From Myxococcales bacterium (GTDB lineage: Bacteria; Myxococcota_A; Polyangia; Polyangiales; Ga0077539), in contig JAAFIF010000003.1 of NCBI GenBank assembly GCA_013298625.1, forward strand, positions 1-64,000: a stretch of DNA of 64,000 bases. Reading direction: 5' to 3'. Under the pieces are notes generated by a model, which was not told where the DNA came from, made no database searches, and was given only the letters and a program-made list of their open reading frames with translations. How positions within the stretch are numbered: the first letter of the stretch is position 1; every line of letters begins with the position of its first letter. Positions 1 to 64,000 of this stretch are shown here, one piece after another. The translations under genes were made by a program, and so were the position numbers.

Positions 1-885
1 CCCGTGATCAACTGGATGCTCGCCGTCTCGTGCATCCTGCTCGTCCTGGTCTTTCGCCAATCGACGAAGCTCGCCGCCGCCTTCGGCCTCGCCGTGAGCG
101 GAACGATGGCCATCACCTCCATCGTCTTCTTCGTCGTCGCCCGCCGCACCTGGGGCTGGAGCGCAGCGAAAGCGACCGCAATTCTGCTGCTGTTTCTCTC
201 GTTCGACCTCCCCTTCCTCGTCGCCAACCTGCTCAAGTTCTTCGACGGCGGCTACCTCCCGCTCGTCGTCGGCGCGCTGTTCTTCGCGGGCATGGCCATC
301 TGGCGCCGAGGCCGCTCGCTCTTGGGCGAGCACTACGCCGACCGCGTCTCCGAGCTGGCGCCCTTCATCGCGTCGCTCTCCGAGCAAGACAGCGCGCGCC
401 CGTACGCCCCGACGCCGTCGAGCGTGCAGCGGCTCCACGGCGTGGGCGTGTTCATGACCTCCACCAGCCGCGGCGTGCCGCCGGTGCTCGATCACCTCGT
501 GCGTCGGATGCGCTCGCTGCACAGCACGGTCGTGCTCGTCACGATCAACACAGACCACGTCCCGGTCGTCACCGACGCCGATCGCGTGACGGTCGAAGCG
601 CTGGGCGGCGGCTTCTATCGCGTCCTCGTGCGCGTGGGCTTCATCGAGACCCCCGATGTTCCGAAGGAGCTCGCGATCGCCGTCGAGAAGGGGCTGCCCA
701 TCGACCCGAAGACCGCGACGTATTTTCTCGGACGAGAGACCTTCATCGCGAGCCCCAAGGGCCGCATGGGGCGCGTCGCCGAGAGCGTGTTCGCGCTGCT
801 CTCTCGCAACGCTCGCAACGCCACGCTCTACTTCAACATCCCCACCGAGCAGGTCGTCGAGGTCGGCATGCAGATCGACCTCTGA
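1..885 (+). CDS. kup: Kup family potassium uptake protein, C-terminal part (5' truncated by window edge)
   Basis: This is the C-terminal part of a Kup/TrkD low-affinity K+/H+ symporter of the inner membrane. The reading frame is open to the first base, so the N-terminus lies outside the window. About 295 residues are visible. The first 100 hold three or four hydrophobic helices, including the family stretch around GTMAITS and a charged loop with LLKFFDGGYLPL. A cytoplasmic domain of about 190 residues follows. It carries the Kup landmarks FMTS, HVPVV, GFIETPDVP, YFLGRETF and a final NATLYFNIP...VEVGMQIDL. No operon partner is visible; the VanW gene begins 57 bp downstream. Family assignment is very secure, but the substrate specificity was not tested. 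Confidence 0.95.
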   Translation, partial: PVINWMLAVSCILLVLVFRQSTKLAAAFGLAVSGTMAITSIVFFVVARRTWGWSAAKATAILLLFLSFDLPFLVANLLKFFDGGYLPLVVGALFFAGMAIWRRGRSLLGEHYADRVSELAPFIASLSEQDSARPYAPTPSSVQRLHGVGVFMTSTSRGVPPVLDHLVRRMRSLHSTVVLVTINTDHVPVVTDADRVTVEALGGGFYRVLVRVGFIETPDVPKELAIAVEKGLPIDPKTATYFLGRETFIASPKGRMGRVAESVFALLSRNARNATLYFNIPTEQVVEVGMQIDL

Positions 886-942
886 GCCGTTCGCGGAATA
901 CTTCGCACCCCGCCCGGCGCTACCCTCGGGTGGAGGCCCCCC

Positions 943-1884
943 ATGAGCGACCGTGAGCCCATCGTCCCCATCGCGAGGCTGCGCGTCGCTGGACCCGCCC
1001 CGCGGCCCACGCTCTTGCGAGAGTCTCCGTGGGCGCTCCGCGCGCGCGAGGCCAAACGCGCGCTGCTCACCGCGCGACGGCTCGCCGAGTGGCAGCTCGC
1101 GCCCACGAAATTCGCTCGCCCGACCCTCGGTGCATCACTGTTCAGCCTGCGGGTCCGATTCGAAGAGCGCGTCTCGCTCGCGCGCACGGACCCGCACGCG
1201 CAGCCGGAGTTCGAGCGAGGAAAGCGCCACAACGTCCGCCTCGCTGCGAGCGCGTTCGACGGCCTCTCGCTCGGCCCAGAAACGGTCTTCTCTTTCTGGC
1301 GCACGCTCGGCCCCGCCCTCGCGTCGCGCGGCTTCGTCGCTGGCATGGAGCTTCGCGGCGGCTGCGTCGTGCCCTCCATCGGCGGCGGTCTCTGTCTGCT
1401 CTCGAACGCGCTCTTTCGACTCTGTCTCGCGGCGGACTTCGTCGTGCACGAGCGGCACGGGCACACGCTCGAGGCCGTTCCGCTCGCAGAGGGAGCGCTG
1501 TGGGGCGCGGACGCCACCGTCGCGTACGCGCACATCGACCTGCGTTTTGCACCGCGCGACGGGCGATGGACCTTGCGCGCACACGTCACCGAACACGAGC
1601 TCGTCCTCTCGCTCGAAGGCGACGCAGAGCCTTCGCACACGGTCGAGCTCTTCAACCAGCACGTCCACATCGAACACACGGACACCGGGCCCGTTCGCGT
1701 CGGCGAACTCGTGCGTCGCCGCACCGACGCTCGCACGGGAGCGACCCTCGTCGAGCGCGTCGCCGAAGACCGCAAGCGCGTCCTCTCGGAGCACGACCTC
1801 GGCCGCAACTGCGTCACCTGCAACGAGACCTCGTGCCACGCGCGCGAAGCGCAGCTCGCGCTGATTTCTCCCTCGCAACGCTGA
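943..1884 (+). CDS. VanW family protein with C-terminal cysteine motif
   Basis: The 313-residue protein has a VanW core, best seen at about residues 105-185. It includes SLGPETVFSFWRTLGP and GGGLCLLSNALF, the family's conserved blocks. VanW proteins accompany glycopeptide resistance clusters in Gram-positives but also occur widely without them, and their biochemical role is unknown. No signal peptide is evident, so the protein is probably cytoplasmic. The extreme C-terminus carries CVTCNETSCHA, a CxxC-x4-C arrangement that could bind metal or form a disulfide. The downstream glycosyltransferase-like gene starts 8 bp after the stop codon, so the two are probably co-translated, perhaps in cell-surface glycan work. 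The ATG at 943 has no strong ribosome-binding site but begins a full-length product. Confidence 0.85.
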   Translation: MSDREPIVPIARLRVAGPAPRPTLLRESPWALRAREAKRALLTARRLAEWQLAPTKFARPTLGASLFSLRVRFEERVSLARTDPHAQPEFERGKRHNVRLAASAFDGLSLGPETVFSFWRTLGPALASRGFVAGMELRGGCVVPSIGGGLCLLSNALFRLCLAADFVVHERHGHTLEAVPLAEGALWGADATVAYAHIDLRFAPRDGRWTLRAHVTEHELVLSLEGDAEPSHTVELFNQHVHIEHTDTGPVRVGELVRRRTDARTGATLVERVAEDRKRVLSEHDLGRNCVTCNETSCHAREAQLALISPSQR

Positions 1885-1892
1885 GCGCAGCC

Positions 1893-2903
1893 ATGCTCGC
1901 CATCATCGCTCCAGAGCCCGCCCCCTGGATCGCTCGCGCCCTCGCCGAACACGACGGCCCCGTGTGGATCTTCGCGCCGTGGGACCTCTCGCTCGAAGCG
2001 CGATGGCTGCCCGCTTCGCTGCGCGCCAAGGTCCAGCGCTTCGTCGCGCCCGCTCGCGATCGATCCCACGTCCACGGCGTGCTCGGCTGGCCGCTCGCCC
2101 TGGCGGCCTCGCGCTTGTGGGAGCGCGGTCGCACGGACCGTCAGCTCGCCGCGCGCTTCGCCTTTCGCGCCGCGGTCGACGCGCTCGCGAGCAGGTATTT
2201 GCCTCGCGAAGCGACCGCGCTGCTCGCGCCGTCCGGCGCCGCTCGGCAGAGCTTCGCCGAGGCGCTCTCGCGCCCGCGCGCCGTCGAGCGCACGTTGATT
2301 CAAGACGTCCCTGTGCTGCCCGCGCTGCACGCGGACCTCGAGCGCGCCGCGCAGCTGCACCCCGAGAGCGTGTTCTTGCGGCGCTACCGGGCGACGCACG
2401 AGACCGTGGCGAGGCAGCGCGCCGAGTGGCAGCTCGCGACCACGGTCCGCGCGCGAGGAGCGTACGCAGCAGAGTCCCTGCGTACGTGGGGCTGCGCTTG
2501 CGCGATCACCGAGCCCGCGCCGCTCGCGCGTCCTGCGCCCTTGCCCGTGCAGCCCGCCGCCGTCCGCACCATCCTCCTCGCCGGCCTCGCCGCGGCTCGC
2601 AACGGAACGCACGAAGCCCTCTCCCTCCTCGACGCGCTCCCCAACGTTACCCTGCTCGTCCGCCGCGCCGAGGGCAGCGAGCCCCGCGCGCTCTTCGATC
2701 ACCCCCGCGTGCGAGAGAGCACGCAGCGCGAGCGAAGCGCCCTCGACGGGGTGGACCTCGTGGTGGCCCCAGGGCTGTGCGAGGGCTATTCGCCAGAGGT
2801 TTCGCTGGCGATCGAGCGCGGAGTCCCGCTGGTGGCCACGCGCCGAGCGCGGGGCGCGTGCGTCGTCGACGAAGGCTGGGACGAGCTCGTCGCGAGGGTG
2901 TAG
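1893..2903 (+). CDS. Glycosyltransferase-like protein linked to VanW gene
   Basis: The 336-residue protein has no signal peptide. Its layout resembles a short group-1 (GT-B/GT4-like) glycosyltransferase. The N-terminal half contains an APSGAARQSFAEA stretch and long amphipathic helices. The C-terminal half holds a PVRTILLAG-type strand (about residue 225), a region resembling NVTLLVRR, and a terminal block VAPGLCEGYSPEVSLAIERGVPLVAT. That block matches the usual GT4 donor-binding logic, where E and G residues precede a helix and then GxPLVAT. I infer transfer of a sugar to a surface molecule, with the VanW protein encoded 8 bp upstream as partner. The ATG at 1893 was chosen because it follows the VanW stop directly and starts a hydrophobic beta-strand. 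The acceptor is unknown. Confidence 0.6.
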   Translation: MLAIIAPEPAPWIARALAEHDGPVWIFAPWDLSLEARWLPASLRAKVQRFVAPARDRSHVHGVLGWPLALAASRLWERGRTDRQLAARFAFRAAVDALASRYLPREATALLAPSGAARQSFAEALSRPRAVERTLIQDVPVLPALHADLERAAQLHPESVFLRRYRATHETVARQRAEWQLATTVRARGAYAAESLRTWGCACAITEPAPLARPAPLPVQPAAVRTILLAGLAAARNGTHEALSLLDALPNVTLLVRRAEGSEPRALFDHPRVRESTQRERSALDGVDLVVAPGLCEGYSPEVSLAIERGVPLVATRRARGACVVDEGWDELVARV

Positions 2904-2981
2904 TCATTCTCACCGCTGCGAATCCAGTTCGCATCGGTGCGTTGGCGACCCTCTGCGCTCGACCGTACGGTTCGGCCCGTG

Positions 2982-3440
2982 ATGAACCACCGCACGTTGC
3001 TCTCCGTCGTTCTCGTCTCTGCGCTCGCGACGAGCGCCGCTGCCTGTCTGGGCAAACCCTCGTGCAGCAACGCTTCGCGCTATTCGTTTACTGGCGTCTT
3101 TGCCCCGGCGGCTGGCCCGCTCGCGGACGCGACGATCTGCAGCATCAGCACGTCGTCGTTCGACAGCTCGGCCAACACGTACCTCTGGGGCAGCCGCGAG
3201 GACATCCGCCCGCTGCAGCTTCGAGTGCGCGTGGCGATGCGCGCGCAGGGCTGGCAAGAGTACGACCCGAGCAACGAGTACGTCCGAGCCAACCCCGACA
3301 AGCTGTCCTTTCGTCAGGGGGCGCAGCTGCTGTCGTACGAGTTTCGGGCCAGTACGTTTCGGTTCTTCGGACCCAACGAGCGCGACGCCATCAACGTGAG
3401 GGTGTCCTCGTCCAGAGAGCAGCCGCGGCGCTGGCGCTGA
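2982..3440 (+). CDS. Small putative lipoprotein
   Basis: The 152-residue protein begins with a clear lipoprotein signal: a short basic N-terminus, a hydrophobic core and the lipobox SAAAC near residue 22. The mature part has one more cysteine pair within the first 35 residues, and a mixed alpha/beta body ending in an RQGAQLLSYEFRAS strand. I recognise no family. The ATG at 2982 is preferred over an upstream in-frame start because it places the signal peptide at the N-terminus. It is probably anchored in the inner or outer membrane on the periplasmic side. The neighbouring genes give no functional hint. Confidence 0.7.
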   Translation: MNHRTLLSVVLVSALATSAAACLGKPSCSNASRYSFTGVFAPAAGPLADATICSISTSSFDSSANTYLWGSREDIRPLQLRVRVAMRAQGWQEYDPSNEYVRANPDKLSFRQGAQLLSYEFRASTFRFFGPNERDAINVRVSSSREQPRRWR

Positions 3441-3485
3441 TCGCGCGTCCTGCGCACGCTCGCTCGCCGTATCATCGCCGTCGCT

Positions 3486-4340
3486 TTGAGCGACATCGAG
3501 TGGGAAGACCTTCGCATCCTCGACGCCATCGTGCGCGCGGGGACCATCGCGGACGCCGCGCGCGACCTGGGGATCTCTGCCTCGACGATCTACCGACGCA
3601 TGACCGCGCTCGAGACCGCGACGGGGCAGTCGTGCATCGTGCGCGGGGACGGGACCGTGGTGCTCACCGACGCAGGAAGAGCGCTCGCGCGCGTGGCGCA
3701 CACGACACGCAGGGGCGTGCTCGACGTGCAGGGGGCGTTTCGCGCGAAAGAGACCGCGATCGCCGGTGAGATCACGCTCACGACCGTCGAAGCGCTGCTG
3801 CCGTACCTCGCGAAGCCGATCGTCGAGCTGTCGGACAAGTACCCGGTGACGGTCACGCTCTCGCTGACCGATCGCGGACCGAGCGTGCGCGACCGCGAGG
3901 TGGACTGCGCGATCGCGATCGTCAAGCGACCGCCCCCGAGCTGTTGGGGACGGCGGCTGTGCAAGCTGCCCTACGGGGTCTTCGGGACGAAACAAGCGCT
4001 CGCGCGCAAGACCGAGCGGCTGTGGGTGTGCCGAGAAGAGTCCGAGAAGAGCTCGCCAGAGTCCGCGTGGGAGCGCGAGAACGCCGGGCGAATCGCAGCG
4101 CGGGCGAAGTTTGCGGCGGTGGTCGACCTCGCGGCGCTCGGCGTCGGGGTGGCCCTGTTGCCGAGGCTCCTCGCGCACATGAAGGGCTCGCTCGTCGAGG
4201 CGACCGAGCACCGAGAGAGCGTCGCGCACCTGACGCGCACGGCGTGGATCCTCACGCACGAAGACCAGCGAAAGACCCCGCGGATCGCGGCGCTGGTGGA
4301 CGCGCTCGCGCGGCACTTCGACGAGTTCAAAGTGGATTGA
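3486..4340 (+). CDS. LysR-type transcriptional regulator
   Basis: The 284-residue protein has an N-terminal winged helix (residues 5-60). A recognition segment, AARDLGISASTIYRRMTALE, is followed by a wing and VVLTDAGRALA. This is the LysR family pattern, although the usual SQPAVS is replaced by SASTIY. The remainder fits the periplasmic-binding-like effector domain. It is somewhat shortened relative to the usual 300-residue length, and the middle of the domain is poorly conserved. The start is TTG at 3486, since no ATG precedes the helix-turn-helix. It is a single gene with the S55 peptidase gene 67 bp downstream on the same strand. Its target and effector are unknown. Confidence 0.8.
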   Translation: MSDIEWEDLRILDAIVRAGTIADAARDLGISASTIYRRMTALETATGQSCIVRGDGTVVLTDAGRALARVAHTTRRGVLDVQGAFRAKETAIAGEITLTTVEALLPYLAKPIVELSDKYPVTVTLSLTDRGPSVRDREVDCAIAIVKRPPPSCWGRRLCKLPYGVFGTKQALARKTERLWVCREESEKSSPESAWERENAGRIAARAKFAAVVDLAALGVGVALLPRLLAHMKGSLVEATEHRESVAHLTRTAWILTHEDQRKTPRIAALVDALARHFDEFKVD

Positions 4341-4407
4341 GCGCTGGCGGCGGCGCGGCGCCCTTCCCGGTCGAACGAGTGTGCCGTAGGCTCCGCGGCA
4401 TTCACAC

Positions 4408-6237
4408 GTGCGACGGGCTGTAGTCACTCTCGCGCTCTGCGCGACCTCCCTCGTGTCCGCGGCGTTGGCGATCGCTCAGAGCGCGCCCACTCCGCGAACG
4501 ATCTCGGTCGATGAGCTCCGCCCCGGCATGCGCGGGTACGGGCTCTCGGTCTTCAGCGGAACCCGGCCCGAGCGCTTCGAGGTCGAAATCGTCGGGACCC
4601 TGCGAAACTTCAGGCCGAGACAAGACCTGGTGCTGATTCGCACGACGCACCCGATCTTGCAGCGGGCCAACACGGTCGGCGGCATGTCCGGCTCGCCCAT
4701 CTACGTGGACGACAAGCTCGTCGGCGCGTACGCGTACGGCTGGGAGTTTGGCAACGAGCCCATCGCCGGGGTGACGCCCATCTCGAACATGTTGGCCGAG
4801 CTCGGTCGCCCGAGGCGCACGCCGCCGGGGATGGTTCCCGGGTACACGGTGCCGGTTCCGATGGCGGGGCCGAGCGAGGGCGGGCCCAATCGCAGGCAGA
4901 CCGCGCTCGAAAACGCCGCGTCGCAGCTGCGGCTCGCGCGCGCGCCGGTGCAGACGCCCTTCGGCGCGCTCGCGCCGCTGGCGGTCCCGCTCAGCGTGGC
5001 GGGGATGAGCACGGGCGCCGTGCGGTTCTTGTCAGAAGCATTCGAGCCGATGGGCATCGTCCCGATGCAAGCCGCAGGGACGGGGACGCCGCGGCCCGAG
5101 CCGGGCACGCCGTCGCACTACGAGCCCGGCGGATCGGTCAGCGTTCAGCTCATCAGCGGAGACATCTCCGGCGCAGGCACGGGAACGGTCACCTGGGTGC
5201 GCGGCCCCGAGGTCCTCGGCTTCGGTCACCCGATGATGGAGCTCGGCGAAGTGGCCCTCCCTGCGGCGCTCTCGCGAGTATCTTGGATCCTCTCGAGCTC
5301 GCGTCGATCGTTCAAGATCGCCGAGCCCGTGCGCCCGCTCGGCGCGCTCGTGCAAGACCGCCCGAGCACGATCATCGTGGACGAGCGCGAGACCGCGCCG
5401 ATGGTCCCGATGCGCGTCCGCATCCGCGGCAACGACGGCGCGCCGCAAAACGATTGGAACGTCAACGTCGCCTTTCACCGCGCCCTCTTCGCGCGGCTCG
5501 TCGGCAGCGTCGTGGCGACCACGCTCGAGACCGCCGCGGGCGACATGTCCGACGCGGCGTACACGATCGAAGCGCGAGTGCACACGCGGGATCGCGGCGT
5601 GCTCTCGTTCACCGACGTGGGCGCGACGCTCTCGGGGCCGGGGTCCATCTCGCCGCTCTCGATGTCCTTCTACGAAGCCGTGGATCGACTGACGGACAAC
5701 CCGTTTCAGCCCGTGCGCATCGACCGCGTCGAAGTGGACGTGAACCTTCGCTGGCGTCGCGAGCTGTACTTCGTGCGCAACGTGACGCTCTCGCAAGCCG
5801 AGGCGGACCCCGGTCGCACCGTGCAGCTGCAGGTCTCGTTGGGCCAATACGCAGCGGCGCCCATCACCAGGACGATCCCCATCGAAGTGCCCCGCGAGAT
5901 GGCGGGCCGAGAGATGGAGATCGAAGTGATGCCGGGCGGCGAGGCGACGCCGGACATGGCCGAGCCCGAGAGCATCGACGACCTCGTGCGCAACCTCACG
6001 ACGAGCTACCCGGACGACGCGCTGGTGGTGGTCGTTCGCATGCCGGGGCAGGGCGCGCTGATCCGCGGTCGAACGCTGTACAACCTGCCGTCGAGCGCGG
6101 CGGACGCGCTGCGACCGGGGGCGAGCACGGACGGCGCTGAGCTCATGGGCAACGTGCGCAGGACGGTGGTGCCGCTCGGGCGCATCGTGGTGGGGCGCGA
6201 TCGAGTGCGCCTGCGTGTGCGCGAGCTGCGACAGTAA
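4408..6237 (+). CDS. Exported SpoIVB-type (S55) serine peptidase homologue
   Basis: The 609-residue protein starts at GTG 4408 with a cleavable signal peptide ending near AQS (residue 25). Residues 30-330 match the S55 family, whose founding member SpoIVB cleaves SpoIVFA during Bacillus sporulation. The block NTVGGMSGSPIYVDDKLVGAYAYGW has the GMSGS nucleophile motif (serine at about residue 94). Further on, LGFGHPMMELGEVALP is another family hallmark. Residues 340-609 form a beta-rich C-terminal region not present in SpoIVB. The protein probably acts in the periplasm. The next gene, also exported, starts 59 bp downstream and may be co-transcribed. The substrate is unknown; proteolytic activity is inferred from the motif alone. 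Confidence 0.8.
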   Translation: MRRAVVTLALCATSLVSAALAIAQSAPTPRTISVDELRPGMRGYGLSVFSGTRPERFEVEIVGTLRNFRPRQDLVLIRTTHPILQRANTVGGMSGSPIYVDDKLVGAYAYGWEFGNEPIAGVTPISNMLAELGRPRRTPPGMVPGYTVPVPMAGPSEGGPNRRQTALENAASQLRLARAPVQTPFGALAPLAVPLSVAGMSTGAVRFLSEAFEPMGIVPMQAAGTGTPRPEPGTPSHYEPGGSVSVQLISGDISGAGTGTVTWVRGPEVLGFGHPMMELGEVALPAALSRVSWILSSSRRSFKIAEPVRPLGALVQDRPSTIIVDERETAPMVPMRVRIRGNDGAPQNDWNVNVAFHRALFARLVGSVVATTLETAAGDMSDAAYTIEARVHTRDRGVLSFTDVGATLSGPGSISPLSMSFYEAVDRLTDNPFQPVRIDRVEVDVNLRWRRELYFVRNVTLSQAEADPGRTVQLQVSLGQYAAAPITRTIPIEVPREMAGREMEIEVMPGGEATPDMAEPESIDDLVRNLTTSYPDDALVVVVRMPGQGALIRGRTLYNLPSSAADALRPGASTDGAELMGNVRRTVVPLGRIVVGRDRVRLRVRELRQ

Positions 6238-6267
6238 ATTCACTGGTGAATATCGATTTCTCCAGTG
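6238..6267. promoter_or_regulatory. Palindromic intergenic element
   Basis: Directly after the TAA stop of the S55 peptidase gene is the perfect palindrome ATTCAC-TG-GTGAAT (6238-6251). A CACTGG copy inside it is matched by CCAGTG at 6262-6267, so a small stem-loop can also form. No T-run follows, so this is not a clear terminator. It may be an operator for the downstream gene. Confidence 0.35.
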
Positions 6268-6296
6268 CGAAGAAGACTTCGAGTGAGACACAGAGA

Positions 6297-8330
6297 ATGA
6301 ACAAGAGACTCTCTCTCCTGGCGTGCCTCGCGATCGCGGGGACCGGTGCTTTGGCGGTCGTTCCGCGCGGGTCCGAGGCGGTGCAGACGCGCACGCTGGT
6401 GATCGACTCCGCCGGCGATTTTGCAGCGGGAACGATGGATCGCACGGCGGTCACCTCCGACGGCAGCGTCGTGCTCGGGCAAGACATCACCCGCGTCGCG
6501 CTCGACCCCGCGGCGGGCGGCGTGTGGTCGCTCTTCGAGGGGACCGACGGCTTGTACGCCGGCACGGCGAGCGACGGCAGGGTGTACCGCATCGCCAACG
6601 GCCGCGCAGAACACTGGGCAAACACCGGCGGAATCGCGGTCACTGCGATCGTCGCGGGCGAGGGCAACGCCCTGTACGCCGCGCTCGTGGGCAGCGGCAA
6701 CATCGTGCGGCTCCGCGGACCGCAGAACGGTCAGCCGCGCGAGGGCGAGCGCTTCGCCGCGCTGCCCGGGGTCGAGCACGTGTGGGCGCTCGCGTACGAC
6801 AGCGCGCGCCGCACGCTCTTCGCCGCGACGGGCCCGGACGGAAAGCTCTTCGCCATCGACGCCCAAGGCCGCGCCACGGTCGTCTTCGACGCCGAAGAAT
6901 CCAGCCTGTACTCCCTCGCCATCGGCCCCAACAACACCGTGTACGCGGGCACCGGCGGCGGCACCACGGCGGTCGTGTACGCCGTTCGTGGCCCGAGCGA
7001 CGCGCGCGCGGTGGTCCGGCTCGCGGGCAACGAAGTGAAGCAGATCCGCGTGGTGGGCGACTCGCTCTACGTCGCCGCCAACGAGTTCGCCGAAGGCCTC
7101 TCGCTGCCCACCGGCCGCTCGGCGCTCGCCTCGCGCTCTCCCTCCCCCGGCGGAACGGGCGGCACCCGCGGTCGCCCCGGCCGCGGCGCCGTGTACATGG
7201 TCCGCGCCAACGGCGTGAGCGAGCGCCTCTTCGCCAGCACCGAGACGCACGTCACGTCCATCGAGTGGGACGCCACGCGCCGCGCGGTGCTCGCCGGCCT
7301 CGGCGCCAACGGCCGCGTCGTCTCGATCGCCGAAGACCGCACCGCGACCGTCGTCTTCGACGTCGACGAGAGCAGCGTGCTCTCGCTCTCGCTCACGGGC
7401 CGCACGCGCGCGTTCGCCACGGGAGACTCTGGCGCGGTGTACCTCGTCAACGCCAACAACGCCGAGCGCGCCACGTGGACGAGCAAGGTGCTCGACGCGA
7501 CCTCGCCCGCGCGCTGGGGCGCTGTTCGTTGGCGCGGCGGCGGGACGCTCGACTGGGAGGCGCGCACCGGCAACAGCGATCCCCCGGACGCGACGTGGTC
7601 TTCGTGGGCCGCGCTGCGCGAGGACGGGACCGTCGCAGAGAGCACCTCGCGATATGTGCAGATCCGTGCACGCTTCTCGCGCGACCCTGCGTCGACCCTG
7701 CGCGCGGTGACCGTGTACTACCTCCCGACCAACCAGCGCCCTGTGCTCACCGAGGTGACCGCGCTTCCGCGCGAAGGCGAGGCGCGCCCCGCGGTCGTCC
7801 GCTTGAACTGGAAGGTCGAGAACCCCGACAGCGACGCCCTTCGCTACCGCGTTCGCTACCGCAGCGACGGCGACAGCACCTGGCGCTCGCTGCACCGCAA
7901 CAGCGACTACACCACGGGCACCAACCTCGAGTGGGCCGTCGACGGCCTCGCCGAGGGCTTCTACCGCGTGTCCGTCGAAGCGACCGATGAAGCAGCGAAC
8001 CCCGACGGTGAAGCCCTCATGGACCGCCGCGAGAGCGAGCCCGTGCTGATCGACCTGACGCCACCCGTCGTGACCGCGCGCGTCGACAACGGGCGCATCG
8101 TCGGCGACGTGCGCGACGGCGCGACCGCGGTCACGCGCGTCGAGTACGCGATCGACACGCTCGAATGGCGCCCCGCGCGCTCGGCGGACGGCGTGCTCGA
8201 CGAGCGCGAAGAGCGCTACGAAGCGCGGGTCCCCGCGGGCCTCGCGGCGGGCGAGCACACGATCTCTGTGCGCGCGTACGACGAAGCGGGCAACATGGGC
8301 GTGAGCAGCACGACGTTGCGCGTTCGCTGA
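6297..8330 (+). CDS. Exported beta-propeller protein with C-terminal Ig/FN3-like domains
   Basis: The 677-residue protein has an N-terminal signal peptide (SLLACLAIAGTGALA) when started at ATG 6297, which I prefer over a GTG 17 codons upstream. Residues 50-390 contain at least six propeller-like repeats of the form LYAGTASDGRVYRI / LFAATGPDGKLFAID / VYAGTGGGTTAVVYAV. This type is found in exported myxobacterial proteins of unknown role. A jelly-roll-like region follows (about 400-480). Then come one FN3-like domain (RPVLTEVTALP to FYRVSVEATDEA) and a final Ig-like domain with DLTPPVV and DEAGNMG. It lies 59 bp after the S55 peptidase gene on the same strand, so joint periplasmic function is possible. 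No catalytic motif is seen. Confidence 0.75.
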   Translation: MNKRLSLLACLAIAGTGALAVVPRGSEAVQTRTLVIDSAGDFAAGTMDRTAVTSDGSVVLGQDITRVALDPAAGGVWSLFEGTDGLYAGTASDGRVYRIANGRAEHWANTGGIAVTAIVAGEGNALYAALVGSGNIVRLRGPQNGQPREGERFAALPGVEHVWALAYDSARRTLFAATGPDGKLFAIDAQGRATVVFDAEESSLYSLAIGPNNTVYAGTGGGTTAVVYAVRGPSDARAVVRLAGNEVKQIRVVGDSLYVAANEFAEGLSLPTGRSALASRSPSPGGTGGTRGRPGRGAVYMVRANGVSERLFASTETHVTSIEWDATRRAVLAGLGANGRVVSIAEDRTATVVFDVDESSVLSLSLTGRTRAFATGDSGAVYLVNANNAERATWTSKVLDATSPARWGAVRWRGGGTLDWEARTGNSDPPDATWSSWAALREDGTVAESTSRYVQIRARFSRDPASTLRAVTVYYLPTNQRPVLTEVTALPREGEARPAVVRLNWKVENPDSDALRYRVRYRSDGDSTWRSLHRNSDYTTGTNLEWAVDGLAEGFYRVSVEATDEAANPDGEALMDRRESEPVLIDLTPPVVTARVDNGRIVGDVRDGATAVTRVEYAIDTLEWRPARSADGVLDEREERYEARVPAGLAAGEHTISVRAYDEAGNMGVSSTTLRVR

Positions 8331-8345
8331 GCGCTCTTTGGGGGA

Positions 8346-9854
<1,509 letters not shown>

Positions 9855-9866
9855 GGCCGTTGTTGT

Positions 9867-10727
9867 TCAGGCTGCGCGCGAGGCGGCGTCGCCGAGGGCT
9901 GGGGCGAGGGTCAGCTCCATCCCTTCGTGCGCGGCGGTGGATCGGGCGAAGAGCGCGCGGGCGCGGGCTTCGAGGGCGCTGACCTGCTCGTCGGTGCGCT
10001 CGGGGTCGTGGTGAAACAGCACGAGGTCTCGCACGTTGGCGGCTTCGGCGAGCATCGCCGCGGCTTCGTACGTCGAGTGGCCCCAGCCGATGCGGGACGC
10101 TCCGCGCTCGCCCGAGTACTCCTCGGGGAGATACTGCGTGTCGTAGATGAGCACGTCGGCGTCCTGGCAGAGCGAGAGCAATCTCTTGTCGACGCACGAG
10201 TAGTGCTCGGTGTCCGTGGCGTACACGATCGAGCGGCCCTTGTGCTCGATGCGGTAGGCGTACACCCCGTCGGGGTGGTTGGCCCGCACGGCGGTGATCT
10301 CGGCGTCGCCGAGGACGGTGCGCTGACGATCGCGCAGCTCGAAGAAGGTCAGCGTCGCGCCGACGTCCCGAAGGTCCACGGGAAAATTCGGCGCGCTCAT
10401 CTGCCGGTGCAGGCAGTCCCGCAGCGGCATCGGGTTCGCCCCGCCCACCACATGAATTCGTGTGCCAGGAACATACAGCGGCGCGAAGAACGGCAGCCCC
10501 TGGATGTGATCCCAGTGCACGTGCGAGAGCAGCAGAGAGACGTCGACCTTTCCTTTTGCGAGCAGGGACTGGCCGAGCTTTCGGATGCCCGTCCCTGCGT
10601 CGAGGATGAGCGTCGATGCGCCGGCGCGCACTTCGATGCAGGGCGTGTTGCCCCCGTAGCGAGCGAACTCGACGCCGGGCGTCGCGCAAGAGCCTCGAAC
10701 GCCCCAGAACTTCACAGAGAGGGTCAT
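9867..10727 (-). CDS. MBL-fold metallohydrolase, cyclic phosphodiesterase-like
   Basis: The 286-residue cytoplasmic protein is of the metallo-beta-lactamase fold. FWGVRGSCATPG and YGGNTPCIEV at residues 7-30 and LILDAGTGIRKLG are typical of the subgroup related to PhnP and class III cyclic-nucleotide phosphodiesterases. The metal ligands are visible as SHVHWDH (about residue 89), the ANHPDG histidine, the YATDTEH aspartate and a late FHHDPE motif. The reaction is probably hydrolysis of a phosphodiester. It is the first gene of a pair with the GAF-containing sigma54 activator 12 bp downstream. The promoter must lie in the 194-bp divergent region shared with the thioredoxin-like gene. Confidence 0.85.
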   Translation of the reverse strand: MTLSVKFWGVRGSCATPGVEFARYGGNTPCIEVRAGASTLILDAGTGIRKLGQSLLAKGKVDVSLLLSHVHWDHIQGLPFFAPLYVPGTRIHVVGGANPMPLRDCLHRQMSAPNFPVDLRDVGATLTFFELRDRQRTVLGDAEITAVRANHPDGVYAYRIEHKGRSIVYATDTEHYSCVDKRLLSLCQDADVLIYDTQYLPEEYSGERGASRIGWGHSTYEAAAMLAEAANVRDLVLFHHDPERTDEQVSALEARARALFARSTAAHEGMELTLAPALGDAASRAA

Positions 10728-10813
10728 GATGGTGCTTCGTCCTTTCGAGCGGCTTCGCCCCGCTCACGGGCTCCCTCTTCTTCACTCCTCGTGCCGAGCG
10801 CGCTCTGCGCGGT

Positions 10814-10828
10814 ATTTCACGGTGAAAT
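10814..10828. promoter_or_regulatory. Perfect palindrome in divergent promoter region (operator candidate)
   Basis: ATTTCAC-G-GTGAAAT is a perfect 7-1-7 palindrome between the divergent MBL-hydrolase and thioredoxin-like lipoprotein genes, 86 and 93 bp from the two start codons. Its size and symmetry suit a dimeric repressor or activator. It shares the TTCAC/GTGAA half-sites with the palindrome at 6238-6251. Confidence 0.45.
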
Positions 10829-10921
10829 CCGCCGGACGTTGCCTGTCCTGGTCCGCCGCGGATCACCACCCCGCTGGTGCGAAACGGACCACTGGTCCAA
10901 GATGAACCGCCGACGCCGAGC

Positions 10922-11410
10922 ATGAAGCCCGCCCGCTTGATTCTGTGTGCCTCGCTCTCGTTGCTCGGCTGCGCGCGGCGCGGCCCGTCGCTCGCGTGCG
11001 GCCCCGCGCTCGAGCCTCTCGCCGAACAGTGGGCCGAGCGCACCGACGCCGAGCTCGACGCGAAGATCCAGCGCGCGCTGCAGTGCGGACGGGCGCGAGG
11101 GACGCGGGTGCTCTTGGAGTTCACCGCGCCGTGGTGCGCGGATTGCCGCGAGATGGGCCGCATCGAAGCGCAAGAGCCCACAGCGACGGTGCTCGCGCAG
11201 CGGTTCGAGCGCGTGCGGGTCAACGTGAAGCGCTGGGACGCGCACCGGGCGCTGATCGAGCGGCACAACATCCGCGCGATCGCCGCGTACGTGGTGATCG
11301 ACCCGCAGACGGGCGCGGTGCTCGCCCAGAGCACGCGCGAGCCGGTCACGGGCAACGACGGCGCGCTCACGAGCGAGCAGTGGGCGGCGTGGCTTCGCTC
11401 GATCCGCTGA
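10922..11410 (+). CDS. Thioredoxin-fold lipoprotein
   Basis: The 162-residue protein starts at ATG 10922 with a lipoprotein signal (lipobox LLGC at about residue 17). After a helical stretch, residues 60-160 form a thioredoxin fold. VLLEFTAPWCADCREM carries the redox WCxxC pair. RVRVNVKRWDAHRALIERHNIRAI follows, with a hydrophobic strand where the usual cis-proline region stands, and then VVIDPQTG. The layout resembles the C-terminal domain of DsbD and DsbD-like lipoproteins that move reducing equivalents in the periplasm. It is divergent from the MBL-hydrolase gene and stands alone. The physiological partner is unknown. Confidence 0.8.
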   Translation: MKPARLILCASLSLLGCARRGPSLACGPALEPLAEQWAERTDAELDAKIQRALQCGRARGTRVLLEFTAPWCADCREMGRIEAQEPTATVLAQRFERVRVNVKRWDAHRALIERHNIRAIAAYVVIDPQTGAVLAQSTREPVTGNDGALTSEQWAAWLRSIR

Positions 11411-11434
11411 GCGGCGCTACACTCGTGCGCTGCG

Positions 11435-12331
11435 ATGAGCCAACACCCTGATACGAAGAAGCTCGCGCCAGGGCCGTTTCGGGCGGACGGGCTCGAGCCC
11501 GGCGGCTACTACGAGATCTCTCGGGGGCACCCCGTGCAGCTCGCCCCTGCGGGCACGCGACACGGGGCGGCCAACGTGATCGGCGCGCTTCCGCTGGCGA
11601 CGGACCCGATGGTGGTCGAGATGGGCATCGACGTGGGCCACAAGCTGGCCGAGGACACCGTGCGCGCGCCGGACGTGAGCGTGGGCGGCGTCCCCGCAGA
11701 TCGTCCAGGCTGGGCGAAGGGCGCCCCACCGCTCGCCGTCGAGTACGCCGACGAAGGAACCAAAGAAGCCGATCTGCAGACGAAGATCGAAGAGTACTTC
11801 GGCGCTGGATCGAAGTTCGTCTGGGTCGTTCGCCTCGTCGGTCCGCGCCGCGTCGAAGTGTACTCGTCTCCCGACGCCATGACGGTGCACACGGGCGAGT
11901 CCAACCTCGAAGCGCCAGGAATTCTGCAGGAGAAAATGCCCGCCGCCGCCCTGTGGGACCGCCGCGTCGCGCTCGACGTCAGCATGCGCAACCTCCTGCT
12001 CCGCGCGGGCTACAAAGACATCGATCAGGTGCGCGAAGAGGGCCGCGAAGAAGGCCGTGAAGAAGGCCGTGAAGAAGGCCGTGAAGAAGGCCGTGAAGAA
12101 GGCCGTGAAGAAGGCCGCGAAGAAGGCCGCGAAGAAGGCCGTGAAGAGGGCCGTGAAGAGGGCCGCAGCGCGATGTTGCTCGAGCTCTTCGAGGCGAAGC
12201 TCGGTCGCGCGCTGAGCGAGGCCGAGCGCGATCACGTGCGCCGCGCGGTGAAGGGCGGGCGAGCGAGCGCGTTGACCGAGCTCGTGCTGGGCGACGCTGC
12301 GACGATCGCCGCGCGCTTGAGCGAGCGCTGA
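11435..12331 (+). CDS. Uma2/DUF820 family endonuclease-like protein with REEG repeats
   Basis: The 298-residue protein has an N-terminal Uma2 (DUF820) domain, a PD-(D/E)XK-type fold. ADGLEPGGYYEISRGHPVQL is followed by DTVRAPDVSVGG (about residue 86), PLAVEYADE (about 104) and TKIEEYFGAGSKFVWVV. The D...E-x-A/K arrangement there fits the family active site, although K is not obvious. Residues 200-243 are eleven exact copies of REEG encoded by a 12-bp tandem repeat. A conserved tail with LLELFEAKLGRALSEAE follows. Such families are mobile-like paralogues in large genomes and their substrates are unknown. ATG 11435 is 24 bp after the preceding stop. A single gene. Confidence 0.8.
   Translation: MSQHPDTKKLAPGPFRADGLEPGGYYEISRGHPVQLAPAGTRHGAANVIGALPLATDPMVVEMGIDVGHKLAEDTVRAPDVSVGGVPADRPGWAKGAPPLAVEYADEGTKEADLQTKIEEYFGAGSKFVWVVRLVGPRRVEVYSSPDAMTVHTGESNLEAPGILQEKMPAAALWDRRVALDVSMRNLLLRAGYKDIDQVREEGREEGREEGREEGREEGREEGREEGREEGREEGREEGREEGRSAMLLELFEAKLGRALSEAERDHVRRAVKGGRASALTELVLGDAATIAARLSER
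12032..12163 (+). repeat. In-frame 12-bp tandem repeat, 11 copies (REEG)
   Basis: The unit CGNGAAGARGGC repeats eleven times without interruption. Variation is only at third positions (cgc/cgt, gaa/gag), so the peptide repeat is exact. The encoded REEG run should form a charged, probably helical spacer between the nuclease-like domain and the C-terminal tail. Copy number could change by slippage in steps of four residues without shifting frame. Confidence 0.95.
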
Positions 12332-12441
12332 GCGACGTTGATTCTGTGAACCCGCGGAGCGCGCTTCGCGACGAGCGCAGAGTGATTTCTCGCGCTAGCA
12401 TTCGGGCCGCGAACACTCTCGCTACGAAGGAGCACGCACGA

Positions 12442-13893
12442 ATGCAAAGGCGTCCCGACTCGATTTTCGGCCTCGCGATTCACTACGCGAAGCTGCGTCT
12501 CTCGAACCCCGCGACCCGGATGAGCACGGTGCTCGTCGCCGGCCTCGCGGGCGCCGCGCTCACGGGCGCGACCGCCATCGCGCTGCGCGACGGCTCGGGC
12601 GCCTGCGGCTCGGGCTGCTCGCGCTCGCGCGCTGCGCACATGAATTCAAGGTCCGCCCGCGCCGAGGGCCCCGCTGCGCGCCCTGCGAGCGCGGCGATCC
12701 GCTGCCAGACGCTGGTGGTTCGCGCGAGCGATCACCGCCCGGTGCGCTCGTGCATGCCCGCGTGGGCTTGGAGCAGCCTCGCGACGAACGCGAGCGGAGA
12801 GTTCGTCCGACCGCGGGACGGGCAGAGCCTGGCGCTGTTGCCCTCGCTCGCGTCCAACGGTGACGGCTACGCGATGGCGTACAGCGTGCTCAACGAGAGC
12901 AGCGCGGACGTGTACTTTCAGCGCTTGTCGCCGGGCGGTGATCGCGTGGGCGAGGCGGTGAAGGTGAGCTCGTCGAGGGACGGGGACATCGCGATCTTTC
13001 CGTCCATCGCGTGGACGGGCTCGGGGTACGCGATCGGCTGGACCGGCCTGAAGAACGAAGAAGAAGTGGACGTGTTTCTCGCGCGCGTCGACCCCGCGGG
13101 CGCGTCGCAGGGCGCGGTCGTGAAGGTCAGCGAGTCGAGCGAGATGGACCTGTTCGCGCGGGTCGCGGTCAGCAACGGCCGCACGTCCGTCGCGTGGGTG
13201 CGCTTCAACGGCGAGGACCAGATGTCCGCGCGCTTCCGCTTCTACGACTCCGCGGGCAGCCGCGTGGGCAACGAGATCGGCCTGCGCGACGTGCTCATCG
13301 TGGGGATGCCCTCGCTGCTGCCGACGCGCCAGGGCTTCGCGTTTGGCTACAACACGTTCGACCTGCGCCGCGCGCAGTCGCAGCTCACGCTGTACCGCAT
13401 GGGCCCCGAGGGCCAGGGCGGCTCGCCCTTCGTCGTCAACGCCGAGCGCAAGATCAACGCGGCCGTGGCGATGGCCAGCGACGGAGAGGCGTTCAACTTC
13501 GTGTGGGAAGACGGGATGTTCGAAGAAGAGACGAACACCCTCGCCTTCGCGCGCGCCGCGGGCACCCGCGTCGAGACCCGTCGCACTGCGCTGACCAACG
13601 GACGCGCCGCGGACATGCAGCCCGCAGCCGCGGTCGCGCCCGACGGAAACACGGGAGTCACCTGGACCCACGCGGACCCGCGCTCGGGCCGCCCCACCGT
13701 CGTCTTCGCCCGCGTCGGTCGCAACGGAAAGACCGTGGGAGAGCTCCTTCGCCTCCCGCGCGCTGGCGCAGACGCGCTCTTCTCGTCCGTCGTGTGGGGC
13801 GGACGAGAGTTTCTCGCGGCGTGGACTGAAGTGCGCGGCGAGAGCGTCTCGATCGCGCTCGGTCGCGTGAGCTCCGAAGGCCGTCGCCCCTGA
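12442..13893 (+). CDS. Exported propeller-like protein of unknown function
   Basis: The 483-residue protein starts at ATG 12442, with AAGGAG nine bases upstream. A longer in-frame version lacks such a site. The N-terminus has a basic stretch and then a hydrophobic segment (TVLVAGLAGAALTGATAIAL, about residues 28-47), so it is a membrane anchor or a long signal peptide. From residue 130 on there are repeated blocks such as PSLASNGDGYAMAYS, PSIAWTGSGYAIGWT, RVAVSNGRTSVAWV and AAVAPDGNTGVTW. These are beta-propeller-type repeats of about 50 residues common in exported myxobacterial proteins. A cluster of four cysteines lies early (CGSGC, C, C). No enzyme motif is visible. Confidence 0.7.
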   Translation: MQRRPDSIFGLAIHYAKLRLSNPATRMSTVLVAGLAGAALTGATAIALRDGSGACGSGCSRSRAAHMNSRSARAEGPAARPASAAIRCQTLVVRASDHRPVRSCMPAWAWSSLATNASGEFVRPRDGQSLALLPSLASNGDGYAMAYSVLNESSADVYFQRLSPGGDRVGEAVKVSSSRDGDIAIFPSIAWTGSGYAIGWTGLKNEEEVDVFLARVDPAGASQGAVVKVSESSEMDLFARVAVSNGRTSVAWVRFNGEDQMSARFRFYDSAGSRVGNEIGLRDVLIVGMPSLLPTRQGFAFGYNTFDLRRAQSQLTLYRMGPEGQGGSPFVVNAERKINAAVAMASDGEAFNFVWEDGMFEEETNTLAFARAAGTRVETRRTALTNGRAADMQPAAAVAPDGNTGVTWTHADPRSGRPTVVFARVGRNGKTVGELLRLPRAGADALFSSVVWGGREFLAAWTEVRGESVSIALGRVSSEGRRP

Positions 13894-13973
13894 GCTTCGC
13901 AACCTTGGGAAGGGGGCAACGCCGTCGACCGTGACGCCTCACGCCCTTCGCGCGAGCGACGGGCGCCGACGGC

Positions 13974-14525
13974 TCAGCGGGGGAGCTTCGCGTCGAAGAA
14001 CGCGCGCATCTTGATCAGGTTCTTCGGCTCGCGCGAGAACGACGGCGCCGTGTAGCTCTTGGCGAACCCGCGCACGTCCGCGATGAACTCAGCGAGCACC
14101 GCGGGGTTGTTGACGATGTCGTCCACCGAGCGGCCGCGGGCCGCGCCGCGGCGCAGGCCGACGACGTAGCCCTCGAGGCGCTTGTAGTCGTCGCCCAAGA
14201 ACTCGCGCACCAGCTCGACCTCGTTGATGAGCCGAAGCGCGATGGTGAGCTTGCCCGCCTCGACGCCGTCGATGCCCTCTTTGTTCGCGAGGTCCGCGGC
14301 GACGCGCAGCACAAACGCGTCGTCGAGGTAGCCGATGTCGTCGATCCCGTCGGGGATCAAATCGAGAGACTTGAACAGGTAGTTCAGCCCTCCGACCAGC
14401 GTCCTTCGCGCGGTCTCGGGAATCTTCGGGTCCGAGATGAGATCTACGAGTCCCTCGCCGTCATCGCCGAGAGTTCGCAGCCAGGTCGGAAACACATCGA
14501 GGCACTTTGCGTCCACGTCGCTCAT
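13974..14525 (-). CDS. YkvA/DUF1232 family protein
   Basis: The 183-residue protein contains the DUF1232 (YkvA) signature in its first half. GGLNYLFKSLDLIPDGIDDIGYLDDAFVLRVA matches the family pattern Y...DLIPDx-IP-x-GxxDD. In family members this short hydrophobic segment is usually membrane-associated. The second half (residues 95-183) is helical and charged, with no recognised domain. It is divergent from the Clp-like gene, with 107 bp between start codons. Its function is unknown. Confidence 0.8.
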   Translation of the reverse strand: MSDVDAKCLDVFPTWLRTLGDDGEGLVDLISDPKIPETARRTLVGGLNYLFKSLDLIPDGIDDIGYLDDAFVLRVAADLANKEGIDGVEAGKLTIALRLINEVELVREFLGDDYKRLEGYVVGLRRGAARGRSVDDIVNNPAVLAEFIADVRGFAKSYTAPSFSREPKNLIKMRAFFDAKLPR

Positions 14526-14632
14526 GACGGCGTCGATGCTACGTGAATCGTTCGCAGAACGAAAACACTCTTCTCGTGTCCGCGCGCGTCCCAGAGTGCT
14601 ACCAATGGTCCGCGTAGGGATTGCTGGTTTCT

Positions 14633-17600
14633 ATGCGGTTTTCGTATCGATGCCTGGTCGCCAAGCGCGCCGGGGGAGCGTGCGTCGTGCACCCCCTCGC
14701 GATCGAAGGGTGGGCTGTGGCCGCCGCCAGCGCCGAGCGGGCCATCGACGAGCTCTCGCTCGCCGTTGATGACGCGATCTCCCGCGCGCACCCTCGCCGC
14801 GTCGCCTCGTGGGCCCGCGCCACCACGGGCAACCTCGTCGAGCTCGAGCTCCCGGTGCTCCCGGTGTGGGGCGCCAAAGAGACCGAGCGCCGCCCGCTCT
14901 CGTTGTCGGTCGTGCTCGCGCCCGCGCATCGGCCGTACGTCGAGGCGTTTGCGCCGCGGCTCGGCGTGCGCTTCTGGCTCGAAGGCGGCGAAGACGTGTT
15001 CGAGCGCGCCGCGACCCTGTTCGAAGCGCACCTGAAATCCCTGCCCGAACACGCGCTGCTCGACCTTCGCAAGACCGGCTCCGAAGAGCTTCACGCGTTC
15101 GAGGTCGCCCCGTCCATCGCGCCGCTCTCGTCGCTGCGACACCACGAGCTGTCCCTCGATGAACGACCGTTCAGCGCCAGCAGCGCGCCGGACGACAGCG
15201 ACCCAGAGCTCGAAGACAACGACGACGACGAAGACGCGCGCGCCTCGGCCAGCGCCCGCGATCGCGCGATCGCGCAGGCGTACGACCTGGACGCGGGGTT
15301 TCGTCCCGAGCGCGGCCCGCAGCACAGTGACGGGCGCGCGCTGCGCCGCAAGAGCCGCACCCTTCGCCGCGTCGGTGATCCGTGGCACCAGTTCGCCGCT
15401 GAAGAGCGCCTCGATCGCGCATTCGGTCGCGACGCCATCGTCGACGCGATCCTCGCGCGTCTGCGCGAGCCGCACCCAGACCCGCTGGTGCTCATCGGCC
15501 TCTCGGGCGTGGGAAAGTCCGCGATCCTCGCGGAGGTGGCCGCGCGGCTGCAGGGCGAAGAGCCCCTCGCCATCGCGGGCAGGAGGCTCTTCTTCGCGCT
15601 CGACGGCTCGCGGTTGATCTCTGGCGAAGGCTCCTTTGGCGAGTGGCAGCAGCAGACGCTGGAGGTGCTGCGCGAGGCCAGCGCGACCGGCGCAGTCTTG
15701 CACCTCGGCGCGGTGCTCGACCTGCTCGACGCCGGGCGCAGCGCAGAGCGAGACGACAACGTCGCGCAGCTGCTCGTCTCGGCGTTGGCCGCGCGAGAGG
15801 TGTGCGCGGTCGGCGAGGCGACGCCCGAGGCGTGGGCCGAGCTCGAGCGGCGCAACCCCTCGTTCGCCAGGGTGTTTGCGGTCATTCGCGTGGACGAGCC
15901 GTCGGCCGAGCAGCTGCGCGCGATCGCCCTGCGCGTGGCTCAGTCGCTCGAGCGCAAGCACTCAGTGGTGATCCCCGCGGACGCGGTGGACGCGTGCATC
16001 GGGCTGGCGAAGCGGTTTTGGCCCTACGGCGCGACGCTGGGGCAAGCGCTCTCGTTCTTGCGGCGCGCGGCGCAGTCGCGGCAGTCGATGCACGCGCCGT
16101 CGTTGTCGGTCTCGGCCGTGGTCGACCGATTCGCGAGCGAGAGCGGGATCCCGCCGGTGTTGTTGCGAGACGACGTCGCGCTCGACCCGGCGACGGTGCG
16201 CGCTGCGCTCAAAGCCCGGGTCGTCGGGCAAGACCACGCCGTCGAGCGCGTCGTCGAGGTCGTCAGCGTGCTCAAAGCGGGCCTGCAAGACAGCAAGAAG
16301 CCCGCGGCCGTCCTCTTCTTCGCCGGCCCCACGGGCGTCGGAAAGACCGAGCTCTCTCGGGCCCTCGCCCAGTTCGTCTTCGGCTCGGACGAGCGCCTCG
16401 TGCGCGTGGACATGGGCGAGCACGCCGGCCCCGACGCGGTCGCGCGGCTCGTGGGAGACGGCCAGAGCGCAGGCGCGCTCACGGGGGCGGTGCGCAGGCA
16501 GCCCTTCAGCGTCGTTTTGCTCGACGAGATCGAGAAGGCGCACCCCGCGGTGTTCGACGTCCTGCTCGGCGTCCTCGGCGAGGGGCGCCTCACCGACGCG
16601 CGGGGAAAGTTCACGGACTTTCGCAACTGCGTCCTGGTCATGACCTCGAACCTCGGCGCCGACACGCTGCGCGCCCGCGTCGGCTTCGAGGTCGCCGACC
16701 GCGACCGCGCCGAGCGCGCCGTGCGACAGCACTACTTGTCCGAAGCGCAGTCGTTCTTTCGCCCAGAGCTGTTCAACCGCGTCGACGATTTCGTGGTGTT
16801 CGACCCGCTCTCGCCCGAGGCGCTTCGCTCGGTGGTCCTGCGCGAGCTGAAGAAGCTCTCGCAGCGCGAAGGCCTCCGCAGGGCCAACGTCGCGCTCGTC
16901 CCCACGGGCGCCGCGGTGGACGCGATCGTGCGCGAGGGCGTCGACCCGCGGTACGGAGCGCGCCCGCTCAAGCGCGCGATCGAGCGCCTCGTGACCGCGC
17001 CGCTCGCGGCTTTTCTCGCGCAGAACGCCGGGACCAACGGGCAGCGCGCGTCGCGGGTCGAGGTCGACGCACACAAAATCAAGGGCGTTGTGTTTCGCTT
17101 GTCCTCGCAGAGCGCCGAGGACTCCGCCAACCTCGCCCGCGTCGCCGAGGTCCTCTCGCTCGCCGGAGAGCTGCGCGCGATGGCCCAGCGCTGGAGCCGC
17201 AGCGCCCTGTGCGACGCCCTGCGCGCGGAGCTTCGCTCGTTCGACAGCGCCTCGAAGCTCGAGGGCTTCTGGAGCGACCGCGCGATGGCCGAGCGCGCCG
17301 CCCGCCGCGCCGCCGCCGCCAAGGGATTGGTCTCGCTCGTCGATCACGCGGTCGAGCAGGCGATCGCCAGCGAAGACCTCGCGTTCGAGGCCTACTACGA
17401 CCGCAGCGCCGAGGCGGCCAACGCCCTGGTCGACGAGTTCGCAGACCTGCGCGAGCACCTGCTGCGCGCGCGCAGAGCGCTGTTTCTCGCGACCTTCGAG
17501 GCCCCCAGCGCGCACCCGCTCAGCGTCCTCTACCTCAGCGCCTCGCGCGCCGCGTGGAAGTGGGTCGAGTGGCTGCGCAGCGCGTACCTCGCGTACGCGA

Positions 17601-18139
17601 GAGAGCAGGGGCTCGCCGCCACCGTGTACTCGCCGGGCGAAGGCGTTAGCGACCCGGGCGAAGCGAAGGCGCGGGGCAGGGCGTCCGTCGTTCCGCCAGC
17701 AAAAGGACCGGCGAAATCGCGTCCGCCCGCCGTGAGCTGGCCCTGGCGCGAGTCGACCGAGCCGCCGGCCGAAGGCGCTCCCATGCTGTGCGCCATCGTG
17801 TTTCGCGGCGAGATGGCCAGGGTCTTCTCCGTCGAGCAGGGCGCGCACCGCGTGCTCGGCGACGGAGCCACGTACGTGATCAAAGCGCTCTTCGACAGCG
17901 CCACGCACGCCCAGCCCCTGCGCCGCGCGGCGGACGTCGAGAAGCTCTTGCGCGACGACGAGGTCCGTCGCGTCCACGCCTCGCGCCGAGTGCTCAAAGA
18001 CGTGCGCACCGGCGTCGAGTGCGCCTGGGGCGAAGAGACCAGCGCCGTCGTCGAGCTCGCGCCCGTGTACGAAGCGTGGATCAACGCCCGCGTGCTCTCG
18101 GCGACGCCCACGCTGTCGAAGGACCTCGGCGGCGAGTGA
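14633..18139 (+). CDS. Clp/Hsp100 AAA+ ATPase fused to a release-factor-like domain lacking GGQ
   Basis: The 1168-residue protein has four parts. Residues 1-170 are an unrecognised N-domain, then an acidic linker. D1 (about 250-480) has Walker A GLSGVGKS (K295). Where Walker B should read DE it has G359-A360, so D1 probably binds but does not hydrolyse ATP. D2 (about 510-800) keeps Walker A GPTGVGKT (K571), Walker B VVLLDEIEKAHP and the FRPELFNR arginine finger. A VGF at 683-685 sits where ClpC has its ClpP-docking loop. The pore-loop tyrosine of GYVG is missing (RLVG, 605-608). Residues 860-1168 resemble class I release factors (FW at 879-880, EQGAHRV near 1070, HASR...RTGVEC) but have no GGQ. 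ATG 14633 is preferred over TTG 14621. I infer ribosome-linked unfolding or remodelling. Confidence 0.8.
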   Translation: MRFSYRCLVAKRAGGACVVHPLAIEGWAVAAASAERAIDELSLAVDDAISRAHPRRVASWARATTGNLVELELPVLPVWGAKETERRPLSLSVVLAPAHRPYVEAFAPRLGVRFWLEGGEDVFERAATLFEAHLKSLPEHALLDLRKTGSEELHAFEVAPSIAPLSSLRHHELSLDERPFSASSAPDDSDPELEDNDDDEDARASASARDRAIAQAYDLDAGFRPERGPQHSDGRALRRKSRTLRRVGDPWHQFAAEERLDRAFGRDAIVDAILARLREPHPDPLVLIGLSGVGKSAILAEVAARLQGEEPLAIAGRRLFFALDGSRLISGEGSFGEWQQQTLEVLREASATGAVLHLGAVLDLLDAGRSAERDDNVAQLLVSALAAREVCAVGEATPEAWAELERRNPSFARVFAVIRVDEPSAEQLRAIALRVAQSLERKHSVVIPADAVDACIGLAKRFWPYGATLGQALSFLRRAAQSRQSMHAPSLSVSAVVDRFASESGIPPVLLRDDVALDPATVRAALKARVVGQDHAVERVVEVVSVLKAGLQDSKKPAAVLFFAGPTGVGKTELSRALAQFVFGSDERLVRVDMGEHAGPDAVARLVGDGQSAGALTGAVRRQPFSVVLLDEIEKAHPAVFDVLLGVLGEGRLTDARGKFTDFRNCVLVMTSNLGADTLRARVGFEVADRDRAERAVRQHYLSEAQSFFRPELFNRVDDFVVFDPLSPEALRSVVLRELKKLSQREGLRRANVALVPTGAAVDAIVREGVDPRYGARPLKRAIERLVTAPLAAFLAQNAGTNGQRASRVEVDAHKIKGVVFRLSSQSAEDSANLARVAEVLSLAGELRAMAQRWSRSALCDALRAELRSFDSASKLEGFWSDRAMAERAARRAAAAKGLVSLVDHAVEQAIASEDLAFEAYYDRSAEAANALVDEFADLREHLLRARRALFLATFEAPSAHPLSVLYLSASRAAWKWVEWLRSAYLAYAREQGLAATVYSPGEGVSDPGEAKARGRASVVPPAKGPAKSRPPAVSWPWRESTEPPAEGAPMLCAIVFRGEMARVFSVEQGAHRVLGDGATYVIKALFDSATHAQPLRRAADVEKLLRDDEVRRVHASRRVLKDVRTGVECAWGEETSAVVELAPVYEAWINARVLSATPTLSKDLGGE

Positions 18140-18207
18140 TCGCTGGCCGCGCTCGCGGCGGAATCGCCCGGTGCTTCGCTGGCGTTTCTGTTAGCAACGA
18201 ACACCCG

Positions 18208-18888
18208 ATGCACGCCCCGCTCGCCCTTCGCTTCGCGCTCACCGCGACCCTCGCGCTCTCGGCCTGTCGAACCGCGGCCGTCACCGAGACCAACAACGCC
18301 AACACCAACACCAACACCACTCCGTCGGGCGCCTCCAACGAGGACGTCGTCGCGCAGCCCGTCGCGCAACCCGCTGCGCAGGACGCTTCGCCTGTGATCG
18401 ACGCCGCGGTCGAAGCGAGCGTGGTCGCAGACGAGACGCACTCGCCGCTCGAGCTCCGCTTGCGCGCGATCGCTGGAGACACCGCGGCGCTGCGCGCGGC
18501 CATCGTCGCTCCTCGCGGCCTCTCGTTGGTCGAGGTGCTCGAAGCCCCGCCCAACGGTCGAGGGCGCGAGCGCAGGAGCGCCGAGCAGCTGTGCGGCGCC
18601 GCGCTCGACCGTCGCGCCGAGAGCGTTCGGCAGACGCTGGTCGCGCTCGTTCGCCGCGCGGACGAGGGCATGTCCGTGGAGTGCCACGACAACGTGTGCC
18701 TCGTCCCTGGGCAAGAGTACGAGCCCACGCGGCGCGTGTACTTCACGGTCGCCCCCGAAGGCGGAGCCCCGATGATCGAGGCCATCGTGATCACCAGCGA
18801 GGCCGCGATCGAAGAGCGCTGGGTCGCCGCCGCGCGGGCCTACGTCGATCGCTCGCTCGCCGCGCACCGACGCACGCGCTGCCGCTGA
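18208..18888 (+). CDS. Lipoprotein with Asn/Thr-rich linker, unknown function
   Basis: The 226-residue protein starts at ATG 18208 with a lipoprotein signal; the lipobox LSAC ends near residue 19. A low-complexity linker with repeated N and T, then A, V and Q residues, runs to about residue 75. It is typical of surface-exposed lipoproteins in this genome. The folded part (75-226) has three further cysteines within 20 residues of each other (SAEQLC, VECHDNVC), probably disulfide-bonded. It also has a beta-strand YFTVAPEGGAPMIEAIVI. No family is recognised. It follows the Clp-like gene by 68 bp on the same strand and ends in a TGAGCGCGCTCA palindrome shared with the convergent gene. Confidence 0.65.
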   Translation: MHAPLALRFALTATLALSACRTAAVTETNNANTNTNTTPSGASNEDVVAQPVAQPAAQDASPVIDAAVEASVVADETHSPLELRLRAIAGDTAALRAAIVAPRGLSLVEVLEAPPNGRGRERRSAEQLCGAALDRRAESVRQTLVALVRRADEGMSVECHDNVCLVPGQEYEPTRRVYFTVAPEGGAPMIEAIVITSEAAIEERWVAAARAYVDRSLAAHRRTRCR

Positions 18889-18894
18889 GCGCGC

Positions 18895-19680
18895 TCAGCC
18901 CGCGACGATCGAGTCGACCACGGTGGTCTCGATCGCGCGGAGGTAGCGCGCGAGGCCCGAGCGCTCGCCGCGCGCTTCGAGCAGCGAGAGGGGCGTCTCG
19001 GTCCAGCACGCAGCGAAGCGCGGGTTGCGCGCGGTGATCCCGCCGCTCGCCTCGAAGAGCGCCTTGGCTACGCGCTTGGCGTCCCGCGCGTCGCGGTGAA
19101 CGTCGGACATGAGCCGCTCGCTCTCGAGCGTCGGGTCGAACCCGAGCGCGTCGCACACGCGGGCGAGCGCCGCTCGTTCGGCTGCGTTTTGCGCGACGAA
19201 GCCCGCGATCACCCACGCCTCGGACTCGCGGTGAATCTCGGCGCACACCGCGGTGACGGGCTCGTCTGCGAGCCGCAGTCCTTCGGCGAAGAGCAGCTTG
19301 GGGTCGCTCTCTCCGTCGGTGTCCGCGGCGATGAAGAGCAGGTCCGGCGGGGGCTCCATGGTCATCGCGGCGCGCGCGGATTTGAAGGCCATCGCGGCCT
19401 TCGCGTGCGGCGCGACCCTGCGGCCGGTGCTCGCGTCGCGCACGGCGATGGGGATCGATCGAGCGTCGCAGCGACGATCGAGCGCGCCGCGATCGGCCCA
19501 GTCGAAGTGCGCATCGAGGCCCACCCAGCGGCGCTGCGTGTCGACCAGCGACGGGTCCCACAGTGCGCGCAGCCAATCGAAGCGCGCTCGCTCGCGAAGC
19601 ACCCTGTCGCACAGGTCTCGGGCGAGCGTCGCCGAGAGGCTATCCTCTGCGCAGAGCAGCCATCGTCGCGCGTCGCTCAT
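18895..19680 (-). CDS. Uncharacterised protein, possibly DUF4276/Toprim-like
   Basis: The 261-residue protein appears cytoplasmic. An acidic motif LLFIAADTDGES (about residue 115) is followed by VTAVCAEIHRESEAWVIAGF (about 145-165), which resembles the E-x-EAW block of DUF4276 proteins. Such proteins share a Toprim-like acidic site and often sit beside AAA ATPases. Here the Clp-like ATPase gene is 750 bp away on the opposite strand. The match is partial, the usual N-terminal glycine-rich strand is not clear, and the family call is weak. Its stop codon overlaps the TGAGCGCGCTCA palindrome. The upstream 153 bp shows no recognisable promoter. Confidence 0.5.
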   Translation of the reverse strand: MSDARRWLLCAEDSLSATLARDLCDRVLRERARFDWLRALWDPSLVDTQRRWVGLDAHFDWADRGALDRRCDARSIPIAVRDASTGRRVAPHAKAAMAFKSARAAMTMEPPPDLLFIAADTDGESDPKLLFAEGLRLADEPVTAVCAEIHRESEAWVIAGFVAQNAAERAALARVCDALGFDPTLESERLMSDVHRDARDAKRVAKALFEASGGITARNPRFAACWTETPLSLLEARGERSGLARYLRAIETTVVDSIVAG

Positions 19681-19833
19681 GGGGTCAGAGGCCGTCGATG
19701 CTACGGCAGAACCAGCGGCGCGCCAGCGAGGGTTGACAGGGTGTAAAGCGAAGATCCCTCCCCAGAAACGGGCGCGCGCCCGAAGCGGGTGTGCTTCGAG
19801 CGCGCGGGGTGTGCGGCAGAGGTGAGGCCCGGC

Positions 19834-22764
19834 TCAGCGCGGGTAGTTCCAGAGCACCTGGCCGACGCCGACGGCGCCGCGGTCGACGACGAGGTGCTGA
19901 TAGGCGCCCTCGCCTTGCTCGACGCTCTGTCCGTGCTGCGCGAACTGGCGCCACACGTAGTGGGTGAGCTCGCCGACGGTGAGCGCGTTGTCACGCGGGT
20001 CGTTGTCGGCTTCGCCGCCCATTCCGAGGCGCAAGAAGTGAGAGAGGTAGCCGCCTGCGCGGAAGTTCTGCGCGACCGAGCTCGTCACGTCTTCTTCGCT
20101 CGAGAAGAGCCCGATGCGGCCCGGACGAGTGATCACGTCCTTGGCAAAGCCTCCGGCGTAGCAAGAGTCCAGGGCGAGGATGCTGGTGCGAGCGCGGACC
20201 CCGTCGAAGAGCGTCCCCATCTCGTCGTCCATGAGCTGTCCGTCGTAGACATAGAGGTACTCGTCCATGCCGTCGAGCTCGCGCTGATCCGAGGAGCCGC
20301 CGCGGGTGCGCCCGCCGTGGCCCGAGTAGAAGAAGATGAACACGTCCTGCGGACCCGCCTGCGCGCCGATGCGCTGAATCGCCTCGCGGATGTTCTGCCG
20401 CGTGGCCTGTCCGTCCGTGAGCAGCACGCGGCGGTCCTGGGTCATCAGGCCGCGATCGGTGAGGGCTTCGACCATCTTGACCGCGTCGTTGGCGCACTCC
20501 GCGAGGTCGTTGGTGCCCGAGGGATAGTCCGTGATGCCCGCGAACACGCCCCACACGCGCGGCCCGCCAGCGACGTTGGGCACAGGCGTGGGGTTGGGGT
20601 TGTTTGGGTTGGGGTTGTTGGGGGTGTTGCCGGGGTTGTCGATGGGCAGCGTGCCTGCGGCGCCGCTCTCGACGCGCAGGGTGTACGGGCCGGTCTCGGC
20701 GGCGCGATAGCTGGTGACCATCACCTGGTAGTTGCCCGCTTCGGCCGAGGGAATGTCCACGCCCGAGTTGGTGTTGCCCGACACGAGGTCGTCGTTGTCG
20801 TGCTGCCTTCCGCTCGGCGAGCGCACGATGAGGTACGTGTCGAACGACGAGCTCTCGAGGCGCAAGCGCACGGCCTCGCCGGGCCTGAACTGCAGCGTGT
20901 GCTGGTCGACGAACTCGCCGGCTTGCAGGGTGCGGTCGCCGCGCGCGAGCGTTCCGGTCACTTCGCGGGCGCGAGCGTTGCCGGGCTGCACGGGGTTGGG
21001 CTGCGGCTGTGGCTGCACGCCAGGGACGGGCTGCGGCTGCACGCCAGGGACGGGCTGCGGCTGCGCGCCGCCACCGCCCGGAGCGCGGACGCTGAGCTGA
21101 TACGCGCCGGTTTCTCCGGTGCGGTACGACGACACGGTGACCGTGTACTGACCGGCCTCGGTGGTGACGAGGTCGAGCGCCGAGTTGGTCGTCCCTTGGA
21201 TCCCGTCGTCGTTCTGCTGCTGCGCGCCCGAGGGCGAGCGCACGATCAAGAACGTGTCGAAGTCGCTCGACGTCGTCTCGAGTCGAACGGCCGCGCCCGC
21301 GGGCCAGTTGAACGTGAAATTGTCTGCAAATTCACCGCTCGAACGAGTCCCGTCGCCCTGCGCGAGCGAGCCCGCGACGGTCTGCGCTCCCACGTTGCCC
21401 GGCTGCGCGGGCGTCGGCTGCGGCTGTCCAGGCGCGGGCTGCGCGGCCCCTGCGCCGCCACCGCCGCCGATGTTGAGCGTGTACGCGCCGGTCTCGCCGG
21501 GGCGATAGCTGGTGATCATCACCGTGTGCTGGCCGGCCTCGCGCACGGTGTAGTCGAGCTGCGAGTTGCGGTCGCTCGGGCTGAAGTCGTCGTTGTCTTG
21601 CTGCGAGCCAGAGGGTGCGCGCACGATGAGATACGGGTCGAACTGCGGCGACTCGAGGCGCAGACGGATCTGCGCGCCGACCGGCCAGTTGAAGGTCAAT
21701 CGATCGACGAACTCGCCCGAGTTCAAGCGCTGATCGCCCTGCGCGAGCGTGCCCTGACGGCTCGCCGCGGCGACCTGCGTGTTGCCTCCGGGCTGCGGCT
21801 GCGGCTGCCCCGGAAACCACTCTTGCACGTTGGTCTGTCGCGCCGCGGGGTTGAACTTGAGCTCGTAGCTGCCGGCCACGCCGGCGCGCGTCGCGGAGGC
21901 GATGACTTTGTACTCGCCGGTCTCTGCGAGCACGAGCGAGAGCTGCGAGTTGGTCGTGCCGCCAGAGTCGTCATCGGCGAAGACCGCGCCCGAGGGCGCA
22001 ACGACGATCAGGTACGGGTCGATCGCCGTTGAGTTGAGCGCGAGCGAGACGGTGTCTCCCTGCGTTCCGTTGAACGAGTAGACGTCCGATGCTTCGCCGC
22101 TCGGCAGCGTGGGGTCGTTGGCCGCGAGCGTGCCTTGCACTTCTTGCCCCGGCCGCAGCGACGCGGTCGCCGTCAGCGTCGGCGGCAAGCGATGGTGCGT
22201 GCGCGCCTCCGAGGGCTGGATGTACTCGAGAAACGGCGTGCTCTGCGAGCCCATCTGCTGATAGGCGTTCTGCACGTTCGTGGGCATCGCGAGGGCGTTG
22301 GTGTTCTGCGCGACCTGCGCCGCCTGTCGCTCGGCGCGCACGTGAAACGCGCCTCCAGTGCCCGGGCGATACGGCCGCACGCGGACCTTCAACGTCCCCG
22401 CGGCGCGCGCGGACACCGTGAGCTGCGAGCGCTGACGCGAGCCCTGGTAGTCGTCGTTCATCAACGACGTCCCGTCGGGAAGGACCACCTCGAGCACCGG
22501 GTCGAACGCCGGTGATTCGACGGACACCACGAGGCGCTCGCCCGCGGCGACGCGCACTTCGTAGTGCGCGAGGGCGCTCGCGCCGGGCGCGCTGGGGACG
22601 ATCTGCGCCTGCTGGTCGAGCAGCGTGTTGGGGTTCTGCTGCGCCTGCGGCGGCTGTGCGTTGGTGTTGTTTCGATTGCCACTAGAGCGACGGCAAGCGC
22701 CCGCGCTGGCGACCGCAGTGAGCGCCGCGAGCAACACGAGCGAACGAGGCAGCGGAGTCTTCAT
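19834..22764 (-). CDS. Caspase-fold (peptidase C14) lipoprotein with five PPC-like domains
   Basis: The 976-residue protein starts at ATG 22764 with a lipoprotein signal (lipobox SAGAC near residue 24) and an Asn/Gln-rich linker. Five beta-sandwich repeats of about 110 residues resemble bacterial pre-peptidase C-terminal (PPC) domains. Each has FD(P/T)YLIVRSPSG, a following NDD, and an EAG-x-Y-x-V-x-V-x-SYR-x-GETGAY end. The last 250 residues are a C14 caspase-like domain. FIFFYSGHGG contains the catalytic histidine (H816) and ILALDSCYAGGF the cysteine (C868), with VWGVFAGITDY as the first strand. Bacterial caspase homologues prefer basic or acidic P1 residues depending on subtype, which I cannot assign. 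It is presumably periplasm- or surface-facing. A single gene, with its promoter in the 272 bp upstream. Confidence 0.9.
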   Translation of the reverse strand: MKTPLPRSLVLLAALTAVASAGACRRSSGNRNNTNAQPPQAQQNPNTLLDQQAQIVPSAPGASALAHYEVRVAAGERLVVSVESPAFDPVLEVVLPDGTSLMNDDYQGSRQRSQLTVSARAAGTLKVRVRPYRPGTGGAFHVRAERQAAQVAQNTNALAMPTNVQNAYQQMGSQSTPFLEYIQPSEARTHHRLPPTLTATASLRPGQEVQGTLAANDPTLPSGEASDVYSFNGTQGDTVSLALNSTAIDPYLIVVAPSGAVFADDDSGGTTNSQLSLVLAETGEYKVIASATRAGVAGSYELKFNPAARQTNVQEWFPGQPQPQPGGNTQVAAASRQGTLAQGDQRLNSGEFVDRLTFNWPVGAQIRLRLESPQFDPYLIVRAPSGSQQDNDDFSPSDRNSQLDYTVREAGQHTVMITSYRPGETGAYTLNIGGGGGAGAAQPAPGQPQPTPAQPGNVGAQTVAGSLAQGDGTRSSGEFADNFTFNWPAGAAVRLETTSSDFDTFLIVRSPSGAQQQNDDGIQGTTNSALDLVTTEAGQYTVTVSSYRTGETGAYQLSVRAPGGGGAQPQPVPGVQPQPVPGVQPQPQPNPVQPGNARAREVTGTLARGDRTLQAGEFVDQHTLQFRPGEAVRLRLESSSFDTYLIVRSPSGRQHDNDDLVSGNTNSGVDIPSAEAGNYQVMVTSYRAAETGPYTLRVESGAAGTLPIDNPGNTPNNPNPNNPNPTPVPNVAGGPRVWGVFAGITDYPSGTNDLAECANDAVKMVEALTDRGLMTQDRRVLLTDGQATRQNIREAIQRIGAQAGPQDVFIFFYSGHGGRTRGGSSDQRELDGMDEYLYVYDGQLMDDEMGTLFDGVRARTSILALDSCYAGGFAKDVITRPGRIGLFSSEEDVTSSVAQNFRAGGYLSHFLRLGMGGEADNDPRDNALTVGELTHYVWRQFAQHGQSVEQGEGAYQHLVVDRGAVGVGQVLWNYPR

Positions 22765-22940
22765 CCTGTGCTTCAACCCTTTCTCCCTCAGCGCTCGAGC
22801 GCTCGCGACGCGAGCCTCGCGCTGTTGTGTCTCAACTGAGCCGAGAGGGAGGTCACGGCGCAACGAGTGTACGGGATTCGAAGGTGGTGATGTTCCCAGC
22901 TTTCCGCGATCTGACAGCGCTGCGGTGGTGTGCGTGAGGT

Positions 22941-22960
22941 GTGTGAAGCTGCGGTCACAC
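22941..22960. promoter_or_regulatory. Inverted repeat between divergent genes (operator candidate)
   Basis: GTGTGA and TCACAC are separated by eight bases in the 272-bp region between the caspase-like gene and the protein-RNA operon. The half-sites resemble CRP-type sites, but those need six bases between them, so I do not assign a regulator. The rest of this 272-bp region shows no clear structure. Confidence 0.3.
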
Positions 22961-23036
22961 TCGCTACGCAAAGTTGCTCGTCACGGGGATTGACCGACGC
23001 CGTTGAGCGCCGCATCCGTGCGGCCCCAAAGAACCC

Positions 23037-23768
23037 ATGGCGAAGCTCAATCAAGTGATCGCGATCGAGAAGGGCGTGAAGGCCAAGGCTCACCAAGAGC
23101 TGACCGAAGCGCACCAGCAGCTGCAAAAGCCCTCTCTTCTCGCAGGTATTTCTCGCTCGTATCGTCCCAAGGACGAAGAGGGCGAGCAGCTCCCGTCCGA
23201 GTCGACGAAGGTGCAGCTCAAGGCCGACGACGCGATCCGTCGCACCGTCGAGACGCTGGTCGAGCTCTTCGACGTGACGGCGACGAAGGAGTGGGCCAAC
23301 TGCGAAGCGCGCGCGGACGTGACGGTCGACGGCAACGTGATCGCCGCGCAAGTGCCCGTGACGTACCTGCTGTTTCTCGAGAAGCAGCTCGTGGATCTGC
23401 ACACGTTCGTGAAGAAGCTGCCCGTGCTCGACGCGAGCGAGTCGTGGCTGTTCGACGCGAGCGCGGACTGCTGGGCGACCGAGGCGCTGCAGACCGCGAA
23501 GACCAAGAAGATCCCGCGCAACCACGTGAAGGCCGAGGCGACCGACAAGCACCCCGCGCAGGTCGAGCTCTATTACGAAGACGTGGTCGTGGGCACCTGG
23601 CGCACCGTGAAGTTCTCTGGCGCGCTGCCCGCGCGGCGCGTCAACGAGCTGCTCGTGCGCGTCGAGAAGCTGCAGCAAGCGGTGAAGTTCGCCCGCGAAG
23701 AGGCCAACGGGGCGAAGGCCGAGGACAAGAAGGTCGGCCGCGCGGTGCTGGGATATTTGTTCGGCTGA
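23037..23768 (+). CDS. Conserved protein of unknown function, first gene of a protein-RNA operon
   Basis: The 243-residue soluble protein has no signal peptide or membrane segment. It opens with a charged helix (MAKLNQVIAIEKGVKAKAHQ), then ELTEAHQQLQKP. A middle alpha/beta region contains VPVTYLLFLEKQLVDLHTFVKKLP. A conserved-looking block KKIPRNHVKAEATDKHPAQVE is followed by VKFSGALPARRVNELLVRVEKLQQAVKFAREEANG. The K/H-rich block and the basic helices could contact RNA. I believe close relatives exist in actinobacteria and other phyla, but no biochemical function is known to me. Two tRNA-like RNAs start 38 bp after the stop codon and a single terminator follows them. That suggests one transcript and a ribonucleoprotein. 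The function is an inference from context only. Confidence 0.8.
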   Translation: MAKLNQVIAIEKGVKAKAHQELTEAHQQLQKPSLLAGISRSYRPKDEEGEQLPSESTKVQLKADDAIRRTVETLVELFDVTATKEWANCEARADVTVDGNVIAAQVPVTYLLFLEKQLVDLHTFVKKLPVLDASESWLFDASADCWATEALQTAKTKKIPRNHVKAEATDKHPAQVELYYEDVVVGTWRTVKFSGALPARRVNELLVRVEKLQQAVKFAREEANGAKAEDKKVGRAVLGYLFG

Positions 23769-23805
23769 GCGGGTTGCGCAGGGCGGGGCAGAGGCTTACA
23801 CGGCG

Positions 23806-23934
23806 GGTCGGAGAACAGGCTGAGACTCAAGCTCAAGCTGAAGACTCCGGCGTGTCAGTGCAGGTTCGACTCCTGCCTCCCTCACTCGACGAGGGAGTAG
23901 CCCAACCAACGGAAGAGGCGGCGCCGGGGTGACC
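23806..23934 (+). ncRNA. tRNA-like RNA unit 1 (YrlA-type Y RNA-like, permuted tRNA mimic)
   Basis: The elements come in this order. Closing helix GGTCG (23806-10) pairs with TGACC (23930-34). A side hairpin occupies 23816-23840. CTCCGGCGT (23845-53) pairs with GCGCCGGGG (23921-29) as nine pairs including two G.U. The T-arm GCAGG-TTCGACT-CCTGC (23860-76) has a loop matching the tRNA consensus TTCRANY. An acceptor-like hairpin CTCCCTC-ACTCGAC-GAGGGAG (23877-97) is perfectly paired. TA, then a D-arm GCC...CGG...GGC (23900-19) and a G follow. This is a tRNA with its acceptor stem closed by a loop and its anticodon stem opened. That is the layout of the effector module in YrlA-type bacterial Y RNAs. 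No CCA is encoded, and no G3.U70 alanine identity pair is present, which argues against tmRNA. Confidence 0.7.
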
Positions 23935-23978
23935 AACAACCCTCAGATTTCTCTCCAGTCTGAGCATGCGCCGTCGTT

Positions 23979-24115
23979 CACTCGATCAACCGAAGCGCGT
24001 CACGTAACCCCCGGATGGGCGTTCAACTCGCCCTCAGCCCACTCTACGGGCAGATCGTCTAACCGTAAGACACGGGCGGTCTCAGGACTGAACACGCTTC
24101 TTAAACGTGCGAGTG
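23979..24115 (+). ncRNA. tRNA-like RNA unit 2 (YrlA-type Y RNA-like)
   Basis: This is a second copy of the same architecture with almost no sequence identity to unit 1. Outer helix CACTCG (23979-84) pairs with CGAGTG (24110-15). An internal loop follows. GAAGCG-C-GT (23992-24000) pairs with AC-A-CGCTTC (24092-24100). CCCG (24010-13) pairs with CGGG (24073-76). The T-arm is GGGCG-TTCAACT-CGCCC (24017-33). The acceptor-like hairpin is TCAGCCC-ACTCTAC-GGGCAGA (24034-54), with one A-A mismatch. TC precedes the D-arm GTCT-AACCGTA-AGAC (24057-71), which looks like that of glutamate and glutamine tRNAs. The compensating sequence differences between the two units support a conserved fold. Its closing stem is long, as in Y RNAs. 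Confidence 0.65.
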
Positions 24116-24138
24116 GCCCACACTAGGGCGGCCAACCC

Positions 24139-24179
24139 GAAGCTCTGCAGATGGTCACTCTGCGGAGCTTCATTTATTT
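24139..24179 (+). terminator. Strong intrinsic terminator of the protein-RNA operon
   Basis: GAAGCTC (24139-45) pairs with GAGCTTC (24065 plus 100, i.e. 24165-71) and GCAGA (24147-51) pairs with TCTGC (24159-63). A T.G pair joins the two, making a 13-pair stem with the seven-base loop TGGTCAC. ATTTATTT follows immediately. It is the clearest terminator in the window and stands 24 bp after RNA unit 2. Confidence 0.85.
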
Positions 24180-24325
24180 CCGAACCGCGACGGCGCGCGT
24201 CGCCGCTACGCGGCTCCTTCCCTCGCGCCTGCGGTTCGTGGTTTCCGAACCGCGACGGCGCGCGTCGCCGCTACGCGGCTCCTTCCCTCGCGCCTGCGGT
24301 TCGTGGTTTCCGAACCGCGACGGCG
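24177..24325. repeat. 65-bp direct repeat with internal palindrome, 2.3 copies (REP-like)
   Basis: A 65-bp unit starts at 24177 and again at 24242, and a partial third copy starts at 24307. Within each unit CGAACCGC near the start pairs with GCGGTTCG near the end, so each copy can fold into a long stem. The arrangement resembles REP/BIME-type extragenic repeats. It lies between convergent transcripts and overlaps the T-run of the terminator. Confidence 0.8.
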
Positions 24326-24331
24326 GGGAGG

Positions 24332-25579
24332 TCAGCGGACGAGGATGATCTTCGCGATTTCGGGCGGGGCGTGGAGGCGCACGGGAGGCCCGGTAAATCC
24401 CAGGCCGTTGCTCACGAACAGCGTGCTCTCTCCGTCGCGGTACACGCCGCTCACGTAGTCGAGCGCGAGGCCCATCACGCCGCCAGGGTTGATCTGCCCT
24501 CCGTGCGTGTGGCCCGAGAGCTGTAGATCCGCCTGCGTTTTCGCTCGGTGAAACACCTTCGGGTTGTGCGCGAGCAGCACCTTCGCCCGGTCGGGCGACG
24601 AGCCTTCGAACGCGAGCCGCACGTCCGGATCGCGCCCGCGCACCACCCTCGGCGCCCAGTAGTCGTCGACCCCCGCGAGCGTAAATCCCCCTTGATCGCC
24701 AGGGCGAATCACCAGGTGCTCGTTGACGAGCGAGCGGATGTGCGTCCGCGCGACGCCCGCGAGGACCTTGTCGAAGCCCGTGTAGTAGTCGTGATTTCCG
24801 AGGATCGAGAAGACCCCGTCTCGAGCGTGAAGGGCTGAGATCGAGCGCATCGCGTCCGGGATGTGCCTCACGTGCCGGTCGATCAGGTCGCCCGTGAGCA
24901 CGATCAGGTCGGGCCTGAGCGAGAGCGCGCGCTCGATCATCGGGCGCATGTCCTCGATGCCGGTGTAGATCCCGTAGTGCAGGTCCGTGAGCTGCACGAT
25001 CGTGTAGCCCTCGAGCGCGCGCGGCAGCTTGGGTAGGTGAAACACCTCCTCGCGCACGCGAAAATCCCTGCGGCCCTTGAGCAGCCCGTAGCCCACGTAC
25101 GCGCTCGTGCTCGCGACGATCCCGACGTTGACCGCGCGCGCGAGCGCCTCGCGTCGCGTGGGTTCTTCGGGCGCGACGCTTGGCTCGGCTGCGGTCTCGC
25201 TCGGGGCCGTCGACTCCGCGGGCTGCTCAATCTCTGCGGTCTTTCGCGCCGCGCGCGCGAGGCGAACGCGGCCGACGAGCTCGAGCAGCGCGTGCCACAG
25301 CGCGAGGCCCATGGCTGAGACCCACAAGGCGACGACGGCGCTGCGCTCGACGGAGACGACCGCGCGCCACGGGCCGCCGCCGGCGGGCGTGCGCGAGCGG
25401 GCGATCATCTCGAAGGCGAGGATCACCACGGCGATCGAGAAGGTGCCGGCGCGCAGGGCCCACTTCGCGCGGCGCGTCTCGAAGCGTCGGCGGAGCAGGA
25501 CGCGCGCGACGACCTCGATCGAAGCGCTCAGCATGAGCAAAATCGCGATGGGAAACAGGTCGAAGCGCAGCGCAGACAC
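24332..25579 (-). CDS. Membrane-anchored calcineurin-like metallophosphoesterase
   Basis: The 415-residue protein has three hydrophobic helices in the first 115 residues, then an acidic, Pro/Glu-rich linker and the catalytic domain (about 175-415). The five phosphoesterase blocks are visible: QLTDLHYG (about 196), LTGDLIDRHV, ILGNHDYYTG, a late LLAHNPKVF, and LSGHTHGGQINP. Together these bind two metal ions. The domain resembles the YkuE/YaeI-type phosphodiesterases and probably faces the periplasm. An RREALARAVNVG segment just before the domain recalls a twin-arginine signal. The start is GTG 25579. It is convergent with the protein-RNA operon, and its stop lies 6 bp from the repeat block. 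Confidence 0.85.
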   Translation of the reverse strand: MSALRFDLFPIAILLMLSASIEVVARVLLRRRFETRRAKWALRAGTFSIAVVILAFEMIARSRTPAGGGPWRAVVSVERSAVVALWVSAMGLALWHALLELVGRVRLARAARKTAEIEQPAESTAPSETAAEPSVAPEEPTRREALARAVNVGIVASTSAYVGYGLLKGRRDFRVREEVFHLPKLPRALEGYTIVQLTDLHYGIYTGIEDMRPMIERALSLRPDLIVLTGDLIDRHVRHIPDAMRSISALHARDGVFSILGNHDYYTGFDKVLAGVARTHIRSLVNEHLVIRPGDQGGFTLAGVDDYWAPRVVRGRDPDVRLAFEGSSPDRAKVLLAHNPKVFHRAKTQADLQLSGHTHGGQINPGGVMGLALDYVSGVYRDGESTLFVSNGLGFTGPPVRLHAPPEIAKIILVR

Positions 25580-25763
25580 GAGATCGGGCAGAGCCTAGCG
25601 CGAACCGAACGACTCTGCGCCGTCGCGGCGCGAACGGTCCTTCCGCGAGAACCAACGGTCGCCCGCCGTCGGTCGAGCGATGAAATCGTGTGTTGTGCGA
25701 AGAGCGCGCTCGCCGCCCTCTCGCGGCGGAGCAAATCGCTGTAGCGTCGCGGCCATCACTGAG

Positions 25764-26402
25764 ATGACACAGAGCAACACCCCCGCTGCACCTCCGCCCG
25801 TCTTCGCTGAACCCACGCCGCTCGGGCTGCTCGGCCTCGCCGTCGGCTGCGCCGCGCTCTTGCCGATCGCGTTCGGTCAGGCCATGACGCCCGCCGCGTT
25901 TCGCACGGCGGCGATCTACTGCTTGCTCTTCGGCGGAGGCTGCCAGTTTCTCGCGGGCATGATGGCCCTGGTGAACAAGAACCTCCTCGGGGGAACGCTG
26001 TTTACGACCTTCGCGTTCAACTGGATCGTGAACTGGCATGTGTTGTCGGGGCTCGCCGAGGGGCGCGTCCCGGACTCGCACGTGGTGCTGAGCATCGACC
26101 TCTGCTTCTCGATCATCTTCGTGGTGCTGACCTTCGCGTTCGGCTTCTACTCGAAGCTGTTGTTCGCGTTCTTGTTGGACATCGACGTGCTCTTCGGGTG
26201 TCGCATCTTGAAAGAGCTCACAAAGTCACAAGCGTTTGCGATGCCGATCGCGCTGGCGACGGTGGTGCTCGGCGCGATCGCGCTCTATCTAGCGTTCGCG
26301 ATTTTGGTGAACACCGCCGCAGGACGACCGGTGTTCACCGTGCCTGGGCCGTTGTTCAAAGCGACGCCTCCGGCCGAGGGCGCTGCGCCGGCCGCGCACT
26401 GA
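25764..26402 (+). CDS. GPR1/FUN34/YaaH (SatP)-like transporter
   Basis: The 212-residue protein has six hydrophobic helices. Its N-terminal AEPTPLGLLGLAVGCAALLPIAFG fits the family signature NPxPLGLxxF near the first helix. FNWIVNWHVLSG and FYSKLLFAFLLDIDVLF mark later helices. SatP relatives take up acetate or succinate with protons; the substrate here is unassigned, and the family resemblance is moderate beyond the N-terminus. ATG 25764 is preferred because it precedes the signature. The downstream membrane-protein gene starts 39 bp later and is probably in the same operon. Confidence 0.7.
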   Translation: MTQSNTPAAPPPVFAEPTPLGLLGLAVGCAALLPIAFGQAMTPAAFRTAAIYCLLFGGGCQFLAGMMALVNKNLLGGTLFTTFAFNWIVNWHVLSGLAEGRVPDSHVVLSIDLCFSIIFVVLTFAFGFYSKLLFAFLLDIDVLFGCRILKELTKSQAFAMPIALATVVLGAIALYLAFAILVNTAAGRPVFTVPGPLFKATPPAEGAAPAAH

Positions 26403-26441
26403 GCGCGCTGGTTCGCAGGGCCGCAGAGAGGACACGGACGA

Positions 26442-27167
26442 GTGAGTGAAGTCGCGTCGCTGATCGCGTTCTGCCTGGCCGTCGCTGCGGGGACGAGCGT
26501 GGTTCCAGGGCTCTTGTACTGGCTGAACCGACGCGAAGCCGTGGAGCACTGGCCGCCGAGGCAGGTGGGGACCGAGGTGGTCTCGGGCGCGAAGTACCGC
26601 GAGGGCGCGGTGCCGATGTTCAGCGCTGAAGGGCCTTCGAAGAACGTCCTGATCGCCGCGATCGGCTGCTGGGGGTTGGGGCAGATGTTTCTTCCGGGCC
26701 TGCTGGCGGGGCTCTTCGGGCTGATCGTGCTGGTCGGCGTCGTCTCGATCCCTGGGCTCATCCTCGCGTGGAAGCTCTTCTTTCTGGCCAAACCCCTCCT
26801 GCGCGGCGAGCGCGAAGCCGCCGACAAAGCGCGCGGGCTCGCGTCCTTCGCCAACGGCCTCAACGCGCTCGTCGTCGTCGTGACCGCGCTGCTCTCGCTG
26901 TACACGCTGCTGTCCTCGCGCCGGGGCGACTGGCTCAACGTCGCGCTCCTCGCGCTGCCCGTGCTGCTCTACGCGGCGATGTCCCTCGCGCACGCGCGGT
27001 TTCTGCACAAGGCCGCGGACGAGATCGACGAGAAGTTTCGCTCGCTCGACGCGCAGCTCGAGACCAACGTGCGCGTGGACGCAGGCTCGTTCGCCGCGAG
27101 CGCCGTCGACGGCTCGCACCTCGAAGACAGCTACGCCAGCGCCGAGGCGCGTCGCGCGAAGGCCTGA
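26442..27167 (+). CDS. Integral membrane protein of unknown function
   Basis: The 241-residue protein starts at GTG 26442. Hydrophobic helices lie at about 4-24, 66-112 (two crossings) and 135-180 (two crossings). A hydrophilic tail with EIDEKFRSLDAQLETNVRVDAG follows. Between the first and second helices is a 40-residue soluble loop containing REAVEHWPPRQVGTE. No family is recognised. It is second in a pair with the YaaH-like transporter gene. The stop codon TGA at 27165-67 is the left flank of a MITE-like insertion, so the gene's original downstream sequence has been displaced. Confidence 0.65.
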   Translation: MSEVASLIAFCLAVAAGTSVVPGLLYWLNRREAVEHWPPRQVGTEVVSGAKYREGAVPMFSAEGPSKNVLIAAIGCWGLGQMFLPGLLAGLFGLIVLVGVVSIPGLILAWKLFFLAKPLLRGEREAADKARGLASFANGLNALVVVVTALLSLYTLLSSRRGDWLNVALLALPVLLYAAMSLAHARFLHKAADEIDEKFRSLDAQLETNVRVDAGSFAASAVDGSHLEDSYASAEARRAKA

Positions 27168-27325
27168 GAGGGTGTTGAACTGGATCTAACTGCGGCCTGC
27201 GGCAGATCCGCGTCGCCGGCCTGCGTCATGCCCGCTTGCAATACCTCCAGTATTGCTGCGCGGACATTCCTTGTCCGACTCGCGTCTCTTGGCAGTCCGC
27301 GAGTCATCTCCAATTCAACACCCTC
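27168..27325. mobile_element. 158-bp MITE-like palindromic element with TGA target duplication
   Basis: The ends are GAGGGTGTTGAA (27168-79) and TTCAACACCCTC (27314-25), a perfect 12-bp terminal inverted repeat that continues imperfectly as CTGGA and TCCAA. TGA flanks both sides (27165-67 and 27326-28). Inside, further hairpins are visible: GATCT...AGATC, GCAATAC-CTCCA-GTATTGC, GGACA-TTCCT-TGTCC and GACTCGCG...CGCGAGTC. No reading frame of useful length exists. It fits a non-autonomous element mobilised by a transposase encoded elsewhere. Confidence 0.75.
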
Positions 27326-27332
27326 TGAGCGC

Positions 27333-28301
27333 TCATCGCTCGTCGGCGACGGTCCAGCGGCCGACCTCGCGGCCAACGACATTGCGTACGAGCGCGTGCT
27401 CCCACTGCGCTGGGCGCGTCCACAGCCCCTCGCGCACGCGCGCCAGCGCCCACTCGACGGCGACGCCGAGCGCCTCGCTCGAGCCCGAGTGCACCTTCAC
27501 CGCGAGCCCGATGTTTCTCCCGGGAACCGCGATGCAAAACAGCCCCATCGCTCCGATCTTCACCGCCATCGGCTCGCTCGCCGCGCGCGCGATCGACAGG
27601 TCGAGCCGCCCCGTCCCCGACGTGAGCTCTGGGTGATCGGCCATCGCCCAGCCCGCGCGATGCAGCCGCTTCGCCCAGGGATCGTCGCGGGGATCGCGCA
27701 TCGCTTCTGCGATCCGCTGCCACGCGCGCGCCGCGCACGAGACCGGCTGCACGAAGGTCGGGACGCCGCAGCCGTCGGTCACGGTCCTGGGCGTGTGCGC
27801 CATCCACTGGGACATTTGCTGGTGAATCGCGCGCTGCAGCGGGTGATCGTCGGGCCGGTAGTCTCGCTCCCACCCCTGGCGCAGACAGCTCGCGAGCATA
27901 AACGAGTGCTTGCCCGAGCAGTTGTTGTGCAGGTCCGTGAAGCGCTCTCCTGCGCGCAAGACGGCCTCGGCGCTGGGCGTATCCATCGGTGCGTGCGCGC
28001 CGCAGCGAAGGTCCTCTGCGCGGGCGTCGAAGCGCTCGAGGATCGATCGAACGACGGCGAGGTGCGCGGGCTCGGCGCTGTGCGACGCGCATCCGAGCGC
28101 GATTTGCTGCGGTGAAATGTCGCCAGGGTCGCCGAGGTTGCCCAGCGAGACCGCGAGCTGGTGGGGCTTGCTCGCCGAGCGAAAGGCGCTCTCGCGGTCC
28201 TCGCCGACGGCGAGAACGACGCGCTCGCCCTCGAAGGCGAACGCCGAAAACGGGTGCGTCGACTCGATCACGTCGCCGCGGTGCTGACGGACTTCAGGCA
28301 T
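27333..28301 (-). CDS. Asparaginase II family protein
   Basis: The 322-residue protein starts at ATG 28301 and matches the asparaginase II family throughout. The N-terminal EVRQHRGDVIES is followed by SASKPHQLAVSLG, LGCASHSAEPAH, then DLHNNCSGKHSFMLASCL (about residue 125). TDGCGVPTFVQPV and DHPELTSGTGRLDLSIA follow. The family hydrolyses L-asparagine to aspartate and ammonia, and its members are typically cytoplasmic serine/threonine-type amidohydrolases. The length is normal. It is divergent from sctR, with 53 bp between the start codons. It converges with the membrane-protein gene across the MITE-like element. The upstream start that would add 28 residues is rejected because it does not improve the family alignment. 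Confidence 0.9.
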   Translation of the reverse strand: MPEVRQHRGDVIESTHPFSAFAFEGERVVLAVGEDRESAFRSASKPHQLAVSLGNLGDPGDISPQQIALGCASHSAEPAHLAVVRSILERFDARAEDLRCGAHAPMDTPSAEAVLRAGERFTDLHNNCSGKHSFMLASCLRQGWERDYRPDDHPLQRAIHQQMSQWMAHTPRTVTDGCGVPTFVQPVSCAARAWQRIAEAMRDPRDDPWAKRLHRAGWAMADHPELTSGTGRLDLSIARAASEPMAVKIGAMGLFCIAVPGRNIGLAVKVHSGSSEALGVAVEWALARVREGLWTRPAQWEHALVRNVVGREVGRWTVADER

Positions 28302-28354
28302 GCGCGCGACGAGGCTCCCATAAACGCAGCTCGTTGTGCGATCCTCGCGTCGGC

Positions 28355-29089
28355 ATGGGAACCATCGGGCTGATCGCGCAGGCAACCCCTGCGGTCCCGC
28401 AGTTCACTGGCAGCTCTCCGGTGCTGCTCGTGGTGCTGCTCGCCGTCGCGTCGGTGCTCCCGTTCTTCATCCTGGTCTCGACGTCGTTCGTGAAGGTGAG
28501 CGTCGTGCTCGGGCTCGCGCGCAACGCGCTCGGCACGCAGAACGTCCCGTCCAACACGGTGATCACCGCGCTCGCCGCGGCGCTGTCGATTCACATCATG
28601 GCGCCGACGACCTCGGCGGTCTCGCGCGCCGCGGGGCCCTTCATCGACCGGGCCCTCGCCGCGGACCTCTCGCGCCCCGACGCGCGGCAAGAGCTCGAGC
28701 GCGCGTGGACCGCCACGCGTGCGCCCATCGCCAGCTTTCTCGAGCGCAACTCGAGCGCCCGCGACCGCGCGCTGTTTCTCGACCTCGCGCGCCGCGCGCG
28801 GCAGCGACCGGCGTCGGACGGCGGCGCCGTCGAGGCTCCTGCGGCGAGCGACCTGTCCGTGCTCTTGCCGGCGTTCGTCGTGAGCGAGCTCACGAGCGCG
28901 TTCTCCATCGGGTTCTTGGTGTTCTTGCCGTTCTTGATCGTCGAGCTGGTCATCGCCAACATCCTCACGGCGCTCGGGCTGCAGTCGGTCTCGTCCTCGA
29001 CCGTCTCGCTGCCGTTCAAGCTCTTGCTCTTCGTGCTCGCCGACGGCTGGTACCTGCTCGCGCGCGCGCTGGTCCTCGGCTACCGCTGA
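28355..29089 (+). CDS. sctR: Type III secretion export apparatus protein SctR (FliP family)
   Basis: The 244-residue protein is of the SctR/FliP family, the pentameric core of the export gate in the inner membrane. SVLPFFILVSTSFVKVSVVLGLARNALGTQN (about residues 33-65) and a PSNTVITALA block mark the first helices. The closing part has PAFVVSELTSAFSIGFLVFLPFLIVELVIANILTALGL followed by VSLPFKLLLFVLADGW, the strongest family motif. The central hydrophilic domain is about 90 residues long with no recognisable motif, as is normal. No sctQ, sctS or sctT flanks it; it stands alone between asparaginase and prs. A second component, SctU, is 9 kb away. Whether it belongs to a complete secretion system cannot be told here. 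Confidence 0.9.
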   Translation: MGTIGLIAQATPAVPQFTGSSPVLLVVLLAVASVLPFFILVSTSFVKVSVVLGLARNALGTQNVPSNTVITALAAALSIHIMAPTTSAVSRAAGPFIDRALAADLSRPDARQELERAWTATRAPIASFLERNSSARDRALFLDLARRARQRPASDGGAVEAPAASDLSVLLPAFVVSELTSAFSIGFLVFLPFLIVELVIANILTALGLQSVSSSTVSLPFKLLLFVLADGWYLLARALVLGYR

Positions 29090-29120
29090 GAGCTCCCGCT
29101 CGATCACCGCGGTCGAAACA

Positions 29121-29150
29121 TTGACAGCGTTCGAACGCGGGTGCTAAGCG
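29121..29150 (+). promoter_or_regulatory. Candidate sigma70-type promoter of prs with palindromic spacer
   Basis: TTGACA at 29121-26 and TAAGCG at 29145-50 are 18 bases apart. The spacer contains the perfect 12-bp palindrome GCGTTCGAACGC (29127-38), well placed for a repressor. The start codon of prs is 95 bp further on, so the leader would be about 90 bases. Confidence 0.45.
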
Positions 29151-29245
29151 CGCCGCCGTGCAGATGGCGACGCGGCGTGTCGAACGCTGCTGCGTCGCGC
29201 GTTCCATGATCGTGCGCGTCGAGCGCACAAGGGAGCCAGCGCCCG

Positions 29246-30199
29246 ATGCTTCGCCCAATCTGTCTCTTCACCGGCAACGCGAACCCCCCTCTCGCTGAGG
29301 GCATCGCAAAGCACTTGGACAAGCCCCTCGCTCGCGCGAAGGTGCAGCGCTTCAGCGACGGCGAGACCGCCATCGAAGTGGGCGAAAACGTGCGTGGCAT
29401 CGACACGTTTATCATTCAGCCCACCTCGCAGCCGGCCAACGACTCGCTGATGGAGATACTCATCCTGTCCGACGCGCTGCGCCGCGCGAGCGCAGGCAGC
29501 ATCACCGCGGTCATGCCGTACTTCGGCTACGCCCGCCAGGATCGCAAGGTCGCCGGTCGCACGCCCATCACGGCCAAGCTCGTCGCGGACCTCATCGTGA
29601 CCGCGGGCATCGAGCGCGTCGTGACGGTCGACCTGCACGCTGGTCAAATCCAGGGGTTCTTCAACATCCCCGTCGACAACCTGTACGCGATGCCCGTCCT
29701 GCTCGAAGCGCTGCGGCACGAGCTCGGCACGACCCCGACGGCCGAGGCTGTCATGGTGTCGCCCGACGCTGGCGGCGTCGAGCGCGCTCGCGCGTACGCG
29801 CGGCGGTTGGACGCGAGCCTCGCGATCATCGACAAGCGTCGCGAGCGCGCCAACGTCAGCGAAGTGATGAACATCATCGGCGACGTCGAAGGCAAAGACT
29901 GCTTCATCCTCGACGACATGATCGACACGGCCGGGACGCTGGTAAACGCGGCCAAGGCCCTGCGCGAGCGCGGCGCCCGCAAGATTGTTGCGGTCGCGAC
30001 GCACGCTGTGTTCTCTGGGCCCGCGATCACTCGCATCAGCGAGTCCCCGCTCGAGCGGGTGATCGTGACCGACAGCGTCCCGCTCCGCGAGGACGGCAAG
30101 GCGTGCGCGAAGATCCGTCAGGTCTCTGTCGCGCGGCTGCTCGCAGAGGCGATCCGTCGCATCCACGCGAGCGACTCGGTCAGCTCGCTCTTCGTCTGA
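29246..30199 (+). CDS. prs: Ribose-phosphate pyrophosphokinase
   Basis: The 317-residue enzyme makes PRPP from ribose 5-phosphate and ATP, the entry point to purine, pyrimidine, histidine, tryptophan and NAD synthesis. All the family landmarks are present. FTGNANPPLAEGIA and RFSDGETAIEVGENVRG occupy the N-terminus. YFGYARQDRK is the flexible ATP loop. VVTVDLHAGQIQGFFNIPVDNL is the metal and substrate region, and CFILDDMIDTAGTL is the PRPP-binding loop (about residue 214). The ATG at 29246 has AAGGGAGCC ten bases upstream. The length is normal. A sigma70-like promoter lies in the preceding gap. It is cytoplasmic and constitutive in most bacteria. Confidence 0.98.
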   Translation: MLRPICLFTGNANPPLAEGIAKHLDKPLARAKVQRFSDGETAIEVGENVRGIDTFIIQPTSQPANDSLMEILILSDALRRASAGSITAVMPYFGYARQDRKVAGRTPITAKLVADLIVTAGIERVVTVDLHAGQIQGFFNIPVDNLYAMPVLLEALRHELGTTPTAEAVMVSPDAGGVERARAYARRLDASLAIIDKRRERANVSEVMNIIGDVEGKDCFILDDMIDTAGTLVNAAKALRERGARKIVAVATHAVFSGPAITRISESPLERVIVTDSVPLREDGKACAKIRQVSVARLLAEAIRRIHASDSVSSLFV

Positions 30200-30299
30200 G
30201 CCTGCGCGGCTCGTTCGCGGGAATCGCCCCGGACCCGCGGCGCGTTCATCGATGACGAGCCAGCGCGCTGCGCTCAACCGTCAGGGAGTCTGCTTGTCC

Positions 30300-32570
30300 A
30301 TGCGCCCGCTCCTTCGAACGCTCTGCTTGCTCTCGCTCTCGTCGCTCGGGACCTGCACGCGCGACTCGAGGCGGACCGCGGCCGTCACGCACACGGACGC
30401 GCTCGAGCAGCGGGACGCCTCGGCGCCGCAAGACGTGGTCATCCAGGACGACCGTGGGCAGCCTCCGCCGTCGGTCCCTGCGACGCTCGCGCGCGCGGTC
30501 GACGCCGTGCGCCGCGACGACTGGGCGGCGGCGCGCGACGCGATCATCGGGCTGCCCGCTGCCGAGCAGTCGAGCCGCGAGGCGCGGTACATCCTCGCGC
30601 GCGCATACATCGCCCTCGACGCCGCGTCGCAGGCCGTGCCAGTGCTCGACGGGCTCGAGTCGCTGGTCCCGGCGCTGGCTGACGACATCACTCGCTTGCG
30701 CGCGCAGGCGTTGGCCAAGAGCGGGCGCCACGCAGACGCGCGGGCCGTGTACGAGTCGCTGGCCTCTCGCACGAGAGAAGAGCGCGACCGCGCGCACGCC
30801 GCGATCGAGGCGCTCGCCGCAGGGGACCACGCGGGGGCCGCGAGCGTGATGCGTCGGTGGGCCGACGACGCTCCGTCCGGCGTCGATCGCGCCCGCGCGT
30901 GGAGGCTCGCGGGTCAGTGCCTCGAAGCGATCCACGACGAGGCCGCGGCGGCGCGCGCGTGGCAGCGGATCCTCGTGCGCGAGCCGGACTCTTCGTACGT
31001 CGAAGAGGCGCAGACGGCGCTCGGTCGGCTGCAAGCGCCGCTGTCGCGAACGGCGATGTTCGAGCGCGCGCAAGAGCTCAACGAGCGCGCGCGGTACCAG
31101 ACGGTGATCGACGAGCTGACCGCGCTCGGGCCAGGGACGAGCGACGAGTGGCGGCGGCTGCACTTGCTCGGACGAGCGTACTTTGGCGCGCGAAATCGCT
31201 ATGCGGACGCGCACACGACGCTCGCGCAAGCGGCGGCGCGCGAGGACAACGCCGATCGCGACGAGGACGCGTTTATGTCCGCGCGGGCCCTGGCGCGCAG
31301 CGATCGCGACGACGAGGCGGTGGCCGAATACGACAGGGTCGCTCGGACGGTGCGCGGTCGTTGGGGGCACGAGGCTGCGTTTCGCGCGGCGTGGATCGTG
31401 GCGCGCGCGGGGCGCACGGATCAGGCCGTCGCTCGGTATCGAGAGTTTCTCGCGACGCGCGCTGATGCGCAGGCGGGGCAGCGAGGCGAGGCCGCGTGGG
31501 AGCTCGGGTGGGCGCTGTTCAACGCGCGACGCTACGCCGAAGCGGCGCCAGCGCTGTCGCAAGCGGCGGACCTCGCGAGCAAATCCCTCGAAAAAGGCCG
31601 AGGAAAATACTGGTCAGCCCTCGCCCTCTCTCGCGCTGGCGACGCGACGGGCGCACAGCGGGTGTGGCAGCAGCTCGTCACAGAACGACCGCTGACGTAC
31701 TACGCGCTGCTGGCCGAGACGCGGCTGCGCGAGCGCGGCGTGACCGTGGCTGCCCCTGCGTTGCCTGTCGCGCGACGCGAGGCGCCCACCGTGCGCATGC
31801 CCGCGCACGTGTTGTGGCTGCGGGCGCTGGGGTTCGACCGCGAGGCGAGCGCGCGCATCGCGGCGAGCGAGGACGCGATTCGCGCGAGCGTCGCGAGGGA
31901 GCGCGCGGACGAAGCGCTGGCGCTGGCGTACTTGTCCTTGGGCTACGCGCAGCGCGCGTACGCGATCGCGCAGCGGCACGGGGACGAGCTCGATCAGCCG
32001 CCGACCGAGGCGACGCGGTGGGTGTGGGACTGCGCGTATCCGCGGCCGCACGCGGCGGCGGTCGAAGCGGCCGAGGACGCGAGCTCGCTGCCGAGGCACT
32101 ACCTGTTCGCGATCATGCGGCAAGAGAGCGCGTTCAACGGGCGCGACGTGTCGAGCGCGAGGGCGATCGGGTTGCTGCAGATGATTCCGCCGACGACGCG
32201 GCGCGTGGCGAGGGAGCTCGGGATCGAGTTTCGCGAAGAGATGCTCTTCGACCCGGCCTACAACATCCGCGTCGGCGGTCACTACATCGGAAAGCTCTAC
32301 GCCCAATACCAGTCGGTGTTGCCCCGCGCGATCGGCGCGTACAACGCCGGCCCCGGCGCGATGGGCCGCTGGGTGCGCGAGCGCGGGACGATGGACCTCG
32401 ACGCGTTCACCGAGTCGATCCCCTTCGACGAGACGCGCATCTACGTGCGCCGCGTGCTGCAGAACCTCGCGCGCTATCGCTATCTGTACGGCCCGCGCGA
32501 GGGCAACCACGCGATCGCCCTCTCGGTCGGCGCGCCCTCGCAGGGCGTCACGACGCTGGTCGACTACTGA
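30300..32570 (+). CDS. Soluble lytic transglycosylase (Slt70-like) lipoprotein with tetratricopeptide-like repeats
   Basis: The 756-residue protein starts at ATG 30300 with a lipoprotein signal (lipobox LGTC near residue 19), chosen over an upstream ATG 16 codons earlier. Residues 60-560 are a superhelical domain of degenerate TPR-like repeats (for example RAYIALDAASQAVPVLDGL, GRAYFGARNRYADAHTTL). This matches the U-domain of Slt70. The C-terminal catalytic SLT domain has LFAIMRQESAFNGRDVS with the general acid glutamate at about residue 609. SARAIGLLQMIPPTTRRVA, FDPAYNIRVGGHYI and AIGAYNAGPGAM follow. It cleaves peptidoglycan in the periplasm with formation of anhydromuropeptides. It is followed by a membrane protein 72 bp downstream. 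Confidence 0.92.
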   Translation: MRPLLRTLCLLSLSSLGTCTRDSRRTAAVTHTDALEQRDASAPQDVVIQDDRGQPPPSVPATLARAVDAVRRDDWAAARDAIIGLPAAEQSSREARYILARAYIALDAASQAVPVLDGLESLVPALADDITRLRAQALAKSGRHADARAVYESLASRTREERDRAHAAIEALAAGDHAGAASVMRRWADDAPSGVDRARAWRLAGQCLEAIHDEAAAARAWQRILVREPDSSYVEEAQTALGRLQAPLSRTAMFERAQELNERARYQTVIDELTALGPGTSDEWRRLHLLGRAYFGARNRYADAHTTLAQAAAREDNADRDEDAFMSARALARSDRDDEAVAEYDRVARTVRGRWGHEAAFRAAWIVARAGRTDQAVARYREFLATRADAQAGQRGEAAWELGWALFNARRYAEAAPALSQAADLASKSLEKGRGKYWSALALSRAGDATGAQRVWQQLVTERPLTYYALLAETRLRERGVTVAAPALPVARREAPTVRMPAHVLWLRALGFDREASARIAASEDAIRASVARERADEALALAYLSLGYAQRAYAIAQRHGDELDQPPTEATRWVWDCAYPRPHAAAVEAAEDASSLPRHYLFAIMRQESAFNGRDVSSARAIGLLQMIPPTTRRVARELGIEFREEMLFDPAYNIRVGGHYIGKLYAQYQSVLPRAIGAYNAGPGAMGRWVRERGTMDLDAFTESIPFDETRIYVRRVLQNLARYRYLYGPREGNHAIALSVGAPSQGVTTLVDY

Positions 32571-32642
32571 GCGCGTCGGCGTTTCAGGGAGTTTCAGGAT
32601 CTGTCTCGGGACGTGCGCGGGGCGACGATCTATCAGCGTCGG

Positions 32643-33794
32643 ATGACCAACGGCTATCCGCAGAACAGCAGCGCTGCGCCCGCGTATTTCGATGCCGAGA
32701 GCGTTGGAATCGCGACGTTTCTCGCCACTCCGCTGGCAGGCTCGATCCTGCACGCAAGCAACCTGTGGACCGCGCGCGCGCCCCTCGGCGCGGTGTTCTC
32801 GGTGCTCTCGGGGGTCATCGTGACTGTTGTGCTCGTCGGGATCGGCGCCGCGGCCTCGAACCTTCCTCGGCCGCTGCTCTGGTTGCTCTCAGCGTGCACT
32901 GTCGCCGGGGCGCGCGCCGTCGCGCGATCGTGGCTCACCGAGAACAACATCGACCAGCAGGTGCAGTACCAACAGGCTCGCTTTCGCTCTCGGGGGCTCG
33001 TCGCACTGCTGTGTTTGCCCGTGACGGCGCTGCTGTTCGGCCTGGTGTTGCTCGATCGCGCGAACCAGCTCTCCACTCGCCCTGCGCAGGCGAGCCCGAC
33101 GCGCGCTTTGTATCAGCGCTTGCGCATCAACAGCGTGACCGAGATGCAGTACGGCGACGGCGCGACAGAGGTCGACGCTCGGACCGTCGCGGACTCGTTG
33201 CTGCGGCTCGGGTGGTTCTCGCAGACGCTCGAGCGAAGCGCGGCGATCGGCCGCGACGAGCGCGGATTCGTCCTGAAGATCCCCGTTGTCTCGACGATCA
33301 ACGGCGAACAAGTGACCGAGATTCAGCAGCTCGCGCGCATCGTGGCAGGCGCGCTGAACCCTCGGGCGACGATGAAGCTCGAGCTGACGGACACGCGGTG
33401 GGAGGCCACCAACGAGTCGTACGTCACGCCGATGCGCGCGGTGGTGATCTCTGCGACGGCGACGGTGATGGCGTCCACGCAGGTGAGCGACGACGAGGCG
33501 CAGCGCGTCGGAGCGTGGCTCGTCGAAGAGCGCTTCTTCAACAGCGCGACGGCGAAGGTCGTGGCGCTCGATCGCGCGCAGGGAGAGCTGGCGCTGGTCG
33601 TTCCGATCGCGTCGCAGTCGCTGATCACCCCGGCGCTCACGCAAGAAGCGCAGGCGATGGCGCATCGGTTTGCCGCGCGCATGGCGCAAGCGCAAGCGCA
33701 GCTGCAGCTCTCCTCGACGCTGTTCTTGCCGTTTACGACCGTGCGCGGAACGGCGACCGGCGCGCAGCCGCTCGCGCCTCCCGCGCTTCGCTGA
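32643..33794 (+). CDS. Membrane protein of unknown function
   Basis: The 383-residue protein starts at ATG 32643. Four hydrophobic segments lie between about residues 20 and 145: FLATPLAGSILHA, LGAVFSVLSGVIVTVVLVGIGAA, PLLWLLSACTVAGARAV and LVALLCLPVTALLFGLVL. A 230-residue hydrophilic C-terminal part follows, with TLLRLGWFSQ-like and VVSTINGEQVTEIQQLARIVAG stretches. No family is recognised. It follows the transglycosylase gene in the same direction and may be co-transcribed with it. The stop codon has the TGAGCGC context common in this genome. Confidence 0.6.
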   Translation: MTNGYPQNSSAAPAYFDAESVGIATFLATPLAGSILHASNLWTARAPLGAVFSVLSGVIVTVVLVGIGAAASNLPRPLLWLLSACTVAGARAVARSWLTENNIDQQVQYQQARFRSRGLVALLCLPVTALLFGLVLLDRANQLSTRPAQASPTRALYQRLRINSVTEMQYGDGATEVDARTVADSLLRLGWFSQTLERSAAIGRDERGFVLKIPVVSTINGEQVTEIQQLARIVAGALNPRATMKLELTDTRWEATNESYVTPMRAVVISATATVMASTQVSDDEAQRVGAWLVEERFFNSATAKVVALDRAQGELALVVPIASQSLITPALTQEAQAMAHRFAARMAQAQAQLQLSSTLFLPFTTVRGTATGAQPLAPPALR

Positions 33795-33823
33795 GCGCGC
33801 CAACGCCGTAGAAATCCCCTCGC

Positions 33824-33871
33824 ACCAAGACCGTGGATCGTGAAAACGACGACGACCATCGCGGTCTTGGT
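33824..33871 (+). promoter_or_regulatory. Structured leader hairpin before ppa
   Basis: ACCAAGACCG (33824-33) pairs perfectly with CGGTCTTGGT (33862-71). Inside, TCGT-GAAA-ACGA makes a small stem with a GNRA tetraloop, and TGG can pair with CCA. The start codon of ppa is 16 bases downstream. No T-run follows, so it is more likely a leader structure or operator than a terminator of the upstream gene. Confidence 0.45.
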
Positions 33872-33886
33872 TTAGCTTCGTGCGCG

Positions 33887-34435
33887 ATGATCCTCGATCG
33901 AGTCGATGCTGGGCGCGACGTCCCCAATGACGTCAACGTGATCGTCGAGATCCCGATGGCGGCGGACCCCATCAAGTACGAGGTCGACAAAGAGACGGGC
34001 GCGCTCTTCGTCGATCGGTTCATGATGACGTCGATGCACTACCCCTGCAATTACGGGTACATTCCGCGCACGATCGCGGACGACGGAGACCCGCTCGACG
34101 TGCTGGTGATCACGCCGTTCGCCGTCGCCGTGGGCGCGGTCATTCGTTGCCGTCCGCTCGGCGTCCTGCGCATGAGCGACGAAGCGGGCGGGGACTCGAA
34201 GCTGCTGGCGGTTCCGGTCGACAAGATCCTGCCGATCTACAAGCACTGGCAGAAGTACGACGACATCGCGCCCGAGCGCCTCGCGAGCATTCAGCACTTC
34301 TTCGAGCACTACAAAGACCTCGAAGCAGGAAAGTGGGTCAAAATCCTCGGCTGGGGCGGTCCCGACGAAGCCAAGGCCGAGATCCTCGCCGGCGTCGAGG
34401 CGTACAAGAAGCTCGCTGCACACAAGGGCGGCTGA
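33887..34435 (+). CDS. ppa: Inorganic pyrophosphatase, class I
   Basis: The 182-residue enzyme hydrolyses pyrophosphate to two phosphates in the cytoplasm and drives biosynthetic reactions, including the PRPP step of nearby prs. The N-terminus has NVIVEIPMAADPIKYEVDK. FVDRFMMTSMHYPCNYGYIPRT and DDGDPLDVLVITP (the metal-binding signature, about residue 64) follow. VDKILPIYKHWQKYDDIAP and WVKILGWGGPDEAKAEI complete the family pattern. The ATG at 33887 is used because an upstream start adds a charged extension not typical of the family. It converges with the following gene; the stops share TGAGCGCGCTCA. Confidence 0.96.
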   Translation: MILDRVDAGRDVPNDVNVIVEIPMAADPIKYEVDKETGALFVDRFMMTSMHYPCNYGYIPRTIADDGDPLDVLVITPFAVAVGAVIRCRPLGVLRMSDEAGGDSKLLAVPVDKILPIYKHWQKYDDIAPERLASIQHFFEHYKDLEAGKWVKILGWGGPDEAKAEILAGVEAYKKLAAHKGG

Positions 34436-34441
34436 GCGCGC

Positions 34442-35059
34442 TCAACGCCAGCGCACGGACCAGCGGCAGCTCGAGTCTCCGCGGTGCACGCAGCTCACCT
34501 GGCGAACGTCCACGTCCTTGGCGCCCGCGAGCTCGAGGCCCACGCAGATCCACCCGGCGACGTTGTGCTCGCAGGTGTAGTAGGGGATCACGCCGCCCTC
34601 GAGGCGGCCCGTGGCCTCGCGGTCGCTGAGGCGTTCGGCTACGAGATTTCCAGGGCGAACGCGGGACGAGTACATCACGCTCAGGCGCTTGAGCACGAGC
34701 CCAGGGCCCGCGACGCGCAGCACGAACTGGTAGATCGTCGGGACGTCTCTCCGCGCGAGGTCCATCGCGAGGGTCTTGAAGTGCGAAGGGTCTCCGCCCA
34801 TCAGCTCGCGGATCATCGCCTGCTCGATCTCGAACATCGGCGCGAAGCTCACCCACGACGAAGCCAGGGGCGGCCGCAAGAGCGCCTCGCGCGCTTCGCT
34901 GGACAATTGCGCGGCGAATCGTCGCAGCCCCTCGGGGCCGAGCCGCTCTTCGAGGTAGCGCGCGCGCCCCTCGTAGCCGAGCGCCTTCACCTCGTTGCGA
35001 AGGATCGTCGGCAGCAAGCGCTTGTCGCCGTACGCGGGATCGAAGTGGGCCTCTGCCAT
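34442..35059 (-). CDS. Uncharacterised protein, V4R/DUF2378-like
   Basis: The 205-residue protein is cytoplasmic. The first part is helical, with FEIEQAMIRELMGGD near residue 78. The C-terminal part has FVLRVAGPGLVLKRL, GGVIPYYTCEHNVAGWICVGLEL and finally VSCVHRGDSSCRWSVRW. The last motif, C-x5-8-C-x-W, is typical of V4R and related small-molecule binding domains, and also resembles a family of myxobacterial paralogues (TIGR02265/DUF2378). Such domains bind hydrophobic ligands, but I cannot choose between these families. It is the last member of a minus-strand series that runs from the rhodanese gene. The stop overlaps the palindrome shared with ppa. Confidence 0.5.
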   Translation of the reverse strand: MAEAHFDPAYGDKRLLPTILRNEVKALGYEGRARYLEERLGPEGLRRFAAQLSSEAREALLRPPLASSWVSFAPMFEIEQAMIRELMGGDPSHFKTLAMDLARRDVPTIYQFVLRVAGPGLVLKRLSVMYSSRVRPGNLVAERLSDREATGRLEGGVIPYYTCEHNVAGWICVGLELAGAKDVDVRQVSCVHRGDSSCRWSVRWR

Positions 35060-35087
35060 GAATGGGCGAAGAGGCTTATCGCACGGC

Positions 35088-35750
35088 TCAGCGCAGGGAC
35101 GCGACGAGCTGCGCGATCAGCGCGGGCGAGCCTGCGTCCGTGGCGTCCCAGTAGATCGCGCCCGTGGCGGTGTTGCCTTCGATGGCGAACGTCTCACCGG
35201 ACTTCACGATGGCCGTCAGCGCCGCGCGCACGTCCGGCGAAGCGAGCCAGGCCTGCGTGGCTTCGGGCGTCGTGCTCTGGATGTAGACCGCGCTGTCGAA
35301 GGCCTCGTCGCCCGTCTGGAGCTCTTTCGAGAAGAGCTTCTTCACCATCGTGAAGAACCCCTCGCTGCCGAAGGTCGCTTGCACGGACGGCGCGCTCGGG
35401 AGCGTCCACACTTCGCGCACGCCCGTGCGCTCGCTGGTGATGGGACCGACGCTGGTCGTCGACGTGAGCGAGGCTTGCTGCACGGTCGCGCCGCGCGCCT
35501 CGAGCGCCGCGTGCGCTTGCGAGCGGACCACCGCCGGCGGAGGGCCCGCGGGAGCCGCGCCGAAAGAGGCGCCCCCGTTGGGGGTCATCCCTGCCACGCG
35601 TTGGGCGGCGTGGACGTTCTGCATCATTTGCGCGGCGTCGCGGGCGGTTTCGCCGCGGGCGCAGGGGTCGCAGACGAGACCAGACTCACCGAAGCTGGCG
35701 GTCGAGTCGTCGCAGTTGGTTCCGCAGCGTGTGCATCGAATGGTGGCCAT
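35088..35750 (-). CDS. Uncharacterised protein with N-terminal zinc-ribbon
   Basis: The 220-residue protein opens with RCTRCGTNCDDS...VCDPCARG, two CxxC pairs about 20 residues apart that form a rubredoxin-like zinc ribbon (residues 6-31). A flexible Pro/Ala/Gly linker (about 55-85) follows. A C-terminal domain has FFTMVKKLFSKELQTGDEAFDSAVYIQ and SPDVRAALTAIVKSGETFAIEG. I do not recognise the second domain. It appears soluble and cytoplasmic. It lies 28 bp upstream of the V4R-like gene and 42 bp after the rhodanese gene, so all are probably co-transcribed. The function is unknown. Confidence 0.6.
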   Translation of the reverse strand: MATIRCTRCGTNCDDSTASFGESGLVCDPCARGETARDAAQMMQNVHAAQRVAGMTPNGGASFGAAPAGPPPAVVRSQAHAALEARGATVQQASLTSTTSVGPITSERTGVREVWTLPSAPSVQATFGSEGFFTMVKKLFSKELQTGDEAFDSAVYIQSTTPEATQAWLASPDVRAALTAIVKSGETFAIEGNTATGAIYWDATDAGSPALIAQLVASLR

Positions 35751-35792
35751 GCGCGCGAGTGTAACGCGAGCGCTGCTTCACAGATCTTTCAG

Positions 35793-36149
35793 TTACTGAA
35801 GGTTGCTCATCGCGCCGGCGTTGTGGACGTCGGCGCGGCCTGCGCTGCGCAGGGTCTGGGCGGCGGACGCGCTGCGGGCGCCCGAGCGGCAGTAGAGGAC
35901 GACGGGCTTTGCGCTGGGGATTTCGCTCATCCGCGCGCGGATCTGGTCGACCGGAATGTTGATCGCCCCGTCGATGTGCCCCGATGCGAACTCACCGGGC
36001 GAGCGCACGTCCACGAGCGTCGCGCCTTGTTGTAGCAGCGCGCGCACTTGTCCTGCGTTGGCGTCGGGGCGCGACGTGAAGAACTTGAGCCCCAAGAAGA
36101 TCACCAGCGCGATCAGCGGAGCGTAGCGAAAGAACTCGTCTCGGGTCAT
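35793..36149 (-). CDS. Membrane-anchored rhodanese-like protein
   Basis: The 118-residue protein has an N-terminal membrane helix (FRYAPLIALVIFLGLKFF, residues 7-24). A single rhodanese domain follows: ATLVDVRSPGEFASGHIDGAINIPVD and the active-site loop VVLYCRSGARSASAA, with the cysteine at about residue 90. It transfers sulfane sulfur or serves a redox role; single-domain anchored forms face the cytoplasm or periplasm depending on topology. It lies 48 bp after the rlmB-type gene in the fmt-rlmB series. The length is normal for the minimal family. Confidence 0.88.
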   Translation of the reverse strand: MTRDEFFRYAPLIALVIFLGLKFFTSRPDANAGQVRALLQQGATLVDVRSPGEFASGHIDGAINIPVDQIRARMSEIPSAKPVVLYCRSGARSASAAQTLRSAGRADVHNAGAMSNLQ

Positions 36150-36197
36150 GAGTGGTGTCGCTTGGGAGCCAGGGACCCGGTCGAAGGGTTCGCGCGC

Positions 36198-36938
36198 TCA
36201 GCGAGCGCTGCGCTGCCGTTGCCGCTGGCACTCGTAGAGCGCGACCGCGGTGGCGATCGCGACGTTGAGCGAGTCGAGCGGCGGCGCCATGGGGATCTTC
36301 GCGAGGTGCGTGCACTTCTCGCGGACGAGCCTGCGCATGCCGGTCCCCTCCGAGCCCATCACGATCGCGACGTTGCCCGTGAGGTCGATCTGATCCAGCG
36401 TTTGCTCGGCGTTGGCGTCGAGGCCCACCGTCACGAACGCGTGGTCTTCATCGAGGCTCGTGAGAGTGCGGGCGAGGTTGGTGACGCGCGCGGTGCGGAC
36501 GAGCTCGGTCGCGGCCATGCTCACGCGCACGACCACGCCGTTGACCGGCGCCGAGCGGTCTTTGGGGACCACGACGCCGTCGACGCCGAACGCAGCGGCG
36601 GTGCGCAGGATCGAGCCCACGTTGCCGAGGTCCGTCACTTCGTCGAGGCACACGAGGGTCGCCGGGCTCTTGGCGTTGGGCAGCACTTCGAGCTCGAGGT
36701 CGCTGTACGTGTAGTTGCCGGTGATCATCAGCACGCCTTCGTGCTGTCCGCCGCGGCAGATGGCGTCGAGCTCGGCGCGGGGGCGCTCGAAGACCGGGAG
36801 CCTTCCGAACTTCGTCGGCGCGAGCAGCGCGCGCAGCTCGCGGTCCGGAGAGTTCGCTTCGAGCAGCAGCACGTCGGGCTGAACGTTCTGCTCGAGCGCG
36901 GATCGAACGCTGTTTCGACCCCACAAAATGCGCTTCAT
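36198..36938 (-). CDS. rlmB: SPOUT RNA 2'-O-methyltransferase (RlmB/TrmH family)
   Basis: The 246-residue protein matches RlmB. An N-terminal substrate-binding domain has ILWGRNSVRSALEQ and LLLEANSPDREL. A SPOUT domain follows, with VCLDEVTDLGNVGSILRTAAAFGVDGVVVPKDRSAP (about residues 95-130). The SAM-binding knot is IVMGSEGTGMRRLVREKC and IPMAPPLDSLNVAIATAVALYE. It probably methylates 23S rRNA G2251 (E. coli numbering), but other TrmH-type targets are possible. Its start codon overlaps the stop of fmt by four bases (ATGA), so translational coupling is expected. The length is normal. Confidence 0.88.
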   Translation of the reverse strand: MKRILWGRNSVRSALEQNVQPDVLLLEANSPDRELRALLAPTKFGRLPVFERPRAELDAICRGGQHEGVLMITGNYTYSDLELEVLPNAKSPATLVCLDEVTDLGNVGSILRTAAAFGVDGVVVPKDRSAPVNGVVVRVSMAATELVRTARVTNLARTLTSLDEDHAFVTVGLDANAEQTLDQIDLTGNVAIVMGSEGTGMRRLVREKCTHLAKIPMAPPLDSLNVAIATAVALYECQRQRQRSAR

Positions 36939-37933
36939 CGCGAGGCTCCTTCCGACGGATCGGGCGGGATGGTCGGGTTGGGATCGGGCGGCGCGAGGAC
37001 GGTCCCCACGCGGATCGGGTGGCCTGCGAGAAACTCTCGCACGCGCAGGCGCTTCTTTCCTTCGAGCTGCAGCTCGGTGAGCCCGAGCGCGCCGTCGCCG
37101 CTCGCGACCCAGATGACGTCCTTGTCGACGCGGACGACTTCACCGGGCGCTCCTGCGGTGAGCGCGGGCGCCTCGCGCAGGGTGCTCTCGTGCACGATGA
37201 GCCTGCGCGCGCCGAGGTGCGTCGACGTCCCGGGCCAGGACTTCAGCCCGCGCACCTTCGCGTGGAGCTTCTGCGCGCTGTCCCTGAAGTCCATCTCGGA
37301 CATCTCTTTGGTGAGCATCGGGGCCATCGTCGCGAGGGCGTTGTCTTGCGGGACGGGCGAGAGTCTTCCCTGCAAATACAGCGGTAGATCTTCGCGGACG
37401 ATCGCCGCTCCGAGGGCGCTCAAGCGCATGGCCAGCTGCTCGGAGGTCTCGTCTTCGCCGATGGTGACGGCGCGGGTCGAGAGCATCGCGCCGGTGTCCA
37501 TGCCTTCGTCCATTTGCATCAGCGTGACGCCGGTCTCGCGCTCCATGGCCAGGATGGACCACTGGATCGGGGCTGCTCCGCGAAACTTCGGAAGCAGCGA
37601 CCCGTGCACATTGACGCAGCCGTGCTTGGGCGTCTCGAGGACGGCCTTGGGCAAGATGCGGCCGTAGGCGACGACGAGGGCGACGTCGACCTCGCGCTCG
37701 CGCAGCCAGAACTCGAGCGTCCCGTCGCGCACTTTGACCGGTTGAATCACAGGGATTCCCAGCTCGTGCGCGCGCAGCTTCACCGCGGGCGGCGTGAGCA
37801 CGTTGCCGCGGCCGGCGGGCTTGTCGGGCTGCGCGACCACGCCGACGACGTCGGCGACCTCGGTGAGGGCGTCGAGCGAGGCGACGGCGAAGCGGGGAGT
37901 TCCAAAGAAGACGGCCCTGGGACGGTGGATCAT
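36935..37933 (-). CDS. fmt: Methionyl-tRNA formyltransferase
   Basis: The 332-residue enzyme formylates initiator Met-tRNA using 10-formyl-tetrahydrofolate. AVFFGTPRFAVASLDAL opens the N-terminal Rossmann-like domain. VALVVAYGRILPKAVLETP and NVHGSLLPKFRGAAPIQWS (the catalytic Asn/His region, about residue 115) follow. GVTLMQMDEGMDTGAML is the formyl-THF site. A C-terminal OB-like domain from about residue 215 contains VRGLKSWPGTSTHLGA. The ATG at 37933 opens the GTPxFA motif, so the start is secure. It heads a coupled pair with the rlmB-type gene, with sctU 58 bp upstream on the same strand. No peptide deformylase gene is nearby. Confidence 0.97.
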   Translation of the reverse strand: MIHRPRAVFFGTPRFAVASLDALTEVADVVGVVAQPDKPAGRGNVLTPPAVKLRAHELGIPVIQPVKVRDGTLEFWLREREVDVALVVAYGRILPKAVLETPKHGCVNVHGSLLPKFRGAAPIQWSILAMERETGVTLMQMDEGMDTGAMLSTRAVTIGEDETSEQLAMRLSALGAAIVREDLPLYLQGRLSPVPQDNALATMAPMLTKEMSEMDFRDSAQKLHAKVRGLKSWPGTSTHLGARRLIVHESTLREAPALTAGAPGEVVRVDKDVIWVASGDGALGLTELQLEGKKRLRVREFLAGHPIRVGTVLAPPDPNPTIPPDPSEGASR

Positions 37934-37991
37934 GGCGGCGTAAGGGCCGGGGACTGTACTGGGTTTCGGACGGCGACGGTGCGATTGGTTT

Positions 37992-39050
37992 CTACGGGTC
38001 GTAGCGATCGGGGTCTCCGCCCTCGGTGAGAAAGCGGACGATGGCGGCGACCGCGTCGTAGAGGCCCTCGGGGATCTCTTCGCCGATCTCGTGCTCGTGC
38101 AGCGACCGCGCGAGGGGCGCGTCTCTGAGCACCGGAATCCCTTCGCGATGCGCCTCGGCGATGATCCTGCGCGCGAGCGCTCCCTCTCCCTTGGCGAGCA
38201 ACTGGGGCGCGGCCATGGTCTCTTCGTCCCACCCGAGGGCGACCGCGTAGTGTGTAGGATTCGTCACGACGAATTGCGCCTTTCGTACGGCGTGGACCGT
38301 GGCCTCTTCGAGCATCTCTTTGTGAAGGCGCTCTCGCTCGTGTTTGGCGTGCGGATCACCTTCGGACTCTTTGTGCTCGCGCTTGACCTCGTCCTTGCTC
38401 ATTTTGTTGTCTTCAGCGAACTGCCAGCGTCGGTACAGCACGTCGACGGCGGCGAACGCGACGGCGACGGCGAGCGTTCTCGTCAGGGCGGCGCGCAGAG
38501 TTGCGTCGACGAGCGCGCGGAGCTGCGCGGGCGAGGCGCTCGCGCTGTGGACCCACGCGGGCACGAGTGATTTCGTCGCTGAATATCCAAGGTAGATGAG
38601 CAGCGCTCCCTTGGCGAGCGCCACGAGCGGCTCGACGTAGGTGCGGGGCTTGGTGAAGCGGTCGATGACCTGTGAGGGGTCGAGGCGCTCGAGCGAGGGG
38701 ACCGCGGCCATCGGCGCGAAGAGAAAACCCGTGAGCAACGCAGCGACGGCGGCGGCTCCGACGGCGGCGCCGGCGAGGGCTGGGGCGACGGCGACGAGGG
38801 TGCTCTCGAGCGAGCGGTGCATCGCGGGCGCGACGGAGAGGGTCTGCGACGAGGGCGTGCTTGCGGCGCGGATCGCGATGGCGAGGCTGCCGCGAAAGGC
38901 CTCGTCGATCGCACCTGCGGTGGCGCCGAGCGTGGCGAGCCCAGCGGCGAGCGAGGCCACGGCGACGGCGTCTTTGGACTGGGCGACCTGCCCCTTGTCG
39001 CGCGCGTCTTGAAGGCGTTTGGGCGAGGCCTCTTCGGTCTTGTCGGACAT
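37992..39050 (-). CDS. sctU: Type III secretion switch protein SctU (FlhB family)
   Basis: The 352-residue protein is of the SctU/FlhB family. It starts with the typical MSDKTEEASPKRLQDARDKGQVAQSKD, followed by four hydrophobic segments (about 30-55, 85-115, 145-170 and 185-210). A cytoplasmic linker with KREHKESEGDPHAK comes next. The autocleavage motif NPTH is at 264-267 in QFVVTNPTHYAVALGWD. The last 85 residues form the cleaved C-terminal domain. The self-cleaving protein sets substrate specificity of the export gate. Like SctR at 28.4 kb, it has no other secretion gene beside it; neighbours are pyruvate kinase and Fmt. FlhB itself is possible but a flagellar context is absent. Confidence 0.93.
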   Translation of the reverse strand: MSDKTEEASPKRLQDARDKGQVAQSKDAVAVASLAAGLATLGATAGAIDEAFRGSLAIAIRAASTPSSQTLSVAPAMHRSLESTLVAVAPALAGAAVGAAAVAALLTGFLFAPMAAVPSLERLDPSQVIDRFTKPRTYVEPLVALAKGALLIYLGYSATKSLVPAWVHSASASPAQLRALVDATLRAALTRTLAVAVAFAAVDVLYRRWQFAEDNKMSKDEVKREHKESEGDPHAKHERERLHKEMLEEATVHAVRKAQFVVTNPTHYAVALGWDEETMAAPQLLAKGEGALARRIIAEAHREGIPVLRDAPLARSLHEHEIGEEIPEGLYDAVAAIVRFLTEGGDPDRYDP

Positions 39051-39111
39051 GGCGGCGGAGTGAAGGACAACGCTCAGGTCGACGGCGTCGAAGGGCTCTC
39101 GACCCCGGTGA

Positions 39112-40506
39112 TTACTTCACGATGCGTAGAATGAGCTGCCGTCCTGCGCCCGACTGCGAGCCGATGAGCACGGCGATGGCGTCGCCGCCGACCGCGGCGC
39201 AGTGCTCGCGCGCGAGGGAGTCTGCGCGCGAGAGCAATTCGTCCTGCGTGAGGTCCTTGAGGTCGCCGACCACGGGGCGCACGCCCCATTGCATGGCGAG
39301 CTGATTGGCCACGGACTGCGAGGGCGTGACGGCGATGACGGGGCATCGGGGGCGGTAGTCCGCGAGGACGTTGGCCGTCCAGCCGTCGCGCGTCGAGACG
39401 ACGATGGCCTTGAGGACGATCGAGCGCGACGCCAGCGCGGCCGCGCGCGCGGTGACGTTGTGAAAGGCCCACGCGTCGCCGAAGGCCGTGGGCTCGGGCA
39501 GCGATTGATAGAGCTCGCTCTGCTCGATCTCGCGGATGATCGAGTCCATCGTGCGCACGGACTCGATCGGAAACTTGCCCGAGGCCATCTCGCCCGAGAG
39601 CATGAGGACGTCCGTTCCGTCGAGGACGGCGTTGGCGACGTCGGCGGCTTCGGCGCGGGTGGGGCGCGGGTTGCGGATCATCGAGTCGAGCATTTGCGTG
39701 GCGGTGATCACCAGCTTGCCGGCCTCGTTGACCTTCTTGATCGTCCGCTTTTGTACCAGCGGAACCTTCTCGCTCCCGAGCTCGACGCCCATGTCTCCGC
39801 GCGCGACCATCACGCCGTCGGACGCCGCGATGATGTCGTCCAGGTTGTCCACGGCCTCGGGCTTCTCGAGCTTGGCGATCACAGGGATGTCCCCCGCGAG
39901 CCGCTTGCAGCGCTTGACGTCCTCGCCCTCGCGCACGAAGGACATCGCGAGGTAATCGACCTTGAGCTCTTTCGCGAGCTGAATGTCCATCTCGTCCTTC
40001 GGCGTGAGCGCCGGGATCGAGAGCTTCACGCCCGGAATGTTGATTCCCTTCTTGTCCGACAGCGTCCCGCCCACTTCGACGACGCACACGACCTCGGGGG
40101 GCAGGACGCTCTCGACGCGCAGCCGCAGCAGGCCGTCGTCGAGCAAGAGCACGTCGCCTTGCTTCAGGTCGTCGGCGAGCGGATAGGACATGCTCACCCG
40201 GTGCTGATCGCCAGGGACGTTGGCGTGCGTGAGCGTGAAGTGCTGACCGTCGGCGAGCTCGACGGGGCCGTTGGCGAAGGTCCCGCAGCGGATCTTGGGG
40301 CCGCACAGGTCGCCGAGGATGGCCACGGTGCGGTTGAGCTTCGCCGCGACCTGGCGGACGAGCTGGGCGTTGGCGCGGTGTTGTTCTGGCGTTCCGTGAG
40401 AGAAATTGAGGCGTACGGCGTCGAGGCCGACGCGAAAGAGGGCCGAGAGCGTGGCTTCGTTGGCGCTCGCGGGCCCGAGCGTTCCGAGGATCTTCGCCTT
40501 GCGCAT
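39112..40506 (-). CDS. pyk: Pyruvate kinase
   Basis: The 464-residue enzyme converts phosphoenolpyruvate and ADP to pyruvate and ATP, the last step of glycolysis. ILGTLGPASANEATLSALF and VRLNFSHGTPEQH open the barrel. DLCGPKIRCG, KLEKPEAVDNLDDIIAASDGVMVARGDMGVEL (metal and active-site region, about residues 205-240), and ATQMLDSMIRNPRPTRAEAADVANAVLDGTD complete the core. The B-domain (about 75-155) and a C-terminal regulatory domain with RYRPRCPVIAV-like strands are of normal size. It is 61 bp upstream of sctU on the same strand and may be transcribed with it. The ATG at 40506 starts the family N-terminus. Confidence 0.98.
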   Translation of the reverse strand: MRKAKILGTLGPASANEATLSALFRVGLDAVRLNFSHGTPEQHRANAQLVRQVAAKLNRTVAILGDLCGPKIRCGTFANGPVELADGQHFTLTHANVPGDQHRVSMSYPLADDLKQGDVLLLDDGLLRLRVESVLPPEVVCVVEVGGTLSDKKGINIPGVKLSIPALTPKDEMDIQLAKELKVDYLAMSFVREGEDVKRCKRLAGDIPVIAKLEKPEAVDNLDDIIAASDGVMVARGDMGVELGSEKVPLVQKRTIKKVNEAGKLVITATQMLDSMIRNPRPTRAEAADVANAVLDGTDVLMLSGEMASGKFPIESVRTMDSIIREIEQSELYQSLPEPTAFGDAWAFHNVTARAAALASRSIVLKAIVVSTRDGWTANVLADYRPRCPVIAVTPSQSVANQLAMQWGVRPVVGDLKDLTQDELLSRADSLAREHCAAVGGDAIAVLIGSQSGAGRQLILRIVK

Positions 40507-40525
40507 TGGGGCGGCGATCGTACCG

Positions 40526-41917
40526 CTATTGCCGATACGCGTCGTGCTCGCGTCGACGCCCCGATACGCGCTCTTCGACGGTGCGCTCGGTGATCACTTC
40601 GTACAGCACCGCGCGCTTTCCCTCTTTGCGGCGCAACACGCGGCCGAGCCGCTGCACGTGCTCGCGGACCGAGCCCGTCCCGGACAAAATGATCGCCACG
40701 TTGGCGTCCGGAACGTTCACCCCCTCGTTGAGCACCCTCGACGTCACCACCGCCGGATACGCCCCGCTGTTGAACCGCTGCAGGATCTCTTTGCGCTCTT
40801 TGACGTCGGTCTGGTGCGTGATCGCCGGCAGCAAGAACGTCCGCGAGATGCGGTAGACCGTCTCGTTGTCGTTGGTGAAGATGATCACGCGGTCCTTGCC
40901 GTGCTGTCGCAAGAGCCCTTCGAGCACTTCGATCTTGCTCGCCGGGGTGATCGCCACGCGCCGCTGCTCTCGGTAGGACATGAACGCGCGGCGGCCTTCG
41001 CGCGAGCGCGACGAGAGCATGATGAAGCGCGACCAGCCCTCGGGCTTGGACATGTCGATGCCCTTGTCCCTGAGAAATTGCCGGTAGATCTCGCGGTTCT
41101 CTTCGTACGCGAGCGCCTCTTCTTCGCTGAGCTTCGCCGTGAGCGTGTTGACGTCGTAGTCCGCGAGGTGCGAGCCCGCGAGGTCGCGGATTCCGCGCGC
41201 GTACACGACGGGCCCGACGCGGTCGTCGAGCATGTGCTCGCGCCCGTCCGAGCGCTCGAGCGTGGCCGTGAGCCCCATGCGGTACGGCGCGATCATCGAC
41301 TCGGACGCCATCAAGTACGTCGGCGACGGAAGGTGGTGACACTCGTCGAAGACCACCAGGCCGAAGCGGTTTCCGTAGGCGTCCATGTGGATGTACGCCG
41401 AGTCGTACGTGCTCACCGTGAGGTCTTCGATCTCGTGATAGCCGCCGCCGAGCAATCCGATTTTGCAATTGAACGCCGTCGAGAGCACGTCGAACCACTG
41501 GCCCATCAAATCAATGGTGGGCGCGATCACCAGCGTAGAGCGCTGAACGGTGACGATGGCGAGCTCGGCGACGAAGGTCTTTCCCGCGCCGGTGGGGAGC
41601 ACGACGATGCCGCGGTGTCCGTTGGCCTTCCAGCGGGCCATCGCTTCGGACTGGTGCTCGAAGGCCGTGCGCGCCGTGCGGTGATCGAGGGCGAGCTCGT
41701 TGTATCTGCGCGCGCTGTCTGTGTATGCGAGGGCGCCCGAGCGCTGCCCGCGCACGAGGTGCGTGAGGGCCTCGCGGTAGCGATAGCCGGGCGCGCGATA
41801 GCGACGAACGCGGTCGTCCCACACGGCGTGCGGAGGGATCTGCGCGGGGGCGGCGTCGCGGGGGAGGCCGTCGAAGACGAGCGTTCCGCCGTCGTACTGA
41901 AGGGTGATCTCGAGCAT
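40526..41917 (-). CDS. XPB-like DEAD/DEAH superfamily 2 helicase
   Basis: The 463-residue SF2 helicase has an N-terminal damage-recognition-like region (residues 1-85). Motif I is VVLPTGAGKTFVAELA (about residue 106). Motif II is VVFDECHHLPSPTY, with DECHH rather than DEAH. Motif III is MGLTATLERSDGRE. The RSDGRE stretch resembles the RED motif of XPB. The second RecA domain has KDRVIIFTNDNETV, AVVTSRVLNEGVNVPDANVAII (motif V) and REHVQRLGRVLRRKEG (motif VI). Archaeal and bacterial XPB homologues unwind DNA in repair, often with the nuclease Bax1; no Bax1 is visible here. A divergent PLD-like nuclease gene starts 420 bp away. Repair or defence roles are both possible. Confidence 0.85.
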   Translation of the reverse strand: MLEITLQYDGGTLVFDGLPRDAAPAQIPPHAVWDDRVRRYRAPGYRYREALTHLVRGQRSGALAYTDSARRYNELALDHRTARTAFEHQSEAMARWKANGHRGIVVLPTGAGKTFVAELAIVTVQRSTLVIAPTIDLMGQWFDVLSTAFNCKIGLLGGGYHEIEDLTVSTYDSAYIHMDAYGNRFGLVVFDECHHLPSPTYLMASESMIAPYRMGLTATLERSDGREHMLDDRVGPVVYARGIRDLAGSHLADYDVNTLTAKLSEEEALAYEENREIYRQFLRDKGIDMSKPEGWSRFIMLSSRSREGRRAFMSYREQRRVAITPASKIEVLEGLLRQHGKDRVIIFTNDNETVYRISRTFLLPAITHQTDVKERKEILQRFNSGAYPAVVTSRVLNEGVNVPDANVAIILSGTGSVREHVQRLGRVLRRKEGKRAVLYEVITERTVEERVSGRRREHDAYRQ

Positions 41918-41934
41918 GGCAGAAGGGGGGGCGC

Positions 41935-42318
41935 TCAGCCCTCCATCACGATGGCGAGCAGCACACCGTCCTGCGAAAACCCACGCAGAACGAACGGAAT
42001 GTGCCCCGCGATCCCCTCGATCACCAGCGCCACCCGCAGCGCCTCGTGGTCCTCGCGCTCGATCACCTTCAGCGCGCTGCCGCTCTCGCGGGTCACCATG
42101 GCGTCGACGACCGTCGCGCGTCCGCGCAGGACCTCGCCGTCGAGCCGCTCGAGCACCACACGCTCGTGCAAGATCGCGCTCGCGTCCGCGCGGGTCTCCG
42201 CGCAGCGCAGCAGTTGTTCGAGCAGCTCGACCGTCGTAGGCACGAGGGCATCCGTACCGCGTGCACAGCGAACAGGGAAGGGTGCGTGGGGCGCAGAGGC
42301 GAAGCGAGCGGCGCGCAT
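41935..42318 (-). CDS. Small SnoaL/NTF2-like protein
   Basis: The 127-residue protein has a hydrophobic and helical TTVELLEQLLRCAETRADASAIL segment. Strands such as LHERVVLERLDGEVLRGRATVVDAM, LRVALVIEG and PFVLRGFSQDGVLLAIVM follow. The order (helices, then curved beta-sheet) suits the SnoaL-like branch of the NTF2 fold, which is found in many small enzymes and binding proteins. I see no catalytic residue. The start is uncertain: ATG 42318 (used here) or GTG 42243, which would give 102 residues. The latter removes an Arg-rich extension and might be the real start. It precedes the helicase gene by 17 bp on the same strand and diverges from the PLD gene. Confidence 0.5.
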   Translation of the reverse strand: MRAARFASAPHAPFPVRCARGTDALVPTTVELLEQLLRCAETRADASAILHERVVLERLDGEVLRGRATVVDAMVTRESGSALKVIEREDHEALRVALVIEGIAGHIPFVLRGFSQDGVLLAIVMEG

Positions 42319-42336
42319 TGTGATAGAGCTCGTCGC

Positions 42337-43014
42337 GTGACGCGCGAACCCGACGACCGCGACCCGCTCGGACCGTTGCAGAAGCGCGCGGTCTCGGTCG
42401 AGTTTATCTCGGGGCGATCGCTGTACGAGCGCGTCGTGCTGGGGCTCGTCGCGCGCGCGAAGGTGTCCGTCTGGATCGCGACGGCCAACGTCAAAGAGCT
42501 GCTCGTCGAGCGCCCCGAAGGCGAGCCGCGGCTCGCGCGCTCGGGCGCGATGGTGGGGCGATCGAGCGGCAAGCGAGAGCGCAAGGGCGAGTACGTCAGC
42601 GTGTTCGAGCACTTCGAAGCGCTGGCGAAGCGCGGGGTGAGCGTGCGGATCCTGCACAGCGGGGTTCCGTCGACGGCGTTCGCTGAAGAGCTGGTGAGCC
42701 ACCGAGCGTTGTTGCGCAAGCGCGCAGGGGACGGAGAGCCGGCGCTGGCGCTGCGGCGCTGCCCACGAGTGCACCTGAAGTGCGTCTCGAGCGACGGCGC
42801 GCGGCTGTACCTCGGCAGCGCCAACTGGACCGGCGCGGGCTTGGGCGCCAAGGGCTCGGGGCGGCGCAACTTCGAGCTCGGGTGGATTACGGACGACGAG
42901 CTCGTCCTCGACGAGGTGCAAGCGCTCTACGAGCGCATCTGGAGCGGCGCCGAGTGCAAGCGATGCTCCCTTCGCAAAGAGTGCCCGCAGCCCATCGACG
43001 AGCTGGATCTGTAA
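42337..43014 (+). CDS. PLD-like nuclease with single HKD motif
   Basis: The 225-residue protein belongs to the phospholipase D superfamily. VSVEFISGRSLYERVVLGLVARAKVSVWIATAN (about residues 18-50) is the first conserved block. The single HKD motif is VHLKCVSSDGARLYLGSANWTGAG (about 145-168), giving H-x-K-x(4)-D and a GSAN tail. Such one-motif proteins dimerise to form the active site and are often nucleases (Nuc-type, or DISARM DrmC). The tail contains ECKRCSLRKECP, a CxxC-x5-C group near the C-terminus. The start is GTG 42337. It is divergent from the NTF2-like/helicase pair by 18 bp. Whether it cleaves DNA or lipid is not known. Confidence 0.8.
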   Translation: MTREPDDRDPLGPLQKRAVSVEFISGRSLYERVVLGLVARAKVSVWIATANVKELLVERPEGEPRLARSGAMVGRSSGKRERKGEYVSVFEHFEALAKRGVSVRILHSGVPSTAFAEELVSHRALLRKRAGDGEPALALRRCPRVHLKCVSSDGARLYLGSANWTGAGLGAKGSGRRNFELGWITDDELVLDEVQALYERIWSGAECKRCSLRKECPQPIDELDL

Positions 43015-43034
43015 GCGCCACGGGCAGCGCAACG

Positions 43035-43141
43035 GGGACGGTGTTCAATCGTTCACGAACTCGGCGCTTCGGGAGCCACGGTGACCACAGTCGGTGTCTC
43101 GCGGGGTTATCCCGGTTTCTTGAACTATTGAACACCGTCCC
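43035..43141. mobile_element. 107-bp MITE/REP-like palindromic element
   Basis: GGGACGGTGTTCAAT (43035-49) and ATTGAACACCGTCCC (43127-41) are a perfect 15-bp inverted repeat. Beyond it, GTTCACGAAC pairs imperfectly with GTTTCTTGAAC, so the whole element can fold into one long hairpin. It fills the gap between two convergent genes. I associate GGGACGGTGTTCA-type ends with REP-associated transposase elements in related bacteria, but this comes from memory, not from a search. No target duplication is visible. Confidence 0.7.
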
Positions 43142-43145
43142 TGCG

Positions 43146-43772
43146 TCACCAGCGCACGGTCGGCCGCACCAGCCCGTACAGAAACAGCCACTGCGCTTCG
43201 CTGAACCGGCGCCCTGGCTCTCTCGCCAACGAGCGCCCCACGCCGCCGTCGCACGCGACGCCTTCGGCCCGCAGCCCTGCGTCGCGCGCGATCACCACGG
43301 CTCGGCCCAAGTGGTATCCGTCGCTCACGATCAGCGCTGACTTGATTGTGTGTGCGCGCAGCGCGGGGGCCAAGAACCGAAGGTTCTCGACGGTGTTGTG
43401 CGATCGCTCTTCGACGATCACTCGCTCTGAAGAGACCCCGTGCCGAATCAACCACCGCGCCGACGCGACGCCCTCGGCCAACGGGTGCTCGTGTGATCCT
43501 CGGCCGACCCCGCCGGTCGTCGCGATCCACTGCACCCTCCCTCGTTGATAGAGCTCAAGCGCCGCGCGCAGGCGCCGTTCGAGCACGGGGCTCGGGCGCG
43601 AGTGGCCCCACACCGCCGCGCCGAGCACGATGGCGCAGTCCGCGTTGGTGCTGGAATCCGCCTCGCGAAACGCGCTCACTCGCACGAGGCACTCGGCGTA
43701 CGCGAGGGCGCACCAGGCGCAGGGCGCTCCGATGGCGACGGCGACGACGAGCGCGAGCGAGGCGCGGCGCAT
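43146..43772 (-). CDS. SanA/YdcF-like DUF218 protein
   Basis: The 208-residue protein has an N-terminal membrane anchor or signal (residues 3-26). A DUF218 domain follows: CAIVLGAAVWG, PSPVLERRLRAALELYQRG, IATTGGVGRGSHEHPLAEGVASARWLIRHGV, EERSHNTVENLRF and SALIVSDGYHLGRAVVIARDAGLRAEG. All five family blocks are present. Members such as SanA and ElyC affect envelope barrier function and lipid-carrier metabolism, and face the periplasm. It follows a lipoprotein gene by 7 bp on the same strand and is probably part of the ccm-type operon. The exact activity is unknown. Confidence 0.9.
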   Translation of the reverse strand: MRRASLALVVAVAIGAPCAWCALAYAECLVRVSAFREADSSTNADCAIVLGAAVWGHSRPSPVLERRLRAALELYQRGRVQWIATTGGVGRGSHEHPLAEGVASARWLIRHGVSSERVIVEERSHNTVENLRFLAPALRAHTIKSALIVSDGYHLGRAVVIARDAGLRAEGVACDGGVGRSLAREPGRRFSEAQWLFLYGLVRPTVRW

Positions 43773-43779
43773 CGGGCGC

Positions 43780-44529
43780 TCACTCCAGGACCAGCGGCTC
43801 GAAGATCCACTCGCCGATGCCCTCGCTGTGGCCTTCGATGCCGTAGGTCCCGCGCAGGCCGAAGCGAGAGGGGCGCAGCGAGGCGCGGCCGCGGGCCACG
43901 GTGGTCCCGTCGTTGGTCTCGGTCCACTCGAGCTCGAGCGTCCCGTCCGCGCTCACCGTGCCCTGAAACGATCCGTCCCGAGACCCTCCGCCCGATTGAT
44001 ACTGGTACACGCCGCGCCATCGGCCGTCGGGGTCGCGCGTGAGGCGGGTCTCCGCGGCCATTCCGAACGGGAGGCCCGTCCAGCGAGCGAGCCACACGCC
44101 CGGTCGCACGACGCTGTCGCCCATCGGCGCGCGCAGGATCTCGACGGTGTGCCCTTCGCGGTCGCTTCCGACGTAGCGCGCGCCGTTGCCCTCGCGCCGC
44201 AGGGTCACCTCGCGGTCGCGCGCGCCGATCGCTTGGGTTACTCCGCGCTCGAACAATCGCAGCGCGAGCGACCCGTCCGCGCGCACAGCGCCTTCGAGCT
44301 CGCCGTCCCACGGCTGTGCCGAGTACGACCCGCGCACGCGCGCCCCGTCGCTCTCGATGGACAGCCGCACGCGCATCCCCTCTGGGACGTCCGCGATCCG
44401 CGCCCAATAGTGCCCGTTGGCGGGGGCCAACGACCGCTGCGCCACCGCAGCGCGACCGCTTCGATGCGCGCGACGACAGCCCGTCGACGCGAGCGAGAGC
44501 GCTGCGACGAGCAGCAGCGCGCGGGTCAT
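43780..44529 (-). CDS. Lipoprotein of unknown function
   Basis: The 249-residue protein begins with a lipoprotein signal (lipobox ASTGC near residue 18). The mature part is beta-rich, with repeated GxYxG-type strands: RVRGSYSAQPWDGELEGAV, RWRGVYQYQSGGGSRDGSFQGTV and RFGLRGTYGIEGHSEG. This suggests two or three lipocalin- or sheet-like repeats. I recognise no family. Its start codon overlaps the stop codon of the 41-residue membrane-protein gene by four bases, so translation is coupled. The DUF218 gene follows after 7 bp. It probably faces the periplasm from the inner or outer membrane. Confidence 0.65.
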   Translation of the reverse strand: MTRALLLVAALSLASTGCRRAHRSGRAAVAQRSLAPANGHYWARIADVPEGMRVRLSIESDGARVRGSYSAQPWDGELEGAVRADGSLALRLFERGVTQAIGARDREVTLRREGNGARYVGSDREGHTVEILRAPMGDSVVRPGVWLARWTGLPFGMAAETRLTRDPDGRWRGVYQYQSGGGSRDGSFQGTVSADGTLELEWTETNDGTTVARGRASLRPSRFGLRGTYGIEGHSEGIGEWIFEPLVLE

Positions 44530-44651
44530 CTCTTGCGGGCCTCGCGGCGCTTCTGCTCCGCTTCGCGCGCGGACTTTCCGCCGAAGACCCAGCCGAACGC
44601 GAGGCCCAACAAGAACACCCCTGGGATGAAGATCACGTGCTCGATGGTCAC
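44526..44651 (-). CDS. 41-residue single-pass membrane protein
   Basis: This small gene starts at GTG 44651 and ends with TGA overlapping the next start codon (ATGA). The product has one hydrophobic segment, VIFIPGVFLLGLAFGWVFGG, then a short charged tail rich in Arg, Lys and Glu. Its position between a CcmD-like gene and a lipoprotein gene, the start/stop overlap and the preserved frame support a real gene. It may be a small subunit or regulator of the cytochrome c maturation proteins upstream, but no family is known to me. Confidence 0.6.
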   Translation of the reverse strand: MTIEHVIFIPGVFLLGLAFGWVFGGKSAREAEQKRREARKR

Positions 44652-44658
44652 CGGGCGC

Positions 44659-45126
44659 TCACGCTCCCTTCTCTTCTGCGCGCTTCGCGAGGATCTTCTC
44701 GAGCTCGTCGATCTGCGCGCCGAGCGCCGCGTTTTTGCGGCCGATCATGAAGGCGTACGCGCCGAGCAAGAGCAAGATCACCGCGTACGCCGCGGCGAGG
44801 ATGGGCCCGCCCGGAATCGTGTCGCGGCACTCTCCGCCGCCCGCGCTGAAGGCCATCGAGCGCGAGGCCGCTGGGTCGTTGCTCAGGCCCTGCGCCGTCA
44901 CCTGCGCGTGCGGCGGAACGCTCTCTCCCGGCAGCGCCGCCAGCGCTGTCCCTCCAGGCGCTTCGCTGGGGCGATCCGCGACCCCGACGGGGTGCGGGCT
45001 GCTCGGCGCCGCTGCGACCGCGGCGTCGGCGTTGGCGCCTGCGTCTTGCGCAAACGCGTCAGCGGGAGCCATCGAGGCCAGCGCGGCGCAGAGCGAGAGG
45101 GCTGCGAGGGGGTGCTTGTGATTCAT
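44659..45126 (-). CDS. Exported CcmD-like membrane protein
   Basis: The 155-residue protein starts at ATG 45126 with a signal peptide (ALSLCAALASMAPADAFAQ). An Ala/Pro/Asp-rich linker of about 75 residues follows. The C-terminal 45 residues, AAYAVILLLLGAYAFMIGRKNAALGAQIDELEKIL, form one transmembrane helix with a coiled, charged end. This is the CcmD pattern: a small helix associated with the heme handling protein CcmC. The linked CcmC gene lies 5 bp upstream, which supports the call; without that context it would be weak. CcmD normally lacks such a long exported extension. Function: release of heme-CcmE from the CcmABC complex. Confidence 0.65.
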   Translation of the reverse strand: MNHKHPLAALSLCAALASMAPADAFAQDAGANADAAVAAAPSSPHPVGVADRPSEAPGGTALAALPGESVPPHAQVTAQGLSNDPAASRSMAFSAGGGECRDTIPGGPILAAAYAVILLLLGAYAFMIGRKNAALGAQIDELEKILAKRAEEKGA

Positions 45127-45131
45127 GGCGC

Positions 45132-45866
45132 TCACGAAGGGGCTCGTTGGTTGTCTGTGTGATCGTCGTCGTCGAGGAGACCGAGCGCAGAGGCCTCGGC
45201 GAAGAGGGCCTCGACGCGCGTGGCGTTCTTCACCATCTGGTAGCGCAACGCGATGATCCCGAACACGGCGACGCTGAACGCGATGAAGCTCATCCCGAGC
45301 GTCGCGCCCATCGCTGGGGCCAGACCGCCTCCCTGACGAGTGATGACCGTCGGGTGTTGTCCGCGCCAGAGCTGAACCGAATAGTGGATCACCGGCATGA
45401 GCGCGGTCCCGACCACCGAGAGCGCGGCGGCGAAGCGCTTCTCGCCCTCTCCGCCGGACGACCGAAGCACGACGTAGGCGACGACGATCAGCGCGCACAA
45501 GAGCGTGGTCGTGAGGCGCGGGTCCCAGACCCAGGGGGTGCCCCAGGCCTTCCATCCCCAGAGGGGTCCCGTCCCCATGACGATGGCCGCGAAGACCAGC
45601 GCGAGCTCGCCGCCCGCTTGCGCGAGGGCGTCCCAGAGGTCCGCGCTCTCTTCGTTGCGCTGCCAGAGATAGAACAGCGATCCCACGCAGCACACGCCGA
45701 TGCTGAGATACATCGAGTACGCCGAGGGGACGTGAAAGTAGAAGATCTTCTGCGTCAGGCAGCCCGCGTCGCACTGCGCGACGGGCGCGTACCAGAACGC
45801 CATCAACAGCGCGGCTGCCAGCGAGACGAATCCGATCGCTGCCGCCACGGGAGGCCAGGACTTCAT
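45132..45866 (-). CDS. ccmC: Heme-handling membrane protein CcmC
   Basis: The 244-residue protein has six hydrophobic helices. Its central periplasmic loop has GPLWGWKAWGTPWVWDPRLTTTLLCALI, the tryptophan-rich heme-binding WWD-type motif of CcmC. FYFHVPSAYSMYLSIG, upstream of it, contains the conserved histidine that ligates heme, and PVIHYSVQLWRGQHPTV has the second. CcmC delivers heme to CcmE in cytochrome c maturation. The ATG at 45866 was chosen over GTG 45884 because it begins directly before the first helix. The CcmD-like gene is next downstream; CcmA, CcmB, CcmE and CcmF are not in the window. Confidence 0.9.
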   Translation of the reverse strand: MKSWPPVAAAIGFVSLAAALLMAFWYAPVAQCDAGCLTQKIFYFHVPSAYSMYLSIGVCCVGSLFYLWQRNEESADLWDALAQAGGELALVFAAIVMGTGPLWGWKAWGTPWVWDPRLTTTLLCALIVVAYVVLRSSGGEGEKRFAAALSVVGTALMPVIHYSVQLWRGQHPTVITRQGGGLAPAMGATLGMSFIAFSVAVFGIIALRYQMVKNATRVEALFAEASALGLLDDDDHTDNQRAPS

Positions 45867-45889
45867 CGGCGCGGAACCTAGCACATGGA

Positions 45890-48800
45890 TTATGGCTCCT
45901 GTCGTGGCCGCAAGAACATCCGCAGGACCGCGGGGAGCAAGAGCAGTCCGAGCAGCGTGGACGAGACCAGCCCGCCGATCACGACCGTGGCGAGCGGGCG
46001 CTGCACTTCGGAGCCCGCAGAGTTGGACAGCGCCATCGGAAGAAATCCCAGCGCGGCGACAGAGGCGGTCAGCAGCAGCGGTCGAAGCACCTCGGCCGCG
46101 CCGTGCGAGATCGCGTCGTCGAGCGATTCTCCCTCAGTGATTCTGCGGTGAACCTCGCTGGCCATCACGACGCCGTTGAGGACGGCGATGCCGCAGAGGG
46201 CGATCATTCCGACCGCCGCGGGGATGCTGAAGGCCATCGAGCGCACGGCCAGCGCGACGACGCCGCCGACGAGCGCGAACGGAACGCACGAGAACACCGC
46301 GAGCGCGTAGCGCGCGTTGCGAAAGAGCGCGTAGAGCATCGCGACGATGATCGCGAGGCTCACCGGGACGAGCATCCCGAGGCGCTCTTGCGCGCGCTGA
46401 AAGTTCTCGAACTGCCCCGCCCATGTGATCGAGTACCCAGCGGGCGTGCGCACCTCGCGCTCGACCGCGGCGCGCGCTTCTTCGACGAAGCTCACGAGGT
46501 CGCGGCCGCGGAGGTTGACCTCGACGCTGATCCTGCGCTGGCGATTGCTGCGACGGATTTGGGCGACGCCCTCGTTCTCTTCGATGCTCGCGAGCTGCGC
46601 GAGCGGGATGAGCTGGCCGTCGCGCGTTCCGATCGGGAGGTCGGGCAGGCGGTTGGCGCTCGGGCCAGGCGCGAGCAGGACGCGCAGGTCGAACCGTCGC
46701 GGGCCCTCGAAGATCGCGCCCACTTCGCGGCCCATGCGCGCGGCTTCGACGGCGCCGAGGATGTCCTCGGTGGCGATGGCGTACCGCGCTGCGCGGCGAC
46801 GATCGACGCGCACCGAGAGCATGGGCAGGCCGACTGCCCGCTCGACGCGGACGTCTCCGGCCCCGCGGACGCGACGGACGACCTGGCCGACGCGCATCCC
46901 GATGTCCGTCAGCACCTGCATGTCTTCGCCGTTGATGTTGATGGCGATGTCCGCAGGCGAGTCGGAGATCATGTCGTTGGTCTTGTCCTCGATGGGCTGC
47001 GAGACCGAGGCGAAGGTCGAGGGGATCTCGCGTTCGACCGCTTCTTTGAAGAGGTTTCGCAGCGCGACGGGGTCCTGCGTCGTGCGCCACTCGCTGCGCG
47101 GACGGAGGTGGACCAGGATGTCCGTGTTGTCCATGCCGACAGGGTCGAGGGCGACCTCGGCGCGGCCGGTGGTTCCCAGGGTGGTCATCACCTCGGGAAA
47201 CCGTCGAAGCACGGTCTCGGCCGCGAGGTCGAGCCTGCGCGCCTCGGTGGGTCCGACGCTCGGGATGCGACGGATGCGCACGTACACGTCGCCTTCGTCG
47301 ATGCGCGGGACGAAGTCTGCGCCGAGCGATCCAGCGACGGGCACGACGCTGAGCGCGAGCGCCATCGACGCGAGCAAGACCCAGAGCCTGCGGCCGAGCA
47401 CCCACTGCACGACGCGCTGATATCTCCCCGGTTTTTCAGGGTCCGAGTGGTGGTGTCCCTTCACGGTGGACGGGCCCAAGAAGGTCACTGCGGCCGCGGG
47501 AAACACCACCAGCGCGAACACGAGCGAGCCGCCCAGGGCGAGAGCCATGGTGGCGGCCATGGGGCGAAACATCTTTCCCTCGACGCCGCGCAGCGAGAGC
47601 AGCGGGAGGTAGACGAGCAAGATGATCGCGACCGCGAAGACCACCGGCGTCGCGACCCTGTGAATCGCGCGGCGAACGTTCTCTCTCACCTGCTCGGGGT
47701 CGTCCGATGATCGCACCGCGAGCGCCGCGATCACCGCTTCGAGCATCACGATCGGGCCGTCGACCAAGAAGCCGAAATCGATCGCGCCGAGGGACATCAA
47801 GTTGCCCGTGATGTCGAGCGCGAGCATCCCGAAGATCGCGATCGACATCGAGAACGGAATGCCCAACGTCACCAGCAGCGCGCCGCGCGGCGTGCGCAGA
47901 AACGCCAAGATCACCAGCGAGACGAGCAGCGCTCCCTCGACGAGGTTGGTCCCGACGGTCTTGAGCGTCCTGTCGATGAACTGCTTGCGGTCGTAGACGG
48001 TCTCGATCCTCGCGCCCGCGGGCAGCGTGCGCTGAACTTCGGCGAGCTTGTCGTGCAGCGCCGCGACGACGGTGCGCGAGTTTTGTCCGGCCAGCATGAG
48101 CACCAGCGCGCAGACGACCTCGCCGCGTCCGTCCTGCGTGACCACGCCCTGCGCGAGCGCCGCGCCGACGCGGACTTCGGCGAGGTGTCGGACGAGGACG
48201 GGCGTTCCGTCGCGGCCGGCGCTCACGACGACGTCGCGAATGTCATCGAGCGTGCGCAGCTGGCCTTCTCCGCGCAGGACGTACATCTCTGCGCCGCGCT
48301 CGACGTAGCCGCCTCCCACGTTGACGTTGTCCCTCGCGAGCGCCTGAAACACCTGCGAGAGCGTGACCCTGTGCGACTGCATCCGCGCGGGGTCGAGCAC
48401 GACCTCGTACTGCTGCTTGGCGCCGCCGAAGGAGTTGACCTCGATGATCCCTGGGACGCTCTGGATCGCCGGACCGATGTCCCAGTCGAGCATCGTGCGG
48501 AGCTGCATCGGCGAGTGCCGGTCGCTCTTCAGGACGAACTGGTAGATCTCTCCGAGGCCGGTCGTCACGGGGCCGAGCTCTGGGCGCCCGTATTGCGCGG
48601 GGATTTCGCCTTCGATCGTGCGCAGTCGCTCGAAGACGAGCTGCCTCGCGAACCACGGGTCCGTGCCTTCTTTGAAGATCACCGTGACCGCGGAGGTCCC
48701 TTCGCGCGTGATCGATCGCACCTCGTCGAGCGCAGGCAATCCAGTCAGCCCGCGCTCGACGGGGCGCGTGACGAAGCGCTCCATCTCTTCTGCCGTGAGG

Positions 48801-48964
48801 CCAGGGGTGTCGGTGAGCACCTGCACCTGCACGTTGGTCAGGTCCGGAACCGCGTCGATCGGGAGCCGCTGCGCCGCGAACACCCCCGCGATCAGCACCA
48901 GCGCCGCGAACGCGAGCACCGCGTATCGGCTGCGAATCGAGCGGTCGATCCATGCGTTGAGCAT
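45890..48964 (-). CDS. Heavy-metal efflux RND transporter, CzcA/CusA type
   Basis: The 1024-residue inner-membrane pump has twelve hydrophobic helices and two large periplasmic loops. It belongs to the HME branch of RND transporters. DAVPDLTNVQVQVLTDTPGLTAEEMERFVT at the N-terminus, MSLGAIDFGFLVDGPIVMLEA near the fourth helix and a late ITWAGQFENFQRAQERL are CzcA/CusA hallmarks. It expels divalent or monovalent metal ions using the proton gradient. Metal specificity (Co/Zn/Cd, Cu/Ag or Ni) is not assignable with confidence; the acidic DFG..VD motif favours the divalent group. It is the third gene of a coupled operon after the outer-membrane and adaptor genes. Confidence 0.93.
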   Translation of the reverse strand: MLNAWIDRSIRSRYAVLAFAALVLIAGVFAAQRLPIDAVPDLTNVQVQVLTDTPGLTAEEMERFVTRPVERGLTGLPALDEVRSITREGTSAVTVIFKEGTDPWFARQLVFERLRTIEGEIPAQYGRPELGPVTTGLGEIYQFVLKSDRHSPMQLRTMLDWDIGPAIQSVPGIIEVNSFGGAKQQYEVVLDPARMQSHRVTLSQVFQALARDNVNVGGGYVERGAEMYVLRGEGQLRTLDDIRDVVVSAGRDGTPVLVRHLAEVRVGAALAQGVVTQDGRGEVVCALVLMLAGQNSRTVVAALHDKLAEVQRTLPAGARIETVYDRKQFIDRTLKTVGTNLVEGALLVSLVILAFLRTPRGALLVTLGIPFSMSIAIFGMLALDITGNLMSLGAIDFGFLVDGPIVMLEAVIAALAVRSSDDPEQVRENVRRAIHRVATPVVFAVAIILLVYLPLLSLRGVEGKMFRPMAATMALALGGSLVFALVVFPAAAVTFLGPSTVKGHHHSDPEKPGRYQRVVQWVLGRRLWVLLASMALALSVVPVAGSLGADFVPRIDEGDVYVRIRRIPSVGPTEARRLDLAAETVLRRFPEVMTTLGTTGRAEVALDPVGMDNTDILVHLRPRSEWRTTQDPVALRNLFKEAVEREIPSTFASVSQPIEDKTNDMISDSPADIAININGEDMQVLTDIGMRVGQVVRRVRGAGDVRVERAVGLPMLSVRVDRRRAARYAIATEDILGAVEAARMGREVGAIFEGPRRFDLRVLLAPGPSANRLPDLPIGTRDGQLIPLAQLASIEENEGVAQIRRSNRQRRISVEVNLRGRDLVSFVEEARAAVEREVRTPAGYSITWAGQFENFQRAQERLGMLVPVSLAIIVAMLYALFRNARYALAVFSCVPFALVGGVVALAVRSMAFSIPAAVGMIALCGIAVLNGVVMASEVHRRITEGESLDDAISHGAAEVLRPLLLTASVAALGFLPMALSNSAGSEVQRPLATVVIGGLVSSTLLGLLLLPAVLRMFLRPRQEP

Positions 48965-48970
48965 CCGTGA

Positions 48971-50149
48971 TTACCTCTGCAGCTCGCTCTTGAGCGCGAA
49001 GACCCCTTCGATCGCGAGGCTCTCTCCCTCGCGCACTCCGCGGGTGAGCTCGACGCGCTCGCTGTCGCCGGCTTCGACTCCGACCGGGCGCGGCTCGAAC
49101 AGCCCGGGCTCGACCTCGACGAAGACCGTCGGTTGCCCTTCGAGCAGGACGATCGCCGAGCGCGGCACCGCGATGGCTTGCCGCACTTCTCCGCGAACGC
49201 TGATGCGCGCGGTGACGAACTGCCCCGGTCGCAGCAGCTCGTCGGGGTTGTCGACGCGCACTTCGACCTTGGCCGTGCGCGTCTCGCGGTCGATGGTCGA
49301 GTCGATTCGGGCGACGACGCCGTCGATCCTGCGCTGCCCCATGCTCTCACCGCCGATCGAGACGCGGTCACCGACGGCGATGTCGCGCAGGTTGCGCTCG
49401 AACGCGTCGAGCACGACCAACACCCGCGAGAGGTCCGCCACGCGGATCATGGTCTCGGTCGGGTCGATCACTTGTCCGACGAGCGCGTTGCGCGTGACGA
49501 CGCGACCCGCGATGGGCGCGCGCAGCGTGATGCCCGAGGACTCGTGAGAGACGTCGGCGTGGCGTCCGCCCATGGCGCGCACGCGTTGATCGACGCCGCG
49601 CAGCTCTGCGTTGAGGGTGGCGACGCGGGCGCGGGCCTCGTCGAGCTCGACGCCGGTCGCGAGCTGTTGCGTGGCCAGCGTGGCGAGTCGCGCGAACTGC
49701 GTGCGCGCTGCGGTGAGCTGAGCGCGCGCCGAGAGCGAGGCGGCGAGCAGCTCGCCGAGCGTGGGGCTCACGACGGTGAGCAGCGGATCGCCCGCGCGGA
49801 CGACGGCGCCCGAGCGCACGAATACCTGAGAAATACGGCCTGGAATGCGTCCTCCGACGTCGGCCACCCGGTCGGGGTCGAACTCGACGCTGCCGGTGAG
49901 CTCGACCGTGGGGGCGAGCGCGGCGCGCGCGATGGTCTGCATGCGCACCCCGGCGTTGGCGCGCAGCGAGTCGGGCAATCGCACGCGGACAGGCCCCTCG
50001 GGGCGAGCCGCTGCTGCGTGCGCTGGGGGCGGCGGTTGTGGAGTCCGTCGGGTGGCGACGAAGTAGCCGAGCGCGAAGCCGCTGCCGACGGTGGCGGCGA
50101 GCAGCGCGAGCGTCGCGGGCAGTGCGTTGCGGCGAGGTTGGGTGCTCAT
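48971..50149 (-). CDS. Periplasmic adaptor (membrane fusion) protein of the efflux system
   Basis: The 392-residue protein starts at ATG 50149 with an N-terminal hydrophobic anchor (LPATLALLAATVGSGFALGYFV). The adaptor layout is clear. A first half-barrel (VELTGSVEFDPDRVADVGGRIPGRISQVFVRSGAVV) is followed by a helical hairpin of about 60 residues (ASLSARAQLTAARTQF...VATLNAELRGV). A lipoyl-like return strand (ITLRAPIAGRVVTRNALVGQVI) and then a beta-barrel and membrane-proximal domain (PNELLRPGQFV-type) complete it. It links the RND pump to the outer-membrane channel. The start codon overlaps the stop of the channel gene by four bases. The RND gene follows 6 bp later. Confidence 0.92.
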   Translation of the reverse strand: MSTQPRRNALPATLALLAATVGSGFALGYFVATRRTPQPPPPAHAAAARPEGPVRVRLPDSLRANAGVRMQTIARAALAPTVELTGSVEFDPDRVADVGGRIPGRISQVFVRSGAVVRAGDPLLTVVSPTLGELLAASLSARAQLTAARTQFARLATLATQQLATGVELDEARARVATLNAELRGVDQRVRAMGGRHADVSHESSGITLRAPIAGRVVTRNALVGQVIDPTETMIRVADLSRVLVVLDAFERNLRDIAVGDRVSIGGESMGQRRIDGVVARIDSTIDRETRTAKVEVRVDNPDELLRPGQFVTARISVRGEVRQAIAVPRSAIVLLEGQPTVFVEVEPGLFEPRPVGVEAGDSERVELTRGVREGESLAIEGVFALKSELQR

Positions 50150-51411
50150 GGTGTGTTCGCGTTGCCGATGGCGCGGTCGAGTTGGACGCGTGCTCTCCAC
50201 GCGGAGCGCATCGCGTCGAGCCGTCGTTGTTGCTGCGCGTACAGCTCGTCGCGCGCGCGGAGGAGGCGGTAGGAGTCGATGGTCCCCGCGCGAAAGAGCG
50301 CTTCGGTGAGCTCGAGGGCGCGCTGCGCGGCGGGGATCGAGCGCGTTCGGAGCAGGGCGAGCTCGCTGAGCCTGAGCTCGAGCTCGGTCCACGCCGAGGC
50401 GGCCTGGTTGGCGACGGTGATCTCTGCGATCGAGCGCTGCTCGTCCGCGGCGCGCGCTTGTGCTTGTGCCGTGGCGCGCTCGCCTTGGTTCGTGAGCGAG
50501 ACGGGCAGCGACCACTGCGCGGACACGCCGAGCGAGGCGACCGAGTAGCCCTGCCACTCGACCTCAGCTGCGACGAAGAGGGGGGCGGTGGCTTCGTGGT
50601 GCAGCCGCGTCGAGCTCGCGCGCAAGCGTTGCGCGGCGGCCCGCAGGCTCGCGCCCTCGCGGCGTCGAGCGATGGCCATGCTGGCGGCGCGCTCGCGAGA
50701 GAGGCCGACGGGCATGGTGGGCTCGTCGATCGGGCTGACGGCGATGCGCTCTTCGACGGTGAGGGCGAGCAGCTCTCTCAGCCGGCCGAGGGCGGCTTCG
50801 CGTTCGCGGCGCGCGTCGAGCAGCGAGAGCTCGGAGGCGGTGAGCTCTTGCTCGGCGAGGGCGACGTCGAGCGCGGTGGCGCTCTGGGCGTCGAGCCGCG
50901 CGCGCGCTGCGCGCACGAGGGCTTCTGCGGTCTGTCTGCGTTGCTCGAACAGCGCGATGGTGGCCTGGGCGATGGCGGCGTCGCTGAAGGCTTCGCGCGC
51001 TTGCGCGCAGGCGTCGTTGAGGGCGACGTCGACGCGGTACTCCGCTTCGCGGACGGCCCAGCGGGCCTCGTCGCTCCACTGCGCGCGCGCGCCGGACAGG
51101 TCGATGGGCATCCCCAACAGCAGCGCGTACGTCGCCGCCGGAACGTCCGGAACGCCGACCATCGCTCGCACGCCGACGGTAGGGTTTCCCACCCGCGGCA
51201 GGCGCGAGAACATCGAGAGCGCGTGCGCTTCGTAGAGCGCTGTGCGCGAGCGGGCGACCTCGGGGCTGCGCTGGGCCGCGCGCGCGACGACGCGGGCCTC
51301 GGTCCACGCGCCGTCATCGACGGGGCGCGGCTGCGCGAAGGCGATCGAAGCGCTCGTGCAACAAGCGCCCGCGAGCAGCGCCAACGCTCGCGGGAGAGCA
51401 GTAGAAGCCAT
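50146..51411 (-). CDS. Outer-membrane efflux channel, CzcC/TolC family
   Basis: The 421-residue protein starts at ATG 51411 with a signal peptide ending near AFAQ. It has the TolC-family layout of two long helical hairpins: ARTALYEAHALSMFSRLPRVGNPTVG and LNDACAQAREAFSDAAIAQATIALFEQ, then a second repeat from about residue 225. RAGTIDSYRLLRARDELYAQQQRR lies near the end. It forms the trimeric outer-membrane duct. It is the first gene of the operon with its start 121 bp from the divergent response-regulator gene. The order channel-adaptor-pump matches czcCBA. Metal specificity cannot be inferred from this subunit. Confidence 0.9.
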   Translation of the reverse strand: MASTALPRALALLAGACCTSASIAFAQPRPVDDGAWTEARVVARAAQRSPEVARSRTALYEAHALSMFSRLPRVGNPTVGVRAMVGVPDVPAATYALLLGMPIDLSGARAQWSDEARWAVREAEYRVDVALNDACAQAREAFSDAAIAQATIALFEQRRQTAEALVRAARARLDAQSATALDVALAEQELTASELSLLDARREREAALGRLRELLALTVEERIAVSPIDEPTMPVGLSRERAASMAIARRREGASLRAAAQRLRASSTRLHHEATAPLFVAAEVEWQGYSVASLGVSAQWSLPVSLTNQGERATAQAQARAADEQRSIAEITVANQAASAWTELELRLSELALLRTRSIPAAQRALELTEALFRAGTIDSYRLLRARDELYAQQQRRLDAMRSAWRARVQLDRAIGNANTP

Positions 51412-51446
51412 GGGCTGAGCGGCATAGTGCGAGCGCCTCGGGGCTG

Positions 51447-51464
51447 CATGACGGCAACATGACG
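51447..51464. promoter_or_regulatory. Direct repeat CATGACG, OmpR-family response-regulator box candidate
   Basis: CATGACG occurs at 51447-53 and 51458-64, an 11-base period on the same strand. This is the spacing expected when an OmpR-type dimer binds one helical turn apart. It lies in the 120-bp divergent region between the efflux operon and its two-component system, 36 bp from the operon's first codon. Confidence 0.5.
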
Positions 51465-51531
51465 AGTTCGTAAGGTTCGCTGAGCACGCGCGAATCGCGG
51501 TGAAATCGCTGCTACAGAGAGAAGCGCAGCG

Positions 51532-52200
51532 ATGAAGATCCTCGTGGTCGAAGACGACAAGCGCCTCTCGCGGTTCATCGCGCGGGTGCTGGTCGAAGAG
51601 GGGTTTACTGTGGACGCGTGCCTCAACGGAGCGGACGCCGCGCGGCAGGCCAGCGCCGTGCGGTACGACGCGATCGTGCTCGATTGGATGCTGCCGGATC
51701 GCGACGGGCTCTCGGTGTGCAGAGAGCTTCGGCAGTCGGGCAACGATGTTCCGGTGCTGATGCTGACGGCGCGCGGAGAGGTGCGCGAGAAGGTCGTCGG
51801 CCTCGAGGCGGGCGCTGATGATTACATGGTGAAGCCGTTCGACGTCGAAGAGCTCGTCGCCCGCGTCAACGCGCTGCTGCGCAGAGCCTCTGGGCACGCG
51901 AAGCTGCGCTGCGGCCCGATCGAGATCGACCGCGTCGCGCGGCAAGTGCGCTGCGACGGCGCGCTGGTCGAGCTGACCACCCGCGAGTTCGCTCTCTTGC
52001 TGCACCTCGTCTACCACCAAGGCAAAGTCGTGACGCGCTCCGAGCTGCTCTCGCGCGTGTGGGAGACCAACTTCGACCCCAGCTCGAACTTCGTCGAAGT
52101 GCACGTGAGCCGCTTGCGCGACAAGCTCGGCCCCGCGGCGCCGCTGCTCGAGACCGTGCGAGGCATGGGCTATCGCCTCCGCGCAGGGGACGCGCCGTGA
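51532..52200 (+). CDS. OmpR-family response regulator of the efflux locus
   Basis: The 222-residue regulator has a receiver domain (residues 1-118) with the acidic pair VVEDDKR, the phosphoacceptor aspartate in IVLDWMLPDRDG (about residue 51), MLTARG and the conserved lysine in YMVKPFD. A winged-helix DNA-binding domain follows, with LTTREFALLLHLVYHQGKVVTRSELLSRVW and the wing VHVSRLRDKLG. It probably activates the divergent efflux operon in response to excess metal, as CusR and CzcR do. The sensor kinase gene overlaps its stop codon by four bases (GTGA), so the two are translated together. Confidence 0.95.
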   Translation: MKILVVEDDKRLSRFIARVLVEEGFTVDACLNGADAARQASAVRYDAIVLDWMLPDRDGLSVCRELRQSGNDVPVLMLTARGEVREKVVGLEAGADDYMVKPFDVEELVARVNALLRRASGHAKLRCGPIEIDRVARQVRCDGALVELTTREFALLLHLVYHQGKVVTRSELLSRVWETNFDPSSNFVEVHVSRLRDKLGPAAPLLETVRGMGYRLRAGDAP

Positions 52201-53561
52201 GCGGCCGCGCGCGCTTCGTCGCGGCGGTGTTCGTGCTCACTGTGCTCACGCTGGGAGGGGCGTTCGCCGCGGTGTATCTCGCGTTCAATCGACTGCAAGA
52301 GCGGCAGCTCGACCAGGCGCTGATCACCGCCGCGCGGGTCGAAGCTCGAATGCTCTCTCAGCAGCCGTCGGAGGCGGTCGCGCTCTCGAACCGCCCTGGG
52401 CCCGCGGCGAATCAAGTGGGGCCCCTCGCGACCTTCGCCGCTGTGCTCGACGGCGCCGGCGCGGTGGTCGCGCTGAGCCCGACGCTCGCCGCCGCGCCCT
52501 CCGCTCGGGGAGCAGAGAACGGGCGGGCGTTTGATTTGTGGATACAGAATCAACACGCGCGCTGCGTCTGGATGGACGTCGAGGGGCGCGCGGGCGTGCG
52601 GCTGTTCTTCGCGGTCCCTCGAGAGGACCTCGACGGCGACGCTGCGTTCTTGTCCCGCGCGATGACGGTGGCGTTTCTCGTGGCGGTCGTGTGGGCAGCG
52701 GCCATCGCGTACTGGATCGTGCGGGTGTTCACCAACGAGCAGCGAAGGATCGCCGAGGTCGCGCGGCGCGTCGCGGACGGAGACCTCACCGCGCGCATCT
52801 CCTCTCGCACGCGCGACCGAGACATGGCGCGGTTCGCGCTCGACCTCGACCAGATGATCGAGCGGCTCGCGCTGCTCGTCTCGTCGCAGCAGCGCTTCAT
52901 CGCCTACGCCGCGCACGAGCTGCGCTCGCCGTTGACCATGCTCTACGGAGAGCTGTCGCACGCACTGCGCCGCTCGCGCTCGGCCGAGGAGTACCGCAGG
53001 GCCATCGAAGAAGCGCTCGACGCGACGCGCAGCCTCAAGCAGCTCAGCGAGGACCTGCTGGCGCTCGCGCGGGTGAGCGAAGGCGCGAGCGCGACCAGCG
53101 AGCGCGTGTCCCTGCGCGAGGTGAGCGACGAGGCCGTCGCGTCCGTGCTCGGCGAAGCGCTCGCGCGTGACGTCGAGATCGTCACCGAGTGCGGCGCGCA
53201 CGAGACCATGGGACACCCTCGCGACATCGAGCGACTCTTGCGCAACCTGCTCGAGAACGCCGTGCGCCACGCGCCGCGCGGGACGTCGGTGCGCCTGCGC
53301 GTGCGCGAGGCCGAGGCGATGATCGAGCTCGCCGTGAGCGACCAGGGATCGGGCGTCAGCGAAGAGGAGCGCGAGCGGATCTTCGAGCCGTTTTATCGCA
53401 GCGCCAGCGAGGAGAAGGACGGGCACGCGGGCGCGGGGCTCGGGCTCGCCATCGCGCGGGACATCGCGCGCGCGCACGGCGGGGACGTTCGCGTGGACGT
53501 CGGCGAAGGCGGCGTCGGAGCGGTGTTCACCGCGACCATTCGCAGCGCCGCGAAGTCGTGA
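52197..53561 (+). CDS. Sensor histidine kinase of the efflux locus
   Basis: The 454-residue kinase starts at GTG 52197. Two membrane helices (RFVAAVFVLTVLTLGGAFAAVYLAF, about 6-30; MTVAFLVAVVWAAAIAYWIV, about 155-175) flank a periplasmic domain of about 125 residues, which should sense the metal. A HAMP region (RRIAEVARRVADGDLTARI) is followed by the H-box YAAHELRSPLTMLYGELSHAL (about residue 240). The ATP-binding domain has the N-box LLRNLLENAVRHAPRG, G1 VSDQGSGVSEEE and G2 AGLGLAIARDIARAHGG. It phosphorylates the co-encoded response regulator. The periplasmic domain has only one cysteine, so its metal ligands are unclear. Confidence 0.94.
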   Translation: MSGRARFVAAVFVLTVLTLGGAFAAVYLAFNRLQERQLDQALITAARVEARMLSQQPSEAVALSNRPGPAANQVGPLATFAAVLDGAGAVVALSPTLAAAPSARGAENGRAFDLWIQNQHARCVWMDVEGRAGVRLFFAVPREDLDGDAAFLSRAMTVAFLVAVVWAAAIAYWIVRVFTNEQRRIAEVARRVADGDLTARISSRTRDRDMARFALDLDQMIERLALLVSSQQRFIAYAAHELRSPLTMLYGELSHALRRSRSAEEYRRAIEEALDATRSLKQLSEDLLALARVSEGASATSERVSLREVSDEAVASVLGEALARDVEIVTECGAHETMGHPRDIERLLRNLLENAVRHAPRGTSVRLRVREAEAMIELAVSDQGSGVSEEERERIFEPFYRSASEEKDGHAGAGLGLAIARDIARAHGGDVRVDVGEGGVGAVFTATIRSAAKS

Positions 53562-53565
53562 GCGC

Positions 53566-54150
53566 TCAGTCCCACCGCCCGCGGTACTCAATGGTGCTCG
53601 CGTCGATCGCGCGCGTCTCGATCGACGCGTTGCGCGCGCCGCTGATCTCGAGCGCCGCGCGAAACGCCGTGGCGTACGCCTTGGCGAGCACGCGCGGGAC
53701 GTGGTTGGGAGGGCTCTTCAGCTGGATGACCCCGCCTTCGTGCGGCCTGGCCTTCTCGGTCACCGTCAGCTCGGTCCCCTGGTGAAACAGGGACCAACGC
53801 GAGGTCACCTGCGGCAAGAGCCGGTGCGCTCCGACGAAGCGAAACAAGATCCGATACGCCACCGAGTCGAGCAGCGCGTGGTTGTCTCTGTACGCCTGCT
53901 CGACGAGCGCGTCTTCGGACCCGAACGCCGCCCGCGCGAGGTACACGGTCATGGCCGAAGCGTGCACTTCTGGCACCCACGCGGTCGGCAGCGGCGGGTA
54001 CTGCACGAGCTCTCGCAGCGGCTCGGGCAGGTCGTCGAGCATGCGTTTGTCCGGCAATTTCGCGATCAAAAACCGAACGATCGAGCCCTTCATCACGCAG
54101 TGCGGGTGCGAGTCGAGCCCCTTGGGGAGCCCGCTGAGATAGCGGTTCAT
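53566..54150 (-). CDS. Uncharacterised protein, DUF2378/TIGR02265-like
   Basis: The 194-residue cytoplasmic protein begins MNRYLSGLPKGLDSHPHC. Then comes VMKGSIVRFLIAKLP, a helical EALVEQAYRDNHALLDSVAYRILFRFVG, and a C-terminal beta-rich part with SRWSLFHQGTELTVTEKARPHEGGVIQLKSPPN. The GLPxxxDSHPHC-x-MKGSIVR block is reminiscent of the myxobacterial paralogous family TIGR02265 (DUF2378), but the assignment is tentative. ATG 54150 is used; GTG 54171 is an alternative. It converges with the sensor kinase gene, and their stops share the palindrome TGAGCGCTCA. No partner gene is evident. Confidence 0.45.
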   Translation of the reverse strand: MNRYLSGLPKGLDSHPHCVMKGSIVRFLIAKLPDKRMLDDLPEPLRELVQYPPLPTAWVPEVHASAMTVYLARAAFGSEDALVEQAYRDNHALLDSVAYRILFRFVGAHRLLPQVTSRWSLFHQGTELTVTEKARPHEGGVIQLKSPPNHVPRVLAKAYATAFRAALEISGARNASIETRAIDASTIEYRGRWD

Positions 54151-54239
54151 CTCGATGATCCCGGGCTGCACGTGCGGTGCTTCAACGGTAGCCGCGAACG
54201 CCACCAAAGTGCACGTCCGCGCTGCGAGAACCTCCGCCG

Positions 54240-55094
54240 TTACGGCGCCCGGGTGAGCTCGACGAGGGGCAGCGCGCGCCCGTCGAACATGCGATCGAGC
54301 GTGGCGCCCAGGCGCCGAGCCGGCCCGAGCGAAACCTCTGCGCGAACCGTGAGCGAGCAGCGATCTTCGTCCCGTCGACGCTCGGTTCGATCCGCGCTCG
54401 CGCGGGCGCTGAGGGTGAGCTCGACCTCGGCGTCCGGCGCCGCCACCACGAGCCAATACCAGCGACAGCGCGCTCCGCGGACGCCGTCGACGTGCGCTCT
54501 GCAGCCCGCTCCGTTCGTGAGCGCCAACAGCGCGGTCGCGCGCGGCGCGGCCCGGGCCAGCTCGTACGCAGAGGGCGGAATGCTCACTGCCTCTTGCCGA
54601 AACGGCGCGAAGAGCAGCGAGAGGCCGCCGGTCGCGAGCGCGGCGAGGCCGCGGAGGGAGTTCGCTTCGTTCCACCACGAGAGCGTTGTGTGGTGCGGTG
54701 GGAGGCGCTCTCTCGTGAGCTCGACGAAGCGCTCGAAGGTCGCAGGCCGCGCGATCACCCCGCTCGAACGCCCCGCGACAGAGACCTCGAGCTCGAGCCC
54801 GTCCAGCGGCAGCGCGTTGCTCTGCGCGTCGATGCGCAGCAACGAGACCGACACGGGCGGATCGCCGGGCAGGCGCGCTTCGAGCGCGTCGAGCTGCCCG
54901 TGGTTCACTCGCTGCGCGTGCACCGCGATCGCGCTGTCGCGGGCGAGCGCCGAGCGCACCAGCGCGGGCTCGACCCCGTCGTTTGCAGCGCAGACCGCCT
55001 CGCGGTAGTGCCGCGCTTCGACGAGCGGTCGGACCGAGGGCCCGCACGCGACCGTCGCGAGCGCGAGCGTCGTGAGCATGACGAGCTGCTTCAT
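54240..55094 (-). CDS. Lipoprotein of unknown function
   Basis: The 284-residue protein starts at ATG 55094 with a lipoprotein signal (lipobox TVAC near residue 17). The body has a helix RHYREAVCAANDGVEPALVRSALARD and a beta-rich middle with SVSLLRIDAQSN and LDGLELEVSVAGRSSGV. A hydrophobic segment LAALATGGLSLLFAPF lies at about residue 165. A cysteine-rich loop (GAGCRAHVDGVRGARC) follows, and a late beta-strand set. No family is recognised. Its start codon overlaps the stop of the upstream exported protein gene by four bases, so the pair is co-translated. It probably faces the periplasm. Confidence 0.6.
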   Translation of the reverse strand: MKQLVMLTTLALATVACGPSVRPLVEARHYREAVCAANDGVEPALVRSALARDSAIAVHAQRVNHGQLDALEARLPGDPPVSVSLLRIDAQSNALPLDGLELEVSVAGRSSGVIARPATFERFVELTRERLPPHHTTLSWWNEANSLRGLAALATGGLSLLFAPFRQEAVSIPPSAYELARAAPRATALLALTNGAGCRAHVDGVRGARCRWYWLVVAAPDAEVELTLSARASADRTERRRDEDRCSLTVRAEVSLGPARRLGATLDRMFDGRALPLVELTRAP

Positions 55095-55675
55095 CGGCCG
55101 TCTCCCAGCGCGTCGATCGGACCAATGGTGAGCCGAACCTGGTGACTGACGCTCGTCTCGGTGCGAACGAGCTGATAGCCGAGCGCGACGCTGAACCATC
55201 GCGGCCCAAACGAAGCGCTCACGCGCGCGCCGAGCGCGGGCTGACCGTGGACCGAGCCCGCGAGCGCGTCGAGCGTCAGCGTCGCAGCGGTGCTCGTGAT
55301 CGCGGCCCGAGGATCTTCGCTGCGCGCAAGGCCGCCGAACAGGCCGAGGCCCGCGACCGCGAGGTGCTGCCCGAAGCCGACGTAGCTGTAGCCTCCCTGA
55401 ACGACCGCTCCCCAACGAGAGGTCCGTCCGAAGCGAACGACCGCGCCCGTGAGCACGTCGAGCGCAAAGGCGACGCCGCCGCAGCCCGCTTCGAAGCAGA
55501 GCTGCGCGCCGATCTGCGAGCGCATCAGCCCGTAGGTTACGCGCGGCGAGAGCCGGTAGTACTCCGGCGACGGGCCCCGCTCGCGCAGGACTGCGGCTTC
55601 GGTGAAGAGCGGCTCGCGCTGGGGGGCCGGGCTCGGCGCGAGCGCCAGTGGAGCGAAGAGCAAAGCGATGAGCAT
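55091..55675 (-). CDS. Exported beta-rich protein, possible outer-membrane barrel
   Basis: The 194-residue protein starts with a signal peptide (LIALLFAPLALAPSPA). The rest consists of alternating amphipathic strands (AVVRFGRTSRWGAVVQGGYSYVGFG, ALGARVSASFGPRWFSVALGYQLVRTE, VSHQVRLTIGP). A short hydrophobic segment, HLAVAGLGLFGGLA, lies between. Aromatic residues near strand ends suggest a small outer-membrane barrel. Two cysteines (LCFEAGCGG) could be disulfide-linked. No family is known to me. It is encoded upstream of and overlapping a lipoprotein gene, suggesting a joint outer-membrane function. The 177-bp region upstream shows no clear element. Confidence 0.55.
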   Translation of the reverse strand: MLIALLFAPLALAPSPAPQREPLFTEAAVLRERGPSPEYYRLSPRVTYGLMRSQIGAQLCFEAGCGGVAFALDVLTGAVVRFGRTSRWGAVVQGGYSYVGFGQHLAVAGLGLFGGLARSEDPRAAITSTAATLTLDALAGSVHGQPALGARVSASFGPRWFSVALGYQLVRTETSVSHQVRLTIGPIDALGDGR

Positions 55676-55852
55676 CGGGTGCGATGTGTCGCAAGCGACG
55701 TTCCATCGCGCGGGCGGCGGAGAAATGCGCTGAAAAATGAGCGACGAACGTGTCGTGTTGCCGCAGCGAGACGCGAGCGCGTCACGCGGGCGAGCGGCGC
55801 CGTCCTTGTCGCGCTGTGAATCCTGGCAACAGTGCCCGCGCGGCGCGATCGC

Positions 55853-56491
55853 CTATGCGCGCCGGCTCATCCACCACGAGTACACGACCGGCGCGAGCCC
55901 GCTCACGATCACCGCGGTGATCGCGACCGCCACCGAGCCGATCACCGCGCCGAACAACGCGACCGCCGCGCCCGCCATGCAGCACTGGCCCGCGAACCGA
56001 TGAGTGCGCGCCCAGTTCTCGTCGGATCGCAGCGTCCAGCGCACGCGCACGCCCAGAAACGGGTTGCGCCGCACCTTCGGAAACAGCAATCCCATCGCGC
56101 CCCAGAAGAGCGCCAGCAGCAGCGCGAAGCCGCGCCCGAAGGACCCGTCGCCGAGCGCAGCCGCGAGCACGCAGAGCTGCAGACCCGCCATGAACGCCGA
56201 GGACATCAGCGCCGCCACGGGGACCGGCGAGGCTTCGTACCGCGCGCGGATCGGCGCCGCGAGCAAGCGCGCGCCGAAGCGCACGAAGGCCCAAAGAGTC
56301 AGCGAAATCACTGGTAGAATCCACGCGGCGACGGCGCGGGGCGCGAAGCCGTCGGGCCTGCCGTCGAGCCCGAAGTGAATGGGCATCACCTCGGGCAGCC
56401 GGGTGTAGAGCGCGCCCGTGATCATCGCCGCGCCCGCGATGACCGCGATCGCCGCGCGGTCGACGGCCGTGAGACCGATGCGCTTGTTCAT
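55853..56491 (-). CDS. SdpI-like immunity-family membrane protein (DUF1648)
   Basis: The 212-residue membrane protein has six hydrophobic helices. The DUF1648 stretch [22 protein letters not shown] lies between the first two helices (about residues 30-52). The SdpI signature [22 protein letters not shown] is at about 145-166. In Bacillus subtilis, SdpI gives immunity to the SdpC toxin and sequesters the repressor SdpR in the membrane. Here the downstream partner is an ArsR-like repressor whose gene overlaps its start by four bases. No sdpC toxin gene is visible. The role may therefore be stress signalling or immunity to a toxin from elsewhere. Confidence 0.85.
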
Positions 56492-56787
56492 GGCGTTGCC
56501 TTCGACTTTCTCTTGCGTCGTCCTTCGGCGGACAGCTCCAAGATCGCCTGCGCGAGGTCTTCGATGACGTTGCTCTGCAGCGTGTAGACGACGAACGTCC
56601 CGCGCCGCTCGGAGCGCACGAGCCCGGCCTCTTCGAGCACCTTGAGGTGATGCGAAATTGTGGGCTTCGACTGAGAAAACTCTGCGGCGATCTCGCCCGC
56701 CGTCTTCGATCCAGCGCGCAGCAGCGTGAGGATCGCGCGGCGCGTGTCCTCCGAGAGCGCCGCCAGGGTGGTCGAGATGTCAGCCAT
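56488..56787 (-). CDS. ArsR-family repressor, SdpR-like
   Basis: The 99-residue protein is a typical ArsR/SmtB winged helix. [53 protein letters not shown] spans residues 10-62 and is followed by a wing [10 protein letters not shown] and a dimer helix. There are no metal-binding cysteines (no CxC or histidine pair), so it is probably of the SdpR type that senses via its membrane partner, not metal. The SdpI-like gene follows, overlapping by four bases. The candidate operator at 56789-56822 adjoins the start codon. The operon is probably autoregulated. Confidence 0.9.
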
Positions 56788-56788
56788 A

Positions 56789-56822
56789 GTTCGACGGACG
56801 TCTATTTAGATCGTCATCGAAC
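56789..56822. promoter_or_regulatory. Operator candidate upstream of the SdpR-like gene
   Basis: GTTCGA (56789-94) and TCGAAC (56817-22) flank the palindrome TCTATTTAGA (56801-10). The block begins two bases before the start codon of the ArsR-like gene. Its symmetry suits a dimeric ArsR repressor; autoregulation is an inference. Confidence 0.4.
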
Positions 56823-56842
56823 TTTGGCAAGCCCGACCCGCG

Positions 56843-58189
56843 CTATGACTCCCGAAGGGCGCGGGTGATGATCGGGGCGGCGCCGTCGATGAACCGCTGC
56901 AGCGCGGTGTCCTCTGCGCTGCTGTGAAACGCTTCGAGCGCGCGCAGCATCGAGGCTTCGCCGTCGGGCAGCGGGATCGGGGAGGTGTTGACCGACGAGC
57001 AGAAGTACCCCCGTTTGAGCCGCGCGGGGGCGGCGAGCATGCGGGACCAGACGGCGTCGAAGGGCTCGTCGAGGAGGTTTCCGAACGAGGCGCCGCTGAC
57101 GCAGGCGCAGAGGTTGGCGCGGGTGTCGATCACGAGCTGTCGTTGCCCTGCGCCGACGCAGCCGACGAGCAGGTCCATCGCGGGGCCGTAGAAGCTCGCG
57201 GCGCGATAGCCTCCGTCGCGGATGACCCGCGCGAGGTGCCGTCCGTACGGCGCGAACTCTTCGGGCGACGCGAATCCCTCGGCGCTTCGGCCCGTCGAGA
57301 ACTCGGGAAGAAAGTTCACGATCGCGCGCGGGTGCGTCCGGGCGACGAGCTCGAGCAGCGCCTCGACCGCGCGGGGCTTCGCGAAGGTGTCCCTGCGCAC
57401 CACCGCGGTGACCAGCGTCGAGAGCCCTGTGCCCGCGGCGATCGAGAGGGCGCCGAGCGCTGCGTCGAACGCTCCCTCTCCGCGCACGCGATCGACCGCG
57501 TCGCGCTCGTGCGAGTCGAGGCTGATCGCGATCACGCGGAGCCCTGCGCGCTCGAGCCGCGCGGCGCGCGCCGCGGTGAGCCCCGAGCCCGACGTCGCGA
57601 GGCGCACTTCGCTCGCGCCCGAGAGCGCTTCGATCAACGCGAGCGCGCGCTCGAAGCGCCCGAGCGGCTCGCCTCCGCCGAGGATCACGATGGGGACGCG
57701 CTCGGCGGCCAGGGCGCGCGCGACGCGAACGAGCGCGGCTTCGCCCACGTCTGGCGCCGACGGGCCGCCGGCCGAAGCGAAGCAATAGCGACACGTCCAC
57801 GGGCACGCGCCGGTGAGCGAGAGGTGCACGACGAAGGGCCCTTCGTTGGGGACGAAGAGCCGCCGCAGGGCCCGTTGAAAATGTGGGCCGTGGTAGTCGG
57901 GCAGAAAGCTCGGCGCGAGCAGCGGGCCGCCGTCGGCGAGCAGCGCTCCGCGGCCGAGCAAGAGCGCCGAGCCCTCGAGCAGCGCGAGGTCGACGGCGGC
58001 TTCGAGCGCGGCGTACGCGAGCGGGTGACGGTCGCGCGGGCTTCGGGTCCACGCGCGGGCGAGGGCGTGCGCGACGAGCGTTGATTGCCGCGCGGGCGAG
58101 CGAGCGGGCACGGGAGTGTGGCGGACGTGTTGGGCGCGCGCGTCGAGGGCGGCGCGGGCGCGTTCGGCGAGCGAGCGAGCGGTGATCAT
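56843..58189 (-). CDS. Radical SAM protein with SPASM-like C-terminal cysteines
   Basis: The 448-residue protein has an N-terminal helical part (1-115) and a radical SAM core from about residue 120. LTGACPWTCRYCFAS gives the CX3CX2C cluster motif. VPIVILGGGEPLGRFE follows, the GGEP-type strand, then SGLTAARAARLERAGLRVIAISLDSHERD. The C-terminal part has GCVGAGQRQLVIDTRANLCACVSGASFGNLLDEPFDAVW and KRGYFCSS. Cysteines there recall a SPASM auxiliary iron-sulfur cluster used in peptide modification. ATG 58189 overlaps the stop of the upstream gene by four bases. The substrate could be a peptide or a cofactor; none is encoded nearby. Confidence 0.85.
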   Translation of the reverse strand: MITARSLAERARAALDARAQHVRHTPVPARSPARQSTLVAHALARAWTRSPRDRHPLAYAALEAAVDLALLEGSALLLGRGALLADGGPLLAPSFLPDYHGPHFQRALRRLFVPNEGPFVVHLSLTGACPWTCRYCFASAGGPSAPDVGEAALVRVARALAAERVPIVILGGGEPLGRFERALALIEALSGASEVRLATSGSGLTAARAARLERAGLRVIAISLDSHERDAVDRVRGEGAFDAALGALSIAAGTGLSTLVTAVVRRDTFAKPRAVEALLELVARTHPRAIVNFLPEFSTGRSAEGFASPEEFAPYGRHLARVIRDGGYRAASFYGPAMDLLVGCVGAGQRQLVIDTRANLCACVSGASFGNLLDEPFDAVWSRMLAAPARLKRGYFCSSVNTSPIPLPDGEASMLRALEAFHSSAEDTALQRFIDGAAPIITRALRES

Positions 58190-58686
58190 CGCGCGGCGCT
58201 CGTCGGGCGCGGCGCGTCGAGGGCGACGAAGAGCGAGCGATACGCGGCTTCGAGCGAGGCTTCGTCGGGCGTGTGCGCGCTGGCCGCTTGGCCCAGAAGT
58301 GTGCGCGCTTCGCCTTCGTTGCTGGCGACCTTGATGCGCTCGGACTGACCGAGCAGCGCGAGGCCTGCGCGCATCACCGAGCGCACGACCGACTGCCACG
58401 CGGCGTCGCCCAGCGGAACGACCACGAGCCTCCTCGACCGCGGCTGCACGCGCTGCAAGCTCTCGCGCACCGGCGACACTTCGCGCAACCCTGGCGGCGT
58501 GGCGGACGCGAGTAGAAATTGCGCGGCGACGATCCCGTCGGGGCTGCGTTCGATGAGCTCGATCGCGCGGTCGTTGACCCAGCGAATGCGCGGCGCGGTC
58601 GCGCCGGACCTCCAGAGGATCTGCAGCGCGTCGCCGACCGCGACCGTCGCGACTCCGTCGAACACAGCGAGCACGGGTTCGGCCAT
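58186..58686 (-). CDS. Small protein coupled to the radical SAM gene, unknown family
   Basis: The 166-residue protein starts at ATG 58686; a start 17 codons further upstream adds a sequence unlike the rest. It is soluble, with VLAVFDGVATVAVGDALQILW, then strands such as IRWVNDRAIELIERSPDGIVAAQFLLASATPPG. A central SRRLVVVPLGDAAWQSVVRSVMRAGLALLGQSERIKVASNEGEA region follows. This order of short strands and helices recalls STAS or roadblock-like folds, but I cannot assign a family. The start-stop overlap with the radical SAM gene indicates translational coupling, so it may deliver a substrate or act as a partner protein. Confidence 0.55.
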   Translation of the reverse strand: MAEPVLAVFDGVATVAVGDALQILWRSGATAPRIRWVNDRAIELIERSPDGIVAAQFLLASATPPGLREVSPVRESLQRVQPRSRRLVVVPLGDAAWQSVVRSVMRAGLALLGQSERIKVASNEGEARTLLGQAASAHTPDEASLEAAYRSLFVALDAPRPTSAAR

Positions 58687-58758
58687 GGGACGTGTGGGGA
58701 CTATCCCACTGCAGAAACCCTCGGTGCTACCCCCCACTCCAACACCGCTGGCAACGGG

Positions 58759-59760
58759 TCAGCGGACGAAGGTGCCCCACACCTCGGCGACGCGGCCGAT
58801 GTGGTCGAACGCGCAGTGCGCGGTGTTGGGCAGGACGCGCTCGTCGAGGGTGAACATGCGATCGCGGTAGAAGCTCACGCCGCCGGTGATGTCCGCGAGA
58901 AATTCATCCTGCGCGCCGTAGGTAAACGACAGGCGGCTCTTGGCGCGCAGGGCGGTGATCGCGCTGTCCCAGCTGAGCGTCCCCGACCACGGAGCGTGCG
59001 CGCCGCACACGAGCGCGTAGCCGCCCGCGACGCGGTCGCCCATCGCGGGGATCCAGCTCGCGGTGAGAAAGAACGCTCCGCCCGAAGAGCCGCCGAACAA
59101 GATCTCGCGCAGGTCGAGGTTGTAGCCGCGCCCGAGGGCGTCGATCGCGGCGCTGAGCGCGCGGACGTTCTCGCCCGAGCGGTCGATGTCGGCGTCCGCG
59201 GGCGTTCCGTTGCAGGCTGTGAACGAAGGGCGAAGCCACCACGCGCAGCGGTTGGGGGCGAGCGCCGAGACGTACAGCGTTCGGTTGGCCGCTGCCCACG
59301 GCGCTTGCAGCCGCACCGTGGTGTCGCCCGTGTGCGCGCGGGCGCCGTCGCCGTGCAGGTACACCGCGAGCCGCAGCGGAGCTGGGTTTGCGTCCATCGG
59401 CGGCGCGACGATCTTCAGCTCGACCTCGCCGACGCGCGCGAGGCAATAGCGATAGGTCGTCCCCGAGACGCTCACCGACCCGTTGCTCGCGCACGGGAGA
59501 CCGCCGCTTCCACCGGTGCCGACCGAGCCGTCCGAGCCAGCGTCGGGCGCTGCGTCAGGGGCAGAGGCGTCACTTGACACGGTGTCAAGCTCGCTTGCGT
59601 CCTGCGCAGAGCTGTCCTCGAGCGCTGCGTCGCGCGCGGGCTCGCTGGCATCGTCGGCGCGATCGGGCAGCGAGCCGCTGTCCGTCGGCGGCGCGGGCGT
59701 CGAGCACGCGATGCAAGAGAGCGCGAAGAGCGCGATCGAAGAGCGACGAAGGGCGGTCAT
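58759..59760 (-). CDS. Esterase-like alpha/beta hydrolase lipoprotein
   Basis: The 333-residue protein starts at ATG 59760 with a lipoprotein signal (lipobox CIAC near residue 19). An Asp/Ser/Ala-rich linker of about 65 residues follows, with DSGSLPDRADDASEP. It carries the protein away from the membrane. The hydrolase domain (about 85-333) has LRLAVYLHGDGAR with the oxyanion HGDG. FGGSSGGAFFLTASW contains the nucleophile serine in GxSxG. NTAHCAFDH near the end holds the likely catalytic histidine. It resembles feruloyl-esterase and PHB-depolymerase-like proteins. The substrate is unknown. It is a single gene with its promoter in the 62 bp shared with the divergent gene. Confidence 0.75.
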   Translation of the reverse strand: MTALRRSSIALFALSCIACSTPAPPTDSGSLPDRADDASEPARDAALEDSSAQDASELDTVSSDASAPDAAPDAGSDGSVGTGGSGGLPCASNGSVSVSGTTYRYCLARVGEVELKIVAPPMDANPAPLRLAVYLHGDGARAHTGDTTVRLQAPWAAANRTLYVSALAPNRCAWWLRPSFTACNGTPADADIDRSGENVRALSAAIDALGRGYNLDLREILFGGSSGGAFFLTASWIPAMGDRVAGGYALVCGAHAPWSGTLSWDSAITALRAKSRLSFTYGAQDEFLADITGGVSFYRDRMFTLDERVLPNTAHCAFDHIGRVAEVWGTFVR

Positions 59761-59822
59761 GAGCGCGCAAAGGACCACCGTGCGCGCGGCGCTGTCAACG
59801 CGTTGCGCTACGATCGACGGGC

Positions 59823-60764
59823 ATGGCGCAGCGCGGTCGCGACGACGAGCTCTACGGCCTCGATGTGCGGCGGTTCGCGATGGCTCCACGGAGGCCGGGC
59901 TTCGAGCGCGCGGCGTTGGCGCTCTTGCCCGAGGGCTCACAAGCGCGGTGCAACGCTGACGATTCGCCGCAAATCGCGCTCGCGGGCGGCCCGTGGCTTC
60001 GCGCGGGACACGCCGTCGAGGCGCACGCGAGCACCAGGGATCCTCGCGAGGCGTGGGAGCTTCTGTACGCGCGGGGCGTGATCGACCGCGCCCTGTTCGA
60101 AGAGCTCCCTTCGCGCTGCGTCGCGCGCTGCGCGCAGTGCGGCAGCCGACGGTCGAGCGTGCGCTGCGACCGTTGTCTCGGGACGCTCTGGACGCCATCG
60201 GGAGGGCCGAGCTCGGTGCTGGCCGCGCTGTCGATGGCGAGCGCCGCGGAGGAGCTGCGCGCCGCCGAACAGCTCGTCGCCGAGTGCTACGCGCGGCTGC
60301 GTCCTTGGGGATTTCGCGGGGCTCTGCCCACGGTGTATTGGTCGTTCGAGGCGCTCGGGGGGCAGCCCAACAGCGCAGACCGCGGCGCGATCCGAGAGCT
60401 CGCGCTGGTCTCGTGGCGGTCGGTCGACGAAGAAGAGGGCTTCGTGCTCTTGGACAGCACGCGGCGCGCGATGCGAGGCGGCGCAGCGATGCCCATCCCC
60501 AGGGGCCATCGACCGTGGATCGTCGAAGACGTGGGAGACATGCTCCTCTACGATCTCGCCGCTCGTCATGGGCTGCTCTCGAGGGACAGGCCGTCCTACG
60601 CGATCCCTGTGCAGCGATCGGTGGTCGGCCTCGCGTTCGCTGCGCATCCCAACCCGTTCGAGCCGCTGGTGCGCGTCAACACGCTGGGCTTCTACGTGGA
60701 CACCCTCGGCGAGTCGCGCGTGGTGCTCGTCGGCCTGCTCGATGATGGGCGTCCGACCGCGTGA
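59823..60764 (+). CDS. Uncharacterised protein with internal zinc-ribbon
   Basis: The 313-residue protein is soluble. A four-cysteine ribbon, RCAQCGSRRSSVRCDRCLG (about residues 100-118), interrupts a longer alpha/beta region. The C-terminal half has VYWSFEALGGQPNSADRGAIRELALVSWRS and HRPWIVEDVGDMLLYDLAARHGLLS. Late, a hydrophobic strand VVGLAFAAHPNPFEPLVRVNTLGFYVD occurs. I recognise no family. It starts with ATG 59823, which fits its N-terminal charged segment. It is upstream of the EamA transporter gene by 36 bp on the same strand and may be co-transcribed. Confidence 0.6.
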   Translation: MAQRGRDDELYGLDVRRFAMAPRRPGFERAALALLPEGSQARCNADDSPQIALAGGPWLRAGHAVEAHASTRDPREAWELLYARGVIDRALFEELPSRCVARCAQCGSRRSSVRCDRCLGTLWTPSGGPSSVLAALSMASAAEELRAAEQLVAECYARLRPWGFRGALPTVYWSFEALGGQPNSADRGAIRELALVSWRSVDEEEGFVLLDSTRRAMRGGAAMPIPRGHRPWIVEDVGDMLLYDLAARHGLLSRDRPSYAIPVQRSVVGLAFAAHPNPFEPLVRVNTLGFYVDTLGESRVVLVGLLDDGRPTA

Positions 60765-60800
60765 CGCGCGGCCCCTCGGTGTGGCTTGATCGACCGCTCT

Positions 60801-61883
60801 GTGTCCGACGAATCCCGCTCTCACTCGCACCCGCGTCGCGGAGTGCTCATGGCGATCGGGGCGGCGGTGCTCTTCGGCGCGAGCACGCCGCTCTCACGGG
60901 CGCTGCTCGTGCAGATCGCGCCCGCGATGCTCGCGGCGCTGCTCTACCTCGGCGCCGGCGTCGGGCTCGCGCTCTCGTGGCTCGTTCGTCGCGGCGCGCC
61001 GCTCGCCCGCGCAGACGCGCCATGGCTCGCGGGCGCCGCGCTGTTCGGCGGCGTGCTCGGGCCGATGGCGCTGCTCTTCGGGCTGCGCGCGACCCCCGCG
61101 GGGCCAGCGTCGCTGCTGCTCAACCTCGAGTCGGTGTTCACTGCCCTTGTTGCGTGGCGAGTGTTTCGCGAGGCCATCGATCGCCGGCTCGCCCTCGGAA
61201 TGGCCCTGGTGCTCGCGGGATCGCTCGCGCTCGCGTGGCCGTCGACCGCGGCGCTCGCGCAGGGCGCGCAGGGCGCCCGTTGGTGGGGCCCCGCGCTGAT
61301 CGCGCTCGCGTGCGCGCTGTGGGCGATCGACAACAACCTCACGCGCAAGGTGTCCGACGCGGACGTGCGCGCGGTGGTGGCGGTCAAGTGCCTCGTGGCG
61401 GGGGCGGTCAACCTCGGGGTGGCGCTGGTCTCGGGCGCGGCGATCCCTGAAAAATCACTGCTCGTTCGCGCTCTCGCGCTGGGCTTTGTGAGCTACGGAG
61501 TGAGCCTGTTGCTCTTCGTCCTCGCGCTGCGTCACCTGGGCGCGGCGCGGACGGGGTCGTGGTTTGCGCTCGCGCCGTTTGTGGGCGCGCTCGGCGCGGT
61601 GCTCTTGTTGAGAGAGCCCGTCACCGGGGCGATGGCGTTCGCGACGCTGATGATGGGCGTCGGGCTCGCGCTGCACGCGATCGAGCGGCACGAGCACGAT
61701 CACACGCACGAAGAGAGCACGCACGCGCACGGGCACCGTCACGACGACGGGCACCACGCGCACGATCACGCAGAGGGCGTGGCCGTTCGTGAAGGGCACT
61801 CGCACGAGCACACGCACGGGCGTGTGGTGCATCGGCACCCGCACTTTCCGGACACGCACCACCGGCACACGCACGAGGCGTGA
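60801..61883 (+). CDS. EamA/DMT-family transporter with histidine-rich C-terminal tail
   Basis: The 360-residue protein has ten hydrophobic helices in two EamA repeats. The first opens RGVLMAIGAAVLFGASTPLSRALLV and closes at about residue 140. The second opens ALIALACALWAIDNNLTRKVS, a conserved EamA stretch, and ends at about 285. It exports or imports small organic molecules across the inner membrane. The tail (about 295-360) has more than twenty histidines alternating with Asp, Glu and Gly, including HEHDHTHEESTHAHGHRHDDGHHAHDH. Such tails bind divalent metals and are known in zinc and nickel transporters. GTG 60801 is preferred over TTG 60786, which only adds five residues. Its stop shares TGAGCGCTCA with the convergent gene. 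Confidence 0.85.
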   Translation: MSDESRSHSHPRRGVLMAIGAAVLFGASTPLSRALLVQIAPAMLAALLYLGAGVGLALSWLVRRGAPLARADAPWLAGAALFGGVLGPMALLFGLRATPAGPASLLLNLESVFTALVAWRVFREAIDRRLALGMALVLAGSLALAWPSTAALAQGAQGARWWGPALIALACALWAIDNNLTRKVSDADVRAVVAVKCLVAGAVNLGVALVSGAAIPEKSLLVRALALGFVSYGVSLLLFVLALRHLGAARTGSWFALAPFVGALGAVLLLREPVTGAMAFATLMMGVGLALHAIERHEHDHTHEESTHAHGHRHDDGHHAHDHAEGVAVREGHSHEHTHGRVVHRHPHFPDTHHRHTHEA

Positions 61884-61887
61884 GCGC

Positions 61888-63012
61888 TCAGACGTTGGGC
61901 GCGAGCAGCGACCAGGTGCGGGGGCCGACGATGCCGTCGACCGAGAGGCCGTTGTCCGACTGAAACTGTCGAACGGCGCTCTGCGTGCCCGGGCCGAAGA
62001 TCCCGTCGATGTCGACCTCGTAGCCGAGGTTCGAGAGCGCCGCTTGGATGTTTCGGACGTGGTTTCCGCTCGCGCCGCGGCCGATGGACGTGCCCGAGCG
62101 GCGGGCGGGAGCCACAGGCGAGTTCTTCGCCGGAGGCGCGTTGGTGTTGCTCGCGTGCGTGACCGAGGCGAGCCGCGAGGCCATCCCGAGGGCAGAGCGC
62201 GTCCCTGCGCCGACGAGCCCGTCGACACGCAGGCCGTTGTTGGACTGAAAGTCCCTCACGGCTTGCTCTGTTCCTGCGCCGAAGATCCCGTCGACGCTGA
62301 GGTCGTAGCCTTGGTTGTTGAGGGCGCTCTGGAGGTTGCGGATCTCTTGCCCGCGATCGCCGCGACGCAGCGTCGTCGGCTTGAGCGTGCTTCTGCCAAC
62401 GCTCTTCGCCGCAGGGGCTTCTTCGTCCTCTTCGTCCTCTTCGTCCTCGTCTTCGCTGTCCTCTTCGTCTTCGTCTTCGTCTTCGTCTTCGCTGTCCTCT
62501 TCGTCTTCGTCCTCGTCTTCGCTGTCTTCTTCGTCTTCGTCTTCGCTGTCTTCTTCGTCTTCGCCGACTTCGTCGCCGTACTCTTTGCTCACGGACGCGA
62601 GCAGCTCGTCAGCGTCGTCCTTGTCGTAGTCGAACGCCTCTGCGAGCAGGACGAAGAGCTCGTACTCGTCGCCCTCTTCGACCTCGCCGTCGGCGAGCAT
62701 GATCGCCGCGGTCGCGGTGAGCACCGACTCGCGGTCGTCCTCGTCGGTGATGGTGCGCGCGAGCTTCTGCACGCGCTGCTCCCAGCCCGAGGCGAGCTCC
62801 GCTGCGCTGGCCTGCATCGCGCTGGCGATGGCCTCTTCGGACACATCGTCGTCGCTCAGCTCGGAGATCGCCTCGGCGAGCGCCTCGGACTCTTCGTCTT
62901 CGAGCTCGCCGTCGGCCAGCGCGATCATCATGCCTGCGTCGACGACGGCCTGAAGCAGTCGGTTGCCGAGCCGAGCGCCCGACGATTGTTGAGGCTTACG
63001 CGAAAACGCCAT
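61888..63012 (-). CDS. TerB-like domain protein with acidic linker and two peptidoglycan-binding domains
   Basis: The 374-residue protein starts at ATG 63012. The SD sequence GGAGGAG lies about ten bases upstream. Residues 10-140 are a TerB-like helical domain with VVDAGMMIALADGELEDEESEALAEAI and a second copy-like TAAIMLADGEVEEGDEYELFVLL. A long acidic stretch (about 150-200) is composed of repeated DE, SED and EED units, encoded by GAAGAC/GAG runs. Two peptidoglycan-binding (PG_binding_1) domains follow. LRRGDRGQEIRNLQSALNNQGYDLSVDGIFGAGTEQAVRDFQ and GASGNHVRNIQAALSNLGYEVDIDGIFGPGTQSAVRQFQ are at about 225 and 315. No signal peptide is seen, so export is unexplained. Confidence 0.85.
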   Translation of the reverse strand: MAFSRKPQQSSGARLGNRLLQAVVDAGMMIALADGELEDEESEALAEAISELSDDDVSEEAIASAMQASAAELASGWEQRVQKLARTITDEDDRESVLTATAAIMLADGEVEEGDEYELFVLLAEAFDYDKDDADELLASVSKEYGDEVGEDEEDSEDEDEEDSEDEDEDEEDSEDEDEDEDEEDSEDEDEEDEEDEEAPAAKSVGRSTLKPTTLRRGDRGQEIRNLQSALNNQGYDLSVDGIFGAGTEQAVRDFQSNNGLRVDGLVGAGTRSALGMASRLASVTHASNTNAPPAKNSPVAPARRSGTSIGRGASGNHVRNIQAALSNLGYEVDIDGIFGPGTQSAVRQFQSDNGLSVDGIVGPRTWSLLAPNV

Positions 63013-63315
63013 CTGTCTGTTCTCCTCCGTAGTGTTGCGATCGACTCGCGCTCGCAACGAACGCGATCGTAACGAAGTGCTCTGACGGATGCGCGTGACG
63101 ATCGTGTGCGCGTTGCGGTTCCGCACGTGTGCGTGCGGGTGCGAGCGTCACAGGGGCAGTTTTCGCTGGACCCGTGACGGGAGCGCTGCAGGCGGCGAGC
63201 GAGAGGCCGAGCGCGACGGCGGGCCATGGTGCCCGTTCGCGAACACGGGTCGTGGCTTCGCCGAAGTTTCTGCGGTGCTTGCGCAGGATGCGTGGTAATC
63301 CAGCGGCGAAATCGA
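63013..63315. other. Divergent intergenic region, 303 bp
   Basis: This gap separates the TerB-like gene from the Rsm22-like gene. I find no open gene, no tRNA and no convincing terminator. The SD sequence of the minus-strand gene lies at about 63021-63027. A CCGTGACGGGAGCGCTGCAGG stretch is GC-rich without a perfect palindrome. Promoters for both genes should lie here but I cannot place them. Confidence 0.4.
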
Positions 63316-64000
63316 ATGCAGCCCTTCGTGCTCGAACCCCTCTCCGACGACTTCGCCCGCGCGCTCGTCCGCGCGGTCGGTCGCAAGATCGAGGCCCGCT
63401 CGCTGCCCGCGCTCGTCGAGCGAGTGTCCCGCAAATACCTTGGAGAAAAGCAGGCGCTCGCGAAGCCCGACGAGCTCGCGGCTCGGGCGTTGTTCTTTCT
63501 TCCGAGGGACGTTCACAAGGTCGTCGCGCCGCTCGCTGAGCTCTCGCGTTCGGGCGCGCTCGCCGCGAGGCCGCTGCGGGTGCTCGACGTGGGCGCGGGC
63601 GTCGGGGCGAGCTCGCTCGGCGCGCTGCTCGCGCTCTCGGCGCTCGGTCACTCGGTCGCGCACGTCCGCTGCGTGGACGAAGACCACGAGGCGCTGGCGC
63701 TCTTGCGCAAGGTCTTCGACGCGCTGCGCGCCGACGCGCTGATCGAGCTCGCGTCGAGCGCGCTCTCGGTGGGCGCGGGCAGCGCCGACGGGGCCAACGC
63801 GCTCGGCGCGCCGGGCAACAGCGAACCGTGGGACGTGATGCTCGTCAGCAACGTGCTCACCGAGGTGCTGCGCAGCGAAGACGCGCGCAGCGAAGCGCCC
63901 AGGGACGAGGCCGCTCGGGCCGAGCGCGTCGCGCAGCTGGTGCTCTCGCTGGTCCACGGCGCTCCGCTCGCAGAGGACGGAGCGCTCGTGCTGATCGAGC
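63316..64000 (+). CDS. Rsm22-like SAM-dependent methyltransferase, 3' truncated by window edge
   Basis: The reading frame starts at ATG 63316 and is still open at the last base, giving 228 visible residues. A helical N-terminal part (about 1-90) has ALVERVSRKYLGEKQALAKPDELAARALFFLPRDVHKV, the beginning typical of small-ribosomal-subunit Rsm22-type proteins. The SAM-binding strand and loop is LRVLDVGAGVGASSLGALLAL (about 92-112). HVRCVDEDHEALALL, the acidic ribose-binding position, and WDVMLVSNVLTEVL follow. Family members associate with the small ribosomal subunit, and are probable rRNA methyltransferases. The C-terminal half, with the cysteines of some members, lies outside the window. Confidence 0.8.
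   Translation, partial: MQPFVLEPLSDDFARALVRAVGRKIEARSLPALVERVSRKYLGEKQALAKPDELAARALFFLPRDVHKVVAPLAELSRSGALAARPLRVLDVGAGVGASSLGALLALSALGHSVAHVRCVDEDHEALALLRKVFDALRADALIELASSALSVGAGSADGANALGAPGNSEPWDVMLVSNVLTEVLRSEDARSEAPRDEAARAERVAQLVLSLVHGAPLAEDGALVLIE

Follow-up and report, generated by a model that had tools for sequence, protein, structure and literature searches.

A two-ring Clp/Hsp100 ATPase of Myxococcota with a GGQ-less tail descended from release factor 2, possibly a subunit of a ribosome-docked machine

The window analyzed here, a 64,000-nucleotide stretch from a Myxococcales bacterium, carries on its forward strand a gene at 14633-18139, which we refer to as gene A. Its frame encodes 1168 aa from an ATG start without an internal stop, and the start Met is identical in relatives. 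Protein A combines the two rings of a Clp/Hsp100 ATPase with a C-terminal stretch of ~330 residues homologous to release factor 2 (RF2); its features are collected in Table 1. An earlier note had proposed a Clp/Hsp100 ATPase fused to a release factor (RF)-like module, and that proposal is borne out by matches in sequence, profile, and structure.

A DUF1232 gene (13974-14525, - strand) lies divergent from gene A, and a similar one occupies the same place in relative G007 (L045:4679-5290). Just downstream of A in G007 lies a Tubulin-like gene of the Tubulin_2/FtsZ family (L045:10713-12173, - strand), adjoining an unknown gene of 618 aa. The window also encodes a putative endonuclease of the Uma2 family in which the tetrapeptide REEG is repeated in a run (REEGREEGREEG...; 11435-12331, + strand) and a protein that joins a caspase domain (Peptidase_C14) to two or more PPC domains and linkers rich in proline and glutamine (19834-22971, - strand). 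When ORF lists were read by eye, neighbor genes other than Clp paralogues were not conserved beyond close relatives.

Table 1. Features of gene A in the window
Feature	Residues	Position	Strand	Remarks
Whole Clp-RF gene A		14633..18139	+	N-terminal domain, Clp/Hsp100 AAA+ rings D1 and D2, GGQ-less RF2-like tail
N-terminal domain	1-160	14633..15112	+	Unmatched in Pfam; homologue of that in partner B; distinct from the Clp_N repeat domain
AAA+ ring 1	~244-510	15362..16162	+	Walker A present (GLSGVGKS)
Ring-1 Walker B position	355-359	15695..15709	+	VLHLG; acidic DE pair gone in all aligned A members
AAA+ ring 2 and small domain	~515-805	16175..17047	+	Walker A, Walker B (DE), Arg finger, and sensor 2 present
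Ring-2 GYVG pore-loop site	608-614	16454..16474	+	Shortened, without aromatic residue in the window protein
VGF	683-685	16679..16687	+	Site at which ClpA/ClpC carry the loop that docks on ClpP
RF domain 1/PCRF-like helical domain	~828-952	17114..17488	+	Contains FW 879-880
RF domain 2/4, first part	963-1001	17519..17635	+	Strand-helix-strand; YLAYAREQG helix
Insert of low confidence, probably disordered	1003-1045	17639..17767	+	From AlphaFold model
RF domain 2/4, second part	1052-1155	17786..18097	+	GAHR; VRRVHASRRVLKDVRTGVE = RF2 IRSY..VKDLRTGVE
Domain-3 scar	1089-1109	17897..17959	+	~20 aa where RF2 has a GGQ domain of ~100 aa

The motor was compared with class I Clp/Hsp100 ATPases. Pfam and NCBIfam assign residues ~240 to 805 to the Clp/Hsp100 family. 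Both AAA+ modules and the D2-small domain are present (AAA_2, 132 bits; ClpB_D2-small, 54 bits), a ClpA model covers residues 238 to 792, and protein A shares with ClpA, ClpC, and ClpB the two rings and the active ring-2 motifs. It differs from them in having an RF tail, in lacking both Clp_N and a long middle domain between the rings, and in belonging to a separate clade. No family matched residues 1 to 239 even at an E value of 10; the sole match of the N-terminal domain was to that of partner B (E 3.7e-7), and a HicB-like identity suggested by eye found no backing in Pfam or PDB searches. Walker A and B are not intact in both rings: ring 2 is intact, and ring 1 lacks the DE pair in every A member. 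The aromatic GYVG-type pore loop of ring 2 is absent from the members read of A, B, C, and the single-gene group described below, while the ordinary ClpA and ClpB of the window genome retain it. Since the ring-1 Walker B pair and the ring-2 loop are both missing, subunit A is unlikely to thread substrate by standard loops, and the word unfoldase used in the earlier note is doubtful in its canonical sense. An aromatic ring-1 loop, unlike these features of A, is kept elsewhere in the family: single-gene relatives retain a Tyr (KYLG/RYLG), and the C partners read likewise, except for one with RFLG. An xGF loop is the docking loop to ClpP in ClpA, ClpX, and ClpC. A search for [LIVM]G[FL] in ring 2 found the VGF of protein A and an xGF in nearly all members, a feature shared with ClpA and ClpC, and a ClpP gene is present in the genome of the window; such a loop would be compatible with ClpP binding but does not prove it.

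The case for the tail had to be built on relatives, because a Pfam search of the window protein's tail alone gave no match. From about residue 840 onward, NCBIfam returned a single match, prfB (RF2), at an E value of 1.5e-4, covering profile positions 4 to 156, the PCRF part. Used alone as a query against 379 Myxococcota genomes, the tail retrieved other Clp-like ORFs of 1000 to 1500 aa, and after them genuine RF2 genes of 350 to 380 aa in genomes other than that of the window (E 1e-7 to 1e-4), eleven of which were confirmed as RF2 by their GGQ motif. A profile made from an alignment of 20 tails matched, among all PDB sequences, RF2 (best E 2.9e-10), RF1 marginally, and nothing else; against 11 myxococcal RF2s it gave an hhalign E value of 2.2e-14. 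On whole genomes the same profile found 21 fusions at E < 1e-67 and, below these (1e-14 and weaker), mostly ORFs of RF2 size, together with five more distant Clp fusions. Domain 1 (PCRF) is thus present by the prfB profile, by the PDB profile search, and by relatives that exceed the Pfam cut-off for PCRF.

Structure prediction agreed. The AlphaFold model of the A tail (pLDDT 84.6, pTM 0.79) was compared with the PDB by Foldseek, and the best 24 matches were all RF2 or RF1 (best E 8.5e-10). By VIA-align, it superposed on ribosome-bound RF2 (8p16) with a Z score of 17.3 over 265 residues, spanning RF2 residues 4 to 364, and the domain 2/4 superdomain was present at 2.5 Å over 137 residues when compared with RF2 domains 2 to 4 (9fy1). 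The RF fold in residues 850 to 1168, on which the earlier note had staked its claim, was therefore found both in the predicted structure and by profile search. Three of its by-eye assignments were also right: FW at 879-880 as the dipeptide of RF2, the WLRSAYLAYAREQG helix as the corresponding RF helix, and FSVEQGAHRV as the GVHRV block.

A fourth assignment was wrong, and its correction changes what the tail has lost. The last block, HASRRVLKDVRTGVECAWGEE, had been read as THxPTGI, a strand of the GGQ domain. It corresponds instead to RF2 IRSYxLxxxxxVKDLRTxxET, in the part of domain 2/4 that follows the GGQ domain; this rests on the third hmmsearch segment of the tail profile, a weak one aligning with Thermus RF2 304-337, and on the fold match reaching RF2 residue 364. 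It follows that the whole of domain 3 is missing, not just the GGQ loop. Between the strands at residues 1079-1088 and 1110-1115 there are about 20 residues, compared to about 100 in RF2. The idea of an excised GGQ loop therefore holds as to the motif, which occurs nowhere in the A tail, and fails as to the extent of the excision. Domains 1 and 2/4 are kept. The claim that the module cannot release peptides is supported by the lack of domain 3 and GGQ. The stop-codon motif, SPF or PxT, is absent as well, the loop from GxHR to the next strand being deleted in A and in the single-gene group, and the A tail is probably unable to read stop codons. With the SPF and GGQ contacts gone, much of the known ribosome interface of RF2 is lost.

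Gene A is one member of a family that the earlier note did not recognize. At most loci a second Clp gene (B), and often a third (C), comes after it in the same orientation. Among the 379 Myxococcota genomes, 20 of the 21 with A also have B, compared to 1.2 expected (p 5e-31, a value that ignores kinship). In the window genome, A stands alone at its own locus, with B and C on another contig (C211), so the co-occurrence holds though the genes are unlinked. The B of this genome (L063:4760-8224, + strand) is interrupted in ring 2 by a run of N, which makes the motifs of that ring unreadable. By sequence alone the B tail resembles RF2 weakly (hhalign E 0.01), and it matches the A tail at 3.9e-6. 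Its AlphaFold model (pLDDT 80.4) has the RF fold without domain 3, with a Foldseek E value of 1.6e-9, the top 50 matches all from the RF family, and a Z score of 14.7 to RF2. The long C of the window genome, read by eye, appears to have domain 2/4 only and to miss domain 1; short C forms stop after the small domain and have no tail. We infer that the three proteins assemble into a single complex. A scan of genome contigs with the single sequence reached two metagenome-assembled genomes of the same genus only. Plasmids gave no match, no viral contig matched, and no phage record reaches 80% coverage of the single-gene protein, the matches listed being to the Clp part only.

The single-gene form, found in the class of genome G256, consists of open frames of 917 to 1049 aa with little or no N-terminal domain, and no second Clp fusion was seen at these loci. 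One relative of this kind (L077:6480-11867, - strand) appears as an open frame of 1796 aa, the first ~850 residues of which are probably upstream noncoding sequence. In six of six, AAA_2, ClpB_D2-small, and PCRF fall on one ORF above the Pfam cut-offs, with PCRF at 29.9 to 48.2 bits against a cut-off of 24. An alignment of the single-gene tail with RF2 extends over 286 columns and takes in the domain 3 region (E 3.3e-16), and the letters at the GGQ position are degenerate (DGQ, VGQ, LGQ, MGH, IGT, EGA, and QGA). Taken in isolation, the domain 3 segment scored no better than shuffles against an RF2 domain 3 HMM, and its hhalign E value of 0.05 was equaled by 4 of 200 column shuffles. Because these isolated tests are weak, the in-register alignment of the full tail is suggestive of domain 3 remnants and not independent proof. 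Trees built from the ATPase rings group the fusions in a single clade, separate from ClpA and ClpB of the window genome (support, 99 to 100); within this clade, the single-gene form branches as the sister of A, B, and C. The simplest history would be one RF2 fusion, loss of function motifs, triplication, and loss of domain 3.

How does this compare with known systems? The tail resembles RF2 (PrfB) in the fold of domains 1 and 2/4, in the order of segments, and in the FW and GxHR signatures; it differs in the absence of the GGQ domain and SPF loop, in its fusion behind a Clp ATPase, and in its occurrence beside a normal RF2. PrfH, ArfB/ICT1, C12orf65, and MRPS35 are likewise truncated or altered relatives of bacterial-type RFs. 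However, they keep the GGQ-domain fold and have lost domain 1 and/or codon recognition, whereas the present family shows the reverse; with GGQ domain absent and domain 1 present, A is not of the PrfH or ArfB/ICT1 type. Dom34/Pelota, a dead paralogue of eRF1, is a noncatalytic RF relative used in rescue, and Vms1-Cdc48 pairs an RF relative with an AAA+ motor (PMC6514570); both belong to the archaeo-eukaryotic RF superfamily, of unrelated fold, and act as separate proteins with no Clp fusion. For contact between Clp and the RF family there is a precedent in mitochondria, where CLPX associates with the RF relative ICT1 (review, PMC9368063). A survey of release-factor families (PMC6514570) does not mention Clp, and the open papers searched describe neither a Clp/Hsp100 protein with a translation-factor module nor a GGQ-stripped descendant of RF2.

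What might such a protein do? The window genome has ordinary RF1 and RF2 genes and nearly all hosts have RF3, and hence the fusion is an addition and no replacement; a role as a substitute for RF3 was considered and set aside, as RF3 is present in these genomes. We give an even chance to the reading that the tail is a ribosome-docking adaptor for an AAA+ remodeler, with A as one subunit of a multisubunit machine. The conserved set of two or three Clp-RF motors, judged from sequence and predicted structure, probably acts at ribosomes. One can envision that the RF-like tails dock on ribosomes that are stalled or idle, on the side of the A site, and, like the catalytically dead Dom34 in eukaryotes, neither read codons nor release peptide. 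The ATP-hydrolyzing second ring of the mixed assembly would then remodel what is found there, for example by pulling out a bound factor or a polypeptide associated with the ribosome, and the xGF loop may pass the remodeled substrate to ClpP. Domain 1 is nearly as conserved between close relatives as ring 2 (83% compared to 87%), which argues for a working surface. The loss of much of RF2's ribosome interface, the divergence of the B tail, the tail-less short C, and the ring motifs lost from A weigh against docking.

A less probable idea is that the RF2-derived tail is a captured structural part, sorting or holding A, B, and C together or binding a nonribosomal client or adaptor, away from ribosomes. 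Codon-reading and catalytic elements are gone, the strong divergence of A from B and the reduced tails of C suit subunit-specific interfaces, and A and B are tightly coinherited. However, close relatives show high conservation of domain 1, and the single-gene group, at whose loci no second Clp fusion turned up, keeps the best tail (PCRF up to 48 bits), so that sorting paralogues is not the tail's sole purpose. A regulator of termination, in which an RF2 mimic would compete with RF2 or bind RF3 while the Clp motor removes or degrades RFs or RF3 under stress, seems to us improbable. Domain 1 is the RF3-facing part of RFs and is kept here. RF3 occurs in 20 of 21 genomes with A, compared to 248 of 358 without it, but this association is confounded by kinship. 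PrmC methylates the GGQ loop, and with that loop absent, PrmC binding is unlikely. As for a decaying gene or an assembly artifact without function, several degenerate ATPase motifs might suggest it, but the likelihood is very slight given an open frame of ~1100 to 1200 aa conserved in at least five families of the phylum, motif losses common to all members, and an intact ring 2. Slighter still is the chance that a coiled coil and some alpha/beta segments merely look like an RF. A helical domain alone could match unrelated helical bundles middlingly, but here all significant matches by sequence, profile, and structure are RFs, in order through separate segments, and PCRF in relatives exceeds the curated cut-off.

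Ribosome docking is our preferred reading. The fuller proposal, that RF2 was fused once to Clp in Myxococcota, was stripped of codon reading and catalysis, and triplicated into A, B, and C as a mixed, ribosome-docked AAA+ machine, is tentative, and we hold it at somewhat under an even chance; the release-factor shells would then be ribosome adaptors for an ATP-driven remodeler or a ClpP-linked protease. If the tail does dock on ribosomes, the family would be a bacterial, AAA+-powered counterpart of rescue of the Dom34 or Vms1-Cdc48 type. The Clp-RF family would also offer a natural experiment on the ribosomal role of RF domains 1 and 2/4 in the absence of catalysis. Together, the single-gene form with its better preserved tail and the A, B, and C proteins from which domain 3 has gone may represent stages in the passage from a core translation factor to an adaptor.

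Follow-up and report, generated by a model that had tools for sequence, protein, structure and literature searches.

A predicted noncoding RNA with two permuted tRNA-like heads adjoins DUF7873 genes in bacteria and phages

The closest known relative of the RNA described here is YrlA, the bacterial Y RNA (RF02553), with which it shares a permuted module of T-arm, acceptor hairpin and D-arm set on a helix with a conserved internal loop, as well as the pairing of the RNA with one protein gene, in that case Ro60/Rsr (TROVE, PF05731). A second parallel is tmRNA (RF00023), above all its permuted two-piece form, with its dedicated protein SmpB, in which the upper half of a tRNA is likewise permuted and a scaffold helix replaces the anticodon arm, and which also has an acceptor end resembling an RNase P substrate and occurs in phages. 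In the circularly permuted tRNA genes of Cyanidioschyzon merolae, the 3′ half comes before the 5′ half and a short loop bridges the two at the acceptor end; the present RNA has the same order and the same kind of loop joining the halves, but its heads have no anticodon arm and are embedded in a larger conserved RNA. The sections of PMC12286853 used here describe GOLLD and ROOL as phage and prophage RNAs of unknown function that lie near tRNA islands and sometimes have tRNAs inside, a setting and a feature that our RNA shares; they differ from it in their unrelated sequence and structure, their length of 600–800 nt or more and the lack of a known protein partner, and tRNA-like heads are not described for them in those sections.

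We analyzed a stretch of 64,000 nucleotides (the window) from a Myxococcales bacterium (GCA_013298625.1, contig JAAFIF010000003.1), in which a gene that scores 386 bits against the Pfam model of DUF7873 (gathering cut-off 27), and so belongs to this family, is followed directly on its 3′ side by a predicted ncRNA (Table 1). The RNA is conserved in this position in all relatives inspected, and a consensus fold was obtained for it. Its parts run in the order hexamer-periodic 5′ element, unit 1, linker, unit 2, TTAAACG motif and terminator-like hairpin. In most of the aligned cellular loci outside Streptomyces, from several phyla, the pattern TTGMNN, 17/18 nt, TANNNT lies about 7 nt 5′ of the GGAG that starts the RNA (spacing judged by eye). 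A generic promoter consensus scan does not report the copy in the window, which is too weak for it, and the predicted promoter therefore rests on this conservation. Hairpins of the terminator-like kind with the RGGNNAY loop type are present in other loci too, and we predict that the ncRNA is a stand-alone transcription unit with its own promoter and terminator. That the two units would share a transcript, as had been proposed in a preliminary description of unit 2, agrees with the predicted promoter upstream and terminator after unit 2, none having been found between them. In the 5′ element (E1), runs of at least three YTNANN hexamers occur in 29 of 67 loci, compared with 3 of 1340 shuffles; a reading of the hexamers as a short peptide (LRLKLKLK) was rejected in favor of an RNA motif, which is likelier because Streptomyces has rare AGA/AGG/TTG codons there and an almost invariant A occupies the first codon position. 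Outside the RNA, a perfect 65-bp tandem repeat of 2.3 copies (24177–24325) stands directly after the terminator, with similar repeats at the same place in locus L007, and a long protein that has repeats of the PPC domain as well as a caspase-like domain (Peptidase_C14) is encoded on the opposite strand upstream of the DUF7873 gene (19834–22968, −), which it also adjoins in L004 and L007.

Table 1. Features of the DUF7873 locus in the window
Feature	Position	Strand	Remarks
DUF7873 gene (PF25283)	23037–23768	+	243 aa; protein gene constantly linked to the ncRNA
Predicted sigma70-type promoter of the ncRNA	23774–23802	+	TTGCGC (23774–23779), 17 nt, TACACG (23797–23802)
Whole predicted ncRNA with two permuted tRNA-like heads	23809–24178	+	about 370 nt; ends inferred from promoter and terminator
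5′ element E1	23820–23843	+	hexamer-periodic: CTGAGA CTCAAG CTCAAG CTGAAG
Unit 1 core	23860–23919	+	T-arm 23860–23876, acceptor hairpin 23877–23897, TA (positions 8–9), D-arm 23900–23919
Inter-unit element E2 (CTCAGA...TCTGAG)	23942–23964	+	conserved linker; E1–E2 swap test
Unit 2 as modeled by R1	23967–24118	+	contains 23979–24115
Unit 2 outer helix CACTCG/CGAGTG	23979–23984 / 24110–24115	+	
Unit 2 base internal loop, 5′ side	23985–23989	+	ATCAA; consensus AUCRA; nearly invariant columns of alignment A3
Unit 2 outer helix GAAGCG/CGCTTC	23992–23997 / 24095–24100	+	
Unit 2 T-arm GGGCG-TTCAACT-CGCCC	24017–24033	+	loop TTCAACT; 98.6% of cells paired (58 loci)
Unit 2 acceptor stem closed as hairpin TCAGCCC/GGGCAGA	24034–24054	+	6/7 pairs, one A.A mismatch; loop ACTCTAC
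Unit 2 D-arm GTCT-AACCGTA-AGAC	24057–24071	+	98.7% of cells paired, 4/4 pairs covary (58 loci)
Unit 2 base loop, 3′ side	24101–24107	+	TTAAACG; nearly invariant columns of alignment A3
Terminator-like hairpin	24139–24171	+	13 pairs, then ATTTATTT; loop fits RGGNNAY (here ATGGTCAC)

Folded as a single sequence, unit 2 (23979–24115) is only moderately better than its shuffles (z −2.5, or −4.0 with flanks), and relatives were therefore used for the structure test. Alignments of unit 2 with its outer helices (58 loci) and of unit 1 (A4, 50 loci) were made with MAFFT, which has no structural bias, and folded de novo with RNAalifold. For unit 2 this recovers the T-arm, the acceptor hairpin, the D-arm and the two outer helices, all of which lie where they had been placed from the single sequence. 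Compensatory (two-sided) changes occur in 30 of the 32 pairs across these 58 diverse loci, standard pairs make up 95.1% of the pair cells compared with 66.5% after shuffling, and the covariation score of 0.784 compares with 0.228 in shuffled alignments (0/500) and with no more than 0.153 after the structure has been shifted along the alignment. In the acceptor hairpin, 99.0% of cells are paired and 7/7 pairs covary. Unit 1 shows compensatory changes in 12 of its 15 predicted pairs. The covariation in the 58 loci thus bears out the earlier suggestion that selection acts on structure, and arms of tRNA type in permuted order are found in both units, as had been proposed. For the helices that join distant segments, we used a swap test that compares the duplex energy of the native partner with that of partners taken from other loci. 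The E1–E2 helix is supported, native pairing being better than swapped (p = 9e-7), as are the anticodon-stem-like helices beneath both heads (p 2e-8 and 6e-11); pairing of the segment after the D-arm with E1 or E2 found no support in this test (p 0.3–0.4). A pseudoknot between the loop of the end hairpin and the unit 1 D-arm was dropped, being inconsistent among loci. From the covariation and swap-test results we conclude that each head is the upper half of a tRNA with permuted arms, carried by a scaffold.

A strict descriptor (T-arm with a TTCRA-type loop, directly attached 7-bp acceptor hairpin, 2-nt spacer, D-arm) detects units 3′ of DUF7873 in 164 of 168 loci, mostly two in each, compared with 19 of 504 dinucleotide shuffles; a still stricter unit score had been replaced, as it missed unit 1 copies with long D-loops. 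The spacing of the heads is constant, mostly 84–111 nt. The view that the two units are almost unrelated in sequence was slightly overstated, since their cores align better than 1000/1000 mononucleotide shuffles, the likeness running through shared tRNA-type positions. Each unit nevertheless keeps a D-arm signature of its own across phyla (GCCCAA..GG..GAGGC in unit 1, GTYYAA..GG..RRAC in unit 2) and, for this reason, of the roles suggested for the doubling, specialization or joint action is favored over dosage. T-loop, D-loop and acceptor hairpin are kept in both units across relatives, and the number of units varies between genomes. A suspicion that unit 2 is diverging or decaying did not hold, because unit 2 is the better kept of the two and persists in bacteria, whereas the descriptor detects no unit 1 in some 20 loci of Streptomyces, an absence also seen on visual inspection of L026, and the T-stem of unit 1 is bulged in one Myxococcota group. 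Two heads are not always needed, since a single head is retained in some Streptomyces and in at least one Vibrio phage.

The covariance model of unit 2 (R1) matches unit 2 of the window with 109.4 bits (genome-wide E 1.6e-25), and no other full-length match is that strong; the only other matches above 25 bits in the host genome are unit 1, whose core scores 29.7 bits, and YrlA-type RNAs on a different contig, through their tRNA-like cores. DUF7873 is carried by 10 of 57 relatives of the host, 10/10 with the conserved RNA downstream. Far from being absent or unstructured in these close relatives, unit 2 scores above 100 bits in nine of the ten, compared with 0 of 47 DUF7873-negative relatives (Fisher p 1e-9; most positives are in the R1 training set), and the tenth, with long loop inserts (G031), gives 38.6 bits. 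Among held-out Myxococcota, a full-length R1 match lies right beside the gene in 11/11 genomes with full-length DUF7873 (29–113 bits), and nine held-out DUF7873-negative genomes have no R1 match except for one of 50 bits in a separate YrlA-like array. A wide scan located DUF7873 in more than 560 stretches of genomes, and also in 84 IMG/VR stretches, 73 phage records and 4 plasmid records; the top 80 of the genome stretches come from Myxococcota, Streptomyces, Kitasatospora, Ktedonobacterales, Anaerolineae and Armatimonadota. The same RNA stands behind DUF7873 in nearly all of 22 loci inspected, in 14/14 DUF7873 genomes of other phyla, usually as one full-length copy (loci mostly in the training set), and, as a full-length R1 match immediately behind the gene, in almost all of 80 viral loci; it is about 1 kb away in L172, and the viral loci L105 and L106 have no full-length R1 match within 4 kb. 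The pair occurs in named phages of Arthrobacter, Gordonia, Rhizobium, Klebsiella, Pseudanabaena and Vibrio, and the heads persist in phages with only about 30% DUF7873 protein identity. DUF7873 is the only protein common to the locus neighborhoods, no other conserved neighbor being found among those compared. Practically every DUF7873 gene examined is adjoined by the RNA, in Myxococcota, Actinomycetota, Chloroflexota, Armatimonadota and phages.

The scans also turned up several arrangements at the margins of this distribution. Two genomes carry an additional, divergent copy of DUF7873, behind which stand a single tRNA-like unit and an ordinary tRNA (L228 and L229; G228:C19, G195:C325); this order resembles that of phages, and a prophage origin is possible. 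In a distant Myxococcota family, proteins with only parts of DUF7873 (49–58 bits; L226:1805 frame, −, and L227:1838 frame) have no RNA found beside them. A genome without DUF7873 (G146) contains a permuted tRNA-like array just before a long open frame (L224:3900–4270), separate from the DUF7873 system. Weak R1 matches also arise at L225:3476–3885 from a tandem of three almost identical tRNAs, whose junctions imitate the permuted order; such cases call for caution in scans of this kind.

The DUF7873 protein has a mean identity of 79% across 10 relatives of the host and a pI of 7.0, and is thus not notably basic. An earlier AlphaFold2 model from 10 close sequences (pLDDT 77) gave no usable match in Foldseek searches, and the confident model from 62 sequences (pLDDT 93.8) has no convincing fold match in the PDB by Foldseek or VIA-align; Cas7 rows (E 0.02, TM about 0.1) and VIA-align Z values up to 7.5 (rmsd 13) were rejected as evidence. 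No model in PHROGs or NCBIfam matches the protein, nor does any PADLOC-DB model of known anti-phage defense proteins searched with PADLOC, and DUF7873 is not mentioned in the literature searched. For the RNA, Rfam at gathering threshold and ARAGORN find nothing in the window, where ARAGORN detects no complete cloverleaf with anticodon arm, and neither RF00023 nor ARAGORN recognizes a tmRNA with a tag reading frame; the Rfam tRNA model reaches 21.1 bits, below 29 and in a false register. GOLLD and ROOL have no Rfam match in the window or in 15 further loci. Our literature search found no paper on a DUF7873-linked RNA, which is covered by no Rfam family and appears to form an undescribed class. 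It differs from tmRNA in its two heads, the lack of a recognized tag reading frame or tmRNA pseudoknots, the absent Rfam match and an unrelated protein, and from YrlA in having two modules in one RNA, DUF7873 as partner, a base loop of the AUCRA/UUAAACG type and N-CCA acceptor ends.

Bacterial RNase P prefers substrates with N-CCA, C74, U(-1) and G(+1). A discriminator followed by CCA stands in register at the start of the acceptor loop in 14/51 distinct copies of unit 1 and 33/85 of unit 2, CCA being found at loop positions 2–4 compared with at most one occurrence at any neighboring position (p 4e-14 for unit 1 and 5e-37 for unit 2). C74 is present in 37/51 and 77/85, respectively, G(+1), the first acceptor base, in 41/51 and 69/85, and U(-1), the base before the acceptor 5′ strand, in 56/85 copies of unit 2. 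The units were selected by U8 and the T-loop, and none of these positions was used in the selection. In the window, the unit 2 loop ACTCTAC starts like a tRNA 3′ end (discriminator, C74). Most acceptor loops have no encoded CCA, many are only 6–7 nt long, and N73 in unit 2 is often U. The loops share no common sequence and vary in length between 4 and more than 100 nt, and in the viral contig L160 (4838–4970) an intact tRNA-Thr (TGT) gene sits inside the unit 1 acceptor loop, for which two reasons continuity through the loop seems dispensable. Copies in phages are often set in tRNA arrays: tRNAs occur in 34 of 57 long viral loci, with a mean of 4.5 per locus compared with 0.33 in cellular loci (a comparison of phages with bacteria, not with other phage loci), and in Gordonia phage Phendrix the DUF7873–RNA pair lies in the middle of a tRNA array. 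A further IMG/VR contig with DUF7873 and the RNA carries a tmRNA as well (L125:7032–7436, 111.9 bits).

Sequence comparison thus establishes the two heads, selection on their structure, the linkage to DUF7873, the tRNA-type acceptor ends and the setting in phage tRNA arrays. The explanation that we hold to be the best, with moderate confidence, is that DUF7873 and the RNA form an RNP that would show two mimics of the tRNA elbow and acceptor to tRNA-handling factors, RNase P being the first candidate, and act as a tether or decoy. In such an autonomous RNA-protein system, DUF7873 would be made from the upstream gene and the ∼370-nt RNA from its own promoter. The RNA would be a scaffold with two heads. 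In each of them, the upper half of a tRNA would be reassembled with its arms permuted and a loop closing the acceptor end: the T-arm would stack on the 7-bp acceptor, U8 and a D-arm whose GG would dock with the T-loop would come next, and a helix resembling an anticodon stem would connect the head to the scaffold. The protein would bind the parts that are not tRNA-like, namely the AUCRA/UUAAACG loop, the hexamer element and the end hairpin; that it binds RNA we infer from the linkage, and the pI of 7.0 and the absent fold match count against it. Factors that read the tRNA elbow and acceptor would dock on both heads, and of these RNase P is the best candidate because the acceptor hairpin loops have its substrate features, other enzymes of tRNA maturation, decay or cleavage being possible; loops of 6–7 nt, the frequently missing CCA and the less than ideal U73 of unit 2 speak against contact with RNase P. 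In this way, the RNP would serve as a tether, a means of sequestration or a decoy for such factors, comparable to Y RNA and PNPase or as proposed for anticodon nucleases; in phages, it would guard or service the tRNAs that the phage itself encodes.

The strongest rival to this tether or decoy supposes that each head matures in the manner of a permuted pre-tRNA or two-piece tmRNA, with an RNase P cut before the acceptor 5′ strand and 3′ trimming or CCA addition, to yield a nicked two- or three-piece RNA whose ends might be aminoacylated and whose partner would be DUF7873, as SmpB is for tmRNA. We regard this as possible but rather unlikely. The exactly placed N-CCA together with C74, U(-1) and G(+1) would be expected of such substrates, the variable loops look dispensable, and excision of the tRNA in the L160 loop must split the chain, but the loops that are short or lack an encoded CCA and the U73 of unit 2 are at odds with it, and neither a tag reading frame nor a resume-codon architecture could be identified. 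Taken further, both heads would be cut by RNase P and CCA-ended in a new class of RNP, a nicked multi-piece RNA with two tRNA-like ends held by DUF7873 and acting on the ribosome or tRNA machinery, with which phages would control tRNA supply during infection, a scheme that we consider doubtful. It is distinctly improbable that the RNA is instead a cis element, a structured 3′ UTR bound by DUF7873 for control of its own expression with tRNA mimicry as the mode of recognition, as in thrS autoregulation. The invariant position just downstream on the same strand and the single copy per genome would suit it; the promoter-like sequence of its own in many phyla, the distance of up to about 1 kb in L172, and two elaborate heads on a scaffold, which exceed the needs of autoregulation, would not. 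Decayed tRNA genes or a tandem-tRNA junction that merely resembles permuted tRNAs deserve practically no credence: tandem tRNAs do give weak R1 matches, as in L225, but the non-tRNA helices covary as well, the head spacing is constant, there is no anticodon arm and the linkage to one protein family is near-universal. The covariation of all helices and the held-out DUF7873 linkage refute that reading.

A divergent Y RNA, in which unit 2 with its base loop would be a YrlA-type RNA for Ro60/Rsr and unit 1 a duplicate, is improbable, too, although the topology is the same as that of YrlA. In L096, L058, L204 and L205, the entire Rfam YrlA model can be aligned to unit 2, with full-length scores of 26–33 bits in some loci, and R1 in turn recognizes the cores of true YrlA RNAs beside the host Ro60 gene (50 and 47 bits). 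Ro60 is also commoner in the DUF7873-bearing relatives (8/10 compared with 11/47). All scores are, however, far below the Rfam threshold of 69 bits: at permissive settings YrlA gives 19 bits in the window, on unit 1 only, and at best 32.7 bits in the other loci tried. The host Ro60/TROVE gene lies on another contig, away from the RNA, which adjoins DUF7873 instead, and canonical YrlA-type RNAs are kept near that Ro60 gene; genomes with both systems likewise have canonical YrlA RNAs as separate copies. Ro60 was not found in five Ktedonobacterales genomes, Kitasatospora, one Streptomyces, two DUF7873-bearing family members and most of the phages tested. We therefore do not file the DUF7873-linked RNA as a Y RNA, its scores being below 69 bits, its partner gene a different one, Ro60 often absent and canonical YrlA retained by the host, although it may function in a similar way. 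The host Ro60 locus (L013, G000:C22:171000–190500) has the gene inside an array of tRNAs and tRNA-like RNAs, with YrlA-type RNAs of 53 and 45 bits by Rfam and a third tRNA-like core of 50 bits by R1.

Together, these data suggest that DUF7873 and its adjoining RNA are probably an undescribed RNA-protein machine that imitates tRNA. The RNA would represent a widespread class, found in several phyla of soil bacteria and in phages of Gordonia, Arthrobacter, Rhizobium, Klebsiella, Vibrio and cyanobacteria, with a dedicated and highly conserved protein, and would extend tRNA mimicry from one head to two while giving DUF7873 a likely role. The reason why tRNA-mimicking RNAs accompany the tRNA arrays of phages thereby becomes directly testable in Streptomyces that can be cultured and in phages kept in the laboratory, such as Racecar (Arthrobacter) and Phendrix (Gordonia).
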